In this document: one piece after another, positions 1 to 64,000 of the stretch
How the letters are laid out: every line of letters begins with the position of its first letter
Numbering within the stretch: position 1 is the first letter of the stretch
Source: Streptomyces sp. KMM 9044
Lineage (GTDB): Bacteria > Actinomycetota > Actinomycetes > Streptomycetales > Streptomycetaceae
Direction: 5' to 3'
Length of the DNA: 64,000 nt
Assembly: GCF_024701375.2 (NCBI RefSeq)
Contig: NZ_CP113910.1
Coordinates: 2,604,001-2,668,000, forward strand
Translations under genes and position numbers: made by a program
Notes under the pieces: generated by a model
Seen by the model: only the letters and a program-made list of their open reading frames with translations
Databases searched by the model: none
What the model was told of the DNA's origin: nothing

Positions 1-2
1 TC

Positions 3-611
3 GTGAACACGGAGAAGATCGCCGCTCGCCGCCTCTCACTGGAAGAGGTGACGAAGCTCGGCGTGAAGGACAGGCTCTTCGTTTCCGCCGACACGGCAGA
101 ACTCAAACTTCCCGACTGCTATGTCCCTGCTTTTCTGACCAAGTCCGGTGGGGATTTCGAGGGCGGCTCGATCACGGCGAGAACCGTATTCCAGGAAGAG
201 GTCTCCTGCCTTCCCGACGACGAGGATGAAGCCGGAATCTACTTGGCCGACGAGAACGGCTCGGTGACCATCGAGGTCCTCCAGTCCGCCGGTGTCGTGC
301 TGGACCTGGCACTTTTCGTCCCTGGTGGGGACAAGGGGGCCCTCACTGCCCTTTACGCTGCGGCCCGGCAGGCGTTCGGCGCCGACGTCGTGCAGATCTG
401 GCGCCAGGGCCTCAAGGAGGTTCCCGACGTGAAGGTCGACATCTTCGAGGAGCAGACTCCCCGGGGGCGCAAGGGGAGCGACAGCCCCAAGCGTGACCGT
501 CGCGCGATCGACACCTACCCCACCCGCGCGGACTTCATCGAGTTCTCCGCGGGGTGGAAGCGGGTCGTTGAGGTTCACAGGCCGATCGTTGACGACACCC
601 CGACCATCTGA
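3..611 (+). CDS. hypothetical protein (5' edge of window)
   Basis: I do not recognise this 202-residue product. It has no signal peptide or membrane segment, is acidic in the middle and has a basic stretch near residues 150-165, so it is probably cytosolic. The first possible start in the window is the GTG at position 3; any ribosome binding site lies outside, so the true start may be upstream. A strong hairpin follows about 55 bases after the stop, and the next gene is convergent, so this looks like the last gene of a rightward unit that begins outside the window. Confidence 0.6.
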   Translation: MNTEKIAARRLSLEEVTKLGVKDRLFVSADTAELKLPDCYVPAFLTKSGGDFEGGSITARTVFQEEVSCLPDDEDEAGIYLADENGSVTIEVLQSAGVVLDLALFVPGGDKGALTALYAAARQAFGADVVQIWRQGLKEVPDVKVDIFEEQTPRGRKGSDSPKRDRRAIDTYPTRADFIEFSAGWKRVVEVHRPIVDDTPTI

Positions 612-667
612 GGCGGCGTCACCTCTCGTCTCGACCTGAGAGGACGCCGAGAACGCATGCGCCGGAT

Positions 668-702
668 CCGACGGCTCCCTGAGCTGCCCAGGGAGCCGTC
701 GG
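668..702. terminator. bidirectional hairpin terminator
   Basis: A perfect 13-bp stem (668-680 with 690-702) has a 9-nt loop and is followed by AAAATAA. It sits between the convergent hypothetical gene and the amidinotransferase and can serve both. Streptomyces terminators often lack a U-tract. Confidence 0.75.
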
Positions 703-821
703 AAAATAACCCACGAATGTCGAAGCGCCGTTCCACCGGGGCAGCGCTTCCTCGGTCATGGGCACCACGTACGCCGTCCAGTGCGCGGCGCTCGGGGTGA
801 CCTCGGCGGCCGGTGGGGTCG

Positions 822-1997
822 TCAATCGGTGTACGACTCGAGCGTGCCGCGGCGGCGGACGTCGAGGGTCGCGCAGTGGAACGAGCCGCCGAACGGCGCG
901 TAGTGCAGCAGGTCGCACGGGATCGGCTCGAAACCCCATTTCTCGAGTGCGCGCAGCATGTCCGTGTGGTGGCGCTCCGCGATCACCCGCTTCTCGTCGA
1001 TCATGAGAACGTTCATGCTCAACCACTTGCCGCACATCGAAGTGACCTTGAGCAGACGCTCGTCGATCGGACGGGGCCCGGGGGCGATCAGGACGTCCCA
1101 CGAGCTCAGGACGTCGGGCAGGTGGTCGACGTCGACGTATTCGGGGTTGACCAGTACCTTGCCGGGCGCGAGGGGGACGAACGTCGTGTCGATGTGCATG
1201 GGGGTGCGGCAGCGGCTCTTGATCTCGTGGATGCGGTAGCCGGGCCCGAGATGGCGGCGCAGCCAGTCGATGCCCATCCGGTTGGTGACGTTGCTCCGCG
1301 TGACGAACAGGTCGCGTCCCGCGCGCACGAAATCCGCCGCGTCGAACACCGGCTCGAACTCGGTGAGGATGTAGCGCATGGGCTCGCCGGCCTCGGGGAC
1401 ACGGAAATCCGCCTCGAAGAGTTCGTCGGTGAGCTGCGGCTTGGGAGCCGCCGTCCAGCGCGCGCCGCCCCGGAAGTACTCCTTGAGGATCATGCGATAG
1501 GAGTGGGTCTCGAAATACCGGCACGGCCATGCCATCGGGGTCTCGATGATCTCGTCACCGATCACCAGCATGCTGTCACGCGGGCACGTGTTGCAGAAGC
1601 CGCGTGACGACCAGTCGGGGGTGCTGAAGCGTCGCCGGTGGTCGACCTCGTCCGGGCGCCTGACGGTGACGTCGAGGGACTCCAGGAGGGCGACGAACTG
1701 GTCGAGCTCCTGCTGCGCCCGCTCGACCAACAGGCGCGGGTATCTGAATCCGGCGGCAAGCCCCTGCATCCGTGCCGCCCATGGCGGGATGTTGCAGGTC
1801 ACGACCGGATGGTCGGAGGGAATCGTCGCGCCGTCGAGACGCCCGACGATGATCTCCTCCAGCGGGTCCCACTCGTTGTGCGAATTGACCGGCGAGACGA
1901 AGGGCTCCGAGTCGCTGTCAGTCGTGGCTGATCGCGCCGGACGCGAATCCTTGTCTGCCGCTGCCGTCGGCCTACCGGGCCTTGGCGTTACCGCCAT
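822..1997 (-). CDS. glycine/inosamine-type amidinotransferase
   Basis: This protein of about 391 residues belongs to the amidinotransferase family (GATM/StrB type), which moves the amidino group of arginine to an amine acceptor such as glycine or an inosamine phosphate. It has the family opening NSHNEWDPLEEIIVGR, the Asp region EPVFDAADF, the His region HIDTTFVPL and the C-terminal FGGSFHCAT carrying the nucleophilic Cys near residue 375. All parts of the Cys-His-Asp centre are therefore present. Starts are possible at ATG 1997 and TTG 2003; I prefer the ATG. It stands alone, 166 bp downstream of the OmpA-domain gene, with no aminoglycoside genes in view, so the acceptor cannot be named. Confidence 0.85.
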   Translation of the reverse strand: MAVTPRPGRPTAAADKDSRPARSATTDSDSEPFVSPVNSHNEWDPLEEIIVGRLDGATIPSDHPVVTCNIPPWAARMQGLAAGFRYPRLLVERAQQELDQFVALLESLDVTVRRPDEVDHRRRFSTPDWSSRGFCNTCPRDSMLVIGDEIIETPMAWPCRYFETHSYRMILKEYFRGGARWTAAPKPQLTDELFEADFRVPEAGEPMRYILTEFEPVFDAADFVRAGRDLFVTRSNVTNRMGIDWLRRHLGPGYRIHEIKSRCRTPMHIDTTFVPLAPGKVLVNPEYVDVDHLPDVLSSWDVLIAPGPRPIDERLLKVTSMCGKWLSMNVLMIDEKRVIAERHHTDMLRALEKWGFEPIPCDLLHYAPFGGSFHCATLDVRRRGTLESYTD

Positions 1998-2163
1998 GAT
2001 CAACCGCTTTCGATCGCAAAAGTCAGTAACTCACCCTATTCAACGCGTTGCGTCAGGAGATGTACAGGACCGGTGCGTGTCCACGAGTAGGACCAGGTGC
2101 GCAGCAGGACGGAACCTCGCTCGGATCAAAGATCCGGGAATCGCACGAGCGTTTTAGTGGTTC

Positions 2164-2823
2164 TCAGTTCTCAGTTCGGGGGAACGTGATCTCGACCCTG
2201 CGGTTCTTCTTGCGGCCGGCCTCCGTCGAGTTGTCGGAGATCGGGTACTGCTCGCCGTAGCCGCGTACCTCGTACGTGACGTCGGGGTCGTTCAACTCCT
2301 GTTCCAGGACGGCGTGGACGGCGTTCGCGCGTCGGCGGGACAGGACGTCGCCGTGGGCCGAGGAACCCAGGTTGTCCGTGAAGCCGAAGACCCGGATCCT
2401 CGCCGCGTTCTGCTTTTTGATCTCCTCGGCGATCGCGCCGATACGGGCCTGCGCCCGCCCGCTGAGCTTCGCGCTGTCCTTGCCGAACAGCACCTCCGCC
2501 TGCAGCGCGAACGTCACCTCCGTGTTGGTGTCCTCGCGGCGCTCGTCACCGCTCTGCTCCTCGACGACCTGCTTGATGTCCAGGACCTTCGGCTCGGCGA
2601 GGGTGGCTCCGTCTGGGAGCTTCAGGTCCGGGTCGTTCGGGTCGAGGCGGACGGGTGCGGAGGCAGTGGCCCCGGAGTCCGGGGGGGTGCTGGGGTCGTC
2701 GGCGGCGGCGGTGCCGGTGGCGCCGTAGAGGGTGGTGGCCACCAGGACGGTTACGGAGGTTGCTACGACTGCGAGGCGTGGGGCCTCCAGTCCGGTGGGC
2801 AAACGGATCATTGGCGGCCTCAC
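2164..2823 (-). CDS. OmpA/MotB-domain secreted protein
   Basis: The 219-residue product has an N-terminal hydrophobic signal or anchor (about residues 17-40). A linker rich in Pro, Thr and Asp follows, then a C-terminal OmpA-like domain (about 105-215) with the pattern FTDN...LSRRRANAV...GYGEQYP...NRRVEI expected of peptidoglycan-binding OmpA_C domains. In a Gram-positive it would act outside the membrane on the wall. The GTG start overlaps the stop of the upstream lipoprotein gene (GTGA); an in-frame ATG at 2811 is the alternative. It closes the pilus gene run, so a role in fixing the pilus machinery to the wall is a reasonable inference. Confidence 0.85.
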   Translation of the reverse strand: MRPPMIRLPTGLEAPRLAVVATSVTVLVATTLYGATGTAAADDPSTPPDSGATASAPVRLDPNDPDLKLPDGATLAEPKVLDIKQVVEEQSGDERREDTNTEVTFALQAEVLFGKDSAKLSGRAQARIGAIAEEIKKQNAARIRVFGFTDNLGSSAHGDVLSRRRANAVHAVLEQELNDPDVTYEVRGYGEQYPISDNSTEAGRKKNRRVEITFPRTEN

Positions 2824-3401
2824 CCAGAAATCTTGATGTCGCCAGTGGCGAACATCGGCAACTGGAAGGTCACTTCGGTCGTCTCGCTCGGAGGCGACGG
2901 GAATTGCATGAAGACAGGCACGGTCTCGCCGGACTTGACCCGACTGATACCCGTTGTGGTGAGGGGACGACCCTCTGTGTCACGCAGAACGTAGTAACGC
3001 TTCTTGCTCTTTGAATCGACCAGTGTCGCTCCGCCGAGGGACTGGCCGTTCCTGATCACTTCGGTCTCATTGCCACTCAGTTGTGCAGGCAGAGTGAGTG
3101 TCTTGTCACTCTCATTCTTCAGGACGCCGTTGAAGGTGACGAAGCCTCCCGCATCCCGGTCTGCGGAAGTGACTTGAAGCAATAGGCCGTCAGGCCCCTT
3201 CAATTCGACCTGGACCTCGTCCGTCGGCCCCTCCTGAGCACTCGGGTTTGACCCGTCACCCTTTGAAGGGGACGCCGACTTCTCCGGGCTCTTGTCGTCG
3301 TCTTTGCCCCCACCGCAGCCAGCCACCCCGAGGGCCAGTCCGGCCACAACGGTCAGCGCGACCATCCCCCTCTGGGCCTTCGTCGTGAACCAAATGCTCA
3401 T
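2820..3401 (-). CDS. secreted lipoprotein of unknown function
   Basis: The 193-residue protein has a type II signal peptide: a basic start, a hydrophobic run and a lipobox ending VAGC at about residue 29. A charged Lys/Asp/Ser linker comes next, then a compact domain with no motif I can name. The ribosome binding site AAGGA lies about 9 nt before the ATG. The gene overlaps the OmpA-domain gene by 4 bp and follows the TadG-like gene closely, so it is probably part of the pilus operon, anchored on the outer face of the membrane. Confidence 0.8.
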   Translation of the reverse strand: MSIWFTTKAQRGMVALTVVAGLALGVAGCGGGKDDDKSPEKSASPSKGDGSNPSAQEGPTDEVQVELKGPDGLLLQVTSADRDAGGFVTFNGVLKNESDKTLTLPAQLSGNETEVIRNGQSLGGATLVDSKSKKRYYVLRDTEGRPLTTTGISRVKSGETVPVFMQFPSPPSETTEVTFQLPMFATGDIKISG

Positions 3402-3435
3402 GCCTCTGCTTCCTTAGTCACTCGTGGTTCGTCGG

Positions 3436-4038
3436 TCAGTCGGCCAGGTGGACATCGAAAAGGTCCTCGGGCTGCGGAAGGAGTTCCACCGGGCCTTCCG
3501 GATCCAGTTCCCACTTTGTGCCCTTGCAGGTGAGCAGAGGCAGTGTGTCCTCAGCCTCGTCCTCAGCCAGAGGGTCGAAAGCACAGCGAAAATCGATCAC
3601 CGCGGTGGCTTTCTCCTGCGACTTCATGTTTTCGGTGCCGGGCACGATGGAGTCCCCCACGGTGTCGGTGGTCTCGACTTCGACCGTGTAGCCCAGCGGG
3701 CCGTTCTGTACGCACCCCAGGACGGCCGCGTCGTTCTGTGCCGCTAGTTGCCGTGCGCGCCAGCACGAGTCGTCGAGTCCTTCCGCGCTGCCGTCGAAGA
3801 TCGCCTGCCATTTGGTCGAGTCCAGGAGATCCTCGACCCAGGCACCAGCGAGTTGGTCACGCCTGTCCTGCGCCGCAGCCAGCGCCGCGGCGTCCGCGGC
3901 CGTCTGAGCGCCGTTCCTGTTGGCCGCGGCTTGCCCGACCGCCAAGTACGCGAACGCGAGAAAGAGCAGGCCCCCCACCACCGTCAGATAGATGGGAAAG
4001 GCCTGCCCTGCGTCGCCGAACCTGCGGAACCGCCTCAA
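3436..4038 (-). CDS. TadE/TadG-like pilus assembly protein
   Basis: This is a product of about 200 residues. It opens with GDAGQAFPIYLTVVGG, a single membrane helix and an Ala-rich NGAQTAADAAALAAA stretch, which is the N-terminal signature of Tad-type pseudopilin/TadG proteins. The rest is a periplasm-side domain with four cysteines. I place the start at TTG 4038, which overlaps the TGA of the Flp gene (TTGA). The open frame runs on upstream, but that part lies antiparallel to nothing and merely re-reads the pilin gene in another frame. The overlap implies translation coupled to the pilin. Confidence 0.75.
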   Translation of the reverse strand: MRRFRRFGDAGQAFPIYLTVVGGLLFLAFAYLAVGQAAANRNGAQTAADAAALAAAQDRRDQLAGAWVEDLLDSTKWQAIFDGSAEGLDDSCWRARQLAAQNDAAVLGCVQNGPLGYTVEVETTDTVGDSIVPGTENMKSQEKATAVIDFRCAFDPLAEDEAEDTLPLLTCKGTKWELDPEGPVELLPQPEDLFDVHLAD

Positions 4039-4232
4039 CCGCCGGTTACCTCGGTGATCTTGTCCGTGATCGCATTGAAGATCGTCTGCCCGATGCTCAT
4101 CCCCGTGATGGCCAAAACGATCGCCACCACCACCGCGATGATTCCCAGGTACTCCACCGCTGTCTGCCCCCTGTCGTTGCGGGCGGTGCGGGACTGGAGG
4201 TACGTGACCGTGGTGTTGATCCAGTTGCTCAT
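4035..4232 (-). CDS. flp: Flp-type pilin
   Basis: The 65-residue product is a short basic leader followed by DRGQTAVEYLG and a roughly 20-residue hydrophobic helix, then NAITDKITE. This is the Flp/Fap pilin pattern: a G|QTAVEY-type cleavage site with the conserved Glu at mature position 5. It would be the major pilus subunit after leader removal. A GGAGGGG ribosome binding site precedes the ATG. The prepilin peptidase that should cut it is not in this locus. The gene lies directly before the TadG-like gene and after the response regulator gene. Confidence 0.9.
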   Translation of the reverse strand: MSNWINTTVTYLQSRTARNDRGQTAVEYLGIIAVVVAIVLAITGMSIGQTIFNAITDKITEVTGG

Positions 4233-4392
4233 GGTGTTCCCCTCCGGCTGACGCGGTTGCGGCTTCCTTCAGGGTGCCGCATTCGATATCAGCAACGTAC
4301 GGCGAATTTTGCAGTCCGCCAGAGGGCCCCAGGACCCAATCCCGGGCCCAGTTGCCGGGCCGCCGCTTCGTCCCCCCTGACGTCACCACAGG

Positions 4393-5322
4393 TCACCCCA
4401 GTCCTCGTGCGGAATCCGGGGCCGTGCCGAGCCACTTGGCGGCGGCTTCGGAACGGCTGGTGCTGTGCAGCTTGGCGAAGATGCGGTTGATGTGGTTCTT
4501 GACCGTCTTCTCGCTGATGAAACAAGTGGCGGCGATCTGCTGGTTGTTCATCCCGGATGCGATGTGATCCATGATCTCCGCCTCTCTGCTGCTCAGTTGG
4601 AACCTCGACCTGCCGGGAACAGCCGGACCACGACCGCTTGTCCACCCTGACGACGACTGTCCCACACCTGGTTGCAGTTGCGAAAGGCTTTGCGAAGAAG
4701 CGGATGGGGCGGTAGGCCGACGTGCACTCAATACACCTGGCGAAAGCACCTGTTGAGGATTCATATACTGAAGCTTCTTCTTGGAAAGTTCGTATGCAGT
4801 CGCATCCGTCCGGATTCCCAGGCCTTCCGGCAAGGGCGGACCCGAGGGCGTCCTGCGGAGTTGGGCCAGCAGCGCTTCTGCCGCCGCGGGGGTGAAGTGG
4901 GGGCGGCCGTGGCTGATGCCCCTTACCGCCGCGATCAGTTCGTCCGCCGTGAACTCGCCGTGGACCAGGTAACCACCCGCTCCCCTGCGCAGTGCCTCTT
5001 CGACGGTCTCCGACTCCCCGCTGTACGTGAGCATCACCACCGGGGCGATCCCCACCAGGTACGGAAGTGCCGAGATGCCGTCCATGCGCGGCATCCGGAC
5101 GTCGAGGAGGATGACGTCCGGATGGTGGTCGCGGGCCGCCTCGCAGGCCTCCTGGCCGTCTGTCGCCTCCGCCACCACCCTTGCCTCTCCTCGGCCGGAG
5201 AGCAGGGCCGTCAGGCCTGCGCGGACCACCGGGTTGTCGTCGGCGACGAGGACCCGCAGGGCCACGGCGGGCGGGGGGCCCTGGTTCGTCGCCATCTGTG
5301 CCATCTGCGCCATCTGTGTCAT
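4393..5322 (-). CDS. NarL/LuxR-family response regulator
   Basis: The 309-residue protein has a receiver domain (about residues 22-140) with DD at 28-29 and the phosphorylated Asp at 74 in LLDVRMP. A linker of about 90 residues rich in Ser/Pro/Gln follows, then a LuxR-type helix-turn-helix near residues 235-295 (SSREAEIMDHIASGM..., SEKTVKNHI). The linker is longer than usual. The N-terminus MTQMAQMAQMA comes from a 9-bp tandem repeat. Its start overlaps the stop of the sensor kinase gene (ATGA), so the two form one translationally coupled pair. It is embedded in the pilus operon and probably controls it. Confidence 0.92.
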   Translation of the reverse strand: MTQMAQMAQMATNQGPPPAVALRVLVADDNPVVRAGLTALLSGRGEARVVAEATDGQEACEAARDHHPDVILLDVRMPRMDGISALPYLVGIAPVVMLTYSGESETVEEALRRGAGGYLVHGEFTADELIAAVRGISHGRPHFTPAAAEALLAQLRRTPSGPPLPEGLGIRTDATAYELSKKKLQYMNPQQVLSPGVLSARRPTAPSASSQSLSQLQPGVGQSSSGWTSGRGPAVPGRSRFQLSSREAEIMDHIASGMNNQQIAATCFISEKTVKNHINRIFAKLHSTSRSEAAAKWLGTAPDSARGLG

Positions 5323-6842
5323 CGGGCCGCTTCCGCTGTCGCGCGGGTACTGATGAGTGGTCTCGCGGGCGCTGTCGGGAGTTCCAGCCGGACCTCCGTG
5401 CCTCGCGGGTGGGCACCTCGGCCGATGCGGATGCGGGCGCCGATCGCCGCCGCGCGCTCGACCATGCCGACCAGGCCGAAGCGGCCGTCCCTGCGGAGTT
5501 GTTCGAGGGTCGTGCCGGGCGGGAGGCCGCGGCCGTCGTCGTGGACGGTGATGCGGAGCAGGCCGCCGTGGACGCCCGCGCTCACGGCGACTCGTGTCGG
5601 GTGCGCATGGCGGTGGGCGTTCTCCATCGCCTCTGAGACGATGGAGAGCAGTTGGCGGGCCACCGTGAGGGGGACACGCACGGGGCGGGGCGGCGTCCCG
5701 GCCCCGTCGTCATCGCTTGTTCGGCGGAAGGTCGCCGGAAGGCCTGTGCGAGTACTGAAGTTGCTCGTGCGGGCTGCCAGTTCGCTCACGATCTCCTTGT
5801 CGCCCTGCCACGCGCCCGCGTCCCCGGGCCTCCCTCCCCTCAGGTCCGCCAGGAGTTCGCGGGACTCGGCGGCGGCGCGGCGGGCCGAGCGGGCGACCAG
5901 TTCCGCCTGTTGCCGTACCAGCGCCGCGTTCACGTGTCCGGCGCTCGCCGAGCCGGCGAGGCCGTCGGCGGCCAGGGCGACGCCGTACAGGGTCTTCGCC
6001 ACCGAGTCGTGCATCTCGCGGGCCAGGCGGGTGCGTTCCTCGCTGACCGCCTCCGTGGCGGCCAGGCGGGTCTGGACTGCCGTCAGGGCCCGGGCGGCCG
6101 TGCCGAAGCGGAGCATGAGGTCTCGGAGGCTGGAGCCGACCGCGCCCGTGACGACGCAGAGGCCTGGCAGGAACAGTGTCTCCGTGAGGCCCGCGGGCGG
6201 GGCCGCGTCCGCCAGGGTCCCGCGGACCAGGAGCAGGATCAGGCCCTGGAGGGAGGCGAACGCCGCCGCCCCCCGCCGGCCGTAGACCAGACCCGCGAGG
6301 AGCGGGGTGCAGACGCCGGCGTACGCGAGGAGGCTGTCGGGGCCGGCGGAGATGAGGAGCAGGGCGCCGAAGAGGGTGTCCACGGCGAGGAGAGCGGGGT
6401 GGCGCAGGAGGAAGGGGCCGAAGCGTTCCCAGTCCCGGACGAGGACGTAGGACGCCATGAAGGTGCCCACGACCGCGATGCCGACCAGGCGCACCCCCCA
6501 GCCCGGCCCCGCGTTGCGGAGGGCGGCGGGGGCGGCCAGCGCGATCACCGCCAGCCGGAAGCCGAACACCTGCCGGCACAGGGCCTGGAGTGCGTTGATC
6601 TGGAGGCCGACGGCCGGGGACTCGAATGCCGGTACGGGTTCCGGTGGGGGTGGGGATGCGGGTGCCTGCGGAGTGGCCCGGTCCGTCGCCTCCGGGACAG
6701 CCGGCTCCGGAAGGGGCGAACCGTCCGCCGAGGGCACGCCGGTCCCGGGCCGCCGGGTACGGCACCGGCGCAGCAAGCCCCTGCGGCCCCTGTGTCCTGA
6801 GCGCGGCCTGCGCTCCCCTGTCATCGCCATCCTGCTGTTCAC
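5319..6842 (-). CDS. NarL-type sensor histidine kinase
   Basis: The 507-residue membrane kinase has a long Pro/Arg-rich N-terminus and about five or six membrane helices between residues 90 and 240. A HisKA_3 dimerisation helix follows with the phospho-accepting His near 278 (LAREMHDSVAKTLYG), and then an HATPase_c domain (SEAMENAHRHAHP, HDDGRGLPPG). The signal is unknown. The GTG at 6842 gives the longest form; ATGs at 6830 and 6824 are alternatives. It pairs with the overlapping response regulator and follows tadC. Confidence 0.9.
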   Translation of the reverse strand: MNSRMAMTGERRPRSGHRGRRGLLRRCRTRRPGTGVPSADGSPLPEPAVPEATDRATPQAPASPPPPEPVPAFESPAVGLQINALQALCRQVFGFRLAVIALAAPAALRNAGPGWGVRLVGIAVVGTFMASYVLVRDWERFGPFLLRHPALLAVDTLFGALLLISAGPDSLLAYAGVCTPLLAGLVYGRRGAAAFASLQGLILLLVRGTLADAAPPAGLTETLFLPGLCVVTGAVGSSLRDLMLRFGTAARALTAVQTRLAATEAVSEERTRLAREMHDSVAKTLYGVALAADGLAGSASAGHVNAALVRQQAELVARSARRAAAESRELLADLRGGRPGDAGAWQGDKEIVSELAARTSNFSTRTGLPATFRRTSDDDGAGTPPRPVRVPLTVARQLLSIVSEAMENAHRHAHPTRVAVSAGVHGGLLRITVHDDGRGLPPGTTLEQLRRDGRFGLVGMVERAAAIGARIRIGRGAHPRGTEVRLELPTAPARPLISTRATAEAAR

Positions 6843-6880
6843 CGTCCCTCGCCCCGTCCCTTCTCCTCGGCCTCGTCCCG

Positions 6881-7768
6881 CTACTCGCCCGTGATCGAGC
6901 CGAAGTCAGTGCCGGAGCCCAGGATCAGGCCCGCGCCGAGGAGGATCATCGTGGCCGGGACCATGAACGTGGTGATCATCATGGTGGCCTTGGGGATCGC
7001 GCGGGCCGCCTTGCGTCGGGCGTTCTGCGCGTCCGTGCGGCGCATGTCCTTCGCGAGGGCGACCAGCGTCTCCACGATGGGGGCACCGAGTTCCTCGCCC
7101 TGCTGCAACGCAGTGACGAACATGGCGACCTGCTCGGAGTCGTTGCGTCGGCGCAGTTCCGCGAAGGCCTGGCGGCGGCTCATACCGAGGTCCATCTGGC
7201 GCAGCGTGATGCGCAGTTCGTCCGCCCACGGGCCCTCGTACTTGGTGGCGACCCGGTCCAGGGCCTGCCGGAAGCCGAGGCCCGCGCTGACGACGACGGC
7301 GAGGACGTCCAGGAAGTCCGGCAGGGTCCGCTCGATCACGTCCCGGCGGATCCGGATCGCCGACCAGATGCCGACCTCCGTCCAGAACGCGCCGAAGGCG
7401 AGCAGCAGCAGGGCGACGAAGAACTGCCCGCGCATGAGGAAGACCAGGAAGCCGAGGCCGCCGAGGAATCCGTAGACCGCGCGGCGGGCGGCGTAACGGT
7501 CGATGGTGAGGCCGCCCGGGTTGCCCGCGAGGTCGATCCTGCGGCGGTACCTGGCGACCCGCTGGGAGCCCATGAGACGCAGGACGGCGGGGGCGTAACG
7601 CATGCCCATGCGGTCGACGAGCGAGTCCACCGCACCGGTGCGGGTGGCGCCGACCTCCAGGGCAAGGACCAGGTCGGCGGGGAGTTTCGCGTCGGCGCGG
7701 TACATGCGTACGCCGGCGAAGACGCCCCCTACGGCGACGGCCGTCACCAGCGCCAGCAGAAGTCCCAT
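6881..7768 (-). CDS. tadC: TadC-like inner-membrane platform protein
   Basis: The protein of about 295 residues belongs to the type II secretion system F family. It has an N-terminal helix, a cytosolic domain with MRQMDLGMSRRQAF and LQQGEELGAPIVETL, and two C-terminal helices. In Tad systems TadB and TadC form the membrane platform driven by TadA. I prefer the ATG at 7768, which sits about 9 nt after GGAGGA; the GTG at 7777 directly abuts that site. It follows tadB closely. Confidence 0.9.
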   Translation of the reverse strand: MGLLLALVTAVAVGGVFAGVRMYRADAKLPADLVLALEVGATRTGAVDSLVDRMGMRYAPAVLRLMGSQRVARYRRRIDLAGNPGGLTIDRYAARRAVYGFLGGLGFLVFLMRGQFFVALLLLAFGAFWTEVGIWSAIRIRRDVIERTLPDFLDVLAVVVSAGLGFRQALDRVATKYEGPWADELRITLRQMDLGMSRRQAFAELRRRNDSEQVAMFVTALQQGEELGAPIVETLVALAKDMRRTDAQNARRKAARAIPKATMMITTFMVPATMILLGAGLILGSGTDFGSITGE

Positions 7769-7787
7769 GCCGGTCACTCCTCCCTCC

Positions 7788-8732
7788 TCATACGTCGATG
7801 CGGGACAGGCGGCGGATCAGGACGAAGCCGACCGCGTACAGGCCAAAGGCGACGATCACGGCGCCCTGGCCGACCGGGGAGCCGGTCATGCGTTCCAGGG
7901 CGCCGTCCTTCACCCCGTTCATCAGGAACAACGAGCCGACCCCCAGAACGGGGACGGCGTACGACGTCATGCTGACCTGGGAGAGCTGGGTACGGACCTC
8001 GCGCCGGGTCTCCTTGCGCTCCTCCAGGGTGTCGGTGAGGTTCCGCAGGGCGCTGACGACCTGGCCGCCCGCCCGGTTGGAGAGCACCAACGTGGTGACC
8101 AGAACGATGAGTTCACGGGAGGGAAGACGTTCGGCCAGCTCGCCCAGCGCGTCGTCCATCGAGGCACCGAGGGCCAGCTGGTTGTCGACCTTGGCCAGTT
8201 CCTCGCCCGCCGGCGCCTCCAGCTCCTCCGCCGCCATGCCGATCGCCGTCCGCAGGGCGAGGCCGGCCTGGGTGGCGTTGGCCAGGATACGGGCCAGTTC
8301 GGGGAGTTGGTTGATGAACTTCTCGATGCGTTTCCGGCGCTGCCAGTCGAGGAACTGGAACGCCAGCCAGATGCCCAGGATGCCGGCGAGCGGGCCGAAG
8401 AACGGGGCGAGGATGGCCTGGCCGGTGAGGAAGAGCCCCAGGGCGAGGGCGACCATGCAGGCGACGAACTCGCCCGGGGTGATGTCCAGGCCGGTCGCCA
8501 CCAGGCGCAGTTCCAGTTTCCTGCCGGACGCGGTGCGGCGCAGCCTGCGGTCCAGGGTGGGGAAGTGGCGCCGGCGCCCGCCGACCGTGACCTGCCCGGT
8601 GTACGACAGCCGTTCCACCAGTTCCTGCCGCTGAGCCCTGCCCGCGGCGTACGTGTGCACGCCGACGACCGCGAGGACGCAGGTCAGCAGTGCGATGCCG
8701 GTGGTCAGCGTGATCAGGTCCTGCAGATCCAT
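7788..8732 (-). CDS. tadB: TadB-like inner-membrane platform protein
   Basis: This is a T2SF-family membrane protein of about 314 residues with one N-terminal and several C-terminal helices, partner of TadC. The start ATG at 8732 (MDLQDLI) lies 10 bp after the tadA stop, with AGGA in the gap. The open frame continues far upstream only because it re-reads tadA in another frame. Conserved features include the LSNRAGGQV and LRNLTDTLEER region of the cytosolic domain. Confidence 0.9.
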   Translation of the reverse strand: MDLQDLITLTTGIALLTCVLAVVGVHTYAAGRAQRQELVERLSYTGQVTVGGRRRHFPTLDRRLRRTASGRKLELRLVATGLDITPGEFVACMVALALGLFLTGQAILAPFFGPLAGILGIWLAFQFLDWQRRKRIEKFINQLPELARILANATQAGLALRTAIGMAAEELEAPAGEELAKVDNQLALGASMDDALGELAERLPSRELIVLVTTLVLSNRAGGQVVSALRNLTDTLEERKETRREVRTQLSQVSMTSYAVPVLGVGSLFLMNGVKDGALERMTGSPVGQGAVIVAFGLYAVGFVLIRRLSRIDV

Positions 8733-8742
8733 GATGGCGGTC

Positions 8743-10080
8743 CTACCTGGCTTCTCGGGTGGTGAGCTGGTCGAGGGAGCGGGCGACGCCGAAGGCCTGC
8801 GGGACGGGCTGACTCGCCATGTAGAGGCGTTCGGCCGTGCGGCGCGGGAGCGGGTGATGCTCGTACGAGCCGTAGATGCGGCCGTCGCCTGCCATCGGCT
8901 GCGCGTTGAACCGGGCGACCGTGGCCAGCCGGTACGGTTCGCCGCCGTGGCTCTCCAGCAGGGCGATCTCGGTGATGCGGCGGGCGCCGTCGGCGAAGCG
9001 GGTGAGCTGGACGACGACGTCGACGGCGCTGTTGATCTGGTCGTGCAGCGCGACGAAGGGGATCTCCACCTCCGACATGGAGGCAAGGGTCTGCAGGCGC
9101 ATCAGGGCGTCCTCCGCGCTGTTGGCGTGGACGGTGGCGAGCGAGCCGTCGTGGCCCGTGGACATCGCCTGGAGCATGTCCAGGGACTCGCCGCCGCGGA
9201 CCTCACCGACGACGATCCGGTCGGGGCGCATGCGCAGCGAGTTGCGCACCAGGTCGCGGATGGTGATGCGGCCCTTGCCCTCGACGTTCGGCGGGCGCGC
9301 CTCCAGGCGGATCACGTGCGGCTGCTGGAGCTGGAGTTCGGCGGAGTCCTCGATGGTGATGATGCGTTCGCCCTCGGGGATCAGGCCGGAGAGCGCGTTG
9401 AGGAGGGTCGTCTTGCCGGTGCCGGTCGCGCCCGACACGATCACGTTGAAGCGTGCCTGCACCAGGCCCGCCAGCAGGTACAGCATGTGCTCGTCGAGCG
9501 AGCCGAGGCCGATCAGCTCGTGGAGGGTGAAGGAGCGCGGGAAGCGGCGGATGGTGAGGGTGGCGCCGGTCAGGGACAGCGGCGGGATGATGACGTTGAC
9601 GCGCTCGCCGGAGGGCAGGCGTGCGTCCACCATCGGATTCGACTCGTCGACCCGACGGTTGACCGTCGAGACGATGCGTTCGATGGTCTGCATCAGCTGG
9701 TCGTGGGAGGCGAAACGCATCGGCAGCTGCTCGACGCGTCCGCCGCGCTCGACGAAGATCGCGTCGGGGCCGTTGACCATGATCTCCGTGACGGAGGCGT
9801 CCTCCAGGAGCGGTTCCAGGATGCCCAGGCCGAGTGCCTCGTCGACGACCCTGCGGATCAGCTGCGAGCGCTCCACGGTCGACAGGACCGGACCCTCGCG
9901 GCTGATGATGTGCCCGAGCACCCGCTCCAGTCTCGCCCGGCGCTCGCCGGCGGCCAGCGAACTCATCTCCGCGAGGTCGATCTCCTCGAGGAGCTTGGCA
10001 CGGTAGGAGGCGACCAGATGGCCGTCCTCGCCCCGGCTGCCCTTCTCCTCGGGGGAGTTGATACGTGACCGCAGACTCAT
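8743..10080 (-). CDS. tadA: TadA/CpaF pilus assembly ATPase
   Basis: The 445-residue hexameric secretion ATPase powers Flp pilus assembly. Walker A is GATGTGKTT with Lys near 223. The Asp box follows as IITIEDSAELQL, then Walker B and His box around GEVRGGESLDMLQAM and TGHDGSLATVHANS. The CpaF N-terminal domain is intact. Length fits the family. It lies between the second TadE gene and tadB in the expected order. Confidence 0.95.
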   Translation of the reverse strand: MSLRSRINSPEEKGSRGEDGHLVASYRAKLLEEIDLAEMSSLAAGERRARLERVLGHIISREGPVLSTVERSQLIRRVVDEALGLGILEPLLEDASVTEIMVNGPDAIFVERGGRVEQLPMRFASHDQLMQTIERIVSTVNRRVDESNPMVDARLPSGERVNVIIPPLSLTGATLTIRRFPRSFTLHELIGLGSLDEHMLYLLAGLVQARFNVIVSGATGTGKTTLLNALSGLIPEGERIITIEDSAELQLQQPHVIRLEARPPNVEGKGRITIRDLVRNSLRMRPDRIVVGEVRGGESLDMLQAMSTGHDGSLATVHANSAEDALMRLQTLASMSEVEIPFVALHDQINSAVDVVVQLTRFADGARRITEIALLESHGGEPYRLATVARFNAQPMAGDGRIYGSYEHHPLPRRTAERLYMASQPVPQAFGVARSLDQLTTREAR

Positions 10081-10198
10081 GAGTCCGGCGCTCCTCGTTC
10101 CTGGTTCGTGGTGAATACCTGGGGGCTGGTCGATGGTCGGCTGGTCGGGCGGGTGTGCGAGTGGTCGGTCAGGTCAGGTCCTGTTCGGTTCGATCCGG

Positions 10199-10639
10199 TC
10201 AGTGGTCGACGGGCATCGTGGCGGTCTTCGTGGCCTGGCCGAAGTCCCAGCCCGGCACGATCGACGGGATGCCGATCGTGGCGGTGACGGTGACCTCGTC
10301 GCCGCCCCCGGACGCCCCGCAGTCGGTGCGCCCGGCCAGCCAGCCACTCACCGCCACCGCGCAGGCCGGGCCGGCCGCCCCGTCGAGCGAGGCGCTGCGG
10401 GCCCCCGCGCGGGCGGCGGTACCGGCCTGCTGGGCGGTGTACGCGATCAGGCCCAGCTGGACGGCGGCCATGGCGACGATGATCAGGACCGGCAGGAAGC
10501 CCAGGTACTCGATCGCCACCTGCCCGCGGTCCCCCGGCCTCCCGGGCCCGCCCCGCCGCCGTCTGTGCCTGCGCCCGTGCTCGTGCTCGTACCTGTACCT
10601 GTACCTGTACCTGTGCCCGTGCCTGTGCCCGTACGACAT
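10199..10639 (-). CDS. TadE-like minor pseudopilin (second copy)
   Basis: The 146-residue protein has a basic cytosolic N-terminus, then DRGQVAIEYLGFLPV and a membrane helix, the TadE pattern with a Glu 5 residues after the glycine. A C-terminal outer domain with two cysteines follows. The first 30 residues are a His/Tyr/Arg repeat (HRYRYRYRYEHEH) coded by a hexanucleotide repeat at about 10575-10620. The ATG directly follows the TAG stop of the other TadE gene (TAGATG), with GGAGGAGG about 11 nt upstream. Confidence 0.85.
   Translation of the reverse strand: MSYGHRHGHRYRYRYRYEHEHGRRHRRRRGGPGRPGDRGQVAIEYLGFLPVLIIVAMAAVQLGLIAYTAQQAGTAARAGARSASLDGAAGPACAVAVSGWLAGRTDCGASGGGDEVTVTATIGIPSIVPGWDFGQATKTATMPVDH
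10575..10620. repeat. hexanucleotide repeat inside tadE
   Basis: Imperfect 6-bp units of the type TACCTG/TGCCTG repeat in frame inside the tadE-like gene. They encode alternating Arg with Tyr/His on the cytosolic side of the pseudopilin. Copy-number change would keep the frame. Confidence 0.8.
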
Positions 10640-11107
10640 CTAGTCCCCCACCTCCTCCTCCACCGCGCCCGCGTGGCCGTTCACCTCGAAGGGGAAGGTG
10701 GCTGTGCCCGGGAAGAGGACGGGGACGCCCAGTGTCACGTCTGCGGTGACGTAACCGCCCCCGGTCGCGCACGTCACCGTCGCCGCCCCCTCCCAGGCAC
10801 CGGGCAGTTTGTCCAGCCCCGCCGCCTCGCAGGCGCCCTGGCGCGCGCCGGGGTCAGCGGCGGTGGCCGCCCGTACCGCCTCGTCCGCAGCATTCCCCGC
10901 GAGGGTGAACGTGTATCCCAGCAGCACGAGTTGCCACAGCACCACGAGTGTCACGAGGATCGTCGGGATCATGCCGAGGAACTCGATGGTGACCTGGCCC
11001 CGGTCACGGTCCTGGTTGCCGGCACGCTCACCGTCATGGTCATGGTCATGGTCGCCGTCACGGTCACGGTCACAGCCCAGGCAGAAGCACGGCTCCTCCC
11101 CCTTCAT
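10640..11107 (-). CDS. TadE-like minor pseudopilin (first copy)
   Basis: The protein of about 155 residues shows DRGQVTIEFLGMIP and a membrane helix, the TadE signature, followed by an outer domain with two cysteines. The cytosolic N-terminus holds a cluster CFCLGC and an acidic/basic repeat (DRDRDGDHDHDHDG) coded by a 6-bp repeat near 11033-11072. ATG 11107 is chosen for ribosome-site spacing. A GTG at 11116 overlaps the cpaE stop (GTGA) and is possible. Sequence outside the N-terminal helix differs enough from the other TadE that the two are paralogues rather than a fresh duplication. Confidence 0.83.
   Translation of the reverse strand: MKGEEPCFCLGCDRDRDGDHDHDHDGERAGNQDRDRGQVTIEFLGMIPTILVTLVVLWQLVLLGYTFTLAGNAADEAVRAATAADPGARQGACEAAGLDKLPGAWEGAATVTCATGGGYVTADVTLGVPVLFPGTATFPFEVNGHAGAVEEEVGD
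11033..11072. repeat. hexanucleotide repeat inside tadE
   Basis: Six-base units GTCATG then GTCACG repeat in frame and encode an Asp-His/Asp-Arg stretch in the cytosolic N-terminus of the first TadE-like protein. The unit differs from that in the neighbouring tadE, so the two expansions arose independently. Confidence 0.8.
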
Positions 11108-11112
11108 CACCC

Positions 11113-12396
11113 TCACCCCCCTCCGTCCTTGCGCCGCCGGAGGCTCACCGCTCCCCGGTCTCCGCGCTGCCGGTCGCCGCGCAGCCGGTCTCCCCGCAGC
11201 CGGCCGGGCTTCTGGGCGCCCTCGGGGGCCCTGGCCAGTCCCAGCTCCCCGGCCAGGGCCCACAGCGCCTGCTTCACCGCGCTCCTGTTCTCCAGTTCGT
11301 GGACCCGGCCCGCGTCCACGACCGACTGGAGTTCCTTGAAGTTGGCGGGAACCACGGTGGCCGCGACCGCGGTGCCGGTGATCTTCTGGATGAGGGGCGG
11401 CTGGATCTCCGTACCCCGGGTGTGGCGGTTGACGACGACCGTGGTCTCCTCCGCCTTGCGGATCTGGAGCCGGTCCCACATCCGTACCGTCCGCTTGGCG
11501 CCCCGGACGGAGACGACGTCCGGGGTGGTGACCAGGAGGGCGGTGTCGGCGGTCTCGACGGCGGCCGCGCCGGCCCCGACGAGCTGGGCGCCGGTGTCGA
11601 CGACCACGACCTCGTAGCGGGAGCGCAGGGCGCCGACGATATGGCGGGCGGCGCGGTCGGTGACGTCCTCGCCTCGTTCGCCCTCGGCGGGGGCGAGGAG
11701 CAGGGTGAGGCCGGTGTCGTGGCGGAAGACGGCGTCGGCCAGGACGCGCGGGGAGATGTCGGTGATCGTCGCGAGGTCCACGACGGACCGCCGGAACTGG
11801 ACGTCCAGGAAGGAGGCGACGTCCCCGCTCTGGAGGTCCAGGTCGACCAGGGCGGTGCTGCGGCCGGACGCCTGGGCTGCGAGGGCGAGCTGGATGGCGG
11901 TCAGGGTCACGCCCACGCCGCCCTTGGCCCCGCTGACGGTGACGACCGTGCCGCCGACGCCGGTGAACACGTCGCTGCCAGCTCCGAGATGACGCCGTAC
12001 GCCGGAGGACCACTGGGCGACGGCCTGGACGCGGGTGGCGAGTTCCTCGTAGCTGAGCGGCAGGGCGACCAGGCCACGGGCCCCGTAGTCCATCGCGGCC
12101 TGGAAGAGGCCGGGACTGACGTCGGAGGTGACGAGGATGACGCCGACGGCGGGGAAGCGCAGGGCCACTTCGCGGATCAGTTCCAGCGCGGGGACCGGGC
12201 CGATCCGCTCGTGCACGACCACGACCTCGGGCAGTTCGTCGATCGACTCGGCGGCCAGGCGCGCGAGGGTGTCGACGAGCTGGGTGGAGTCGACCACCGG
12301 GGCCACCGGCTCGGCGTCCGGGAGCTGACTGAGCAGCGTGGTGATGGACCGGACGGCGTCCGCGTCACCGACTGCCGGGAGGATCCTCGTGGGCAT
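11113..12396 (-). CDS. CpaE/TadZ-like pilus localisation ATPase
   Basis: The 427-residue protein has an N-terminal receiver-like domain (about 1-130) and a MinD/ParA-type ATPase domain, the architecture of CpaE/TadZ that places the pilus machine in the cell. The deviant Walker A reads AKGGVGVTLT: the signature Lys is present but the usual GKT lysine is Val, so ATP hydrolysis may be weak or lost. Later motifs VDLDLQSGD and VVDTGAQL are kept. A disordered Arg-rich tail follows. The gene starts 9 bp after the CpaB stop. Confidence 0.85.
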   Translation of the reverse strand: MPTRILPAVGDADAVRSITTLLSQLPDAEPVAPVVDSTQLVDTLARLAAESIDELPEVVVVHERIGPVPALELIREVALRFPAVGVILVTSDVSPGLFQAAMDYGARGLVALPLSYEELATRVQAVAQWSSGVRRHLGAGSDVFTGVGGTVVTVSGAKGGVGVTLTAIQLALAAQASGRSTALVDLDLQSGDVASFLDVQFRRSVVDLATITDISPRVLADAVFRHDTGLTLLLAPAEGERGEDVTDRAARHIVGALRSRYEVVVVDTGAQLVGAGAAAVETADTALLVTTPDVVSVRGAKRTVRMWDRLQIRKAEETTVVVNRHTRGTEIQPPLIQKITGTAVAATVVPANFKELQSVVDAGRVHELENRSAVKQALWALAGELGLARAPEGAQKPGRLRGDRLRGDRQRGDRGAVSLRRRKDGGG

Positions 12397-12405
12397 GCGG
12401 GCCTC

Positions 12406-13113
12406 TCACTTGTCCTTCGCGAGTTCGTACGTACGGTCCTGCTCGGGAACCGTGGTGTCGCCGCCGGGGGCGACGAGCGCGAGTCTGACCCGCTGGGCGA
12501 AGGACTCGGCGTAGGTGATGCGCTGGGCGTCGATGGCGGACAGCGCGAAGGTGATGGGGACGGCGTCCGTGGGCTGCCGTCCGCGGTCGTTCTCGTCGGG
12601 TTCCAGGGCGGTGATCCGGCCGACGTCGAGGACCTTGGCGTTGGTCACGATGATCTTCGACTGGGCCGGGGTGCCCTCGCGCTCCCCCTCGAAGGTGGCG
12701 TAGACGTTGACCGACGAGCCCGGCGTGATCTTTCCGGCGACGCCGGTGGCCGCGTCGATCATGATGGCGACCTCCTGCTGCCCCGGCTGCAGGGCGGGCT
12801 GGTTCACGACCATGTCGCTCTGCAGCAGGGAGCCCTCCTGCAGCGTGGTGACGGCGATCTTGCCCCGGATGTCGCCGAGATCGGTGACCGCGTTCGCCGA
12901 GAGCCAGCGCTCGGGCATCTCGATCTTCTCGAACTGGCTTGTCCTGAGCGGCGTGTAGGGCGCCACATCGGATTTCAGCCGGTACGCGCTGACCTCGGGA
13001 CCGACCTTGGACTCCACGTCGTTGATGACGGAGAGCACGCCGGCGAACGCGGCGAGGGCGCACAGGATCGACAGGAGCAGGAGTATCACGCCGCGGCGCT
13101 GACGGGAGTTCAT
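12406..13113 (-). CDS. CpaB/RcpC-like SAF-domain pilus protein
   Basis: The 235-residue protein has one N-terminal membrane helix (about 8-30) followed by an SAF domain (SDVAPYTPLRTSQFEKIEM, then QPGQQEVAIMIDAATG). This matches CpaB/RcpC of Flp pilus systems, which sits outside the membrane and is linked to pilus assembly and stability. ATG 13113 is set by the hydrophobic start; the frame open upstream only re-reads the next gene. The ribosome site GAGG is about 11 nt away, so initiation may be modest. Confidence 0.85.
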   Translation of the reverse strand: MNSRQRRGVILLLLSILCALAAFAGVLSVINDVESKVGPEVSAYRLKSDVAPYTPLRTSQFEKIEMPERWLSANAVTDLGDIRGKIAVTTLQEGSLLQSDMVVNQPALQPGQQEVAIMIDAATGVAGKITPGSSVNVYATFEGEREGTPAQSKIIVTNAKVLDVGRITALEPDENDRGRQPTDAVPITFALSAIDAQRITYAESFAQRVRLALVAPGGDTTVPEQDRTYELAKDK

Positions 13114-13214
13114 AGACCGTGCAACCTCATTGGGGGATATGGGCCGAGCGGGACGGTGGGAGACCGCGTTTCGTGTGCGGGTGGGGTGTATGGGGTGCGG
13201 GGCGGTGTGCCGGT

Positions 13215-14108
13215 TCAGCTGCCGCGGACGAGGGCTCTGCTGCCGGTGCCTCGGCCGCTGTCGATGCCGCGGGGGCTGTCGTGGGCGGGCACGGACGGTG
13301 GTGTGGCCGAACAGAAGACGCACCGGTCGCCGATGACATCGATGCCGCACCAGTGGCAGCTGCCGCGCCGCACGCTCGTGACCAGTTGGTAGAGGACGGA
13401 GAGGTCGGGGAGATAGGTGCAGAACTCGATGACCTTGCCGGTCCCCCACCAACTCGAGGACTCGGCGGGAAGCGGCGTCTCGCGCAGTCCCTGCACCTTC
13501 CAGGACGGTGCCAGGGTGCCGGTGACCCAGTCGGACTGGAGCTGCCCCTTGGCGACGAGCATCCAGGTGCCGAACTCCGGTCCGTCCAGAACGGCTTCCG
13601 GGCCGAGGCGGACGAGTTGCGGCTGCGGGTGGGCCAGAACGGCGAACTGGCTGCCGGGCATCCACGACTTGGCGTGCTGTTTCAGGTTCACGGGGACCCG
13701 GTCGAGCCGGGCGACGGAGCCGAGCAGGGCCCCGGAGTGGATGTAGTGGACCAGCAGCCGGCCGGCCGAGGCGAGCACGCCGGGGCTGAGGTCGCAGGAG
13801 GCGAGCTGTCTCAACTGGTGTGCGAGTGCGGCGAGTCCGAGCGGGGGCAGATCGGGGCTGAAGAGGGCGATCCGGTCGCTCTCCAGCAGGGAGCGCAGGG
13901 TGTGCAGCCGCCGCAGGACGGCGACGGGCGTCGCCCTGGAGCAGACCACGATGACGTACCCGTGCTGCTCGACGAGCGCCTGGAGTTCGGTCAACGCCTG
14001 TTCGAGCGGCAGGGTGGCGATGTCCCGCAGGACCACGGCGGGCAGGGTTCGTTCGTCCTGCGGTGGCAGTGCCAGGTCGGCACTGGTCACGGCAATGGCA
14101 GTTGGCAC
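13215..14108 (-). CDS. unknown protein with C-terminal zinc ribbon, pilus locus
   Basis: I do not recognise this product of about 297 residues. Near its C-terminus it carries CHWCGIDVIGDRCVFC, a four-cysteine zinc-ribbon. The N-terminal third (VVLRDIATLPLEQAL, HGYVIVVCS) looks like an alpha/beta fold. No signal peptide or membrane helix is seen. I choose GTG 14108 because GGGGAG sits about 8 nt upstream; GTG 14165 gives a longer form without a clear site. It is the first gene of the leftward pilus run and may be a cytosolic regulator or assembly factor. Confidence 0.7.
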   Translation of the reverse strand: MPTAIAVTSADLALPPQDERTLPAVVLRDIATLPLEQALTELQALVEQHGYVIVVCSRATPVAVLRRLHTLRSLLESDRIALFSPDLPPLGLAALAHQLRQLASCDLSPGVLASAGRLLVHYIHSGALLGSVARLDRVPVNLKQHAKSWMPGSQFAVLAHPQPQLVRLGPEAVLDGPEFGTWMLVAKGQLQSDWVTGTLAPSWKVQGLRETPLPAESSSWWGTGKVIEFCTYLPDLSVLYQLVTSVRRGSCHWCGIDVIGDRCVFCSATPPSVPAHDSPRGIDSGRGTGSRALVRGS

Positions 14109-14418
14109 GCGCGGCTCCCCGTTCTCCCCATGCCCCTCGGCCCACCGGACGTCACTCCGGTACACCCTGATGACTTCGCTGCGTGACTATGCGAGCACTG
14201 TAACCACGGCTTTGTGGCCGGAGAACAGCGTTCGTGCAGCTCGTAAGCAACTGACGTTGCACAAGTTGCGCCAAAACGGGGCACGTTGAGCATCTTGCCG
14301 GTCTCGACGCAACCCGCAGGGCGGAGGTCCCGCACACCGCCTTGACGCCGGGACCCCGGCGCGGGGCCGCCCGACGGACCGGCCCGCCGGGCGGCCGGAC
14401 ACGGCCCGGCACCCTCGA

Positions 14419-14434
14419 ATTGGTCTGGACCCAT
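14419..14434. promoter_or_regulatory. DasR-type dre box 1 before chitinase
   Basis: The core TGGTCTGGACCC (14421-14432) matches the 12-bp direct repeat known before Streptomyces chitinase genes and the DasR-responsive element (TGGTCTAGACCA type). It lies just upstream of a TTGACA hexamer at 14434-14439. Confidence 0.8.
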
Positions 14435-14439
14435 TGACA
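14434..14439 (+). promoter_or_regulatory. candidate -35 of the chitinase promoter
   Basis: A perfect TTGACA lies between the two dre boxes. No strong -10 is seen 17-18 bp downstream; the second box would overlap that region. Repressor binding would therefore block polymerase. Confidence 0.5.
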
Positions 14440-14444
14440 ACCCG

Positions 14445-14460
14445 ATTGGTCTGGACCACC
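14445..14460. promoter_or_regulatory. DasR-type dre box 2 before chitinase
   Basis: The core TGGTCTGGACCA (14447-14458) is a near-perfect palindrome and repeats box 1 with a 26-bp period. Known Streptomyces chitinase promoters carry exactly such a pair around the -35/-10 region. Control by N-acetylglucosamine through DasR is the expected consequence. Confidence 0.85.
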
Positions 14461-14633
14461 TTGTTGCTCCAACGACGACGCCCACAGTCATCCCCATGCC
14501 CCTCTCGCTTCTCCCCTCTCGCTTCTCGCTTCTCCCCCCTCTCTCCCTCTCTCCCCTCCAGTCCCTCCTTGCATCCCCCTCTTTCCGTACCTCCTTGTCC
14601 AGCCCCCTTCCCCCACCCCCACAGGAGGCTTCA

Positions 14634-16361
14634 GTGGACCGCACGCCAGCCACGACCGACCGCAGAAACAGAACGGTCCGCCGTCCCGGCCGCCTCCGGG
14701 CGGGTGCCCTCGTCTCGGCCCTCGCTCTCACCCTGCCCCTCACGGGTGCGGGCCAGGCGTCCGCGGCGGACGTGAACAACGTCGGGAACGCCGGTTTCGA
14801 GTCGGGTCTGAGCAACTGGACCTGTTCGGCGAACAGCGGCACGACCGTCTCGTCCCCCGTGCGCGGCGGCACGGCCGCACTCAAGGCCACCCCGGCCGGC
14901 CAGGACAACGCCCGCTGCACGCAGACCGTCGCGGTGCGGCCCGACTCCACCTACTCCCTGAGCACCTGGGTGCAGGGCGGGTACGCCTACCTGGGGGTGA
15001 CCGGCACCGGCACGACGGACGTCTCCACCTGGACCCCGGACTCCAGCACCTGGAAGCAGCTGACGACGAGCTTCCGCACCGGCTCCGCGACCACGTCCGT
15101 GACGGTCTACACCCACGGCTGGTACGGACAGCAGCCCTACTACGCGGACGACCTGTCGGTCTTCGGCCCCGACGGAGGCGGAGGCGACCCGGACCCGACC
15201 GTCCCCGGCACCCCGAGCGGTCTGAGCGTCTCGGGCACGACGGCGTCGACGGCGTCTCTGACCTGGAACTCCGTATCAGGGGCGACGCGTTACACCATCT
15301 ACCGGAACGGTACGAAGATCACGGCGGTGACGGGCACGTCGGCGACGGTGACCGGGCTCGCGGCCTCCACCTCGTACTCCTTCCAGGTCGCGGCGACCAA
15401 CGCGGCGGGCGAATCACCCAAGTCGACGGCGGTGACGGCCCGGACGACGGAGGACGACGACGGTGGCGGCGGCGACCTGCCCAGGCACGCGGTGACCGGC
15501 TACTGGCAGAACTTCAACAACGGTGCAGCCGTTCAGCGCATTTCGGACGTCCCGGCCCAGTACGACATCATCGCGGTCGCCTTCGCCGACGCGACGGGCA
15601 CACCGGGCGCGGTCACCTTCGACCTGGACTCGGCGGGCCTGAACGGCTACACCGTCGGCCAGTTCAAGGCGGACGTGCGGGCGAAGCAGGCGTCGGGCAA
15701 GAAGGTCATCATCTCGGTGGGCGGCGAACTGGGCACCGTGTCGGTGAACGACCCCACCTCCGCGACGAACTTCGCGAACTCGGTGTACGCCGTGATGCAG
15801 GAGTACGGCTTCGACGGCGTCGACATCGACCTGGAGAACGGCCTCAACGCGACCTACATGACGCAGGCGCTGCGGTCGCTGTCCGTGAAGGCGGGCCCGG
15901 ACATGATCCTGACGATGGCCCCGCAGACCATCGACATGCAGTCCACGTCCAACTCCTACTTCCAGACCGCGCTGAACGTGAAGGACATCCTCACGGTCGT
16001 CAACATGCAGTACTACAACAGTGGTTCGATGCTGGGCTGCGACGGAAAGGTCTACAGCCAGGGCTCGGTGGACTTCCTGACCGCGCTGGCCTGCATCCAG
16101 CTGGAAGGCGGCCTCGACCCGTCCCAGGTGAGCCTCGGCCTCCCGGCCTCCACCCGCGGCGCGGGCAGCGGCTACGTCTCCCCGACCGTGGTGAACAACG
16201 CCCTGGACTGCCTGACCCGGGCCACGAACTGCGGTTCCTTCAAACCGTCGGAGACCTACCCGGCCCTGCGCGGCGCCATGACCTGGTCCGCCAACTGGGA
16301 CGCCACCTCCGGCAACGTCTGGTCCAACACGGTGGGACCGCACGTCCACGCCCTGCCGTAA
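14634..16361 (+). CDS. secreted GH18 chitinase with CBM and FnIII
   Basis: The protein of about 575 residues hydrolyses chitin outside the cell. In order it has a basic signal peptide ending near ASA (about 40), a carbohydrate-binding domain (about 45-170), a fibronectin type III domain (about 180-265), an acidic/Gly linker and a GH18 catalytic domain to the C-terminus. The active-site run DGVDIDLE has the catalytic Glu at residue 401 and Asp at 394, 397 and 399; IISVGGE is the SxGG strand. GTG 14634 is chosen because AGGAGG lies 5 nt upstream; upstream frame is Pro/Leu/Ser filler. Paired dre boxes precede it. Confidence 0.95.
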   Translation: MDRTPATTDRRNRTVRRPGRLRAGALVSALALTLPLTGAGQASAADVNNVGNAGFESGLSNWTCSANSGTTVSSPVRGGTAALKATPAGQDNARCTQTVAVRPDSTYSLSTWVQGGYAYLGVTGTGTTDVSTWTPDSSTWKQLTTSFRTGSATTSVTVYTHGWYGQQPYYADDLSVFGPDGGGGDPDPTVPGTPSGLSVSGTTASTASLTWNSVSGATRYTIYRNGTKITAVTGTSATVTGLAASTSYSFQVAATNAAGESPKSTAVTARTTEDDDGGGGDLPRHAVTGYWQNFNNGAAVQRISDVPAQYDIIAVAFADATGTPGAVTFDLDSAGLNGYTVGQFKADVRAKQASGKKVIISVGGELGTVSVNDPTSATNFANSVYAVMQEYGFDGVDIDLENGLNATYMTQALRSLSVKAGPDMILTMAPQTIDMQSTSNSYFQTALNVKDILTVVNMQYYNSGSMLGCDGKVYSQGSVDFLTALACIQLEGGLDPSQVSLGLPASTRGAGSGYVSPTVVNNALDCLTRATNCGSFKPSETYPALRGAMTWSANWDATSGNVWSNTVGPHVHALP

Positions 16362-16554
16362 CCGGTCCTCCTCCCCTCCCGAGCGCGCGCAGCGGACAAA
16401 CGCGTCAGTGGTAGGAGCCGTGTCGGCCGAGAGACTCCACGGGGCTCGCGCCGGGGCGGGGCCACTGCGGCACGGGGCGGCTGGTCGGGCCCCGAACCGA
16501 TCAGCGAGCCGGCCACGGCGTCCTTCGCGTCCCGCCTGGCGGCGGCTGCGCGCG

Positions 16555-16647
16555 GGCGGCTCGTTCGTGGGGTTCCCGACCTCCGTGGTCGGCACACAGC
16601 TCCCCGCCTACGGCGCGTACACGGCGAGCAAGGACGCCGTCGAGGCG
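16555..16647 (+). pseudogene. remnant of a short-chain dehydrogenase gene
   Basis: About 31 codons encode GGSFVGFPTSVVG then LPAYGAYTASKDAVEA, the strand-5 and Y-x-x-x-K active-site segment of short-chain dehydrogenases. Both the Rossmann N-terminus and the C-terminal half are missing. The scrap ends 4 bp before the ribosome site of the tautomerase gene, with which it shares a frame. It is a deletion remnant, not a gene. Confidence 0.7.
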
Positions 16648-16662
16648 CCAAGGAGAAGACCC

Positions 16663-16872
16663 GTGCCTTTCGCCCGCTTCAAGGGGCCGGCGGGCACCCT
16701 CACCGCCGAGGGCAAGCAGAAGATCGTGGAGCGCACCACCGGCCTGTACGCGGAGATCTACGGCGAGCGCGCCCGCCCCACCGCTGTCGTCCTCGTCGAC
16801 GAGGTCGCCGACGGCGGCTGGGGCGTCGCGGGCAACGTCCTGACCGCCGCCGTGCTGAACGGCGACGCCTGA
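16663..16872 (+). CDS. 4-oxalocrotonate tautomerase-family protein
   Basis: The 69-residue product starts (M)PFARFKGP and so would have the N-terminal Pro that acts as general base in this family after Met removal. ARPTAVVLVDEVADGGWGV is the matching C-terminal half. It would be a small cytosolic oligomer; the substrate is unknown. The GTG start has AGGAG 7 nt upstream. The in-frame sequence before it is a short-chain dehydrogenase remnant, so the longer open frame should not be read as one protein. Confidence 0.8.
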   Translation: MPFARFKGPAGTLTAEGKQKIVERTTGLYAEIYGERARPTAVVLVDEVADGGWGVAGNVLTAAVLNGDA

Positions 16873-16882
16873 CCCGGGCTGC

Positions 16883-16909
16883 GACGCCCGGGGCCGGACC
16901 CCGGGCGTC
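16883..16909. terminator. hairpin between tautomerase and Nramp gene
   Basis: An 11-bp perfect stem (16883-16893 with 16899-16909) with a 5-nt loop lies between two convergent stops and touches the stop of the transporter gene. Confidence 0.7.
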
Positions 16910-18254
16910 AGAAGAACTCCGACCACGGCTGGTCCCAGACCTGTTTGACGCACAGGACCAGGAAGAGGAGGCCCGCGGCGACGAGCATGCCGTTGCTGAG
17001 GGGGCCGTTGCGCCATTCGCGCGGGGTGCGGCTGGAGTTGAGGAGCCAGAGCAGGGTCAGGGCGAGGAAGGGCATGAACGCGGCACCGAGGACGCCGTAG
17101 ACGATGATCAGGCGGAAGGGCTGGCCTTCGAACAGGAGGATCATGGGCGGGAAGGTCAGCCACAGCAGGTAGGCGCGGAACGGCCAGGACTTCTCCGGCC
17201 GGCCGGACGCGATGGCCTCGCCCGTCGACTCCTTCGCCTTCCTCCGGCAGCGCGTCACGAAGTCGGCGAACATCAGGCTCACCCCGTGCCACACGCCGAT
17301 CAGCGACGTGAACGACGTGGCGAAGAAGCCGGTCAGGAAGAACTTCGCCGTCGCGGTGCCGTACCTGTCCTCCAGGATGTCGCCCAGCCGCACCAGTCCC
17401 TTGTCGCCCTTCTCCAGCGCGAGGCCCGCCGAGTGCAGGAGCTCTGCGCCGACGAGGAGCATCGCGACGACGAAGAGGCCGGTGGTGACGTACGCGACGC
17501 GGTTGTCCAGGCGCATCACCTTCATCCAGCCGGTGTCGGTCCAGCCCTTGGCGTTGACCCAGTAGCCGTACGCGGCCAGCGTGATCGTGCCGCCGACGCC
17601 GCCGATCAGGCCCAGGGTGTAGAGGACCGAGTCGTCCGCGTCCGGCAGCACCGGAAGCAGTCCGGCGAGGGCGTCCCCGAGGTTCGGCGCCACCCTGACG
17701 GCCAGGTAGACGGTCACCACGAACATGACGCCCACCAGGACCGTCATGACCTTCTCGAAGACCGCGTACCGGTTGAACCAGACGAAGGCCAGACCCGCCA
17801 GGGCGCAGGCGATGCCCCACCATTCGAGGTCCATCACGTCCGGGAAGAGGGCCTGCAGGGGCAGCGCGCTCGACGACATCGCCGCCGCGCCGTAGACGAA
17901 GCCCCAGAGGACGACGTAGACGCCGAAGAAGTACGTCGTCCAGCGGCCCAGGCTCGCCCAGCCGTCGAACAGGGTGCGTCCGGTGGCCAGATGCCAGCGG
18001 CCCGCCGCCTCGGCGAGGGAGATCTTCACCAGACATCCGGTGACCGCCGCCCAGAGCAGGGTGTAGCCGAAGTTGCTGCCCGCGATAAGGGTGGCGACCA
18101 GGTCTCCCGCGCCCACGCCGGTCGCGGCGACGACGATTCCGGGGCCGATGTAGCGCCAACGGGACTTGCGGGGCTGGGGGCCGGGGGCCGGGAGTGGTAC
18201 CCCGGTGTCCTGGGTGTTTCCCGTGGTGTCCGCCATGGAGGCAAGAAAGCTCAT
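16908..18254 (-). CDS. Nramp-family membrane transporter, atypical
   Basis: The protein of about 448 residues has roughly eleven membrane helices and the Nramp fold. Helix 1 reads VAATGVGAGDLVATL, where classical Nramp has DPGN, and helix 6 reads GGVGGTITLAAYGYW, where classical proteins have MPH. The known manganese/iron ligands are therefore absent, so substrate may be another ion or small solute. Starts are uncertain: ATG 18254, ATG 18236 or GTG 18302; none has a clear ribosome site. It is divergent from the carboxypeptidase gene. Confidence 0.8.
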   Translation of the reverse strand: MSFLASMADTTGNTQDTGVPLPAPGPQPRKSRWRYIGPGIVVAATGVGAGDLVATLIAGSNFGYTLLWAAVTGCLVKISLAEAAGRWHLATGRTLFDGWASLGRWTTYFFGVYVVLWGFVYGAAAMSSSALPLQALFPDVMDLEWWGIACALAGLAFVWFNRYAVFEKVMTVLVGVMFVVTVYLAVRVAPNLGDALAGLLPVLPDADDSVLYTLGLIGGVGGTITLAAYGYWVNAKGWTDTGWMKVMRLDNRVAYVTTGLFVVAMLLVGAELLHSAGLALEKGDKGLVRLGDILEDRYGTATAKFFLTGFFATSFTSLIGVWHGVSLMFADFVTRCRRKAKESTGEAIASGRPEKSWPFRAYLLWLTFPPMILLFEGQPFRLIIVYGVLGAAFMPFLALTLLWLLNSSRTPREWRNGPLSNGMLVAAGLLFLVLCVKQVWDQPWSEFF

Positions 18255-18425
18255 GAACACCGGGGGGACAAGGGGGCGTGCGGGGATCTTCACCGGATAC
18301 ACCTGGTCGAGTGGCCGGTCGGCACGACGGTCTTGACCTGATCATGTCACGCACGCAGGATTGCGGCACCGCACACCGCACAGCACGGCGCCATGGACAA
18401 CCCTCACCTCCCACAAGGAGATTTC

Positions 18426-19763
18426 ATGCGACCTCGCACACGCGGCAGACGCTCCGCCGTGCTCGCCGCGCTCCTCGCCCTCGCCCTCGCCGCGCCCGTG
18501 TCGATGTCGGCCACGGAGGCCGACGCCGACAGCGCGAAGCGGCCGGCGCCTTCGGCGGACGACATCCGCCAGTACGAGATCCACCAGCACACGACTCCCG
18601 TGACCCGTACGGCGATCCAGCAGGCCGGGGTCACCGTGGACGAGGCCGACGAGGAGACGGTGGTCGTCTCCGGCCGCGCGGACCAGATCCACGCCCTGCG
18701 CCGGCAGGGGTACGAACTCACGCCGTTGGGTGCCGCTCCCGACCGCTCGTCCGCCGCCGACGGTCTGCGGCTGTTCGACTTCCCCTCGGCCGACTCCCGC
18801 TATCACAACTACGCCGAGATGAACGCGGAGATCGACCAGCGGCTGTCGGCGTACCCGAACATCATGAGCAAGCAGGTGATCGGCCGGTCCTACCAGGGCC
18901 GGGACATCGTCGCCATCAAGATCAGCGACAACGTGAGGACGGACGAGAACGAGCCCGAGGTCCTGTTCACCCACCACCAGCACGCGCGTGAGCACCTCAC
19001 GGTGGAGATGGCGCTCTACCTGCTGCGCGAACTCGGCGCGGGATACGGCAGCGACTCCCGGATCACCAACATGGTCAACGGCCGCGAGATCTGGATCATC
19101 CCGGACCTCAACCCGGACGGCGGCGAGTACGACATCGCCGCCGGCTCCTACCGTTCGTGGCGCAAGAACCGCCAGCCCAACTCCGGTTCGTCGTACGTCG
19201 GTACCGACCTGAACCGCAACTGGGACTACCGCTGGGGCTGCTGCGGCGGTTCCTCCGGCTCCAAGTCCTCCGACACCTACCGGGGTTCGGCTCCCGAGTC
19301 CGCACCCGAGGTGAAGGTCGTCGCCGACTTCGTGCGCAGCCGGGTCGTGGGCGGGGTACAGCAGATCAAGGCCGGCATCGACTTCCACACGTACAGCGAG
19401 CTGGTGCTGTGGCCGTTCGGCTACACCTACTCGGACACCACGACCGGGATGACGGCCGACGACCACGCCGCCTTCCGGACGGTCGGCCAGAAGATGGCCG
19501 CGAGCAACGGCTACACGGCCCAGCAGTCCAGCGACCTGTACATCACGGACGGGTCGATCGACGACTTCCTGTGGGGCACGCACAAGATCTTCGGCTACAC
19601 CTACGAGATGTACCCGCGGTCCGCGTCGGGCGGCGGCTTCTACCCGCCCGACGAGGTCATCGAGCGGGAGACGTCCCGGAACCGGGACGCCGTCCTGCAA
19701 CTCCTGGAGAACGCCGACTGCATGTACCGCTCCATCGGCAAGGCGGCGCAGTACTGCAGTTAG
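18426..19763 (+). CDS. secreted M14 zinc carboxypeptidase
   Basis: The protein of about 445 residues has a twin-Arg/basic signal peptide, a propeptide-like region to about 120 and an M14 catalytic domain. Zinc ligands are His186 and Glu189 (HHQHAREH) and His321 (GIDFHTYSE); the catalytic Glu is 394 in GYTYEMYP. It should remove C-terminal residues from peptides outside the cell. AAGGAG sits 5 nt before ATG 18426, which rules out the longer frame. A hairpin follows the stop. Confidence 0.93.
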
Positions 19764-19771
19764 CGTCACCA

Positions 19772-19790
19772 GGAGCCGTCGAGGCTCCTA
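19772..19790. terminator. short hairpin after carboxypeptidase gene
   Basis: AGGAGCC and GGCTCCT pair around a 5-nt loop, 9 bp after the stop, and reach the stop of the convergent acidic gene. The stem is short, so strength is uncertain. Confidence 0.5.
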
Positions 19791-20498
19791 GACCACGGGG
19801 CCGGCGTCCGGCCGGGACGTGTCCGCATCCGCGTCCGCGTCGGCATCCGGCTCGGGCTTGTCGGACGAGTCCGCGTCGGACGCCTCGGGTTCGGGCGCCC
19901 CGTCGTCGAAGTAGGCGTCGAGCACCGCGTCCAGTTCCGCGTCCCATACGGGGAAGCGGCTGCGGGACGTGGCCTCGATCTCGATCGGGTACCAACGGCT
20001 CTCCGTGGTGTGGACGGTGACCGTGTAGCGCTTGCCGAAGCGCCCGGTCTCCGTCTCCACCGCGCCGATCTCGTCCCAGCGGAACTCGCACGCCTGGTCG
20101 TCCAGCCGGAGCCGTACGCCTTCGTGATCGGCGACGATCCCGGCGCGACGGTCGGACGCCTCGAAGACGGGGCCGTCCGTGACGGACTCCGCCTCGGAGG
20201 ACCCGGACGTCTCGGAGACCGAGGAGACCCCGGCGGCCTCGGAAGCTTCTGCGGCTCCCGAAGCCGCAGGCTTCTCCAGGGAGGCCGCCGCCCCGGACTG
20301 CGTCCCCGGCTCCCCGGCCGCGTCGGTCTCCGCCTCCGGCGCCGCCTTCGCGTCCTTCGGCTCCTCCTCGCCCTTCACGTCCTTCACGTCCGCCTTGCGG
20401 CCGGACGCGGGTGCGGTGAGCCCGGGAATGAAGGCCGGGTCGAATCCGGCGCCTTCCAAGGGCTGGGGCTGGCTGTTCGAACCTATACGCTGCTCCAC
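19788..20498 (-). CDS. acidic low-complexity protein of unknown function
   Basis: The 236-residue product has a disordered Ala/Glu/Ser-rich first half, a folded middle (about 115-195, RRAGIVADHEGVRLRLDD then GKRYTVTVHTTESRWYPIEIE) and an Asp/Ala/Glu tail ending in ADADADAD from a 6-bp repeat. The middle resembles a small beta-rich domain, which I cannot assign. No signal peptide or membrane helix. It is a lone gene between convergent and co-directional neighbours. Confidence 0.65.
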   Translation of the reverse strand: MEQRIGSNSQPQPLEGAGFDPAFIPGLTAPASGRKADVKDVKGEEEPKDAKAAPEAETDAAGEPGTQSGAAASLEKPAASGAAEASEAAGVSSVSETSGSSEAESVTDGPVFEASDRRAGIVADHEGVRLRLDDQACEFRWDEIGAVETETGRFGKRYTVTVHTTESRWYPIEIEATSRSRFPVWDAELDAVLDAYFDDGAPEPEASDADSSDKPEPDADADADADTSRPDAGPVV

Positions 20499-20632
20499 AC
20501 CGGATGAGTATGGCCGAGAATCCTGTGTGGGGGACAGCCAGCCCCTACTTCGTTATCAGACGCCTACATGCGGCCCACCGTTCGCACCAATCGGACGATG
20601 ATCAGCCGATTCGTACGGTGATCCGCCGGAGG

Positions 20633-21525
20633 TCACACGACCAGGCTGAGCGCCACCGGACCACGAAGCCCGCCACCGACAGGACGCTCTCCAGCACTGT
20701 CCACGTCTTCAGCGTGTCCCGCTCGCTGGTGCCGAAGTACTTGGCGACCGTCCAGAAGCCTCCGTCGTTGACGTGCGAGGCGAAGACGGAGCCCGCGGAG
20801 ATGGCCGTGATGACCAGCGCCACGAACGCCTGCGAGTGGTCCCCCTCCGACAGCAGCGGGGCAACGATGCCCGCCGTCATGACGATCGCCACCGTCGCCG
20901 AGCCCTGCGCGACCCTGAGTACCACGGAGATCAGGTACGCCAGGACAATCACCGGCAGGCCGACGTCGTTGAACGTGTCGGACAGCGCCTGGGCGGCCCC
21001 GCTCCCCCCTGAGGACCGCGCCGACGACCAGCAGGATGTTGCCGACCGGCTTCAGCGAGGACGCCGAGACGGTCTCCGGGGACTTGCGGGACCAGCCGCG
21101 CCGGATGCCGAGCAGGTAGTACACCAGGAACAGGGCAAGGGTGAGCGCGACGAACGGGTGGCCGAAGAACGCGACGGCCGAGCGCGGCGTGGACTCGTCC
21201 AGGGCGATCGAGGAGAACGTCGAGGCGAGGATCAGGATGAGCGGCGCACCGATGATGCCGAGGACGGTGCCGAGCGGCACGGGCGCCTCACGCGGCTCGA
21301 CGCCGGCGGCGCGCTGCTCGTCGAGGACGGCCTGACGGGACTCCTCGGCGGCCTCGAGCATGTCCTGCGGCACGGCGACGAAGATCCGCCTGCCGATCCA
21401 GGCGGAGCAGACCCAGGCGGCGACGGCCGGGAGGCCGGTGACGACGCCCATGAGGGTGACCCAGCCGAGGTCGACGTCGAGCAGTCCGGCGGCGGCGACG
21501 GGGCCGGGGCGCGGGGGTGGTCACC
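20633..21525 (-). pseudogene. broken GntP-family permease
   Basis: Pieces of a gluconate-permease (GntP) protein lie in two frames. The 5' piece begins abruptly at PGPVAAAGLLDVDLGW, which is the middle of the normal protein, so about the first third is missing. It continues to GNILLVVGAVLRG. There a run of six G in the coding strand (about 21004-21009) shifts the frame, and the rest (VIVLAYLISVVLRVAQGSAT, FASHVNDGGFW) is read in another frame. A further shift near 20655 spoils the end, where VALSLVV would be the normal C-terminus. It lies after ridA in the same direction and was probably the uptake system of this cluster. Confidence 0.85.
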
Positions 21526-21550
21526 GGGGAGGGAGAAAGGTGAGTGCGCG

Positions 21551-21970
21551 TCAGCCCAGTACGGCCAGTGCGTCGATCTCGACGAGGAGTCCCGCGGGCA
21601 GGCCGACGTAGACGGTCGTGCGCGCGGCGGGCGGCTGGGCGAGGCCCTGCTCCTCGAAGTAGGTGTTGTAGATGCCGTTCATCTCGGCGAAGTGGTCCAC
21701 GTCGGTGAGGTAGACGCGGATCATCATCACGTCGTCCCAGGTCGCACCGCCCTCCTCGAGGATGGCCTTGACATTGGCGAGGGTCTGGAGGGTCTGCTCG
21801 CGCAGGGTGGGACCGGCGGGCGTGGGCGGCTTGCCCTCCTCGGCGGGGAGGAACCCGACCTGCCCGGCGACCTGGAGGATGTTGCCCTTGCGCACGCCGT
21901 GGGAGAACTTCGCGGGCGGAGTGGTGTGCGTGCTCGGGGTGAGGGCGGCCTTCTCGGCTTTCTCGGTCAT
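21551..21970 (-). CDS. RidA-family enamine/imine deaminase
   Basis: The 139-residue cytosolic protein belongs to the RidA/YjgF family, which hydrolyses reactive enamines and imines made by PLP enzymes. It shows VAGQVGFLP, TLANVKAILEEGG, VRVYLTD-type spacing and ARTTVYVGLPAGLLVEID with the key Arg. ATG 21970 has AAGGA about 11 nt upstream. It sits between the IclR gene and the broken permease, opposite a PLP deaminase gene, whose toxic intermediate it would clear. Confidence 0.92.
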   Translation of the reverse strand: MTEKAEKAALTPSTHTTPPAKFSHGVRKGNILQVAGQVGFLPAEEGKPPTPAGPTLREQTLQTLANVKAILEEGGATWDDVMMIRVYLTDVDHFAEMNGIYNTYFEEQGLAQPPAARTTVYVGLPAGLLVEIDALAVLG

Positions 21971-21992
21971 GCGGGGCGGTCCTTCGCTGGAG

Positions 21993-22747
21993 TCACTGGA
22001 GTTCTGCCGGAGTCCGGCCGGAGTACTCTCCGCTGATCGCAGCCGCGGTGCGGCGGACCAGCGGGAGCAGGGTGAGGAGTTCGCCGGCGGTGACGACGAC
22101 GTTCGGCGCGGAGACCGACATCGCGGCGACCACCCGGCCGTCGGTGCCGCGGATCGGCGCGGCGACGCAGTTGATGGACTCCTCGTGGCCACCGAGGTCG
22201 GTGGCCCAGCCCTGTTCGCGCACCTTCTCCAGCTCGCGCAGGAACGCGGCCGGGCCCGGTGTCGAACGGGACGTGTACATGGGGTAGTCGAGCGTGTCCG
22301 CGAGGGCGCGGCGCTCGTGTTCGGGCAGGTCGGCGAGGAGCAGCTTGGCCACGGCGGCGACCGTGAGGGCGACGGACTTGCCGATCCGCGAGTACATGCG
22401 GACCGGGTAGCGGCTCTCCACCTTGTCGACGTAGAGGACCTCGTTCTCCTCGTGGACGGCGAGGTGCACGGTGTGCCCGCACTGCTCGTTGAGGCGGACG
22501 AGGTGGGCGTGGGCGATCTCGCGGACGTCGAGGTTCTCCATCGCCTCCTGGGCGAGGGCGAAGAGGCGGGCGCCGAGCCGGTAGCGCTGGTCGGACTGGC
22601 GGTAGACGAGCCCGTGTTCGTGCAGGGTGCGCAGCAGCCGCAGGGCGGTGGACTTGTGCACGCCGAGACGGTCGGCGACCTGTCCGAGGTCGGCGGGTCC
22701 TTCGGCGAGCAGCGGCAGGATGCTCAGTGCGCGGTCGACGGTCTGGC

Positions 22748-22751
<4 letters not shown>
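21993..22751 (-). CDS. IclR-family transcriptional regulator
   Basis: The 252-residue regulator has an N-terminal winged helix (RALSILPLLAEGPADLGQ, GVHKSTALRLLRTL) and a C-terminal effector domain (GHTVHLAVHEENEVLYVDKVES, GGHEESINCVAAPI). The ATG at 22751 overlaps the kinase stop (ATGA), which fixes the start. It most likely controls this divergent cluster through the GCAAC repeats at 24134-24170. Confidence 0.93.
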
Positions 22752-23956
<1,205 letters not shown>

Positions 23957-24133
23957 GGTGGGGTGGCTCCTCGGGTGGCGGGACGGGCGGGGGCACTCGC
24001 GGGCCGGGCGGGGTCCGGACGGCCCGCGTCCGGATCGTCGTCGGCGGCGTCCGGCGTTCGCCCGCCCCGTGCCCGTTGGCTGCGGGGATCCGTTTCCGTT
24101 GACCCCGCGTGGCCGAGATGTTAGACAGCGGTA

Positions 24134-24170
24134 AGCAACATACGCAACGGCTGTTGCATATAACGCAACA
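24134..24170. promoter_or_regulatory. operator-like GCAAC repeats between divergent arms
   Basis: TGTTGC (24152-24157) and GCAACA (24165-24170) form a perfect inverted repeat around an AT-rich 7-nt spacer. Two further half sites GCAACA and GCAAC lie at 24135-24147. The block is 20-60 bp before the deaminase start and upstream of the kinase gene. The IclR protein encoded here is the obvious candidate to bind it. Confidence 0.6.
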
Positions 24171-24191
24171 TGCCGGACCAGGGAGGCTCTG

Positions 24192-25469
24192 ATGGGCATG
24201 GACCCCGGCCCCGACGCCTACGCGCTCCTCGCGGAGGAACGCGTCGACCACCGTTTCAAGGGCCTCCCGCCGGACGCCGACGGGCTGACCGTCGGCGAGC
24301 TGGCCGCCCAGCGCCGGAACCTGTTCACCGGAGGTTTCACCACCCCGGTGCTCGCGCTGTCCGCCGAGCGCCTGGAGCACAACCTGAAGCTGATGGAGAC
24401 GTACACGGCCCGGCACGGCCTCGTCTTCGCCCCGCACGGCAAGACGTCCATGGCCCCGCAGCTCTTCCGGCGCCAGATCGAGCACGGCGCCTGGGGCATC
24501 ACGCTCGCGGTGCCGCATCAGGTGCGGGTGGCGCGGGCGTTCGGCGTGCGGCGGGTGTTCCTGGCCAACGAGCTGGTGGACCCGGCGGCCCTGCGATGGG
24601 TCTCCGGTGAGCTGGACGCCGACCCCGGCTTCCGGTTCGTCTGTTACGTCGACTCCGTGCGTGGCGTCGAGCTGATGGACACGGCCCTCGCCGGATCCGC
24701 CCGACCGGTGGACGTCGTGGTCGAACTGGCCGGGGGCGAGGGTGCGCGGACCGGGGTGCGGACGGAGGCGGAGTGCGCCGCCGTCGCCGACGCGGTGGCG
24801 GGCGCGCGCGGGCTGCGGCTGGTCGGGGTCGCCGGGTACGAGGGCGAGGTGCCGGACGCCGGCCCGGAGCGGGTGGCGGAGTGGCTGCGGCGCCTGGTGG
24901 CCCTGGCGGCGGACTTCGACAGGGCGGGGCGGTTCACGGGCCTGGACGAGGTCGTGGTGAGCGCGGGCGGCAGCGCCTGGTTCGACGCGGTCGCCGACGT
25001 CTTCGCCGGGATCCCGGAACTCTCCCTCCCCGTACTGAAGTTGCTGCGCTCGGGTGCGTACGTCTCGCACGACGACGGGCACTACCGCAAGCTGACGCCG
25101 TTCAACCGGGTTCCGGAGGAAGGCGCGTTGGAGCCGGCGTTCCGGCTGTGGACGCAGATCGTGTCCCGGCCGTCCGCCGACCAGGCCTTCGCCAACGCGG
25201 GCAAGCGGGACGCGGCCCACGACCTCGACCTGCCGTTCGCCCAGGTGGTCCGCCGGGACGGCGCGGAACGCCCGGCGGCCGGGATCTCGGTCGTCTCCCT
25301 CTCCGACCAGCACGCCTGGCTGAGCACCGCCCCACAGGCCGACCTGGAGGTCGGCGACTGGCTGGGCGTCGGGCTCTCCCACCCGTGCACCTCCTTCGAC
25401 AAGTGGGTACTCATCCCCCTCACCGAGGCGGACGGCACGGTGGTCGATTACATCCGTACGTTCTTCTAG
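24192..25469 (+). CDS. D-amino acid deaminase / D-serine dehydratase-like (PLP)
   Basis: The 425-residue fold-III PLP enzyme is of the DSD1/D-threonine aldolase family. PLP Lys is residue 84 in FAPHGKTSM. The C-terminal metal pair appears in GLSHPCTSFDKW (His and Cys). It should convert a D-amino acid such as D-serine to a 2-oxo acid and ammonia. The ATG has an AGGGAGG site; the stop overlaps the ribosome site of the D-aminoacylase gene, so the two are one operon. Confidence 0.88.
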   Translation: MGMDPGPDAYALLAEERVDHRFKGLPPDADGLTVGELAAQRRNLFTGGFTTPVLALSAERLEHNLKLMETYTARHGLVFAPHGKTSMAPQLFRRQIEHGAWGITLAVPHQVRVARAFGVRRVFLANELVDPAALRWVSGELDADPGFRFVCYVDSVRGVELMDTALAGSARPVDVVVELAGGEGARTGVRTEAECAAVADAVAGARGLRLVGVAGYEGEVPDAGPERVAEWLRRLVALAADFDRAGRFTGLDEVVVSAGGSAWFDAVADVFAGIPELSLPVLKLLRSGAYVSHDDGHYRKLTPFNRVPEEGALEPAFRLWTQIVSRPSADQAFANAGKRDAAHDLDLPFAQVVRRDGAERPAAGISVVSLSDQHAWLSTAPQADLEVGDWLGVGLSHPCTSFDKWVLIPLTEADGTVVDYIRTFF

Positions 25470-25480
25470 GAGGCCGTGTC

Positions 25481-27091
25481 GTGGAAGAACTCGTCATCCG
25501 GGACGCCGACGTCGTGGACGGCTCCGGCGACAGCGCGTACCGCGCGGACGTGGTCGTCGACAGCGGCCGTGTCGTCTCGATCGTGAAGGAGGCGGCGGCA
25601 GCGGGCTGCCAGCGCCCGAAGGCCCGCCGTGAACTGGACGCCGAGGGGCTGGTCCTCTCCCCGGGCTTCATCGACATGCACGCCCACAGCGATCTGGCAC
25701 TGCTGCGCGACCCCGACCACAGCGCCAAGGCCGCGCAGGGCGTCACCCTCGAAGTGCTGGGTCAGGACGGCCTGTCGTACGCGCCGGTCGACGACCGCAC
25801 CCTCGGCGAGGTCCGCCGCGCGATCGCCGGGTGGAACGGCGGCGGGGACGACATCGACTTCGGCTGGCGGTCGGTCGGCGAGTACCTGGACCGGCTCGAC
25901 GGGGGCATCGCCGTCAACGCCGCCTATCTGATCCCGCAGGGCACGGTCCGCGCCCTCGCCGTCGGCTGGGAGGACCGGGACGCCACCCCCGCGGAGCTGG
26001 ACCGGATGCGGCAACTCGTCGCCGAAGGCATGGAACAGGGCGCGGTCGGCATGTCGTCGGGGCTGACGTACCCGCCCGGCATGTACGCCAGGGACGCCGA
26101 ACTCACCGAACTGTGCCGGGTGGTGGCCCACTACGGCGGTTACTACTGCCCGCACCACCGCTCCTACGGCACGGGCGCGCTCCGGGCGTACGAGGAGATG
26201 GTGACGCTCACCCGGGAGGCGGGCTGCCCGCTGCACCTGGCGCACGCGACGATGAACTTCGGCGTGAACGAGGGCAGGGCTCCCGAACTGCTGGCGCTCC
26301 TCGACGACGCGCTCGCCGCCGGGGCGGACATCAGCCTCGACACGTACCCGTACACGCCGGGCGCCACCACACTGGTCGCCGTGCTGCCGAGTTGGGCGGG
26401 CGAGGGCGGACCCGAGGAGATCCTCCGGCGGCTCGCGGACGACGCGACGGCCGAGCGGATCCGGCACCACCTGGAGGTCACCGGCTCGAACGGCTGCCAC
26501 GGTGTGCCCGTCGAGTGGGACACCATCGAGATCTCCGGGGTGGGCGACCCCGCGCTGACGGAGTACGTGGGCCGCACGGTCCGGGAGTCGGCCGCGCTGC
26601 GCGGCGAGATCCCGTGGGCCGTCGCCCGTGAGCTGCTGCTCAAGGACAGGCTGGCCCCGTCGATCCTCCAGCACGTCGGCCATGAGGAGAACGTGCGGGA
26701 GATCATGCGGCACCGGGTGCACACCGGCGGCTCGGACGGCATCCTCCAGGGCGCCAAGCCGCACCCGCGCGCGTACGGCGCCTTCCCGCAGTACCTCGGC
26801 CGGTACGTGAGGGAGTTGGGTGTGCTGTCGCTGGAGGAGTGCGTCGCGCATCTGACGTCCCGGCCGGCCGCCCGGCTGCGGCTCGCGGACCGCGGGCTGG
26901 TCCGCGAGGGCCACAGGGCGGACCTGGTGCTGTTCGATCCGGGGACGGTGGCCGCCGGTTCCACCTTCGAACGGCCCCGGACACTGCCGACGGGCATCCC
27001 GTACGTGCTGGTCGACGGCCGGTTCGTGATCGAGGACGGGCGGCGCACCGACGTACTGGCGGGGCGGGCGGTCCGCAGGTCGCCCCGCTGA
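25481..27091 (+). CDS. N-acyl-D-amino-acid deacylase (D-aminoacylase)
   Basis: The protein of about 536 residues belongs to the amidohydrolase superfamily. It has the metal motif GFIDMHAHSDLALL, a CPHHRSYGTG segment, HLAHATMNFGV, and HTGGSDGILQG near the end with the catalytic Asp. These mark D-aminoacylases that cut N-acyl-D-amino acids to the free D-amino acid. GTG 25481 is chosen since AGGAGG lies 7 nt upstream and overlaps the deaminase stop; the longer open frame re-reads the deaminase. Product would feed the upstream deaminase. Confidence 0.92.
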   Translation: MEELVIRDADVVDGSGDSAYRADVVVDSGRVVSIVKEAAAAGCQRPKARRELDAEGLVLSPGFIDMHAHSDLALLRDPDHSAKAAQGVTLEVLGQDGLSYAPVDDRTLGEVRRAIAGWNGGGDDIDFGWRSVGEYLDRLDGGIAVNAAYLIPQGTVRALAVGWEDRDATPAELDRMRQLVAEGMEQGAVGMSSGLTYPPGMYARDAELTELCRVVAHYGGYYCPHHRSYGTGALRAYEEMVTLTREAGCPLHLAHATMNFGVNEGRAPELLALLDDALAAGADISLDTYPYTPGATTLVAVLPSWAGEGGPEEILRRLADDATAERIRHHLEVTGSNGCHGVPVEWDTIEISGVGDPALTEYVGRTVRESAALRGEIPWAVARELLLKDRLAPSILQHVGHEENVREIMRHRVHTGGSDGILQGAKPHPRAYGAFPQYLGRYVRELGVLSLEECVAHLTSRPAARLRLADRGLVREGHRADLVLFDPGTVAAGSTFERPRTLPTGIPYVLVDGRFVIEDGRRTDVLAGRAVRRSPR

Positions 27092-27114
27092 ACCGCCCGC
27101 CCGCGACGGGCTCG

Positions 27115-28056
27115 TCAGGGCTTGGGCAGGGTGCAGGCGCTCGCGTCGAGGTCGAGCACGCCGTCCGCGCCGAAGCAGTCGGTGAACGGGTAGGTCTGCT
27201 GGGCGTAGTTGATGCCCCGGCGAACGGTGACGACGCCATTCGCGTCGACCTCGCACGGGTTGTTGACCGTGCAGCGCTCGCCGTCCTCGTTGCCGGTGTT
27301 GTTGACGGCGACCACCTTGCCGGTGGCGTCGTCGACGACCGGCGAGCCGGAGGTGCCGCCGATGGTGTCGCAGGCGGGGGTGTAGCGGACCGAGTCCTTC
27401 CAGGTCCAGGCCCCCTCCTTCAGCCGGTGTGCGAATCCGTCGACGGAGCAGCCGTAGATCCGCTTCCAGTAGCCGGAGACCACGCTGATGGCGGTGCCGG
27501 CCGCCGGGCGGGTGTCGTCGAGGGTGAGCGCGTCGATGCCGTACGCGCTCTTGATCCGCGCGTACGTGGTGCCGAGCCGGTAGACCGCCGCGTCCGTGTC
27601 GGTCATGGTCGCGTAGACGAGCCGGTTGGCGCGCAGGGTGGCGACCCGGGAGCCGGAGGCGCCGAGCAGTCCGAAGCCGCGGCTGGACGCCCGGTCGACG
27701 AGGACTTCGCCGGCCGCGGGGAAGCCGCTCTCCAGACAGTGGCCGTTGGTGAGGACGAGGGCGGGGTCGTCGTCCTCCGAGTGGGGCAGGCGGACGACGG
27801 AGCCCGAGCAGTTGCTCAACGAGACGGTGCCCGCGAAGTTCACCGCGGCGGCCTTCGGCCCGGTGAGGCCGGCCACGGCGTCCGCCGCGGTGGCGGCGCC
27901 GTCGACGACGTCGAGCACCGTGGTCGAACCCGGGCCCGCGCCGGTGCCCGGGGCCGTGTCCGCGCCCGCGGAGGTGGGCGCGGCGGCGGCCGCGGGAGTC
28001 ACGCCCGCCCCGGCCAGGGCCAGGGCGCAGAGCGCGACGACGAGAGGTTTTCTCAT
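27115..28056 (-). CDS. secreted trypsin-like serine protease
   Basis: The protein of about 313 residues has a signal peptide ending near AAA (about 26), an Ala/Gly-rich pro-region and a chymotrypsin-fold domain. The triad is His106 (LTNGHCLE), Asp155 (MTDTDAAVY) and Ser238 (GGTSGSPVV). Six or more cysteines suggest disulfides. It should act outside the cell. ATG 28056 follows GAGGGGACCCC. It is convergent with the D-aminoacylase gene, and an AT-rich palindrome lies 70 bp upstream. Confidence 0.9.
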   Translation of the reverse strand: MRKPLVVALCALALAGAGVTPAAAAAPTSAGADTAPGTGAGPGSTTVLDVVDGAATAADAVAGLTGPKAAAVNFAGTVSLSNCSGSVVRLPHSEDDDPALVLTNGHCLESGFPAAGEVLVDRASSRGFGLLGASGSRVATLRANRLVYATMTDTDAAVYRLGTTYARIKSAYGIDALTLDDTRPAAGTAISVVSGYWKRIYGCSVDGFAHRLKEGAWTWKDSVRYTPACDTIGGTSGSPVVDDATGKVVAVNNTGNEDGERCTVNNPCEVDANGVVTVRRGINYAQQTYPFTDCFGADGVLDLDASACTLPKP

Positions 28057-28125
28057 GTGGGGTCCCCTCTTGCGACGGATCCTGCGACGGAGGCGGCGGG
28101 ATCCCTCCGGCCACCCACAGGATTT

Positions 28126-28148
28126 ATTGACATGCGCATTGTCAATAC
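28126..28148. promoter_or_regulatory. AT-rich palindrome upstream of protease gene
   Basis: TATTGACA and TGTCAATA flank a 7-nt spacer in a perfect inverted repeat, standing out in this GC-rich DNA. Each arm holds TTGACA, so it may double as a -35. The remaining gap to 28424 shows nothing else I can support. A regulator of the protease gene is the likeliest binder. Confidence 0.45.
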
Positions 28149-28424
28149 GTCGCGAGCGGGGGACAAGACGTCGTTTCCGGCCTTCGGACTTCCGGGCCCC
28201 TGGACTCCCCGGGCGGATCACCCTCCCCCGCATGGACGGCGGAAGAGGCGCCCGTGCGGGGGAGGCCCGGCGTGGAGCGGCTTCCACGGCGGCTTCAACG
28301 ATCACGGCCGGGGCCGCTCCCCCCGCGCCCCGTCACGGGCAATCAGGCATTTCCCCCCAAGCGACACGTCTCACGTGGCGGATAACACGCCGCAAACAGC
28401 ATTACCGGGCCGTAAGCTCCCACC

Positions 28425-29636
28425 ATGCAGGTGATCCAGTCGACCAAGCTCGCCAACGTCTGTTACGAGATCCGGGGCCCGGTGCTCGAGGAGGCGATGC
28501 GACTGGAGGCAGCAGGGCACCGCATCGTCAAGCTCAACACCGGCAACCCGGCCGCGTTCGGGTTCGAGTGCCCTCCCGAGATCCTGGAGGACGTCCTCCG
28601 CAACGTGTCGTCGGCGCACGGCTACGGTGACGCGAAGGGACTGCTGGCCGCTCGCCGGGCGGTCGTGATGCACAACCAGACCCTCGGCATCGAGACCGAC
28701 GTCGAGCACGTCTTCATCGGCAACGGCGTCTCCGAGTTGATCGTGATGGCGATGCAGGCCCTGCTCGACGACGGGGACGAGGTGCTCGTCCCGGCGCCGG
28801 ACTACCCGCTGTGGACGGCGGCCGTCTCGCTGTCCGGCGGTACGGCGGTGCACTACCGGTGCGACGAGCAGTCCGACTGGATGCCCGACCTCGCCGACAT
28901 GGAGCGCAAGGTCACCGACCGCACCAAGGCGATCGTCATCATCAACCCGAACAACCCGACCGGAGCGGTCTACGACGAGGCGATGGTCAGGGGCCTGACC
29001 GACATCGCCCGCCGGCACAACCTGCTGGTCTGCTCGGACGAGATCTACGACAAGATCCTCTACGACGACGCCACGCACACCCCCACCGCCTCGATCGCCC
29101 CCGACCTGCTCACCCTCACCTTCAACGGCATGTCGAAGGCGTACCGGGTGGCCGGATACCGGGTCGGCTGGATGGCGATCTCCGGGCCCCGCGCGCACGC
29201 CGACTCCTACATCGAGGGCCTGACGATCCTGGCGAACATGCGCCTGTGCGCGAACATGCCGGGCCAGCACGGCGTGGTCGCCGCGCTCAGCGGACGCCAG
29301 ACGATCAACGACCTGGTACTTCCGGGCGGCCGGCTGCGCGAGCAGCGGGACACGGCGTACGAGCTGCTGACCCAGATCCCGGGCGTGACCTGCGTGAAGC
29401 CGAAGGGGGCGCTCTACCTCTTCCCGCGGCTCGACCCCACGGTCTTCAAGATCAAGGACGACCGGCAGATGGTCCTCGACCTGCTGCGCAGCGAGAAGAT
29501 CATGGTCGTGCACGGCACGGGCTTCAACTGGACGGAGCCCGACCACTTCCGGGTGGTGACGCTGCCCTCGGCCGACGACCTGCGGGACGCGGTGGGCCGG
29601 ATCGCCCGCTTCCTGGACGGTTACTGCCAGGTCTGA
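28425..29636 (+). CDS. PLP aminotransferase, alanine-forming AlaA type
   Basis: The 403-residue class I/II aminotransferase has NPNNPTGAVY, CSDEIYDKILYD, the PLP Lys at 238 in FNGMSKAYRVAGYR and a C-terminal Arg in DHFRVVTLP. The pattern fits AlaA-like glutamate-pyruvate transaminases. Length and ends are normal. The start codon lacks a good ribosome site, so it may be translated with a short leader. It is followed by a separate small unknown gene. Confidence 0.9.
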   Translation: MQVIQSTKLANVCYEIRGPVLEEAMRLEAAGHRIVKLNTGNPAAFGFECPPEILEDVLRNVSSAHGYGDAKGLLAARRAVVMHNQTLGIETDVEHVFIGNGVSELIVMAMQALLDDGDEVLVPAPDYPLWTAAVSLSGGTAVHYRCDEQSDWMPDLADMERKVTDRTKAIVIINPNNPTGAVYDEAMVRGLTDIARRHNLLVCSDEIYDKILYDDATHTPTASIAPDLLTLTFNGMSKAYRVAGYRVGWMAISGPRAHADSYIEGLTILANMRLCANMPGQHGVVAALSGRQTINDLVLPGGRLREQRDTAYELLTQIPGVTCVKPKGALYLFPRLDPTVFKIKDDRQMVLDLLRSEKIMVVHGTGFNWTEPDHFRVVTLPSADDLRDAVGRIARFLDGYCQV

Positions 29637-29695
29637 CCCTGCGTGCTCCCTTCGTCCGGTTCTACCAACCGCTCAACTTTAGACGAATTCCAAGC

Positions 29696-29701
29696 TAGGA
29701 T
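29696..29701 (+). promoter_or_regulatory. candidate -10 hexamer
   Basis: TAGGAT matches the usual vegetative -10 of Streptomyces and lies 30 bp before the start of the 140-residue unknown gene, in a locally AT-rich stretch. The -35 region (around CTCAAC, 29672) is weak. Confidence 0.4.
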
Positions 29702-29731
29702 GGTTTCCTGATAGCACTCAGGAGGCCATCC

Positions 29732-30154
29732 ATGTACGAACCGATCCGCACCAACTCGGTCCACCGCACGATGGCCGGCGCTCCTCACGACTTCCCCGGC
29801 CGCTCCCGCGAGGAAGAGCTGGACATCCAGCTCGCAGGCCATCTCGACGCACTGCTCGCCGTCACCGACGAGCTGCGTGCCGGGGCACCCTCGGCCGACC
29901 TGGACACGGCGGCCGAGCGGCTCGCCGAGCAGGTGACCCGCCTGCGGGGAGGAAGTGAGCCGGCCCGCGCGTCGGCGACCACGGGCGGGAGCACACCCCG
30001 CGTCACCGCCCTGCACCGACAGGCGCACACCCTCGCGGGCCGCGCCCTGGTCGTCGCCGCCTCCCGCGCCGACACGGTGGCCGCCATCCTGGCCGCCGAG
30101 CGGATGGACGCGCACACCGCGGCCCTCGCACCGCGCGAGCTCACGCCCCACTGA
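29732..30154 (+). CDS. small helical protein of unknown function
   Basis: The 140-residue product is not recognised. It is mostly helical, with REEELDIQLAGHLDALLAV and LHRQAHTLAGRALVVAASRADTVAAILA, and has no signal peptide or membrane helix. The ATG has a good CAGGAGG site. A TAGGAT hexamer at 29696-29701 is a plausible -10 about 30 bp upstream. The gene is probably cytosolic and monocistronic. Confidence 0.7.
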   Translation: MYEPIRTNSVHRTMAGAPHDFPGRSREEELDIQLAGHLDALLAVTDELRAGAPSADLDTAAERLAEQVTRLRGGSEPARASATTGGSTPRVTALHRQAHTLAGRALVVAASRADTVAAILAAERMDAHTAALAPRELTPH

Positions 30155-30277
30155 GCCCCACCCCGGGCTCTCCCCCTACGGCCCCGGTCCGCGTGCACCC
30201 ACGGCGACGCGCGGACCGGGCGCCTCACAGGAGCCGGGGAACGGAATGCCGAGCGAAGCAGCGTCGGACCACTTCGG

Positions 30278-30297
30278 ACATGCCGTAACCGGCATGT
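30278..30297. promoter_or_regulatory. palindromic operator of decayed toxin-antitoxin pair
   Basis: ACATGCCG and CGGCATGT are perfect 8-bp arms around a TAAC spacer, directly before the toxin remnant. Higher TA modules are autoregulated at just such a site, which has outlived the genes. Confidence 0.55.
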
Positions 30298-30303
30298 AGT
30301 TCT

Positions 30304-30703
30304 TGCGGCGCGGACGCGCTCTTCGCCATCGAGCTCGAACCCCGGGTGCGGGCCTGGCTGGAATGTTTGCCGGCCAAACACTTCCCCGCACTTCGCCAAG
30401 ACCGACGAACACGCCGGCCTGCTCGCGGAGCACGCCGGCGCCCTTGGCGAGCCCTGTGCCCGCCATCCCGGCGACGGAGTCCGGGAGCTGCGCCCGGCCC
30501 TCGACGGTGCTGCCATACGCCTGACGTACCGGCCGGCCCCGAACCGCACCGCGGTCCTGCCGGCCGTCTTCCGCAAGACGGGAATGCGCGAGGACACCGA
30601 GGCCGCCCGGGCCCGACCCGCGCAGAAGACCTGCGAGGCAGAGCATGGACCAGCACACGAGGAGTTCATCCGCGTCATCGGGAAGGGAGAGGCGGAGCGA
30701 TGA
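30304..30703 (+). pseudogene. HigB/Gp49-type toxin remnant (frameshifted)
   Basis: Two frames hold a RelE/HigB-like toxin. The first reads FAIELEPRVRAWLECLPAKHF; after about 30380 the reading moves to another frame and continues KTDEHAGLLAEHAGALGEP, VRELRPALDG, NRTAVLPAVFRKTGMRE and HGPAHEEFIRVI to the TGA at 30701. The join shows CACTTC twice 10 bp apart, so a 10-bp duplication is the likely cause. Its last codon overlaps the antitoxin ATG (ATGA). The product is surely inactive as written. Confidence 0.75.
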
Positions 30704-30960
30704 GCCACGGTCACGGGAAGACGCCGCGCGAACGGAAAGCCCGAAGAGGGTCCGACCGAACCGGAGGACGTGGCCGAGGCGCGCCGCGGGATCCGCCTCT
30801 CCATGGTCCTGGCGAAAGCCGTGCACGACCGGCGCGCCGAGCTCGGGCTCACCCGGACCGGGCCGGCCGGCCGCTCGGGCCTCACCCAGGCGAAGATCTC
30901 CCGGATCGAAGGCTCCGACACCGTTCCCGCACCGCCGCTCCTCGCCAGGCAGGCGACGAT
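30700..30960 (+). pseudogene. XRE-family antitoxin remnant (frameshifted, truncated)
   Basis: The start MSHGHGKTPRERKA is followed by a one-base insertion near 30740, after which the original frame gives EEGPTEPEDVAEARRG and an HTH domain with LVLAKAVHDRRAE-like spacing (SMVLAKAVHDRRAELGL, SGLTQAKISRIEGSD). The C-terminus fades before 30960, where sequence runs into the end of the convergent pck gene. The HTH itself is also drifting (TRTGPAGR where TQxELAxR is usual). Confidence 0.75.
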
Positions 30961-31036
30961 GGTGCTGGTCAGGGCGCGATCGGAGCCGGCCGCGGCGTCT
31001 TGGGGGTCCTGCGCGGTGGGAGGACCGGCGGTGGGA

Positions 31037-32857
31037 TCAGCCCAGGCGTTGCACCAGGGCGTGGTACTGGTCCCACAGCTCCTTGGGCGTGTGGTCGCCG
31101 AAGGTGTTGAGGTGCTCGGGGACCAGCGCGGCCTCCTCGCGCCACACGTCCTTGTCGACGGTGAGGAGGACGTCCAGGTCGGACTCGGACAGCTCGAGGC
31201 CGTCGGTGTCCAGCGCGCCCTTGGCCGGCAGGACGCCGATCGGGGTCTCGATGCCGTCCGCCGTGCCGGCCAGGCGCTCCACGATCCACTTCAGGACGCG
31301 GCCGTTCTCGCCGAATCCGGGCCACACGAACGTGCCCTCGTCGTTCTTGCGGAACCAGTTGACGTAGTAGATCTTCGGCAGCCTGGACTGGTCCTTGTCC
31401 TTCGCCACGTCGATCCAGTGGCCCATGTAGTCGCCCATGTTGTAGCCGCAGAACGGCAGCATGGCGAACGGGTCGCGGCGCAGTTCGCCGACCTTGCCCT
31501 CGGCGGCGGCGGTCTTCTCGGAGGCCACGTTGGCGCCGAGGAAGACGCCGTGGTTCCAGTCGAAGGACTCCGTCACCAGGGGGACGGCGGTGGCGCGGCG
31601 CCCACCGAAGAGGATCGCGGAGATCGGCACGCCCCTGGGGTCCTCCCACTCGGGCGCGATGATCGGACACTGGGCGGCGGGCGTGGTGAAGCGGGCGTTG
31701 GGGTGGGCGGCCGGGGTGCCCGACTCGGGCGTCCAGTCGTTGCCCCTCCAGTCGGTCAGGTGGGCCGGGGTCTCCTCGGTCATGCCCTCCCACCACACGT
31801 CGCCGTCGTCGGTGAGGGCGACGTTGGTGAAGACGGAATTGCCCCACAGGGTCTTCATCGCGTTGGCGTTGGTGTGCTCGCCGGTGCCGGGCGCGACACC
31901 GAAGAAGCCGGCCTCGGGGTTGATCGCGTAGAGGCGGCCGTCCTCGCCGAACCGCATCCAGGCGATGTCGTCACCGATCGTCTCGACGGTCCAGCCGGAG
32001 ATCGTGGGCTCCAGCATGGCGAGGTTGGTCTTGCCGCAGGCGCTCGGGAAGGCCGCGGCGACGTACCTGGACTCCCCCTGCGGCGGGGTGAGCTTGAGGA
32101 TCAGCATGTGCTCGGCGAGCCAGCCCTCGTCGCGGGCCATGACGGAGGCGATACGCAGGGCGTAGCACTTCTTGCCGAGCAGGGCGTTGCCGCCGTAACC
32201 GGAGCCGTAGGACCAGATCTCGCGGTCCTCGGGAAAGTGCGAGATGTACTTGGTCCGGTTGCAGGGCCAGGGCACGTCCTTCTGGCCGGGCTCCAGGGGG
32301 GCGCCGACGGAGTGCACGGCCCTGACGAAGAAGCCGTCGTCGCCGAGCTCGTCCAGGACGTCCTGGCCCATGCGGGTCATGGTGCGCATGGAGACGGCGA
32401 CGTACGCGGAGTCGGTGATCTCGACGCCGATGGCGGACAGCGGCGAGCCGAGGGGGCCCATGCAGAAGGGCACGACGTACATCGTGCGGCCCTTCATGGA
32501 GCCGCGGAAGACGCCCTCCTCACCGGCGAAGATCTCCCGCATCTCGCCGGGGGCCTTCCAGTGGTTGGTGGGCCCGGCGTCCTCCTCCTTCTCGGAACAG
32601 ATGAAGGTGCGGTCCTCGACGCGGGCGACGTCGTCGGGGTCGGAGGCCGCGTAGTAGGAGTTGGGGCGCTTGATCGGGTCGAGTTTGCGGAACGTGCCCG
32701 TGTCGACCAGTTCCTCGCTCAGCCGCTGGTACTCGGCCTCGGAACCGTCGCACCAGACCACGTGGTCCGGCTGGGTCAGCTCGGCGATCTCGTCGACCCA
32801 GGAGATGAGTGCCTGGTGGGTGGTGGGGACGCCGGGAGCCGCGATGTCGCGCGCCAC
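31037..32857 (-). CDS. pckG: phosphoenolpyruvate carboxykinase (GTP)
   Basis: The 606-residue gluconeogenic enzyme converts oxaloacetate and GTP to phosphoenolpyruvate, CO2 and GDP in the cytosol. The kinase loop is [14 protein letters not shown], and the GTP-type PEPCK signatures FGGRR and NWFRKNDEG are present. GTG 32857 ([17 protein letters not shown]) is preceded by AGGAG at 5 nt and gives the usual length; the upstream frame is not conserved. It is convergent with the decayed toxin-antitoxin genes. Confidence 0.97.
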
Positions 32858-33191
32858 GATTGCTCCTAAGTGAGGGGTCTTGGTCTGGAGGGCCCCGTGG
32901 GGGCTGCGGCCCGGATGCTTCACGGTGAGATCTTGGGCGCTCATCCGGTGCCGACCGCACTCATTTGATCCTCCGATGCAAGTGCCCATCTGTCCAGGGG
33001 GTCTCACATGTGAGCAGAGTGACGATGACCACGACCTCCGGGAGGGCCTCCGCGCACGCTGGGTTTCTTTACGCGCACGTTGCGTTCACCAGGTCATCTT
33101 TTTACCGATGCACACCGCGGGACGTACTGGCGAGCAGGCCGCGTGAGACCCTGACCACTTCACAGCGACCGACCCCCTGGACCGATTCGTA

Positions 33192-33214
33192 ACTTACGGT
33201 TCCGTAGGTACGAT
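33192..33214 (+). promoter_or_regulatory. TetR-like operator overlapping a promoter
   Basis: ACTTACGG (33192-33199) and CCGTAGGT (33202-33209) form an inverted repeat with one mismatch around TT, the shape of many TetR-family operators. It runs into TACGAT (33209-33214), a plausible -10. The hemolysin III ATG begins 8 bp after that hexamer, so the transcript would be leaderless. Confidence 0.55.
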
Positions 33215-33221
33215 TGCAGTC

Positions 33222-33953
33222 ATGACAGCGTTCGTCCCCGACGCCTCCGACTCACCCGGCGCGTCCGCGGACCGGCCGGCCGAAGGCCGCGGCCCGGTCC
33301 CGACCTCCCTCCCCCACCCGGTCAAGCCCAAGCTCCGCGGCTGGCTGCACCTGGGCATGTTCCCCGCCGCCCTGGTCGCCGGGCTGGTGCTCGTCGTCCT
33401 CGTCGACTCGACCCGGGCCCGCGTCGCCTGCGCGGTCTTCGCGCTGACGGCCTGCCTGCTGTTCGGCGTGAGCGCCCTGTACCACCGGGGCGACTGGAGC
33501 CCGCGCATGGACGGCGTGCTCCGCCGCCTCGACCATGCCAACATCTTCCTGATCATCGCCGGCACCTACACGCCGCTCACCATGCTGCTCCTGCCGGAAG
33601 CGAAAGGCCGGTGGCTGCTGTGGGGCATCTGGGCGGCGGCCCTCGCCGGGATCGCCTTCCGGGTGTTCTGGGTGGGCGCCCCGCGCTGGCTCTACACCCC
33701 GTGCTACATCGCGATGGGCTGGGCCGCCGTCTTCTACCTCCCCGACTTCATGCGCAGCGGCGGCATCGCCGTCCTGGTCCTGGTGATCGCGGGCGGCGTG
33801 CTCTACAGCGCGGGCGGGGTGATCTACGGCCTCAAGAAGCCCAACCCGTCACCGCGCTGGTTCGGCTTCCACGAGGTCTTCCACTCCCTCACCCTGGCCG
33901 CCTTCATCGCCCACTACGTGGGCATCTCCCTGGTGGCCTACCAGCACGGATGA
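33222..33953 (+). CDS. TrhA/hemolysin III family membrane protein
   Basis: The 243-residue protein has seven membrane helices after a Pro/Ser-rich cytosolic leader. Family marks are SALYHRGDWSP, RLDHANIFLIIAGTYTP and GFHEVFHSLTLAAFIAHY, which carry the conserved His and Asp residues of the PAQR-like metal site. Despite the old name, such proteins act in membrane homeostasis. No ribosome site precedes the ATG, in keeping with a leaderless message. Confidence 0.93.
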   Translation: MTAFVPDASDSPGASADRPAEGRGPVPTSLPHPVKPKLRGWLHLGMFPAALVAGLVLVVLVDSTRARVACAVFALTACLLFGVSALYHRGDWSPRMDGVLRRLDHANIFLIIAGTYTPLTMLLLPEAKGRWLLWGIWAAALAGIAFRVFWVGAPRWLYTPCYIAMGWAAVFYLPDFMRSGGIAVLVLVIAGGVLYSAGGVIYGLKKPNPSPRWFGFHEVFHSLTLAAFIAHYVGISLVAYQHG

Positions 33954-34165
33954 GCCGGGCGCGCCCGGGGACCGTCCGGCGGACCGAGCCGGGGACACGG
34001 GATCCGGCACGCCCTCCTGCGCCGTGCGGCCCAGCACACCGGCCCCGCTCGCCCCAGCCGGGCAGGTCCCGTCGGCCGCCTCCGGCCCGGCCGCCCCGGA
34101 ACGGCACCAAGGCCCCGGGCCGGAAATCCCGCGGCTCCGGGCCGCGCACATGACATCCTGACCCG

Positions 34166-34894
34166 GTGAACGGTCCCGAGATCCACGTCGAGTTCGCCCC
34201 CGACCTGCTCGTCTTCGTCCCCCGGGCACGCACCACCGGCGCCGTGAGGGCCCCGGCCGACGGCGTCTCCACCCTCGGCCACCTCGTCGAGTCCCTCGGC
34301 GTACCGCTGACGGAGGTCGGCGCGCTGCTCGTGGGCGGCCGGGAGGTTCCCGTCTCGCACCTCCCGGCCGCGGGCGAGTCGGTCACCGTCCGCCCCGTCG
34401 CCCATCCCCAGCACGTACCCGGCGCCCCGCTCCGCTTCCTCCTCGACGTCCACCTCGGCACGCTGGCCCGCCGGCTGCGGCTGCTGGGCGTGGACACGGC
34501 GTACGAGTCGACGGACATCGGCGACCCGGCCCTGGCCGCCCGGTCCGCGGCCGAGAGACGGGTGATGCTCAGCCGCGACCGCGGGCTGCTGCGCCGCCGG
34601 GAACTGTGGGCCGGCGCGTTCGTCTACAGCACCGGGCCCGACGAGCAGCTGCCGTACGTCCTGGACCGGTTCCGGCCCGAGCTGCGCCCCTGGACCCGCT
34701 GCATCGCCTGCAACGGGCTGCTCCGCGCCGCCACCAAGGACGAGGTCGCCGACCAGCTGAAGAGCGGCACGCACCGCTCGTACGACGTGTTCGCCCAGTG
34801 CGGCGACTGCGGCCGCGCCTACTGGCGGGGCGCGCACCACGACCAGCTGGAGGCGATCGTGGAACGCGCGCTGAGCCGGGTCGCCCAGGGGTGA
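34166..34894 (+). CDS. Mut7-C RNase with N-terminal ubiquitin-like domain
   Basis: The 242-residue protein joins a ubiquitin-like (ThiS/MoaD-type) domain at 1-85 to a Mut7-C PIN-like RNase domain (about 93-240). The second part shows FLLDVHLGTLARRLRLLG, VMLSRDRGLL and a zinc ribbon CIACN...CGDCGRAYW. This fusion is known in bacteria, and its substrate is unclear. The start is GTG 34166, with no strong ribosome site. It is convergent with the thioredoxin-domain gene 20 bp away. Confidence 0.88.
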   Translation: MNGPEIHVEFAPDLLVFVPRARTTGAVRAPADGVSTLGHLVESLGVPLTEVGALLVGGREVPVSHLPAAGESVTVRPVAHPQHVPGAPLRFLLDVHLGTLARRLRLLGVDTAYESTDIGDPALAARSAAERRVMLSRDRGLLRRRELWAGAFVYSTGPDEQLPYVLDRFRPELRPWTRCIACNGLLRAATKDEVADQLKSGTHRSYDVFAQCGDCGRAYWRGAHHDQLEAIVERALSRVAQG

Positions 34895-34913
34895 GCGTCC
34901 CGGCTCCGCCGCT

Positions 34914-36956
<2,043 letters not shown>

Positions 36957-37238
36957 GGGTCCATCCTGCCCCAGTACCGGCACGGCACCGCTGTACCGGT
37001 GTGCCCCGCCGCCGTCCGTGCCCCGGATGCCGACTGTGCGGGTGCCCCTCGCACGGACGTCCGCCGCCCGGACGTCCGTCGCCCGGACGTCGTCCTGTCC
37101 CCCTGCTTCCCGAGGTACGGCGTGCACAGGACACTCGGGCCACGCATAACCGGCAGGGGTCTCGGGGAGGGGACGGGAGGGACCCGAGGACAGCCGGGCA
37201 CACCGGGTGCGGACGAGGCCGCCTGAGGGGGACGTGAC

Positions 37239-40200
37239 ATGCGGGACAGTCATCGTGCGGACGCCGAGCGGTTGTTGGTGCGGGCTGTGGAGGAGGAGGT
37301 GCGCCGCCCGGGCGGGCGCACCGACGGGAAGGTGCTGCTGTCCCGGGCGCGCGGCGCCATGGACGCGATGGCGCGGACGGCCGCCGAGGAGTACGAGGCG
37401 TACACCCGTGCCCTGGACGAGGCGGCGGCCGGACAGCTCACTTTCGGCCAGCGGTACGCCCGTGAGGGTGCCGGGACGCCGCTGCTCGTGGCCGGGGTGG
37501 CCGGGGCGGCGGCCGTGGTCGCCGACCTCCTCCTCGGCACCGGGACCGGGACGGCGCTCGGCGCTGGTGTGGCCGTCGGGGTGGCCGGGGCGGCGGCGAC
37601 CGTGGTGAAGGTCGTGGGCGTGCATGTACCCGCCGCCCACCACCGGGCCGGCGCGGTGAGCCAGCCGGGCGGGCCCGAGCAACTGCGGCTGCAGTGGCTG
37701 ACGGCGCTGGAGGTGCGCGGCATCCGTCCGTTCCTGGACCAGCAGCGGATGCTGGCCGTGTCCACGGGGCCCAGGCGGAAGGGGCCGCGGCTGCGCGGCA
37801 CGGACAAGAGCGCGGCGGCCCGCGGGCGCAGCGTGCTCGAGCAGTCGTTCGGACAACTGCCCGAACCGGTCGGGGCGCTCGCGGGGCGGCGGCGGGAGAT
37901 GGCACAGATCCGGCAGTGGGTGCAGGCCGCACGCGCGACCACCGGGACCCTGACGACGGTGGTGGTGCTGTACGGGGCGCCCGGCAGCGGCCGGAGCACG
38001 CTCGCGGTGCGCGCCACGCACGACCTGAAGGACTACTTCCGCGGCGCCTGCGTGGTCGATCTGCGCGCCGACAGCCCCGGCGAGGCGCCGCTGTCGACGC
38101 GGGACGCCCTGCTGCATCTGCTGAACCGGCTGGGGGCGCCCCGCGAGCAGCTGCTGTTCCGTGAGCGGACCTCACCCGACCAGCAGGTCAGACGGCTGAG
38201 CGAGCTGTACCGCCAGCAGGTGACGGGCATGCCGGTGACGGTCGTCCTCGACGACGCCGCGGACCCGCAGCAGGTCCGCACCCTGCTGCCGGAGCGTTCC
38301 GACAGCCTGGTCCTGGTGACCTCCCGCGCGCCGCTCGGCCTGCCCGACGACCTGCCGGCCCGGGTGCACCAGATGCCGGTGGAGGCACTGGACGCTGCGG
38401 GCTCGGAGGAGCTGCTGTCGTCCGCCGCCCAGGAGTCCTTCGAACCGTACGACGCCGAGTCGGCCGGCCTCGTCCGGGAGCTGTGCGGCGGGCTGCCGCT
38501 GGCGCTGCGGATCGCTGGTTCGTCGCTGGGCGCGCGCTCGCCGCGTGCGCTCGCCGCGGACCTGAGCGCGTACGGCCCGGTCGACCCGGTCGAGCGTGCC
38601 CTGTGGCTGCGCTACACGGACCAGCCGGACACGCTGCGGCGGCTGCTGCGCCGGCTGGCGCTGGCGGGCCGGGTCTCGCTGGGCGCCGCCGCGGCGGCCG
38701 CGGTGCTCGGCACCGACGAGGCCGAGGCGCGGCGGCACCTGGAGGCGCTGTCCCGGACCGGTCTGATCACCCCGGTGCGGCAGGGCCGCTACCAGCTGCA
38801 CGACCTCGTACGCGCCTTCGCGCTGGCTCGTCTCCTCGACGAGGAGGACCCGGCCGAGCGGACGGCTGCGCAGGAGCGGCTGATCGTGAACTACGCCGAG
38901 CTGGCCGACTCGGTGCTGCGCCTGGTCGACGGGAACATGTCAACCCGCTCCGACCGCTTCGGCTCGTACGGCTTCACGTCGCTGGACGAGGCGCTGCGCT
39001 GGCTGGACGACGAGTCGAGCTTCATCACGGCGGCGCTGCGGCACGCGGAGGGCGTGGACCAGCGGGCGGTGCTGAACCTCCTCGGCGCGCTGTGCGACTA
39101 CTGCCTGCTGCGCGGCGACCTGTACCGGCTCGGGGAGATCAGCGAGCTGGCGCAGGCCGTGGACGAGGGGCTGCTGGTGCGTTCGGTGCAGTGGCGCACC
39201 GGTATCGCGGCACGTCAGCTGGGCGAGCTGGACACGGCGCGGACGACCCTGACCTCGGTGGTCGGCCTGTACCGGGAGGCGCACCACGACGCGGGCGCCG
39301 CGCGGGCGCTGACCTCGCTGGGCATCACGCTGCACCACCAGGGCAACCTGACGGAGGCGTCGGCCCGGCTGCGGGAGGCGATGGACCTGCAGTCCGCGCC
39401 CCGGCTGGCCACCGACCGGGCGTGGACGATGCACGCGCTGGCCGCGGTGGAACGCGACCGGTCCCGGCTGGCCGAGGCCCTGGACCTGCTCACCGAGTCG
39501 CTGGTGCTGCACCGGGCGGGCGAGTCCGTGCACGGCCAGGCGTGGGCGCACTTCCAGCTCGGGCAGCTGCACCTGCGGACGGGCGACGTCCCGCACGCCG
39601 AGACGGAGCTGCGCACCGCGCTCGAGCTGTACGGCCGTACCCGCGACGCCCGCGGGGAGGCGTGGGCACTGACCCAGCTGGCGCGGGCCCGGCTGGTCGC
39701 CGGGGACGCCTCACCGGCGGTGGAGGACCTGCGGCGGGCCGCCGCCCGGCACCGGGACAACGAGGACGCGCGCGGGGAGGCGTGGACGCTGTACTACCTG
39801 GGCCAGGCACTGGAGGAGACCGGGGACCTGGACCGGGCGGTGCGCGAGCTGGAGCGGTCCCGCACCATGTTCTCCCGAATGCGGGACGTGTACGGGCTGG
39901 CCTGTGCCCGGCACCACTCGGCCCGGGTGACCCGCGACCAGCGGGCCGCGCAGACCGGCTCGCTGCGCAACTCCGGCTTCGCCCGTCAGCTGCTGGTCGA
40001 CGCCCGTGCGGACTTCCAGCGCATCGGGGTGGCCCACGGCGAGGCGTGGACCTGCCTGGAGCTGGCGGTCGTCGACGCGGGCAACGCCCGCACGCAGCAG
40101 GCGCTGGCCCTGTGCGACGAGGCGGCGGCACTGTTCGCGTCCTACGGGGACCGGCGCGGGGAGGACTGGGCCCGGTTCCTGCGCTGCACCCTGCTCCCGT

Positions 40201-40457
40201 ACGCGGCCCCCGGCGGTACGGAGGTCGGTACGGCGGTGGCCCAGGAGGAGCTGACCCAGCTCGGCCGGAGCGCGCACGCCGCCCGCGACGACAAGCTGGG
40301 CGACTACGTGGACGCCTACCAGCTGCTGCTGGAGCGGGGGGCGAGCCTGGAGGCGGGCTGGCAGGCGTGGCGCCTGGGCATGGTCCCCGGCCGCCACGCG
40401 CGCGAGGTGACGGGGGTGGCCGTGGGGTCGCGGACGCGGGGCGGCCCGGTGGAGTGA
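37239..40457 (+). CDS. STAND (NB-ARC) ATPase with TPR repeats and membrane hairpin
   Basis: The 1072-residue signalling-type ATPase has a short helical N-terminus, two adjacent hydrophobic segments (about 80-130) that may form a membrane hairpin, an NB-ARC-like NTPase domain (about 205-520) and more than ten TPR-like repeats to the end ([20 protein letters not shown] and similar). Walker A is [12 protein letters not shown], with Arg252 in place of the usual Lys; Walker B is [19 protein letters not shown] is the GLPL motif of the ARC part. No effector domain is seen, and nucleotide turnover may be poor. It stands alone after the divergent yyaL-like gene. Confidence 0.85.
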
Positions 40458-40906
40458 CGCGGACACCTCCGCGGGCCCGAGGCCCTGCCGGGCGCCGGCG
40501 CGCGGCGCGCTCCAGCACCGCACGGCCGCGTACGCGCGACGTGCGCGTCCGCCACCGGCGGTACCGCCGGTGGCTGCCGGTCGCCAGGCGCCTGCCGGGT
40601 GCGGGGCGGGCCGGTGGCGGACGACGTCCGTCGGACACCCGGAGCGGGCCGGCGGGACCCCGACCCCGGCTGCGGGACACGGTGGGCGGTACGGACGCCT
40701 CCAGGCACCGGGATACCACGACCTCACTGCCGGGCACGCGAGGCGCGCCTCGGCGGACGACGCCCCGGAGCGGGCCGGCGGGATCCCGGCCAGGGGGCCG
40801 CGTCGGCCGGTGGGGCGCGAAGTCAGGGCGGCGGGGCGGGGGCGCCCCTGCGACACGGGCCACCGTGTGACAGGGGCCCGCGGGGTGCCGCCGCCCACGC
40901 GTGCTG

Positions 40907-40940
40907 CCGCGTGGCCCTCCGGTACCGGAGGGCCACGCGG
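40907..40940. terminator. 34-bp perfect palindrome terminator
   Basis: Two 17-nt arms meet without a spacer (centre GGTACC) right against the stop of the 85-residue membrane gene, between convergent genes. The rest of the gap (40458-40906) is GC-rich with no gene; it holds a roughly 18-bp direct repeat around GAGCGGGCCGGCGGGA at about 40645 and 40771. Confidence 0.75.
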
Positions 40941-40941
40941 A

Positions 40942-41199
40942 TCAGCCCTGCTTCTTGCCTGCCGTGTCGGCGGTCGGCTGCCCGGCCTTCCCGGGTTCTG
41001 CCGCCCGGGGCCCCGGCTCGGCGAAGTCGACCCGGTTCATGTGCCGGTTCATCGACTTCATCAGACCCCAGACCGCCAGGGCCATCACCGCGAACACGAC
41101 GAAGCCGAGGACACCGGGGGAGACCTTGTCCTCGTCGAGCTCGGCGAGGGTGACCAGGTGGCTCATTGCCAGGTGTGCGCTTGCGCTCATGTCAGGCAT
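40942..41199 (-). CDS. small single-helix membrane protein
   Basis: The product of up to 85 residues has one membrane helix (VLGFVVFAVMALAVWGLMKSM) followed by a charged Pro/Gly tail. Starts at 41199, 41190 and 41166 are possible; the first two overlap or adjoin the mca stop, so the gene is coupled to mca. I do not know a function. Its place behind mca is a common Streptomyces arrangement as far as I recall. Confidence 0.75.
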   Translation of the reverse strand: MPDMSASAHLAMSHLVTLAELDEDKVSPGVLGFVVFAVMALAVWGLMKSMNRHMNRVDFAEPGPRAAEPGKAGQPTADTAGKKQG

Positions 41200-42073
41200 T
41201 GTCGCGGATGCCCGCGAAGAGGTCGTCCTCGGGGAGGGAGGTATCGACGAGGGACTTCGCCAGCTCGTACTCCTCGGTGGGCCAGACCTCCTTCTGGACG
41301 CCCATCGGGATCCGGAACCAGCCGCCGTCGGGGTCGATCTGCGTGGCGTGCGCGATCAGGGCCTTGTCACGGATCTCGAAGAAGTCCGCGCACGGAACGT
41401 GCGTGGTGAGCGTGCGCTCCTTGCGCTCGAACTCCGCCCAGCCCTCGAGCCAGTCCCCGTACGGCGACTCCAGGCCGCGGTCCAGCAGCGCCTGGTGCAG
41501 CATCTCGATGCGGGGGCGGTTGAAACCCTGGTTGTAGTAGACCTTCAACGGCTGGAAGACCGGGCCGAACTCGTCCTCCGGGTACGCCCCGGTGTCCGCC
41601 GCCCCCTCGAAGGCCACCATCGTGATCTTGTGGGTCATGATGTGGTCGGGGTGCGGGTAGCCGCCGTTCTCGTCGTAGGTGGTGATCACCTGGGGACGGA
41701 ACGCGCGGATCTTCCGCACCAGCTCCCCGGCCGCCGTGTCCACGTCCTGAAGGGCGAAGCAGCCCTCGGGCAGCGGGGGCAGCGGGTCGCCCTCGGGCAG
41801 ACCGGAGTCGACGAAGCCGAGCCATTCCTGCTTCACCCCGAGGATCTCCCGGGCCTCGTCCATCTCCTTCCTGCGCACCTCGTGGATGTTCTCCTCGATG
41901 TACGGATCGCCCTGCAGTCTGGGGTTGAGGATGGAGCCGCGCTCCCCGCCCGTGCAGGTCACGACCAGCACGTCCACCCCCTCGGACACGTACTTCGCCA
42001 TGGTGGCCGCGCCCTTGCTCGACTCGTCGTCGGGGTGGGCGTGCACGGCCATCAGTCGCAACTGATCAGTCAA
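41192..42073 (-). CDS. mca: mycothiol S-conjugate amidase
   Basis: The 293-residue zinc amidase cleaves mycothiol conjugates of toxins into a mercapturic acid and GlcN-inositol. It has the LmbE/MshB fold with metal motif AVHAHPDDESS and YPHPDHIMTH. Its length and the tail PTEEYELAKSLVD match Mca rather than MshB. The start appears to be TTG 42073 with GAGG about 8 nt upstream. Presence of Mca marks the host as an actinomycete that makes mycothiol. Confidence 0.95.
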   Translation of the reverse strand: MTDQLRLMAVHAHPDDESSKGAATMAKYVSEGVDVLVVTCTGGERGSILNPRLQGDPYIEENIHEVRRKEMDEAREILGVKQEWLGFVDSGLPEGDPLPPLPEGCFALQDVDTAAGELVRKIRAFRPQVITTYDENGGYPHPDHIMTHKITMVAFEGAADTGAYPEDEFGPVFQPLKVYYNQGFNRPRIEMLHQALLDRGLESPYGDWLEGWAEFERKERTLTTHVPCADFFEIRDKALIAHATQIDPDGGWFRIPMGVQKEVWPTEEYELAKSLVDTSLPEDDLFAGIRDNA

Positions 42074-42200
42074 GACTCATTCCTCAAGTCGGCAAGTCGT
42101 CAGGCGCCCCGCGCATCCGGCACGCGATCCACCGGCGGTCGCCCCGTGGGAGGTGTTCCCCGGGCGCCCCGGTGGGGTGGCGGTCGGGCGGTGGGCGGAA

Positions 42201-42222
42201 GGCTTCTATAGTGACCGAAGCC
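42201..42222. promoter_or_regulatory. inverted repeat holding a candidate -10
   Basis: GGCTTC and GAAGCC flank a 10-nt spacer that contains TATAGT (42207-42212). It lies 85 bp before the DUF4307 gene in the divergent gap with mca. No good -35 is visible. Confidence 0.35.
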
Positions 42223-42298
42223 AGGGACGAATAATTCCGGAGTCCGCCCCCGAGCCTTGCCGGGAGTACACCGTCCCGTTCCTGCCGAGGAGACGACC

Positions 42299-42697
42299 AT
42301 GAGTACGGCGAGCACGCGACCGCCCGAGGGCCGTTACGGCCTCTCCTCGGACGAACGCGCGGACCGCACTCTCAGGATCGTCGGTGCGGGTCTGGCCGCG
42401 GTCGTGCTCACCCTGCTGGGCTGGTTCGGCCACCACCACGTCGTCCAGAACGAGATCAGCGGTGAGCTGATCGCCTTCGACGTCTCGAAGACCGAGGTGC
42501 GGGTGCGTCTGGAGGTCCACAAGGACGCCGGCGTCGAGGGCTACTGCACGGTGCGCTCGCAGGCCGAGGACGGTGCCGAGGTGGGCCGCGCCGACTTCCG
42601 CTTCGGCAGGGACGACACCCGCGTCGACAAGGTCGTCACGCTGCGCACGACGTCCCCGGGCACCTCGGCCGAGCTCGTCGGCTGCCACGCCGGCTAG
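42299..42697 (+). CDS. DUF4307 membrane protein
   Basis: The protein of about 132 residues has a charged cytosolic start, one membrane helix (VGAGLAAVVLTLLGWFG) and an outer domain (VSKTEVRVRLEVHKDAG, CTVRSQAEDG, ELVGCHAG) with two cysteines. This matches the actinobacterial DUF4307 family, of unknown role. ATG 42299 has GAGGAGA upstream. It often sits between mca and greA, as here. Confidence 0.88.
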   Translation: MSTASTRPPEGRYGLSSDERADRTLRIVGAGLAAVVLTLLGWFGHHHVVQNEISGELIAFDVSKTEVRVRLEVHKDAGVEGYCTVRSQAEDGAEVGRADFRFGRDDTRVDKVVTLRTTSPGTSAELVGCHAG

Positions 42698-42884
42698 AGC
42701 CGGCCCGACCGGACCGGTAGTGCGAGAAATACTGAGTCGCTGACCTGCGGGAACAGGATTGTCGCGGCTTATGTCCTCCCTCTTCCACCGCTGAATTGTT
42801 AGGCTCGTGGTTTCGCCCATCCGTGGAGGAACATCCTTCAGGGAGGGCGAGCTTTGCATTCCCACGTACCTACGAGGAGCACCA

Positions 42885-43382
42885 GTGACCCAGACCAGCG
42901 AGAACGTCACCTGGCTGACCCAGGAGGCGTACAACAAGCTCAAGGACGAGCTTGAGTACCTTACTGGTCCCGCGCGTACGGAGATCTCCGCCAAGATCGC
43001 CGCCGCGCGCGAGGAGGGCGACCTGCGGGAGAACGGCGGGTACCACGCGGCCAAGGAGGAGCAGGGCAAACAGGAGCTCCGCGTGCGGCAGCTCACCCAG
43101 CTCCTCGAAAACGCCAAGGTCGGTGAGGCGCCGGCGGCCGACGGTTCGGTGGCGCCCGGCACGGTCGTCACGATCGCCTTCGACGGCGACGAGGACGACA
43201 CGCTGACCTTCCTCCTCGCCTCGCGTGAATACGCGAGCGGGGACATCGAGACGTACTCACCGCAGTCCCCGCTGGGTGCCGGGGTCAACGGCCACAGGGT
43301 CGGCGAGGACGCGGAGTACGAGCTGCCGAACGGCAGGAAGGCCTCGGTGAAGATCCTCAGGGCCGAGCCGTACGACGGCTGA
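42885..43382 (+). CDS. greA: transcription elongation factor GreA
   Basis: The 165-residue RNA polymerase factor rescues backtracked complexes by stimulating transcript cleavage. The coiled coil (WLTQEAYNKLKDELEYL to AKIAAAREEGDLRENGGYH) ends in the tip with DLRENG, where Asp and Glu act in the polymerase channel. A C-terminal FKBP-like domain follows (YELPNGRKASVKIL). GTG 42885 has GAGGAG at 7 nt. Upstream frame to 42807 is leader. Confidence 0.96.
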   Translation: MTQTSENVTWLTQEAYNKLKDELEYLTGPARTEISAKIAAAREEGDLRENGGYHAAKEEQGKQELRVRQLTQLLENAKVGEAPAADGSVAPGTVVTIAFDGDEDDTLTFLLASREYASGDIETYSPQSPLGAGVNGHRVGEDAEYELPNGRKASVKILRAEPYDG

Positions 43383-43527
43383 CTCCGGCCGGCTCCACCC
43401 TGCGCGTCCGCACGACCGGGACTCCGCACGCCGGAACTCCGTATTCCGGGACTCCGCGCGCGGCGCGCTTCCGACCGGCCCCCGGCAGTCCTCCCCGACA
43501 GGGAGGCTGCCAGGGGCTTTGTCGTGC

Positions 43528-43677
43528 CGTCGGACTCTGCTGCGCAATTACCCGGCGTGATGACGCCGTGCCGATACGGCCTTCAGAGCGCGTCGCAGAT
43601 GCAGGCAGGCCGGGCGCGGCCGAGCCCGGAAAGCACGGCACGTGATCGCTCGCCGAATGGAGCAGCAGAGTCCCGTC
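43528..43677. mobile_element. MITE-like element 1 (142 bp)
   Basis: Ends GGACTCTGCTGCGCAATT (43532-43549) and its inverse AATGGAGCAGCAGAGTCC (43656-43673) enclose 142 bp with no gene. The element is flanked by CGTC on both sides (43528-43531 and 43674-43677). Terminal inverted repeats plus a short direct repeat are the mark of a non-autonomous transposable element. No transposase with such ends is in the window. Confidence 0.6.
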
Positions 43678-43824
43678 GGACTCTGCTGCTCCATTCGAGG
43701 GAGGGGCACGCACCGCATCCGAGAGGGGCCGGCCGGGGCCGGACCGCCTCCTCGCGAGGCCCGTTCCCTGCGCCCCGTCGACGGGCCGGCGTCACTCTCC
43801 GCAATGGAGCAACAGAGTCCCGTC
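43674..43824. mobile_element. MITE-like element 2 (143 bp), abutting element 1
   Basis: Ends GGACTCTGCTGCTCCATT (43678-43695) and AATGGAGCAACAGAGTCC (43803-43820) enclose 143 bp. CGTC flanks both sides, and the left copy is shared with element 1. Its interior is not alike in sequence to that of element 1. The joint between the two forms a perfect 19-bp stem with CGTC loop (43655-43696), which may also stop transcription from greA and ilvA. Confidence 0.6.
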
Positions 43825-43838
43825 GGGCCGGATCGAGG

Positions 43839-45068
43839 TCAGCCGATGACCGTGTAGCCCGCGTCGCGCAGGACCCGGTCGACCTCGGTGCGGTGCGCCG
43901 GGCCCTTCGTCTCGAGGTGCACCTCGACCTCCACCTCCGTGAGCCCGAGCCGGGGGTCGGTCCGTACATGGCTCACGTCCAGGACGTTGGCGTCGGCCAC
44001 CGACAAGGCCCCGAGAAGCATCGCGAGGGCGCCCGGCCGGTCCGGCAGACGCAGCCGTACGGCCAGGTAGCGGCCCTGCGCGGCCATGCCGTGCCGCAGC
44101 ACCCGCTCCATCAGCACCGGGTCGACGTTGCCGCCGGACAGCACGGCGACGACCGGTCCCTCGAAGGCGTCGGGGCGGCTCAGCAGCGCCGCGACCGGGC
44201 TCGCCCCGGCCGGCTCCACGACCAGCTTGGCCCGCTCCAGGCACAGCAGCAGCGCGGCCGACAGCTCGCCCTCGGTGACGGTGCGGACCTCGTCCACCAG
44301 CTCGCCGACGATCCCGAACGGCACGTCGCCGGGCCGCCCCACCTTGATGCCGTCGGCCATCGTCGCCGGGTCGCGCACCGACACCGGGTGCCCGGCGGCC
44401 AGCGAGGGCGGGTACGCGGCCGCGCCCTCCGCCTGCACCCCGATGATCCGTACGTCCGGCCGCAGCGCCTTCACCGCGACCGCGATCCCGGCGACCAGCC
44501 CGCCGCCGCCGGCACCGACGACGATCGTGCGCGCCTCCGGGCACTGCTCCAGGATCTCCAGGCCCACGGTGCCCTGGCCGGCGATGATGTCGGGGTGGTC
44601 GAAGGGATGGATGAACACGGCGCCCGTCTCGGCCGCGTACTCCTCGGCGGCGGCCAGCGCCTCGTCGACCACCTGGCCGTGCAGACGCACCTCGGCTCCG
44701 TACTCCCGGGTGGCGCTGATCTTCGGCAGTGGGGCGCCCTTCGGCATGAACACCGTCGCACCCACCCCGAGCAGCGAGGACGCGAGCGCGACGCCCTGCG
44801 CGTGGTTTCCGGCACTCGCGGCGACGACACCGGCGGCGCGCTGCTCGGGCAGCAGCCCGGCGATCCGGACGTACGCGCCGCGCAGCTTGAACGACCCCGT
44901 CCGTTGGAGGTTCTCGCACTTCAGGTGCACCGGGGTGCCCACCGTGCGGGACAGGTACCTGCTGCTCTCCATCGCGGTCATCCGCGCGACGCCCTGGAGC
45001 ATCTTCCGGGCACCGCGTACGTCATCGAGGGTGACGGTGCGCAAGGAGTCAGCCGTGCCGTAGCTCAT
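43839..45068 (-). CDS. ilvA: threonine ammonia-lyase with ACT domain
   Basis: The 409-residue PLP enzyme turns threonine into 2-oxobutanoate and ammonia. PLP Lys is residue 61 in RTGSFKLRGA; the Gly-rich phosphate loop is VGAGGGGLVAG. A single C-terminal ACT-type domain (about 325-409) may bind a regulatory amino acid. It is shorter than E. coli IlvA, which has two such domains, and fits the short biosynthetic or catabolic type. ATG 45068 gives the conserved start. It is divergent from the MarR gene. Confidence 0.93.
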   Translation of the reverse strand: MSYGTADSLRTVTLDDVRGARKMLQGVARMTAMESSRYLSRTVGTPVHLKCENLQRTGSFKLRGAYVRIAGLLPEQRAAGVVAASAGNHAQGVALASSLLGVGATVFMPKGAPLPKISATREYGAEVRLHGQVVDEALAAAEEYAAETGAVFIHPFDHPDIIAGQGTVGLEILEQCPEARTIVVGAGGGGLVAGIAVAVKALRPDVRIIGVQAEGAAAYPPSLAAGHPVSVRDPATMADGIKVGRPGDVPFGIVGELVDEVRTVTEGELSAALLLCLERAKLVVEPAGASPVAALLSRPDAFEGPVVAVLSGGNVDPVLMERVLRHGMAAQGRYLAVRLRLPDRPGALAMLLGALSVADANVLDVSHVRTDPRLGLTEVEVEVHLETKGPAHRTEVDRVLRDAGYTVIG

Positions 45069-45213
45069 GCCTCCAGCATCGCAGTTCACGGGAGACGGGC
45101 GAACGCGGTGACCCACGGGTGGACCCGGCTTTGCGAAGCGTCGGTACGGCCTGCCTCCCGGCCGCGTACCCTGTCCCCCAATCAGCAGCCCTTCACGAAG
45201 TGAGCCTCCGGCC

Positions 45214-45738
45214 ATGCCCACAACACCTGACATGTCGATGGACATGACGACCGTCGGTGACCCCGGCCTCCTCGAAAAGCTGCAGCACGAGGTGGCGCTG
45301 TTCGCCCGCCGCGCCGAACAGACCCGGCTCGGCGGCGTCGGCCAGGTGCGCAACTCCATGGACCGCGCCGCCTATCTGCTGCTCAACCGCCTGGACAACG
45401 AAGGCCCTATGGGGGTCAAGGCGCTCGCAGCGAGCATGGGCATCGACTCGTCGACGGTCACCCGCCAGGTGGCACCGCTGGTGGACACCGGTCTGGTGAA
45501 ACGCACCTCGCACCCCGAGGACGGCCGGGCGGTGGTGCTCCAGCTGTCTCCGCGCGGGCAATCACGTCTGGAGGAAGTCCGTTCCTCACGGCGTCAGCTG
45601 ATGGCCGAACTGACGGAGGACTGGGAGCAGGAGGAGCGCGAGGCGTTCTGCGCGCTCCTCACGCGCTTCAACAGCGCGCTCTCCGCCCGGATGGCGGCAC
45701 CGGACCTGCCGGGGCAGGACGGACGGCCTGCCTCCTGA
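45214..45738 (+). CDS. MarR-family transcriptional regulator
   Basis: The 174-residue winged-helix repressor type has a DNA-binding core LAASMGIDSSTVTRQVAPL and the wing KRTSHPEDGRAVVLQLS, with helical dimer arms at both ends. The ligand is unknown. Nearby targets could be itself or the divergent ilvA, but no clear palindrome is seen in the 145-bp gap. Confidence 0.92.
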   Translation: MPTTPDMSMDMTTVGDPGLLEKLQHEVALFARRAEQTRLGGVGQVRNSMDRAAYLLLNRLDNEGPMGVKALAASMGIDSSTVTRQVAPLVDTGLVKRTSHPEDGRAVVLQLSPRGQSRLEEVRSSRRQLMAELTEDWEQEEREAFCALLTRFNSALSARMAAPDLPGQDGRPAS

Positions 45739-45824
45739 ACTCCCGGGCCGCGCCGTACGGCCCGCCGAGCCGTGCACGGCAGGCGTGGAGAGCGCTGCGC
45801 GGCGTGTGCGGGGCGCGCGTCTTC

Positions 45825-45858
45825 GGTGCGGAGCCGCCGTCGGGGGCGGCTCCGCACC
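45825..45858. terminator. hairpin between MarR and cystathionine synthase genes
   Basis: A perfect 14-bp stem (45825-45838 with 45845-45858) with a 6-nt loop lies in the convergent gap, 32 bp from the cystathionine gamma-synthase stop. Confidence 0.75.
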
Positions 45859-45889
45859 ATGGGCGGGGCAGGGCCTGGGCGGCAGGTCC

Positions 45890-47047
45890 TCAGCGGCCGA
45901 GCGCCTGCTGGAGGTCCGCGAGCAGGTCCTCGATGTTCTCGATGCCGACGGAGAGGCGGACCAGGTCGGCGGGGACCTCGAGGGCGGAGCCCGCGACGGA
46001 CGCGTGCGTCATGCGCCCGGGGTGCTCGATCAGCGACTCGACGCCGCCAAGGGACTCGCCGAGCGTGAACACCCTGGCCCGGTTGCAGACCTCGACGGCC
46101 GCCTCCTCGCCGCCCTCCACACGGAAGGAGACCATGCCGCCGAAGGACCGCATCTGCTTGGCGGCGACCTCGTGGCCGGGGTGCTCGGGCAGCCCCGGGT
46201 AAAGGACACTCGTCACACGCGCGTGCCTGCTGAGCATGTCGGCGACCTTGGTGGCGTTCTCGCTGTGCCGGTCCATACGCACGGAGAGCGTCTTGGCGCC
46301 ACGCAGTACCAGCCAGGAGTCGAACGGTCCGGCGACCGCGCCCATCGCGTTCTGGTGGTAGGCCAGCTCCTCGCCGAGCTCCGCGTCCCCCGTGATCAGG
46401 GCGCCGCCGACGACGTCCGAGTGGCCGCCCATGTACTTGGTCAGGGAGTGCACGACGACGTCCGCGCCGAGCGCGAGCGGCTGCTGGAGGTACGGGGTGG
46501 CGAAGGTGTTGTCGACGACGAGGCGGGCGCCCGCGTCCCGGGCGACCTGGGCGACGGCGGCGATGTCGGTGATGCCGAGCAGGGGGTTGGAGGGGGTCTC
46601 CACCCATACCGCCCTGGTCTTCGGGGTGAGGGCGGCCCGGACGGCGGCCGGGTCGCTGGTGTCGGCCACCGACCACTCCACACCCCAGCGGGCGACCACC
46701 TTGGCGAACAGGCGGAACGTGCCGCCGTAGGCGTCGTCCGGGATCACCACGTGGTCGCCGGGGGCGAGCAGCGTACGCAGCAGGCAGTCCTCTGCCGCCA
46801 GCCCCGACGCGAACGCGAGGCCGCGGCGGCCGCCCTCCAGGGCCGCGAGGTTCTCCTCCAGCGCGGTCCTGGTCGGGTTGGCGCTGCGGCTGTACTCGTA
46901 GCCGCCGCGCAGACCGCCGACACCGTCCTGCTTGTACGTGGACACCTGGTAGATCGGCGGGACGACCGCGCCCGTCAGGGGGTCGGCCGTGTTGCCCGCG
47001 TGGATCGCGAGCGTCTCGAAGTGCTGGCTGATGTGCGTGTCGCTCAT
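45890..47047 (-). CDS. metB: cystathionine gamma-synthase
   Basis: The 385-residue fold-I PLP enzyme of the Cys/Met metabolism family joins an activated homoserine with cysteine to make cystathionine. PLP Lys is residue 204 in VVHSLTKYMGGHSD; YEYSRSANPTR and LGESLGGVESLIEHP are family blocks. The close cystathionine gamma-lyase cannot be fully excluded from sequence alone. The divergent gap of 105 bp is too short for a SAM riboswitch. Confidence 0.92.
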   Translation of the reverse strand: MSDTHISQHFETLAIHAGNTADPLTGAVVPPIYQVSTYKQDGVGGLRGGYEYSRSANPTRTALEENLAALEGGRRGLAFASGLAAEDCLLRTLLAPGDHVVIPDDAYGGTFRLFAKVVARWGVEWSVADTSDPAAVRAALTPKTRAVWVETPSNPLLGITDIAAVAQVARDAGARLVVDNTFATPYLQQPLALGADVVVHSLTKYMGGHSDVVGGALITGDAELGEELAYHQNAMGAVAGPFDSWLVLRGAKTLSVRMDRHSENATKVADMLSRHARVTSVLYPGLPEHPGHEVAAKQMRSFGGMVSFRVEGGEEAAVEVCNRARVFTLGESLGGVESLIEHPGRMTHASVAGSALEVPADLVRLSVGIENIEDLLADLQQALGR

Positions 47048-47152
47048 GTGTACCGAGGGTAGTCCGCCCGCGCCCCGATGGCGGGAGTCGAGTTGTCCAC
47101 AGGTCCGGCACCACATTGGCCAATTGTCGGCGCGATCTGGTTCGCTTGGTGC

Positions 47153-48274
47153 ATGGAGATTCTCTTGGTCCTGCTCGCGGTGGTCATGATCGGCTTCGTG
47201 GTGCTGTCGTTCCTGAGGCGCGGGCGCGGCGGGATCACGCAGGTACCGGCCGGACACCCCGACGCGGCGGACCCGGCCGGGTACGGCTTCGCCCTCGAGG
47301 AGGAGCTGGACGTCCGTATGCCCGGCCCCGACCAGGACCTGCTGGACGTCCTGGACCTGGTGCAGCGCACCCAGGACTACCGCGGGGCCCAGCAGTTGCT
47401 GGCCGGCACCGAGGCGACGGGCGAGCTGCGCTGGCAGCGCGTGCAGGCCTTCGCGGGCGCCGCCTCCCTGGAGCTCACCGCGCGGCCCGGCGGGGCGGCC
47501 GGTGGGTCCCCGGGCGGCCAGTGGCTGCGGGTGTGGCGCGCGGAGGCACCCAAGGACGCGGGCGGCGCGGCGGTGCACGCCGAGTTCCTGGTGCAGCAGG
47601 CGTGGCGTACGGCAGCGCCCGGGACGGACGAGTTCCGGATCATCATGGAGGAGGCGAAGGCGGCATGCGGCGAGGCCGCGCTGCTGGCCCCAGGTGACCC
47701 GGTCCCGTACATCGTGGAGCTGTCGGTGGCCCGCGGACTGGCCTACGAGCGGGCGGACTTCGAGCAGGTCTGGCTGAAGATCCTGGACCGCGCGCCGGCC
47801 CACATGGGCGCGCACCTGGCCGCGCTGCACTACTGGTGCGAGAAGTGGCACGGCTCGCGGGAGCTGGCGCACTCGTTCGCGGAGGCCGCGGCGGCACGGG
47901 CTCCGCAGGGGTCGCTGCTGGCCGCGATGCCCCTGTTCGCCGTGTTCGAGCACCTGCCGGAGGTGAACCTGGTCAGCGGTTTCCACCAGAGCCAGGTGGT
48001 GACGAAGGCGGTCCACGGCGCGCTGCACGCGGTGCACGCGACCCGCCCGGACGACCCGATGGCGGCGCATGTCCGGCATCTGCTGGTCTTCTTCCTGGTC
48101 CGCGGTGAGCGCTGGGCGGAGGCCATGGACCAGCTGATACACATCGACGGCCACGTCGGCGCGCTCCCCTGGACCCTGTCCCCCGATCCCGCCGCGGAGT
48201 TCGCGGTCTACCGGGCCCTGGCGGTCGCGGGGTACGAGGCCAACGGCGGCAGCCCGGCGACCCTGCCGCCGTGA
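47153..48274 (+). CDS. membrane-anchored helical protein of unknown function
   Basis: The product of about 373 residues starts with one membrane helix (MEILLVLLAVVMIGFVVLSF) and continues as an Ala-rich, helical cytosolic domain with TPR-like helix pairs (LDLVQRTQDYRGAQQLLAG, ARGLAYERADFEQVWLKIL). I know no function. It is common for such genes to sit beside the cystathionine synthase gene in streptomycetes, but no link is shown. ATG 47153 gives the sensible start. Confidence 0.78.
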   Translation: MEILLVLLAVVMIGFVVLSFLRRGRGGITQVPAGHPDAADPAGYGFALEEELDVRMPGPDQDLLDVLDLVQRTQDYRGAQQLLAGTEATGELRWQRVQAFAGAASLELTARPGGAAGGSPGGQWLRVWRAEAPKDAGGAAVHAEFLVQQAWRTAAPGTDEFRIIMEEAKAACGEAALLAPGDPVPYIVELSVARGLAYERADFEQVWLKILDRAPAHMGAHLAALHYWCEKWHGSRELAHSFAEAAAARAPQGSLLAAMPLFAVFEHLPEVNLVSGFHQSQVVTKAVHGALHAVHATRPDDPMAAHVRHLLVFFLVRGERWAEAMDQLIHIDGHVGALPWTLSPDPAAEFAVYRALAVAGYEANGGSPATLPP

Positions 48275-48325
48275 CCACGGCGGACGCCGACCGATCCGGG
48301 CTCCGGGGCGCGCCGTGTCCGCGGG

Positions 48326-49009
48326 TCAGGCACCCGCGTTCTCCCTGACCGTGACACGGCCCTTGCGGATGGTCGCCACGCGCGGGGCCTGCTTCGCCAG
48401 GGTCGAGTCGTGGGTGACCATGACGAAGGTGAGCCCGAGCTCCTTCCACATCCGGATCAGTACGTCCATGATCTCGTCGCGCATCGACTCGTCGAGGTTT
48501 CCGGTGGGCTCGTCGGCGAGCAGCACCTTCGGTTCCTTCACCAGCGCCCGGGCGATGGCCACCCGCTGCTGCTGCCCCCCGGACATCTCGGCGGGCAGGT
48601 GCCCGAGCCGCTCGCCGAGCCCGACCGCGGCCAGTGCCTCGGCGGCCTTCTCGCGGCGCTCCTTCGTCTTCACCCCGAGCGGGACGAGCGCGGTCTCGAC
48701 GTTCTCCTGCGCGGTGAGGGTCGGGATCAGGTTGAAGGACTGGAAGACGAAGCCGATGCTCTCGCCGCGCACCCGGGTGAGCCGGGCCTCCGGCAGCTTG
48801 GCCAGGTCGGTGCCGTCGAGGAGGATCTCGCCGGAGCTGGGGTGGTCCAGTCCGCCGAGCATCTGCAGCAGTGTGGACTTGCCGCCGCCGGTGGGGCCCT
48901 GGATGACGAGCCGGTCGCCGTCGGGGATCGTCAGGTCGATGCCGTCGAGGGCGTGGACGGTGTCCTTACCCCGGGTGTAGCGCCGGGTGACGCCTTTGAG
49001 TTCGTACAT
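48326..49009 (-). CDS. MacB-like ABC transporter ATPase
   Basis: The 227-residue ATPase of the MacB/LolD class has Walker A QGPTGGGKSTL, Q-loop FVFQSFNLIP, signature MSGGQQQRVAIARAL, Walker B VLLADEPTGNLD and the switch His in VTHDS. It works with the FtsX-like permease encoded just upstream. A strong hairpin in the 112-bp gap separates the two genes. The substrate is unknown. Confidence 0.94.
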   Translation of the reverse strand: MYELKGVTRRYTRGKDTVHALDGIDLTIPDGDRLVIQGPTGGGKSTLLQMLGGLDHPSSGEILLDGTDLAKLPEARLTRVRGESIGFVFQSFNLIPTLTAQENVETALVPLGVKTKERREKAAEALAAVGLGERLGHLPAEMSGGQQQRVAIARALVKEPKVLLADEPTGNLDESMRDEIMDVLIRMWKELGLTFVMVTHDSTLAKQAPRVATIRKGRVTVRENAGA

Positions 49010-49075
49010 GGGTCAACTCCTTTATTGCGGTACGAGAGTGAGGGCCCGTCGGCAGCGGGACGGAGCCCCGCGATG

Positions 49076-49103
49076 CCGTCAGCGGCGCCGGCGCCGCTGA
49101 CGG
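49076..49103. terminator. 28-bp perfect palindrome inside ABC operon
   Basis: Two 14-nt arms (centre GCCGGC) lie after the permease stop and before the ATPase start. It may end or attenuate transcription between the genes, or stabilise the permease message. Confidence 0.55.
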
Positions 49104-49121
49104 TCCCGGCGCCGGGCGGCT

Positions 49122-50585
49122 CTACGCGACGCGGCGCAGCGCGTCCGCCGGCCGGAGGCGGGAGGCGCGCCAGCCGCCGAAGGCACCGGCGACGAGTCCG
49201 CCGGCCACCGCGAGGCCGACCGCGAGGGCGACGGTCGTGAGGCTGACCGGCGCGGTGAGAGCGACCTCGAGGGTCCTGGCAGCCGCTTCCCGGCCGGGAC
49301 CACCACCGCCCGGGCCGCCCATGCCGCCGCGACCGCCCGCGCCGGCTCCGCCGCCGGCGAGTTCGGCCCGCAGGGTGGGGCTGACCGCGGTGACGGCGTA
49401 CGCGCCCGCCAGGCCGAGCGCGATACCGAGCGCGCCGCCGATCAGGCCGTGCACGACCGCCTCGCCGACCACCTGCCCGGTCACCCGCCCCGACTTCCAG
49501 CCCAGGGCCTTCAGCGTGCCGAACTCGCGCACCCGGCGGGAGACCGCCGAGGAGGTGAGCAGTCCGGCGACGAGGAACGCGGCCACGAGCACCGCGGCCG
49601 ACAGCCACGTGCCGACGCCGGTGGCGAGGGAGGACGCGGTGGACAGCGAGCCGGAGACGGTGTCCGCGAGGTCGGCGGAGGTGGTGACCGTCGTCCCCGA
49701 AACGTTCTTCCGGATCGCGGACTTGATGCTGTCGAGTTGCTGCGAGTCGGTCGCCCGGACGTAGATCGTGGTGACCTTGCCCTCGGCGTCGGCCAGGGTC
49801 TGGGCCTGCTTCAGCGGGACGTAGAGGTCGGCGGTGGCGTCTCCGCTCTCGGCGGTGGCGATACCGATGATCTTGAACTTGGTGCTCTTGACGGTGACGG
49901 TGTCACCGGTCTCGAGCTCCTTCTCCTTGGCGTGGGCGGAGTCGACGACGGCCACCTTCGCGTCGGTCTCGCTCGCCCTGAAGGTACGGCCGTCGGTGAT
50001 CCCGGAGGAGGTCAGCGGGCCGAGCTCCGACTCCGTGACGTCGGTACCGTGGACGGAGTAGCTGGTGACGTCGAAGTCGGCGCCGCCGCCCTGCACCCCG
50101 CCGCCGCCCTCCGGCGGCGCGGCCCCGCCGGGGCCGCCCTGCCGGCCGCTCCCGCCGTCCTGCTGGACCTGGCCGCGGGTGAACTCGCCGCTGACCTTGA
50201 CGACCTGGAGGCTCAGCCCGCCCACGGCGTCGGCGACACCGTTCTGTTTGCCGACCTTGTCCACCGTGGAGCCGGTGAGGCTCTGGAAGCCCTGCACCAT
50301 GACGCGGTCGGTGCTCTGCTCCTCGCCGGAGTCCTCGTCCTGGGCGTCGAATCTGAAGCCCGGCCGCTCCGCGCGCTCTCCGGGCGCCTCCACGGCCTTG
50401 GTGACTGTCATGTCCGTCCCCAGTCCGTACAGCGACTGCAGGACCTTCTCCTGCGCCCTGCCCATCCCGGAGGACACGGAGCTGACGACGATGACCAGCG
50501 CGATACCGAGCGCGAGGCCGGAGGCGACGACGAGGGCCGCTTTTCTGCGGCGGCGCAGTTCGCGCCTCAGGTAGGTGAAGAACAT
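49122..50585 (-). CDS. MacB/FtsX-type ABC permease
   Basis: The 487-residue permease has an N-terminal membrane helix, a large outer domain (about 45-320, with a Gly/Pro-rich insert [16 protein letters not shown] near 150) and three C-terminal helices of the FtsX domain (LVAAFLVAGLLTSSAVSRR, VREFGTLKALGWKSGRV). A Gly-rich insert also interrupts the loop before the last helix. Such pairs export peptides or drugs or relay signals. ATG 50585 begins MFFTYLRRELRRR. Confidence 0.9.
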   Translation of the reverse strand: MFFTYLRRELRRRRKAALVVASGLALGIALVIVVSSVSSGMGRAQEKVLQSLYGLGTDMTVTKAVEAPGERAERPGFRFDAQDEDSGEEQSTDRVMVQGFQSLTGSTVDKVGKQNGVADAVGGLSLQVVKVSGEFTRGQVQQDGGSGRQGGPGGAAPPEGGGGVQGGGADFDVTSYSVHGTDVTESELGPLTSSGITDGRTFRASETDAKVAVVDSAHAKEKELETGDTVTVKSTKFKIIGIATAESGDATADLYVPLKQAQTLADAEGKVTTIYVRATDSQQLDSIKSAIRKNVSGTTVTTSADLADTVSGSLSTASSLATGVGTWLSAAVLVAAFLVAGLLTSSAVSRRVREFGTLKALGWKSGRVTGQVVGEAVVHGLIGGALGIALGLAGAYAVTAVSPTLRAELAGGGAGAGGRGGMGGPGGGGPGREAAARTLEVALTAPVSLTTVALAVGLAVAGGLVAGAFGGWRASRLRPADALRRVA

Positions 50586-50666
50586 GGGGGCAAGCTAGGG
50601 AGTGCCCCTGATGAAGTGTTAAGCCCGGGATAAGAGCCGCATGAGAAGAGAGCCGGACCGTACGAA

Positions 50667-50708
50667 CCGATGCCGCCGTCCGCCCGGGAGGGCGGACGGC
50701 GGCATCGG
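50667..50708. terminator. strong terminator after L,D-transpeptidase gene
   Basis: A perfect 19-bp stem (50667-50685 with 50690-50708) closes on GGGA, 46 bp past the stop of the L,D-transpeptidase gene and before the ABC operon in the same direction. Confidence 0.85.
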
Positions 50709-50753
50709 CCGGGCAGGTCGGGCAGGGGGCGCCGGGTGGTGCCGGCGGCCGGG

Positions 50754-52010
50754 TCAGACGGCCGAACCCGCCTTCCACTGGGCCCAGTCCATGTTCCAGC
50801 CGTTGAGACCGTTGTCCGGGGCGATGGTCTTGTCGCCGGTGTTCTGCACGACGACGACGTCACCGACGATCGAGTTGTCGTAGAACCAGGCGCCCGGCGT
50901 GTTCGGGTCGTCGGCGCCCTGGGTGTCGGCCAGACCGACGCAGCCGTGGCTGGTGTTGACGCTTCCGAAGATGGACTTGGCGCCCCAGTAGTTGCCGTGG
51001 AGGAAGGTGCCGGAGGTGCTCAGGCGCATGGCGTGCGGCACGTCCTTGATGTCGTACTCGCCCTCACCGTCGTCGTCGGTGAAGCCGACGGTCGCACCGT
51101 TCATCCGGGTCTCCTTGAACTTCTCGGAGATCACCATCTGGCCTTCGTACGTCTTGTTCTCGGGCGACCCGGCGGAGATCGGGATCGTCCGGACGGTCTT
51201 GCCGTCCTGCGTGACCTTCATCTGCTTGGTGTCGGCGTCGACGATCGAGACCTGGTTGCGGCCTATCTTGAAGTTGACCGTCTTCTGCTGGACGCCGTAG
51301 ACACCCTCGGCACCCTCGACGCCGTCGAGCGCCAGCTCCAGGGTGACGGTGGAGTCCTCCTGCCAGTAGTCCTCGGGACGGCAGTCCATACGGTTGGCGT
51401 TGAACCAGTGGCAGGCCACCTCCTGACCACTGGTGCTGGAGACGGTGATGCCCTTCTGGACCTCCGCCTTGTTGGTGATCGCCTTGTCGAAGTTGATCGA
51501 CACCGGCATGCCGACACCCACGGTCGAGCCGTCGTCCGGGGTGAAGGTGCCGATGAAGCTGCTGGTCGGCGAGACCGTGGTGAACGACGCGTTCTCGTGG
51601 GCGGCGCGGCCCTCGGAGTCCTCGGCGGTGGCGGCCAGCTTGTAGGTGGTGGCGCGCTCCAACTGGCCGCTGGGCTTCCAGCTCTTCTTGTCCGCGGATA
51701 TCTCACCCTCGACGGCGGTACCGTCGGTGGTCGTCATCTTGACCTCGGTGAGCGTGCCCTTGGTCACGGCGACCGCGGCGGAGTTGTTGATGGAGGCGTT
51801 GCTGGAGCCGTCCTTCGGCGTGATCTTGATCTGGGCCGCGGAGGTCTTCTTGGCCGCCGCCTCGTCGACCTGGGTCTGCGACGTGCCCTTGCCACTGTCC
51901 CCGCCGGAGCCCGTGTCCTCACCGCCGCCGGAGCACGCCGAGAGCACCATCACTCCGCCGAGCAGAGCGGACGCAGCCGTCAGGCCCCTACGCCGCTTAC
52001 CGTCCGTCAT
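50754..52010 (-). CDS. lipoprotein L,D-transpeptidase
   Basis: The protein of about 418 residues has a lipoprotein signal with lipobox VLSAC, two Ig-like domains (about 60-260) and a YkuD catalytic domain (about 270-400). The active site is HGNYWG... and SHGCVGL, with the nucleophile Cys. It forms 3-3 cross-links in peptidoglycan outside the membrane. The layout equals mycobacterial LdtMt2. ATG 52010 is chosen since GGAG lies 9 nt upstream; ATG 52025 is also possible. Confidence 0.93.
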   Translation of the reverse strand: MTDGKRRRGLTAASALLGGVMVLSACSGGGEDTGSGGDSGKGTSQTQVDEAAAKKTSAAQIKITPKDGSSNASINNSAAVAVTKGTLTEVKMTTTDGTAVEGEISADKKSWKPSGQLERATTYKLAATAEDSEGRAAHENASFTTVSPTSSFIGTFTPDDGSTVGVGMPVSINFDKAITNKAEVQKGITVSSTSGQEVACHWFNANRMDCRPEDYWQEDSTVTLELALDGVEGAEGVYGVQQKTVNFKIGRNQVSIVDADTKQMKVTQDGKTVRTIPISAGSPENKTYEGQMVISEKFKETRMNGATVGFTDDDGEGEYDIKDVPHAMRLSTSGTFLHGNYWGAKSIFGSVNTSHGCVGLADTQGADDPNTPGAWFYDNSIVGDVVVVQNTGDKTIAPDNGLNGWNMDWAQWKAGSAV

Positions 52011-52200
52011 CACACGCTTCTCCATCGTCGCCGCTTGCCCGAACCCCACGGGCCCCGCACCCGAAGCCGAGAGTCCCCGTCGAACACCTCAACGCTACGA
52101 CCGGCAGGTCCCGTTCCATATGGGCCGCGAATGTGGGGCTCACCACGTCCGTCGCGGCCGGGCGGGAATGATCGGCCCGTGCGTCACCAAAGACGCCGGA

Positions 52201-52226
52201 CCCCGGGCGGCGGTTGCCGCCCGGGG
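52201..52226. terminator. hairpin after acidic repeat gene
   Basis: An 11-bp perfect stem with GGTT loop lies 75 bp beyond the stop of the leftward acidic gene. The rest of the gap to the L,D-transpeptidase start shows no gene. Confidence 0.6.
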
Positions 52227-52300
52227 CCACGATTTCCCCGAACCGGGTCGGCCAGTCACGCCGGCCCGCCGCAATCCGCTCTACCCACAGCCCTTTTTTC

Positions 52301-52792
52301 TCATGGAGAGGTATTTCGCGCTTTGGCACTTACATCCCTTTTGTGAGACATGCCCGCATCGGACCAGCTGCCGTGCCCGCCCGAAGCGCCACCCACCGCA
52401 CCGTTGCCTGACGCCTCGTCGATTCCCTCGCCGCCGAACTCGTCGCCACCGAACTCGTCGCCACCGAACTCGTCACCGTCGAACCCGTCCCCGTCGAGGT
52501 CCCACTCGGGCGAGTCCGGGTCGTAGTCGATCTCCTCGCTGCTCCACGAGGCCTGCTGGAGTTCCACGCCCGGCACGTCACCGACCAGGCCGAACGGGTC
52601 GACGAGGTGCGCGAGCGCCTCGGCCGTGTCCCCGGTCACCGCGTCCCGGGCCGGCTCCCGCTCCCCGGCCGGCAGATCGCCGTCGTCCGCGATCCTGGCC
52701 AGTGCCGCCCTGGCCACGGCGACCTCGTCGCCGACCTCGAGAACGAGGTCGACCCGAAGTCGCACAAACCGTGATGTCTCTGGAGTGCTCAT
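52301..52792 (-). CDS. acidic repeat protein of unknown function
   Basis: The 163-residue product has a folded N-terminal part (ETSRFVRLRVDLVLEVGDE, to about 85) and an acidic Gly/Asp tail with GDEFGGDEFGGDEFGG from a 15-bp tandem repeat at about 52436-52480. No signal peptide or membrane helix. It is divergent from the LADTG gene. I cannot name a function. Confidence 0.7.
   Translation of the reverse strand: MSTPETSRFVRLRVDLVLEVGDEVAVARAALARIADDGDLPAGEREPARDAVTGDTAEALAHLVDPFGLVGDVPGVELQQASWSSEEIDYDPDSPEWDLDGDGFDGDEFGGDEFGGDEFGGEGIDEASGNGAVGGASGGHGSWSDAGMSHKRDVSAKARNTSP
52436..52480. repeat. 15-bp tandem repeat in acidic gene
   Basis: Three to four copies of a 15-bp unit (GAACTCGTCGCCACC on the plus strand) encode GGDEF repeats of the acidic protein. 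The match to the letters of the GGDEF cyclase motif is chance; there is no cyclase domain here. Confidence 0.8.
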
Positions 52793-52900
52793 GCCCGGAG
52801 CGTACGGCTCCGGCTCCCGTGACTTTCCTGTGACCCGAGACTTTCACTACCATCAGCCCACACGGCCAATTCGCCAGCACCACAAGGGGATCGATATTCC

Positions 52901-53239
52901 GTGTCATCCGCGCTCCGTCCGTTACTGACCGCCACCGCCGCGGGCACCCTGCTGGGCGCCCTGTGGTTCGTCCCGTCCGCCAACGCGACCTCCGGGGCCC
53001 CGGCGAGAGGAACCACCCCGACAAGCCCGTCTCCGCAGGTCACAGAGCAGGCCAGGGTCACTTCCAGCACCTTGGCCGACACCTCGACCGTGTCGTACGA
53101 CGGCACCGTCGGGGAGGTCCGGCTCGCCGACACCGGCAGCTTCAACAGCACGCCGTACACCGTCGGCGGCACCGCCTGCCTCACCCTCGGCGCGGGCTTC
53201 GTCGCCTACTCGGTCCGCCGGGAACGGCTCGACTTTTAA
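52901..53239 (+). CDS. small sortase substrate (LADTG cell-wall protein)
   Basis: The 112-residue protein has an N-terminal signal peptide (cleaved near ANA, about 28), a Thr/Ser-rich mature part of only about 45 residues, and the sorting signal LADTG at about 75-79. A hydrophobic segment and a tail YSVRRERLDF follow. LAxTG is the class E sortase motif of streptomycetes, so it should be linked to peptidoglycan. GTG 52901 has AAGGGG about 11 nt upstream. No sortase gene lies in the window. Confidence 0.75.
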   Translation: MSSALRPLLTATAAGTLLGALWFVPSANATSGAPARGTTPTSPSPQVTEQARVTSSTLADTSTVSYDGTVGEVRLADTGSFNSTPYTVGGTACLTLGAGFVAYSVRRERLDF

Positions 53240-53299
53240 CGCGCTTGACTTTTCCTTGAGATTACTTTGACCGCACCCTTCCCTGTGCCGCGGTTCCCG

Positions 53300-54970
53300 T
53301 CACCGCAGCGGGCCGGTGACCTGTTCCACAGCCGTCAGCAGCCGTCCGTCGCGTACGAACGCTTCCGCCGCGGCGAGGTCGGGCGCGAGAGGGCGGTCCG
53401 GGCCGGGACCGCCCACACCGGCCTGTCGCGCGGCCTCGACCACGGCCCGGGTCGCGGGCGCCGGAGTGAGCCCCTCGCGCAACTCCACCGCACGCGCGGC
53501 GGCGTACAGCTCGATGGCGATGACCCTGGTGAGGTTGTCGACCGAGGTACGCAGCTTGCGCGCGGCCGACCATCCCATCGAGACGTGGTCCTCCTGCATC
53601 GCGGAGGACGGGATCGAGTCCGCAGACGCCGGGACGGCCAGCCGCTTCAGCTCGCTCACGAGTGCGGCCTGCGTGTACTGAGCGATCATCAGACCGGAGT
53701 CGACGCCCGCGTCGTCGGCGAGGAACGGCGGCAGCCCGTGGCTGCGGTTCTTGTCCAGCAGCCGGTCGGTACGGCGCTCGGCGATGGAGCCGAGGTCGGC
53801 GACGGCGATGGCGAGGAAGTCCAGCACATAGGCCACCGGGGCGCCGTGGAAGTTGCCGTTGGACTCCACCCGCCCGCCCTCGAAGCCGAACGCCCCCGAA
53901 CCGGTGCCGCCCGGACCCGTACCGCCATGACCGGTCCCGTTGTGACCGGCCTCGCCGGGCAGCACCACCGGATTGTCGATGGCCGCGGCGAGTTCGCGCT
54001 CGGCGACCAGCCGGGCGTGCGTGATCGTGTCCCGTCCGGCGCCCGCGACCTGCGGGGCGCAGCGCACCGAATAGGCGTCCTGGACACGCGGCGCGTCGTC
54101 CTGGTGATGTCCCGTCAGGCCCGAACCGGAGAGCACGGCGAGCATGTTGGCGGCGCTGACGGCCTGGCCCGGGTGCGGGCGGATGGCATGCAGTTCGGGG
54201 GCGAGGACCTTGTCGGTGCCGAGCAACGCCTCCAGGCTCATCGCGGCCGTGACGTCGGCGGACCGGTACAGGGTGTCGAGGTCGGCGAGGGCCATGACCA
54301 GCATGCCGAGCATGCCGTCGGTGCCGTTGAGAAGGGCGAGCCCTTCTTTCTCGCGCAGTTCCACGGGCCGGATCCCGTGCTCGGCCAGCAGGTCGCCGGC
54401 GGGGCGCAGGGTCCCGTCGGGTCCTTCGGCCTCCCCTTCACCCATCAGGGCCAGGGCGCAGTGGGACAGCGGGGCCAGGTCGCCCGAGCAGCCGAGGGAA
54501 CCGTACTCGTGCACCACGGGGGTGATCCCGGCGTTCAGCACGTCGGCGATCGCCTGCGCGACCTCGGGGCGTACGCCGGTGTGCCCGGAGCAGAGGGTCT
54601 TCAGCCGCAGGAACATCAGGGCGCGGACGACCTCGCGCTCGACGCGGGGCCCCATGCCGGCGGCGTGCGAGCGGACGATGTTGCGCTGCAGCCGGTCACG
54701 CAGCTCGGGACCGATGTGCCGGGTCGCCAGAGCGCCGAAGCCGGTGCTCACCCCGTACACGGGCTCCGGCTTGGCGGCCAGGGCGTCCACGATCCCGCGG
54801 GAGGCGGCGAGGGCGGCCAGCGCCTCACCGGAGAGCTCGACGCGGGCACCGCCGCGCGCCACGGCGAGCACGTCGGACGCGGTCACTGCGGACGCCCGCC
54901 CGTCTCCCACCACCACCCCTTCAAGGCCGCGCCTCGCGCCTTCCGCGTTCACCACAGTGCGCATATCCAT
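53300..54970 (-). CDS. hutH: histidine ammonia-lyase
   Basis: The protein of about 556 residues deaminates histidine to urocanate, the first step of histidine use. The MIO cofactor would form from Cys161-Ser162-Gly163 in GSLGCSGDLAPLSH; streptomycete enzymes are known to have Cys in place of Ala. Two insertions stand out: extra residues near 8-25 and a Gly-rich loop GHNGTGHGGTGPGGTGSG before the GRVESNGNFHG block. Start ATG 54970 (MDMRTVV) agrees with known family ends but lacks a ribosome site; frames from 54997 and 55009 are possible. Other hut genes are not here. Confidence 0.94.
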   Translation of the reverse strand: MDMRTVVNAEGARRGLEGVVVGDGRASAVTASDVLAVARGGARVELSGEALAALAASRGIVDALAAKPEPVYGVSTGFGALATRHIGPELRDRLQRNIVRSHAAGMGPRVEREVVRALMFLRLKTLCSGHTGVRPEVAQAIADVLNAGITPVVHEYGSLGCSGDLAPLSHCALALMGEGEAEGPDGTLRPAGDLLAEHGIRPVELREKEGLALLNGTDGMLGMLVMALADLDTLYRSADVTAAMSLEALLGTDKVLAPELHAIRPHPGQAVSAANMLAVLSGSGLTGHHQDDAPRVQDAYSVRCAPQVAGAGRDTITHARLVAERELAAAIDNPVVLPGEAGHNGTGHGGTGPGGTGSGAFGFEGGRVESNGNFHGAPVAYVLDFLAIAVADLGSIAERRTDRLLDKNRSHGLPPFLADDAGVDSGLMIAQYTQAALVSELKRLAVPASADSIPSSAMQEDHVSMGWSAARKLRTSVDNLTRVIAIELYAAARAVELREGLTPAPATRAVVEAARQAGVGGPGPDRPLAPDLAAAEAFVRDGRLLTAVEQVTGPLR

Positions 54971-55045
54971 ATTCAGGAGCGTACGCAGTGAATTCATTGA
55001 TGTCACCACCGGGGCCGGCGGTCACCCCTTACCGCCGCCCCCGCC

Positions 55046-56197
55046 CTACGGCGAGTGCCGCCCCCGGAACCGGCGCCGCTCGCCGTCCGGCTCCCGTACC
55101 GGCTCGTCCGCCAGGCGTACGACCGGGTCACCCGGACCCTCACGCCCGGCGACGACGGGACGGCGTGCCCGCTCGGCCTTCGCGCGGTACTGCGCCGCGT
55201 CGGCCAGCCGGAAGAGCCGCCGGGCGGAGTGCACGGGGCCGATGGCGTCCCCCGTGGAGGCCACCCCGCAGGCCACACCGTCTCCGATCCCCAACTCCAC
55301 GGCGCGGCGGCACACTTCGTCGGCCGCCTCGACCGCTTCGTCGGCGGGCGGCCCCACCGCCAGCAGGCAGAACTCGTCCCCGCCGAGCCGCGCCGCGAGG
55401 GCGCCGGGAAGCATGGCCCCGCACAGGGACAGCACGGTCCCGAACCGCTCGAGCAGCCGGTCGCCGACGGCATGTCCCAGGGTGTCGTTGACCCGCTTGA
55501 GCCCGTTCAGGTCGCACACGACGAGGCTGACGACGGCACCGTCCCGGCGGTGCCGCTCGATCGCCTCGTCGAGCCGCACATCCACGGCCCGGCGGTTGGC
55601 CAGCCCGGTGAGCGCGTCCGTGTACGCCAGCCGCCGCGCCTCCTCCAACCGCTCGGTCTGCGCGATCCCGGCGGCGACGACGGCGGCCAGCACCGTCGCG
55701 AAGTCGGCGTCGCCCCGCCCGAAGACGGGCGCGCCGACCGGCCGGGCCACGTACAGCTCGCCCCACGCCCGCCCGTTCAGCACGATCGGGGCGACCACGC
55801 AGCAGCCGCGCCCGCGCCGGCGCAGGGCCGCCACCCTCTGGTGGGTGTAGCCGGGCCGCCCCTCCGTCGGCCCCCGAGCGGTCTCCACCCAGGCGTCCGG
55901 CTCACCGCCACCGGCCGCCCACCGCTCGTGCAGGAACTCGGTGATCTCGGCGAACCGGTGCACGGGATAGGTCTCGTCGTCCGGGAACGCCTCCTCACCC
56001 TCGGCCAGCTCGCCGACGTTGACCAGGACCCGCAGCCGCCCCAGCTCGCGCTCCCACACCGACAGCGCGGCGAAAGTCCCGCCGAGCGCCCGGCGGGCCC
56101 CGTGGGCCGCGGCCCTCCAGACCTCCCGCGAGCTGTGCGCGGCGGCCATGCCCTGCGCCAGCTCCACCACCGCCGCCAGCCGGCTGTCCTCACCCAT
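55046..56197 (-). CDS. GAF-GGDEF diguanylate cyclase
   Basis: The 383-residue protein has an N-terminal GAF domain (about 5-175) and a GGDEF domain (about 190-350) with the intact motif ARLGGDEFCLL, DALTGLANRRA and VVCDLNGLKRVNDTLGH. It should make cyclic di-GMP. The RxxD inhibition site is not seen before GGDEF, so product feedback may be absent. No membrane helix, hence cytosolic sensing by GAF. A basic tail ends the protein. Confidence 0.9.
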   Translation of the reverse strand: MGEDSRLAAVVELAQGMAAAHSSREVWRAAAHGARRALGGTFAALSVWERELGRLRVLVNVGELAEGEEAFPDDETYPVHRFAEITEFLHERWAAGGGEPDAWVETARGPTEGRPGYTHQRVAALRRRGRGCCVVAPIVLNGRAWGELYVARPVGAPVFGRGDADFATVLAAVVAAGIAQTERLEEARRLAYTDALTGLANRRAVDVRLDEAIERHRRDGAVVSLVVCDLNGLKRVNDTLGHAVGDRLLERFGTVLSLCGAMLPGALAARLGGDEFCLLAVGPPADEAVEAADEVCRRAVELGIGDGVACGVASTGDAIGPVHSARRLFRLADAAQYRAKAERARRPVVAGREGPGDPVVRLADEPVREPDGERRRFRGRHSP

Positions 56198-56287
56198 CCG
56201 TCCAGGCTAGGGACGATCGGGACGAATGGGCATGTTCAGGGAGCGAACGGGGAGTGCGGCCATGCCCTCCGGGCGGTCGGTGCCGCG

Positions 56288-57088
56288 CTACTCCCCCGGC
56301 CAGTCCGGTGTGCGCTTCTCGTTGAAGGCGGCGACGCCCTCCGCACGGTCGCCCGAGAACGCCACCGACCGCCAGGCGGCGTCCTCCACCTCGAGCCCGG
56401 CCGGCAGATCCAGCCCCTGCCCGAGCCGCAGCGCCCGCTTGGCCGCACGCAGCCCCACCGGCGAGTTGGCGGCGATCCCGGCGGCCAGGGCCAGCGCCTC
56501 CTCCCGGTCCCGGCCCGCCTCCACGAGTGTGTCGACGAGCCCCAGCTCCCGCGCCTCGGCGGCCTCCACCCGGCGCGCCGTGAAGATCAACTCGGCGGCC
56601 CGCGCGGCGCCCACGCGCCGGGGCAGCAACTGCGTACCGCCACCGCCCGGAATCACCCCGACGGACACCTCGGGCAGCCCCACCACGGCCGTGCCGTCGG
56701 CGACGATCACATCGCAGGCCAGGGCCAGTTCGAATCCGCCGCCCAGCGCGAACCCGTGCAGCGCCGCCACCGTCGGCACCGGCAGCTCCAGCACACCGGT
56801 GTACGCGCCGCGCGCCACCGGCCGCTGACGCACCAGGTCGGCGTCACTGAAGGAATTGCGCTCCTTCAGATCGGCCCCGACGCAGAAGGCCCGATCGTGC
56901 GACGAGGTCAGCACCACCACCCGTACGGCCGGATCCTTCCCCAGCGCCGCGCAGGCCCCGGCGAGGGACCGGGCCATCTCGGTCGAGACGGCGTTCATGG
57001 CCTTGGGCCGGTCGAGGACGAGCTCCGCGACACGCTCCTGCTCATGCCGCCGCACCAGCACGAACTCCCCGAACCGTTCCTCACCCAT
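56288..57088 (-). CDS. enoyl-CoA hydratase/isomerase family protein
   Basis: The 266-residue crotonase-fold enzyme acts on acyl-CoA. The oxyanion-hole segments are SSHDRAFCVGADLKER and HGFALGGGFELALACD, and Glu in the LPEVSVGVIPGGGG region supports hydratase activity. ATG 57088 follows GGAGGG. A repeated GTTAAC lies just upstream and may be an operator. Confidence 0.9.
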   Translation of the reverse strand: MGEERFGEFVLVRRHEQERVAELVLDRPKAMNAVSTEMARSLAGACAALGKDPAVRVVVLTSSHDRAFCVGADLKERNSFSDADLVRQRPVARGAYTGVLELPVPTVAALHGFALGGGFELALACDVIVADGTAVVGLPEVSVGVIPGGGGTQLLPRRVGAARAAELIFTARRVEAAEARELGLVDTLVEAGRDREEALALAAGIAANSPVGLRAAKRALRLGQGLDLPAGLEVEDAAWRSVAFSGDRAEGVAAFNEKRTPDWPGE

Positions 57089-57098
57089 GACACCCTCC

Positions 57099-57115
57099 GG
57101 TTAACGTGGGTTAAC
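57099..57115. promoter_or_regulatory. repeated GTTAAC before the hydratase gene
   Basis: GGTTAAC occurs twice, 10 bp apart, between the ribosome site and promoter region of the enoyl-CoA hydratase gene. GTTAAC is itself a palindrome, so the site is a four-half-site array of a kind bound by TetR-type acyl-CoA regulators. Confidence 0.4.
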
Positions 57116-57301
57116 ATCCGTCGGCCCGATCATCGCAGTCGGACCCCCTCCGGCAAAAGGGCGTGCGTCCAGTTCCTTCGTCACCCCCCGTCCACCCGTT
57201 CGAGTGACATCCCGCCCACTCCGGCCCCGCTCCGTACGGGAAGGCCTAGCGTGCGGGGCACCGCGACGCGTGGGGGCGCGTACGCAGGGGGAGGAATCAT
57301 C

Positions 57302-58096
57302 ATGCCGACGCACACGCCGACCAGCTCGTCCAAATCGAACAGATCGCCTGGATCAGCCGTCCCGACCGTCCCGACCGTCCCGACCGTCCCGACGGAGTCT
57401 CGGTCCACCGGGCGGGAGGCGGTCGAGGGAGCACCGGCGCACGCCGGATTCGCCCTCTTCGGCGCACGCATCCGGGGCCGCCACCGCAAACCCCGCCCCC
57501 GGAAGCTCCTGCTGGCCGTCGGCGGGCTGACGCTGACCGCGGGAGCCCTGAGCCTCGTACGCCTGGCGTCCGGACCGGGCCCCACCGACGTCGGCGCCGG
57601 AACCGGCCCCCGGCAGGTCGCCCCGGACCCCTCGTCCGCCCCGGGCCCCGGCGCGGACGGCACAGGCGGCACGGGCGGCACGGACGGCAGCCCTGCTCCG
57701 GTGTCCCCGGCCGCCCCGGGGGCCCCGGGGGCCGGCCCCTCCTCGCCCACCGCCCTGAGCGGTCAGAGTGCGCCGCTGCGTGTTCCCGTCGCCCCGGGCG
57801 GCACCGTCGCACCGACCGCCGTCACACCGCCCCTCACCGCTGCGAAGACCCCCAGCACCCCACCGGACACACCGGGCGCCCCGCAGCCGCCGGCCCCCAC
57901 CGGCGCCCCGCCGGACGACCCCGCTCCCTCACCGGCCCCCGCGGACCGCACACCTCCGCAGCAGAAACCACCGCCCCCGGACCGTCAGGCACCACCTCCG
58001 CCGGGCCGGCCGGGCGAACCGGGCGGCAGCGCCCCCGTCCTCTGCGTACCGATCATCGGCCTGTGCGTGGGCGGCGGCCCGGACCTCAAGGGCTGA
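57302..58096 (+). CDS. proline-rich single-pass membrane protein
   Basis: The protein of about 264 residues has a cytosolic N-terminus with a PTVPTVPTVPT repeat (9-bp unit), one membrane helix (KLLLAVGGLTLTAGALSLV, about 69-87) and a long Pro/Gly/Ala outer part ending with VLCVPIIGLCVGG. It is probably disordered and wall-spanning; function unknown. ATG 57302 has GGGAGG upstream. The much longer open frame before it re-reads antisense genes. Confidence 0.75.
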   Translation: MPTHTPTSSSKSNRSPGSAVPTVPTVPTVPTESRSTGREAVEGAPAHAGFALFGARIRGRHRKPRPRKLLLAVGGLTLTAGALSLVRLASGPGPTDVGAGTGPRQVAPDPSSAPGPGADGTGGTGGTDGSPAPVSPAAPGAPGAGPSSPTALSGQSAPLRVPVAPGGTVAPTAVTPPLTAAKTPSTPPDTPGAPQPPAPTGAPPDDPAPSPAPADRTPPQQKPPPPDRQAPPPPGRPGEPGGSAPVLCVPIIGLCVGGGPDLKG

Positions 58097-58125
58097 ACCA
58101 CCAGGGGCCGTCGGGCAAGCACATC

Positions 58126-59283
58126 TCAAGGCCTCTGGGGATCGTCCCGGCGTGTGAGCAGCCATGGCTCGACCACGCCCAGGCCACGCACCGGCCTCTG
58201 CCACATCGGCTGCAGCCCGAAGCGGTACGTCGGCGGTTCCTCGCCCTCCTTCTCCGCCTCGGCCGCCGCCGCCTCGGAGGCGGGCGCGTCACCGGTGCGG
58301 ATCAGTTCCTCGGCGAAGGCGGTGTCGACGAGCACGGCGTCCCGAGGAGCTATCGAGGTGAGCCGGGAGGCGAGGTTCACCGTCGTACCGAAGACATCGC
58401 CCATCCGGGTGGTGACGGTGCCGAACGCCATGCCGACCCGCAGCTCCGGCATCGTCTCGTCGTTCGCCATGGTCTCGATCAGACGCAGGGCGATCTCCGC
58501 GGCCGTTCCCGCGTCGTCGGCGGCGTAGAGCACCTCGTCCCCGAGGGTTTTGATGAGCCGCCCGCCGCGCGCGGCCACCAGGTCGGCGGCGGTCGTCTCG
58601 AAGGCCTCGACGAGTTCGCCGAGCTCCTCCTCCTCCATGCGCCGGGTCAGCCGTGTGAACCCGACGAGGTCGGCGAACGCGACGGCGAGCCGCCGGTCCA
58701 CCATCTCCTCGTCGTCGGCGGCCTGGAGCACCCGCCCGGCCGAGGCGGCGAGCTGCCGTCGCCAGACGTAGACGAGGAACTCCTCCAGCTCGGGCAGGAG
58801 CAGCTCGATGATGGGGTACGTGACCTCGGTGCGTGTCATGCCCAGCTCAGGCGGCTCGGTCAGTCCTTCCAGGAAGGAATCGATCTGCCACTCGGCCAGT
58901 CGCGCGGTGGTCTGTCCCGTGGACCGCGCCACCTGCACGGCCATGGCCTCGCTCAGCAGCCCCGCCTCGACCAGACCGGCCAGCCGGCGCAGCGCCAGGA
59001 CGTCGGCCTCCGTGAACGCCTTGGCCTGCCCGACGTCGGCGAACCCCATGGCCCGCCAGAACCGTGTGGCCAGCTCCACCGTGACGCTGGCACTGCGGGC
59101 CGCCTGAAAGGGGGTGTAACGGCGCTCGGCGCCCAGAATGAGCTGTTCGAGACGCAGAGCGAGCGGGTCCTCACCGTTGTCGGCGGGGCGGGAGTCGTCC
59201 CCCCGCTCGCGCGAGGCCGAGGGTGGCGGAGGCTCCGCGCGGCCCTGCGCTTCCGTTCCGGAGCCCGAGTCGTCGACGGTCAC
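58126..59283 (-). CDS. cya: class III adenylate/guanylate cyclase
   Basis: The 385-residue cyclase has an N-terminal helical regulatory domain (about 30-195) and a C-terminal catalytic domain (about 200-370). The two metal Asp residues are in AFADLVGFT and LGDEVLYA; KTLGDE gives the Lys expected for adenine choice. VGMAFGTVTTRMGDVFG and NLASRLTS complete the fold. No membrane helix, so cytosolic. It likely makes cAMP, used in Streptomyces germination and development. Confidence 0.92.
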   Translation of the reverse strand: MTVDDSGSGTEAQGRAEPPPPSASRERGDDSRPADNGEDPLALRLEQLILGAERRYTPFQAARSASVTVELATRFWRAMGFADVGQAKAFTEADVLALRRLAGLVEAGLLSEAMAVQVARSTGQTTARLAEWQIDSFLEGLTEPPELGMTRTEVTYPIIELLLPELEEFLVYVWRRQLAASAGRVLQAADDEEMVDRRLAVAFADLVGFTRLTRRMEEEELGELVEAFETTAADLVAARGGRLIKTLGDEVLYAADDAGTAAEIALRLIETMANDETMPELRVGMAFGTVTTRMGDVFGTTVNLASRLTSIAPRDAVLVDTAFAEELIRTGDAPASEAAAAEAEKEGEEPPTYRFGLQPMWQRPVRGLGVVEPWLLTRRDDPQRP

Positions 59284-59475
59284 GCGTTGCTGCCCTTCCG
59301 ATCTGCCACGGCCATGTCTCGACCGGCCTCAACTCTACGGCAGGTGTGCGCCAGCTCACTCCGTTCGGTTGCACCTGCAGGTGGCACGACCGGCACACCC
59401 GGCATCGGGGTACCCACCGTACGCACCCGCACCCGTGCCCGCGTGCGCCCCTCACCCGCCCCGGGCCGGCAGGGC

Positions 59476-60384
59476 CTACGGGACGACGGGACGTACGTGC
59501 ACGATGTCGCCCGCTCCCACCGGTTCCTGCATCCCCTCCTCCGTCGCCAGTACCAGGCGCCCGTCCCCGTCCACGGCGACCGCCTCGCCCAGCAGTACCC
59601 GGTCCCCCGGCAGCTCGGCGCGCACCGCCCGCCCGAGGGTCGCGCACCCCGCCGCGTACGTCTCCTGCAGGCCGCTCGCGACCGGGTCGCCGCCCGCCTC
59701 CCGCCAGCGCCGGTACCACCCCTCCAGCGACCGCAGCACGCCCCGCAGCAGCGGGTCCCGGTCCGTGGTCACCGCGCCGGCCAGCGCCAGCGACCCGGCG
59801 GTGGGCACCGGCAGCTCGTCGGTGCGCAGGCTGACGTTGATCCCGACGCCGATCACCACCCCGTCGTCCCCGGCCCGCTCCGCGAGGATTCCGGCGGCCT
59901 TGCGCTCCTCGCCACCGACGGTGACGAGAAGGTCGTTGGGCCACTTCAGGGCCGTGTCGACACCCGCCGTACGGGACAGTCCGGTGGCCACCGCGACGCC
60001 GGTGAGCAGCGGCAGCCAGCCCCAGCGGGCCACCGGCACCTCGGTGGGCCGGAGCAGTACGGAGAAGAAGAGACCGGAGCGGGCCGGCGCCGTCCACTGC
60101 CGGTCCAGGCGGCCCCGCGCGGCGGTCTGCTCCTCGGCGACGAGCACGGCCCCCTCGTCGGCCGTCCCCTCGTCGGCGCGGGCCACGAGGTCGGAGTTGG
60201 TGGATCCGGTGCGCTGCACCACGTCGACCTGCCGCCACAGCCCGCCGTCGCGCACCAGGCCTCTGCGCAGGCCTGCGGCGTTCAACGGCGGACGGTCGAG
60301 ATCGGACCAGCGTCCCGACCCGCCTTTCGGCCCGGGCGGGAGGTCCGGGCCGGTCTCGCCTTCGTCATCCGGTGACTTCGTCAT
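59476..60384 (-). CDS. birA: biotin-[acetyl-CoA-carboxylase] ligase
   Basis: The 302-residue enzyme attaches biotin to the carrier domain of acyl-CoA carboxylases. It has TGSTNSDL, AEEQTAARGRLDRQW (the biotinyl-AMP loop, GRGRRGR in E. coli, altered here) and LKWPNDLL, plus the C-terminal beta domain. The DNA-binding N-terminus of E. coli BirA is absent, so it is not a repressor. It is divergent from pccB, whose partner subunit it would serve. Confidence 0.93.
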   Translation of the reverse strand: MTKSPDDEGETGPDLPPGPKGGSGRWSDLDRPPLNAAGLRRGLVRDGGLWRQVDVVQRTGSTNSDLVARADEGTADEGAVLVAEEQTAARGRLDRQWTAPARSGLFFSVLLRPTEVPVARWGWLPLLTGVAVATGLSRTAGVDTALKWPNDLLVTVGGEERKAAGILAERAGDDGVVIGVGINVSLRTDELPVPTAGSLALAGAVTTDRDPLLRGVLRSLEGWYRRWREAGGDPVASGLQETYAAGCATLGRAVRAELPGDRVLLGEAVAVDGDGRLVLATEEGMQEPVGAGDIVHVRPVVP

Positions 60385-60549
60385 GCGGCCACCCTAGGTA
60401 CGCCGTTCCGCGCACCGCAGCGGGGACGGGCCGGGAGACCGGATCATGAGACCGGGTGACCGGGGCGCAGCCGCGAGGCCGGACCGGTGCGGACCGCCGG
60501 ACCGGGTCAGGGCGGACCTCAGCCCGTTCCCCGCCCTGTGAAGGGGAAA

Positions 60550-60573
60550 GCAGTGTGGGATAGACCGCACTGC
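60550..60573. promoter_or_regulatory. inverted repeat upstream of pccB
   Basis: GCAGTG and CACTGC flank a 12-nt spacer, about 75 bp before the pccB start in the divergent birA-pccB gap. It may be a regulator site; no promoter hexamers are clear nearby. Confidence 0.35.
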
Positions 60574-60648
60574 CGATCCCGAAGGCCCCCGCTACGCTAC
60601 GGATGAGTAACCGTCCCCCCTTTTGAGCAGGCAGGGAGCCGTATCCCG

Positions 60649-62253
60649 ATGTCCGAGCCGGAAGTGCAGCAGCCCGACATTCATACGACCGCGGGCAAGC
60701 TCGCGGATCTGAGGCGTCGCATCCACGAGGCGACGCACGCCGGTTCGGAACGTGCCGTGGAGAAGCAGCACGCCAAGGGCAAGCTGACGGCCCGGGAGCG
60801 GATCGGTCTGCTGCTCGACGAGGGGTCGTTCGTCGAACTGGACGAGTTCGCCCGGCACCGTTCCACCAACTTCGGGCTGGACGCCAACCGCCCCTACGGC
60901 GACGGTGTGGTGACCGGCTACGGCACCGTCGACGGCCGCCCGGTCGCCGTGTTCTCGCAGGACTTCACGGTCTTCGGCGGAGCGCTGGGCGAAGTGTACG
61001 GACAGAAGATCGTCAAGGTCATGGACTTCGCCCTGAGGACCGGCTGCCCGGTCGTCGGGATCAACGACTCCGGCGGCGCCCGGATCCAGGAGGGCGTGGC
61101 CTCGCTGGGCGCCTACGGCGAGATCTTCCGCCGCAACACCCATGCCTCCGGGGTGATCCCGCAGATCAGCCTGGTCGTCGGCCCGTGCGCGGGCGGCGCG
61201 GTCTACTCCCCGGCGATCACCGACTTCACGGTCATGGTCGACCGGACCTCGCACATGTTCATCACCGGGCCGGACGTCATCAAGACGGTCACCGGCGAGG
61301 ACGTCGGCTTCGAGGAGCTGGGCGGCGCCCGCACCCACAACTCCACCTCGGGTGTGGCCCACCACATGGCCGGCGACGAGAAGGACGCCATCGAGTACGT
61401 CAAGCAGCTGCTGTCGTACCTGCCGTCCAACAACCTCTCCGAGCCGCCGGCATACCCGGAGGAGGCGGACCTCACCGTCACCGACGAGGACCGGGAGCTT
61501 GACACGATCGTCCCGGACAGCGCGAACCAGCCGTACGACATGCACGCGGTGCTCGAGCACATCCTGGACGACGGGGAGTTCTTCGAGACGCAGGCACTGT
61601 TCGCGCCGAACATCGTCACCGGGTACGGGCGGGTGGAGGGCCGTCCGGTCGGCATCGTCGCCAACCAGCCGATGCAGTTCGCCGGGTGCCTGGACATCAC
61701 CGCCTCCGAGAAGGCGGCCCGTTTCGTGCGCACCTGCGACGCCTTCAACGTGCCGGTCCTGACCTTCGTCGACGTGCCCGGCTTCCTGCCGGGGGTCGAC
61801 CAGGAGCACGACGGCATCATCCGGCGCGGCGCCAAGCTGATCTTCGCGTACGCGGAGGCGACCGTCCCGCTGATCACCGTCATCACCCGCAAGGCCTTCG
61901 GCGGCGCCTACGACGTCATGGGCTCCAAGCACCTGGGCGCCGACATCAACCTGGCGTGGCCCACCGCGCAGATCGCGGTGATGGGCGCGCAGGGCGCCGT
62001 CAACATCCTGCACCGCCGCACCATCGCCGAATCGGAGTCCGCCGGGGAGGGAGAAGGAGCGGCCACCCGCGCCCGGCTGATGCAGGAGTACGAGGACGCG
62101 CTGCTCAACCCGTACGTGGCGGCCGAACGCGGCTACATCGACGCGGTGATCATGCCGTCGGACACCCGCCGGCACATCGTCCGCGGGCTGCGTCAACTGC
62201 GGACGAAGCGAGGCTCCCTGCCTCCGAAGAAGCACGGCAACATCCCTCTCTAG
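60649..62253 (+). CDS. pccB: propionyl-CoA carboxylase beta subunit
   Basis: The 534-residue carboxyltransferase subunit makes (S)-methylmalonyl-CoA from propionyl-CoA, with a biotinylated alpha subunit coded elsewhere. It has two crotonase-like halves with [20 protein letters not shown] and [13 protein letters not shown]. Residue 422 is Asp, the position reported to set propionyl over acetyl preference in S. coelicolor PccB. ATG 60649 has GGGAG upstream. pccE follows at 16 bp. Confidence 0.97.
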
Positions 62254-62269
62254 GCCTGTTGGAGCCACC

Positions 62270-62479
62270 ATGACGATCAAGGTCGTACGGGGCAACCCGA
62301 CCCCGGAGGAGCTGGCCGCCGCACTGGCGGTGGTCCGGGTGCGCGCCGCGGCGGCGTCCGCCGTGCCGTCCGGCGCGCCCGTTCCCCGCGACTCCTGGTC
62401 CGACCCGTCCCGCCTCGCCGGCCACCGCCTGCCCCAGCCGGGGCCGGCGGCCTGGTCACGCACATACTGGCCGAGCTGA
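62270..62479 (+). CDS. pccE: acyl-CoA carboxylase epsilon subunit
   Basis: The 69-residue small subunit, found in actinobacterial acyl-CoA carboxylases, binds alpha and beta subunits and boosts activity. It shows the family start IKVVRGNPTPEELAALxxV (here MTIKVVRGNPTPEELAAAL) and the C-terminal RTYWPS. It follows pccB by 16 bp and is surely co-transcribed. Confidence 0.93.
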   Translation: MTIKVVRGNPTPEELAAALAVVRVRAAAASAVPSGAPVPRDSWSDPSRLAGHRLPQPGPAAWSRTYWPS

Positions 62480-62495
62480 GCCGCAGCCGGTCCCA

Positions 62496-62553
62496 GGGGC
62501 GCGGGGCTGTCCGGTGTGCGGCTCCCCCGCGCGGGCGCACAGCCCCGCGCCCC
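62496..62553. terminator. long-stem terminator after pccE
   Basis: A perfect 15-bp stem (62496-62510 with 62539-62553) with a 28-nt loop lies 17 bp past the pccE stop. Its right arm merges with a CCCCGCG tandem repeat. Confidence 0.7.
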
Positions 62554-62574
62554 GCGCCCCGCGCCCCGCGCCCC
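62543..62574. repeat. 7-bp tandem repeat CCCCGCG
   Basis: About four and a half copies of CCCCGCG lie between pccE and the 42-residue gene. Being non-coding and of 7-bp unit, it is free to vary in length. Confidence 0.8.
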
Positions 62575-62629
62575 AACATGAGTACCTGTACTCAGGCGCC
62601 CTCCCCCGGCTCAGCCGCACGCTGGCGGC

Positions 62630-62758
62630 ATGCTGTGGTCCGACCCCGAGAACGAGCCGCCGAAGGAACTGCGTGACACGCAGGAGATGTTGCGGCGGCT
62701 GAGCGTTCTCGTGGCGCTGGCCATGGTCCTCGCGATGATCATGATCGGCGTGCGGTGA
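62630..62758 (+). CDS. 42-residue membrane peptide
   Basis: A short frame reads MLWSDPENEPPKELRDTQEM, then a basic pair and one helix LVALAMVLAMIMIGVR. The layout, acidic head then a single membrane span, looks like a real small membrane protein. It fits between pccE and maf, where I recall similar small genes in other streptomycetes. A GGCGGC run upstream is a poor ribosome site, so confidence is moderate. Confidence 0.55.
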   Translation: MLWSDPENEPPKELRDTQEMLRRLSVLVALAMVLAMIMIGVR

Positions 62759-62839
62759 GACGCGCCGCGAGAGGTCCGGCAGGGCTTCCGCGGAGCGTCC
62801 GGACACGCCGGTGGGCGGATGCGCCGATACGCTGATCGC

Positions 62840-63466
62840 ATGACAGATCAGCCTCGCCGCCGGCTCGTGCTCGCCTCCCAGTCCCCCGCCCGGCTCGGGC
62901 TGCTCCGCCAGGCCGGACTCACCCCCGAGGTGATCGTCAGCGGAGTCGACGAGGACGCCGTCACCGCACCCACCCCGGCCGAACTGGCCCTCGCCCTCGC
63001 CGAGGCGAAGGCCTCCGTCGTCGCGGCGAAGCCGGAGGTCCTCGGTGCCCTGGTGATCGGCTGCGACTCGGTGCTCGAGCTGGACGGCCAGGCCCTCGGC
63101 AAGCCCGCGGACGCCGAGGAGGCCACCGCCCGCTGGAAGGCGATGCGAGGCCGCGCGGGGGTCCTGCAGACCGGCCACTGCGTCTACGACACCGCCGGGG
63201 GCGGCAGCCGGTACGCCTCCGCCACCGCGTCCACCGTCGTCCGCTTCGGAGAACCCTCGGACGAGGAGATCGCCGCCTACGTCGCCTCCGGCGAACCGCT
63301 CCATGTCGCGGGGGCCTTCACCCTGGACGGCCGCTCGGCCCCGTTCATCGAGGGCATCGACGGCGACCACGGGAACGTCATCGGCATCAGCCTGCCGCTG
63401 GTGCGGCGCCTGCTGGCCCGGCTGGACGTGGGCATCACCGAGCTGTGGGCGCCGCGGGAGAGGTGA
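62840..63466 (+). CDS. maf: Maf-family nucleotide pyrophosphatase
   Basis: The 208-residue house-cleaning enzyme hydrolyses non-standard or excess nucleoside triphosphates to monophosphates. The N-terminal loop [16 protein letters not shown] and [10 protein letters not shown] carry the conserved residues; [16 protein letters not shown] is the end block. ATG 62840 gives [13 protein letters not shown]. Its 3' end overlaps the convergent membrane gene frame by about 30 bp. Confidence 0.93.
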
Positions 63467-63982
63467 CCGGGGAGCTGCCGCCGCCGTCGGGGTCGTACGT
63501 CACCAGCGGCAGCACGACGAGGGCGAACACCACCGTCACGCAGAGGAACGCGGACGCGCCGACCGGCCCCACGCGAAGGCGCCCAGCAGCGCGTGCACCA
63601 CGGCGGCGCTGATCAGCAGGACCCGGCCCGGCCCGGAGGGGGCGCGGTCGCGCAGGGCGGCCGGCAGCGCGAGGAGGCCGCACCACGCGAAGTGCAGCCC
63701 GAAGACGATGCCGCCGGCCTTCGAGGACACCGACATCGTGTGCGGATCGAGGCCGGCCAGTGACATGTCCTGCCGGTCGACGACGGTCCCGAGGAGCCAG
63801 TTCAGGGCACCGATGCCGAGCGCCTCGGCGAGGAGCACGAGTGCCACGATCCGCGCCACCGGTCTGCCAACCACCGGCCCCCACCCGCTTTCGGCCACGA
63901 CTGCGGTTACCCCGAGTACGTCCGGGGCGGCGTGAACGTTACTGACGAGTAAGGCCAGGAACAAGGACCTCACGACCGGCAA
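63435..63982 (-). pseudogene. membrane protein gene with probable frameshift, runs to window edge
   Basis: The product has about four membrane helices (VARIVALVLLAEALGIGALN, VFGLHFAWCGLLALPAAL, VLLISAAVVHALLGAFAW). As written, the first frame stops at 63536 with a basic nonsense tail. The next frame continues as a clear last helix, VGPVGASAFLCVTVVFALVV, to a stop at 63435. Loss of one copy of a 10-bp repeat around CGTGGGGCCG near 63570 would explain it. The start is unsure: TTG 63982 or later GTGs; the frame is open to the window edge. A TTA codon lies at 63950-63952 if the early start is right. Confidence 0.55.
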
Positions 63983-64000
63983 AGAACCATTGGGCCATTC

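Follow-up and report, generated by a model that had tools for sequence, protein, structure and literature searches.

The intergenic region between greA and ilvA of Streptomyces sp. KMM 9044 harbours two abutting MITEs, A and B, which very probably stacked at a TTTG-anchored site to which both were moved in trans by a transposase of the IS1182 family, B arriving first and A second. It is proposed that this DDE transposase recognises the word (C/T)TTTG on one side of the target and makes a cut, staggered by 4 bp, at a distance of 6 bp past it, the element being inserted in either orientation. The word lies outside the duplicated bases and an insertion would thus leave the order word-N6-target-site duplication (TSD) intact on one side; since the site survives, a later element could re-use the same 4 bp, landing between the word and the older element and giving rise to TSD-unit-TSD-unit-TSD. 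MITEs, IS1182 elements and tandem insertion are already known, and the novelty lies in the one-sided TTTG rule and the ordered arrays; a literature search, with most subscription journals outside its coverage, returned no paper on a TTTG target word or on ordered MITE arrays of this kind.

The array between greA and ilvA

The features of the array and its neighbours are given below as positions in the window, which is the whole stretch of 64,000 nucleotides that was analysed.

42807..43382, + strand: greA, upstream neighbour (NF001262, 244.7 bits, cut-off 161)
43517..43521, + strand: CTTTG as the target anchor, with TTTG at 43518-43521 and 6 bp between it and the first CGTC; read from the sequence and the target rule
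43528..43531, no strand: first CGTC, 4-bp target-site duplication
43532..43673, + strand: MITE of type A, 142 bp long, nearer to TTTG; putative later insertion
43532..43549, + strand: left terminal inverted repeat of A
43656..43673, - strand: right terminal inverted repeat of A
43654..43697, no strand: joint palindrome with 20-nt arms, the loop being the 4-bp duplication
43674..43677, no strand: second CGTC, common to A and B
43678..43820, + strand: MITE of type B (B143 group), 143 bp long, farther from TTTG; putative earlier insertion
43678..43695, + strand: left terminal inverted repeat of B
43803..43820, - strand: right terminal inverted repeat of B
43821..43824, no strand: third CGTC
43839..45359, - strand: ilvA (threonine ammonia-lyase), downstream neighbour (TIGR01127, 436.6 bits, cut-off 378.75)

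The array is real, and the preliminary description, which had claimed four 18-bp ends, a pair of units 142 and 143 bp long and the arrangement CGTC-unit-CGTC-unit-CGTC, holds at each of these positions. The four ends carry 2, 0, 0 and 1 mismatches in their order along the window, with a chance mean of 0.05, and none of 100 shuffles reached four copies. The joint had been described as a perfect 19-bp hairpin; its inverted repeat is indeed fully complementary, the arms measuring 20 nt and lying 4 nt apart. The one claim to fall is that the interiors are unlike, as the interior of A matches that of B once the latter is reverse-complemented (family consensus sequences, z 4.6, with none of 500 dinucleotide shuffles as good), and the comparison with B in the forward direction gave no alignment (z -0.3). 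A and B follow a distant common plan in opposite orientation, and this relatedness can account for the near-equal lengths of the units. Both units have the size and the 18-bp terminal inverted repeats of MITEs and are too short for a transposase; open frames run across both in this GC-rich DNA. A search of Rfam over positions 43350-43950 gave nine weak matches, the best at 30 bits against a gathering score of 82.

Dispersed copies, empty sites and partner elements

The genome comprises 7.43 Mb in three contigs, C1 and the 109-kb C3 among them, and contains 242 copies of the 18-bp end at no more than one mismatch, compared with none for the reversed control; a lack of other copies would, according to the preliminary description, have spoken against a mobile family. 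In all, 107 units were parsed from 78 stretches (45 A, 59 B and three full IS), which is a lower bound because the stretches were drawn from the end matches listed and the A and B similarity searches scored 40 candidates each, and most of these units carry one 4-mer on both flanks. CGTC serves as the flanking 4-mer at the window site alone among the parsed units, other sites having other 4-mers; it is the 4-bp target duplication of this one site. Eighty loci minus five with duplicated flanks left 75 sites, with outer 4-mers that are equal at 60 and one base apart at 10, and a single unit occupies 54 of the 80 loci, one of which (C1:1964329) later proved to be a tandem. Target duplications and many dispersed copies support the MITE reading of the two units. 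Mean divergence from the consensus amounts to 1.6% for A (n=42) and likewise 1.6% for B133 (n=8), 2.6% for B139 (n=3), 5.5% for B143 (n=30) and 5.2% for B145 (n=14). The chromosome and contig C3 have common stretches with the same MITE insertions (L051, L052, L055; C1:7273124, C3:8651), and at L063 (C1:5717003-5717300) some 155 bp with inverted ends near TTCGAAG, yet another small repeat element, interrupt a B unit.

Related genomes provide contiguous empty sites at at least five of 11 tandem sites, among the matches listed:

C1:5369600 and C1:2592346: tandem sites that are empty in G340
C1:5871551 and C1:4648969: tandem sites that are empty in G154
C1:3551759: tandem site that is empty in G303

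For the other six, the window locus included, there is no relative among the matches listed. The preliminary description had named the same array, with the same interiors, in every Streptomyces greA-ilvA gap as a further outcome that would contradict an insertion; among the loci of 29 relatives greA lies next to ilvA only in G017 (L116), which has neither the ends nor the array, at a poor alignment. The exact joint pattern is confined to the window's own genome among 392 genomes sampled from the genus. A search of one genome for each of 84,980 species, which may leave out records near the window's genome, gave the joint pattern in seven stretches from other phyla or genera, which are taken as chance, and the array had no match in 72,556 plasmid records. 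Similarity to the units was seen in 59 of the 392 genomes with the best two candidates scored per genome, nearly all of the listed matches being short and weak, and G340, G296 and G383 were taken further; G296, another species, has a full-length A-like unit at 76% identity. An A-like match in G383 (L159) was not used as it is without recognisable ends. A different MITE, some 122 bp long and similar at its ends, is present in G340 (L266, L267); the interior of the L266 copy is unlike A or B.

A transposase whose ends match, proposed as a check, is found in the same genome in the form of IS1182-family elements. A protein search for the transposase gave three matches at 99-100% identity in one piece, two further at 99-100% in two pieces, presumably because an internal EA repeat varies in length, two relatives at about 74%, each having one piece with an internal TGA, a frameshifted copy at C1:425928 with pieces below the NF033551 cut-off, and more distant matches. 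The two intact copies tested score 281.2 and 280.5 bits with the NCBIfam model NF033551 (IS1182; cut-off 270). These IS are 1,852-1,968 bp long and have ends such as GACTCCGTTGCCCAATT and GACTCTGCTGCGCAATT that are close to the MITE ends, as at C1:2279921, 2353193, 425928 and others. The copies with their 4-bp duplications, the empty sites of relatives and the IS with matching ends together support the earlier suggestion of a non-autonomous family that inserts side by side, and its alternative, modular cassettes sharing ends, is not needed. The MITE interiors, as candidate remnants left by deletion from the IS, gave no alignment above shuffles with three of the genome's own IS; A including its ends scored 31.5 against one IS, the shuffle maximum being 27. 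It is probably these IS transposases that mobilise the MITEs, for which the same duplication length and TTTG distance offer indirect support.

Two near-identical transposases (L058, C1:2279957-2281882; L059, C1:2353229-2355169) have 625 and 647 aa, a difference that mainly reflects an internal Glu-Ala repeat run and the chosen start. The IS1182 copies at C1:722182 (L283) and C1:746450 (L285) lie about 24 kb apart and have mismatched flanking 4-mers, which looks as if IS-IS recombination had rearranged the region.

The TTTG word and the order of insertion

TTTG starts exactly 10 bases before the duplicated 4-mer, with 6 bp between, at 67 of the 75 sites, and is preceded by C in 57 and by T in 10 of these; all other offsets together yielded TTTG six times in 5,400 chances. 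The eight remaining sites include three with TTTG a few bases off and five without it. The target word is one-sided: TTTG occurs on both sides at only one of the 75 sites, the rearranged IS-B locus C1:425928, and no position of the target profile exceeds 0.2 bits besides TTTG and the bases just before. Relative to the word, single units are inserted either way round (A 10:6, B 13:12). The rule extends to the genome's own IS, applying to all four with an intact duplication; among the four with a broken duplication, the word is present at C1:722182 and C1:425928 and missing at C3:99569, and C1:746450 carries CTTTC. In G296 the rule applies to eight of eight IS copies and to the A-like MITE, and in G340 to six of the seven whole MITEs fetched (the exception being L267), with TTTG on the available flank of two of four half elements near contig ends (L268-L271). 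An IS in G154 (L261) has neither duplication nor TTTG. Fifteen plasmid IS were examined among 20 matches listed (123 records), of which L277, L281 and L282 were dropped with ends that were not resolved; the rule applies to eight of the remaining 12, two from Rhodococcus, and L189, L190, L275 and L280 are without TTTG at the exact place. L278, evaluated on the end pair that ranked second, has flanking 4-mers that differ and carries TTTG on either side. The distance conserved between word and insertion suggests that it is the transposase itself that reads TTTG. The anchor, which the preliminary description had missed, explains why insertion occurs at the same 4 bp.

Twenty-five (C/T)TTTG words are present in the window, and by extrapolation about 2,900 in the genome. 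By rough gene calls, which are heuristic and cover 72% of the window, 18 of the 25 window targets and 57 of 77 insertion sites lie outside genes; with the caution due to small numbers, the TTTG rule may act as a passive safe-site rule in this GC-rich genome.

Facing ends 0-30 bp apart form 25 joints, of which 24 measure exactly 4 bp (reversed control, two per strand). One 4-mer occurs three times, as TSD-unit-TSD-unit-TSD, in 21 tandems (19 identical, two with one change), all of which pair A with B; one of them is interrupted by a foreign unit and in another one partner was recognised only on closer inspection. A and B occur in all four orientation combinations, with 17 tandems head-to-tail and four, including the window pair, inverted (p 0.007). 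The other tandem loci comprise three A/B pairs with a different inner 4-mer, one B-B, one IS-B and one copy with duplicated flanks. An A-A tandem was not seen among the parsed tandem loci; near-identical neighbours would be expected to be lost by recombination. The foreign unit (L064, C1:4271862-4272034) of about 165 bp lies between A and B, has its own inverted ends (GCTCCCTCCTCCGC type) and is bounded by TA, apparently having inserted in the TA of a TAGC duplication; it is presumably an IS630-type MITE.

A lies on the TTTG side in all 18 same-4-mer tandems with B143 or B145 (p 8e-6), and in the remaining three the unit nearer to TTTG is B133 or B139. As A is the less diverged type in the 18, the arrays seem to be arranged by age. 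A word that fixes the insertion point would force every newcomer to land on the word side, so that position would record arrival and A would be the later element. Divergence does not order A against B133 (1.6%, the same as A) or B139 (2.6%, n=3). Two of the three loci whose inner 4-mer differs have A next to TTTG; in the third, a triple array on C3, B is the member of the B-A pair closer to the word. Two B insertions recur at orthologous places in G340, and none of the six element loci of G340 that were compared yielded A, as is consistent with a greater age of B; a relative with B alone at a tandem site was not found. In the window, B would have inserted first and A, next to CTTTG, would be the newcomer.

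Sites that hold a B already are favoured: 18 of some 39 A insertions fall at the 44 sites with an older B, with 0.6 expected if all of the roughly 2,900 (C/T)TTTG sites were equal, or 1.7 for 1,000 usable ones. Insertion sites differ in quality. A GCAT site in copies of a transposase-like gene (best NCBIfam match IS5 at 57 bits, below the cut-off of 140) holds B alone, B with A, or an IS1182 IS end (L106, L083, L085, L286), and a second such site, with CTTTC, is occupied by A in one copy and by an IS in a different copy. The TTTG rule alone does not explain the excess at occupied sites or the head-to-tail bias. By analogy with IS30, recruitment by the resident end may add to the excess; the 17:4 bias would fit such recruitment, and would equally fit the loss of the perfect palindromes of inverted pairs.

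Taken by itself, targeting of a resident's inverted repeat whatever the surrounding sequence would account for an excess that is about tenfold or greater and for the 17:4 bias, and passages of PMC9333248 report IS30 beside its own inverted repeats or in hot spots. This is an improbable sole cause, as it predicts A on the TTTG side in about half of the tandems with B143/145, against the 18 of 18 seen; moreover the spacer equals the outer target duplication at 21 loci (two with one changed base), both relative orientations occur, the window pair being inverted, and insertions across the copies of a repeated gene return to one 4-bp site. End targeting could still contribute by assisting the TTTG rule. 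Still less credence attaches to A-B transposing as a pre-formed dimer, which gains from the three loci with equal outer and different inner 4-mer (ACCT in either direction; C1:224916, C1:5871551, C3:26400); at C1:224916 inner and outer differ by one base, for which simple mutation would suffice, and the possible source, C1:3551759, shares only 90-95% identity with the ACCT loci in the B unit, against 98-100% in the A unit. Such composite transposition was rejected as a general cause for the 21 loci, where inner equals outer 4-mer, and the three ACCT loci remain candidates; all four orientation combinations and the single units at 54 of 80 loci also argue against a dimer.

A fixed structural RNA or terminator of the greA-ilvA gap would be in keeping with the folding of both units, which exceeds that of shuffles on either strand (z -2.5 to -3.9), and with the hairpin that precedes the window anchor. 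It can practically be dismissed in view of the dispersed copies with 4-bp duplications, the empty sites and the occurrence of the exact joint pattern in one of 392 genus genomes; hairpins directly precede only six of 67 anchors compared with 12 of 67 far flanks. There is no excess, and targeting of terminators was rejected for the same reason. Stacking of MITEs at a TTTG-anchored site would give an IS1182 clade a precise, testable target rule. It accounts for rows of adjoining short elements that carry one 4-mer three times, and such rows would become a record of the order of arrival. A wider proposition, in which the off-centre one-sided word (TTTG-N6-4 bp) builds polar, dated arrays in one clade of IS1182 transposases, word and resident end jointly recruiting the newcomer, is advanced tentatively and has somewhat less than an even chance of being correct.

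Comparison with known systems

The partner elements resemble IS1182 (NF033551) and IS1272 in transposase family, IS size and short inverted ends. A table row for ISPse1, an IS1182-family element, ends in 4, which is taken as the duplication length (PMC3281130), and the part of PMC7188733 concerned only lists IS5/IS1182 transposases. According to the relevant passages of PMC5678879, IS1272 replaces target inverted repeats without duplication and some IS1182 members target palindromes. Unlike IS1272, the elements described here duplicate 4 bp of the target and have their one-sided word at a distance of 6 bp, with no excess of hairpins at the anchors.

IS911 forms side-by-side elements and dimers. 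The arrays are reminiscent of IS911 and of IS30, in which elements also come to adjoin one another across a gap of few bases and are able to form dimers (for IS30, passages of PMC9333248). IS30 gives exclusively IRL-IRR joints according to the same passages, and the joints here occur in two orientations, 17 head-to-tail and four inverted. In contrast to both systems, the spacer here is the target duplication of the site and what appears to be the younger type lies on the anchor side.

Tandem insertion is called common among insertion sequences in the part of a casposase paper that deals with it (PMC6977970). Casposons and the leader-end growth of CRISPR arrays share with the MITE arrays a fixed outside signal, repeated insertion at one site and a duplicated target between units. 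The newest CRISPR unit adjoins the leader. Unlike those systems, the arrays described here involve a DDE transposase, a 4-bp duplication and mobile elements instead of captured spacers, which makes the analogy a functional one only. If the proposed ordering is true, polar and dated MITE arrays would represent the DDE counterpart of leader-anchored array growth.
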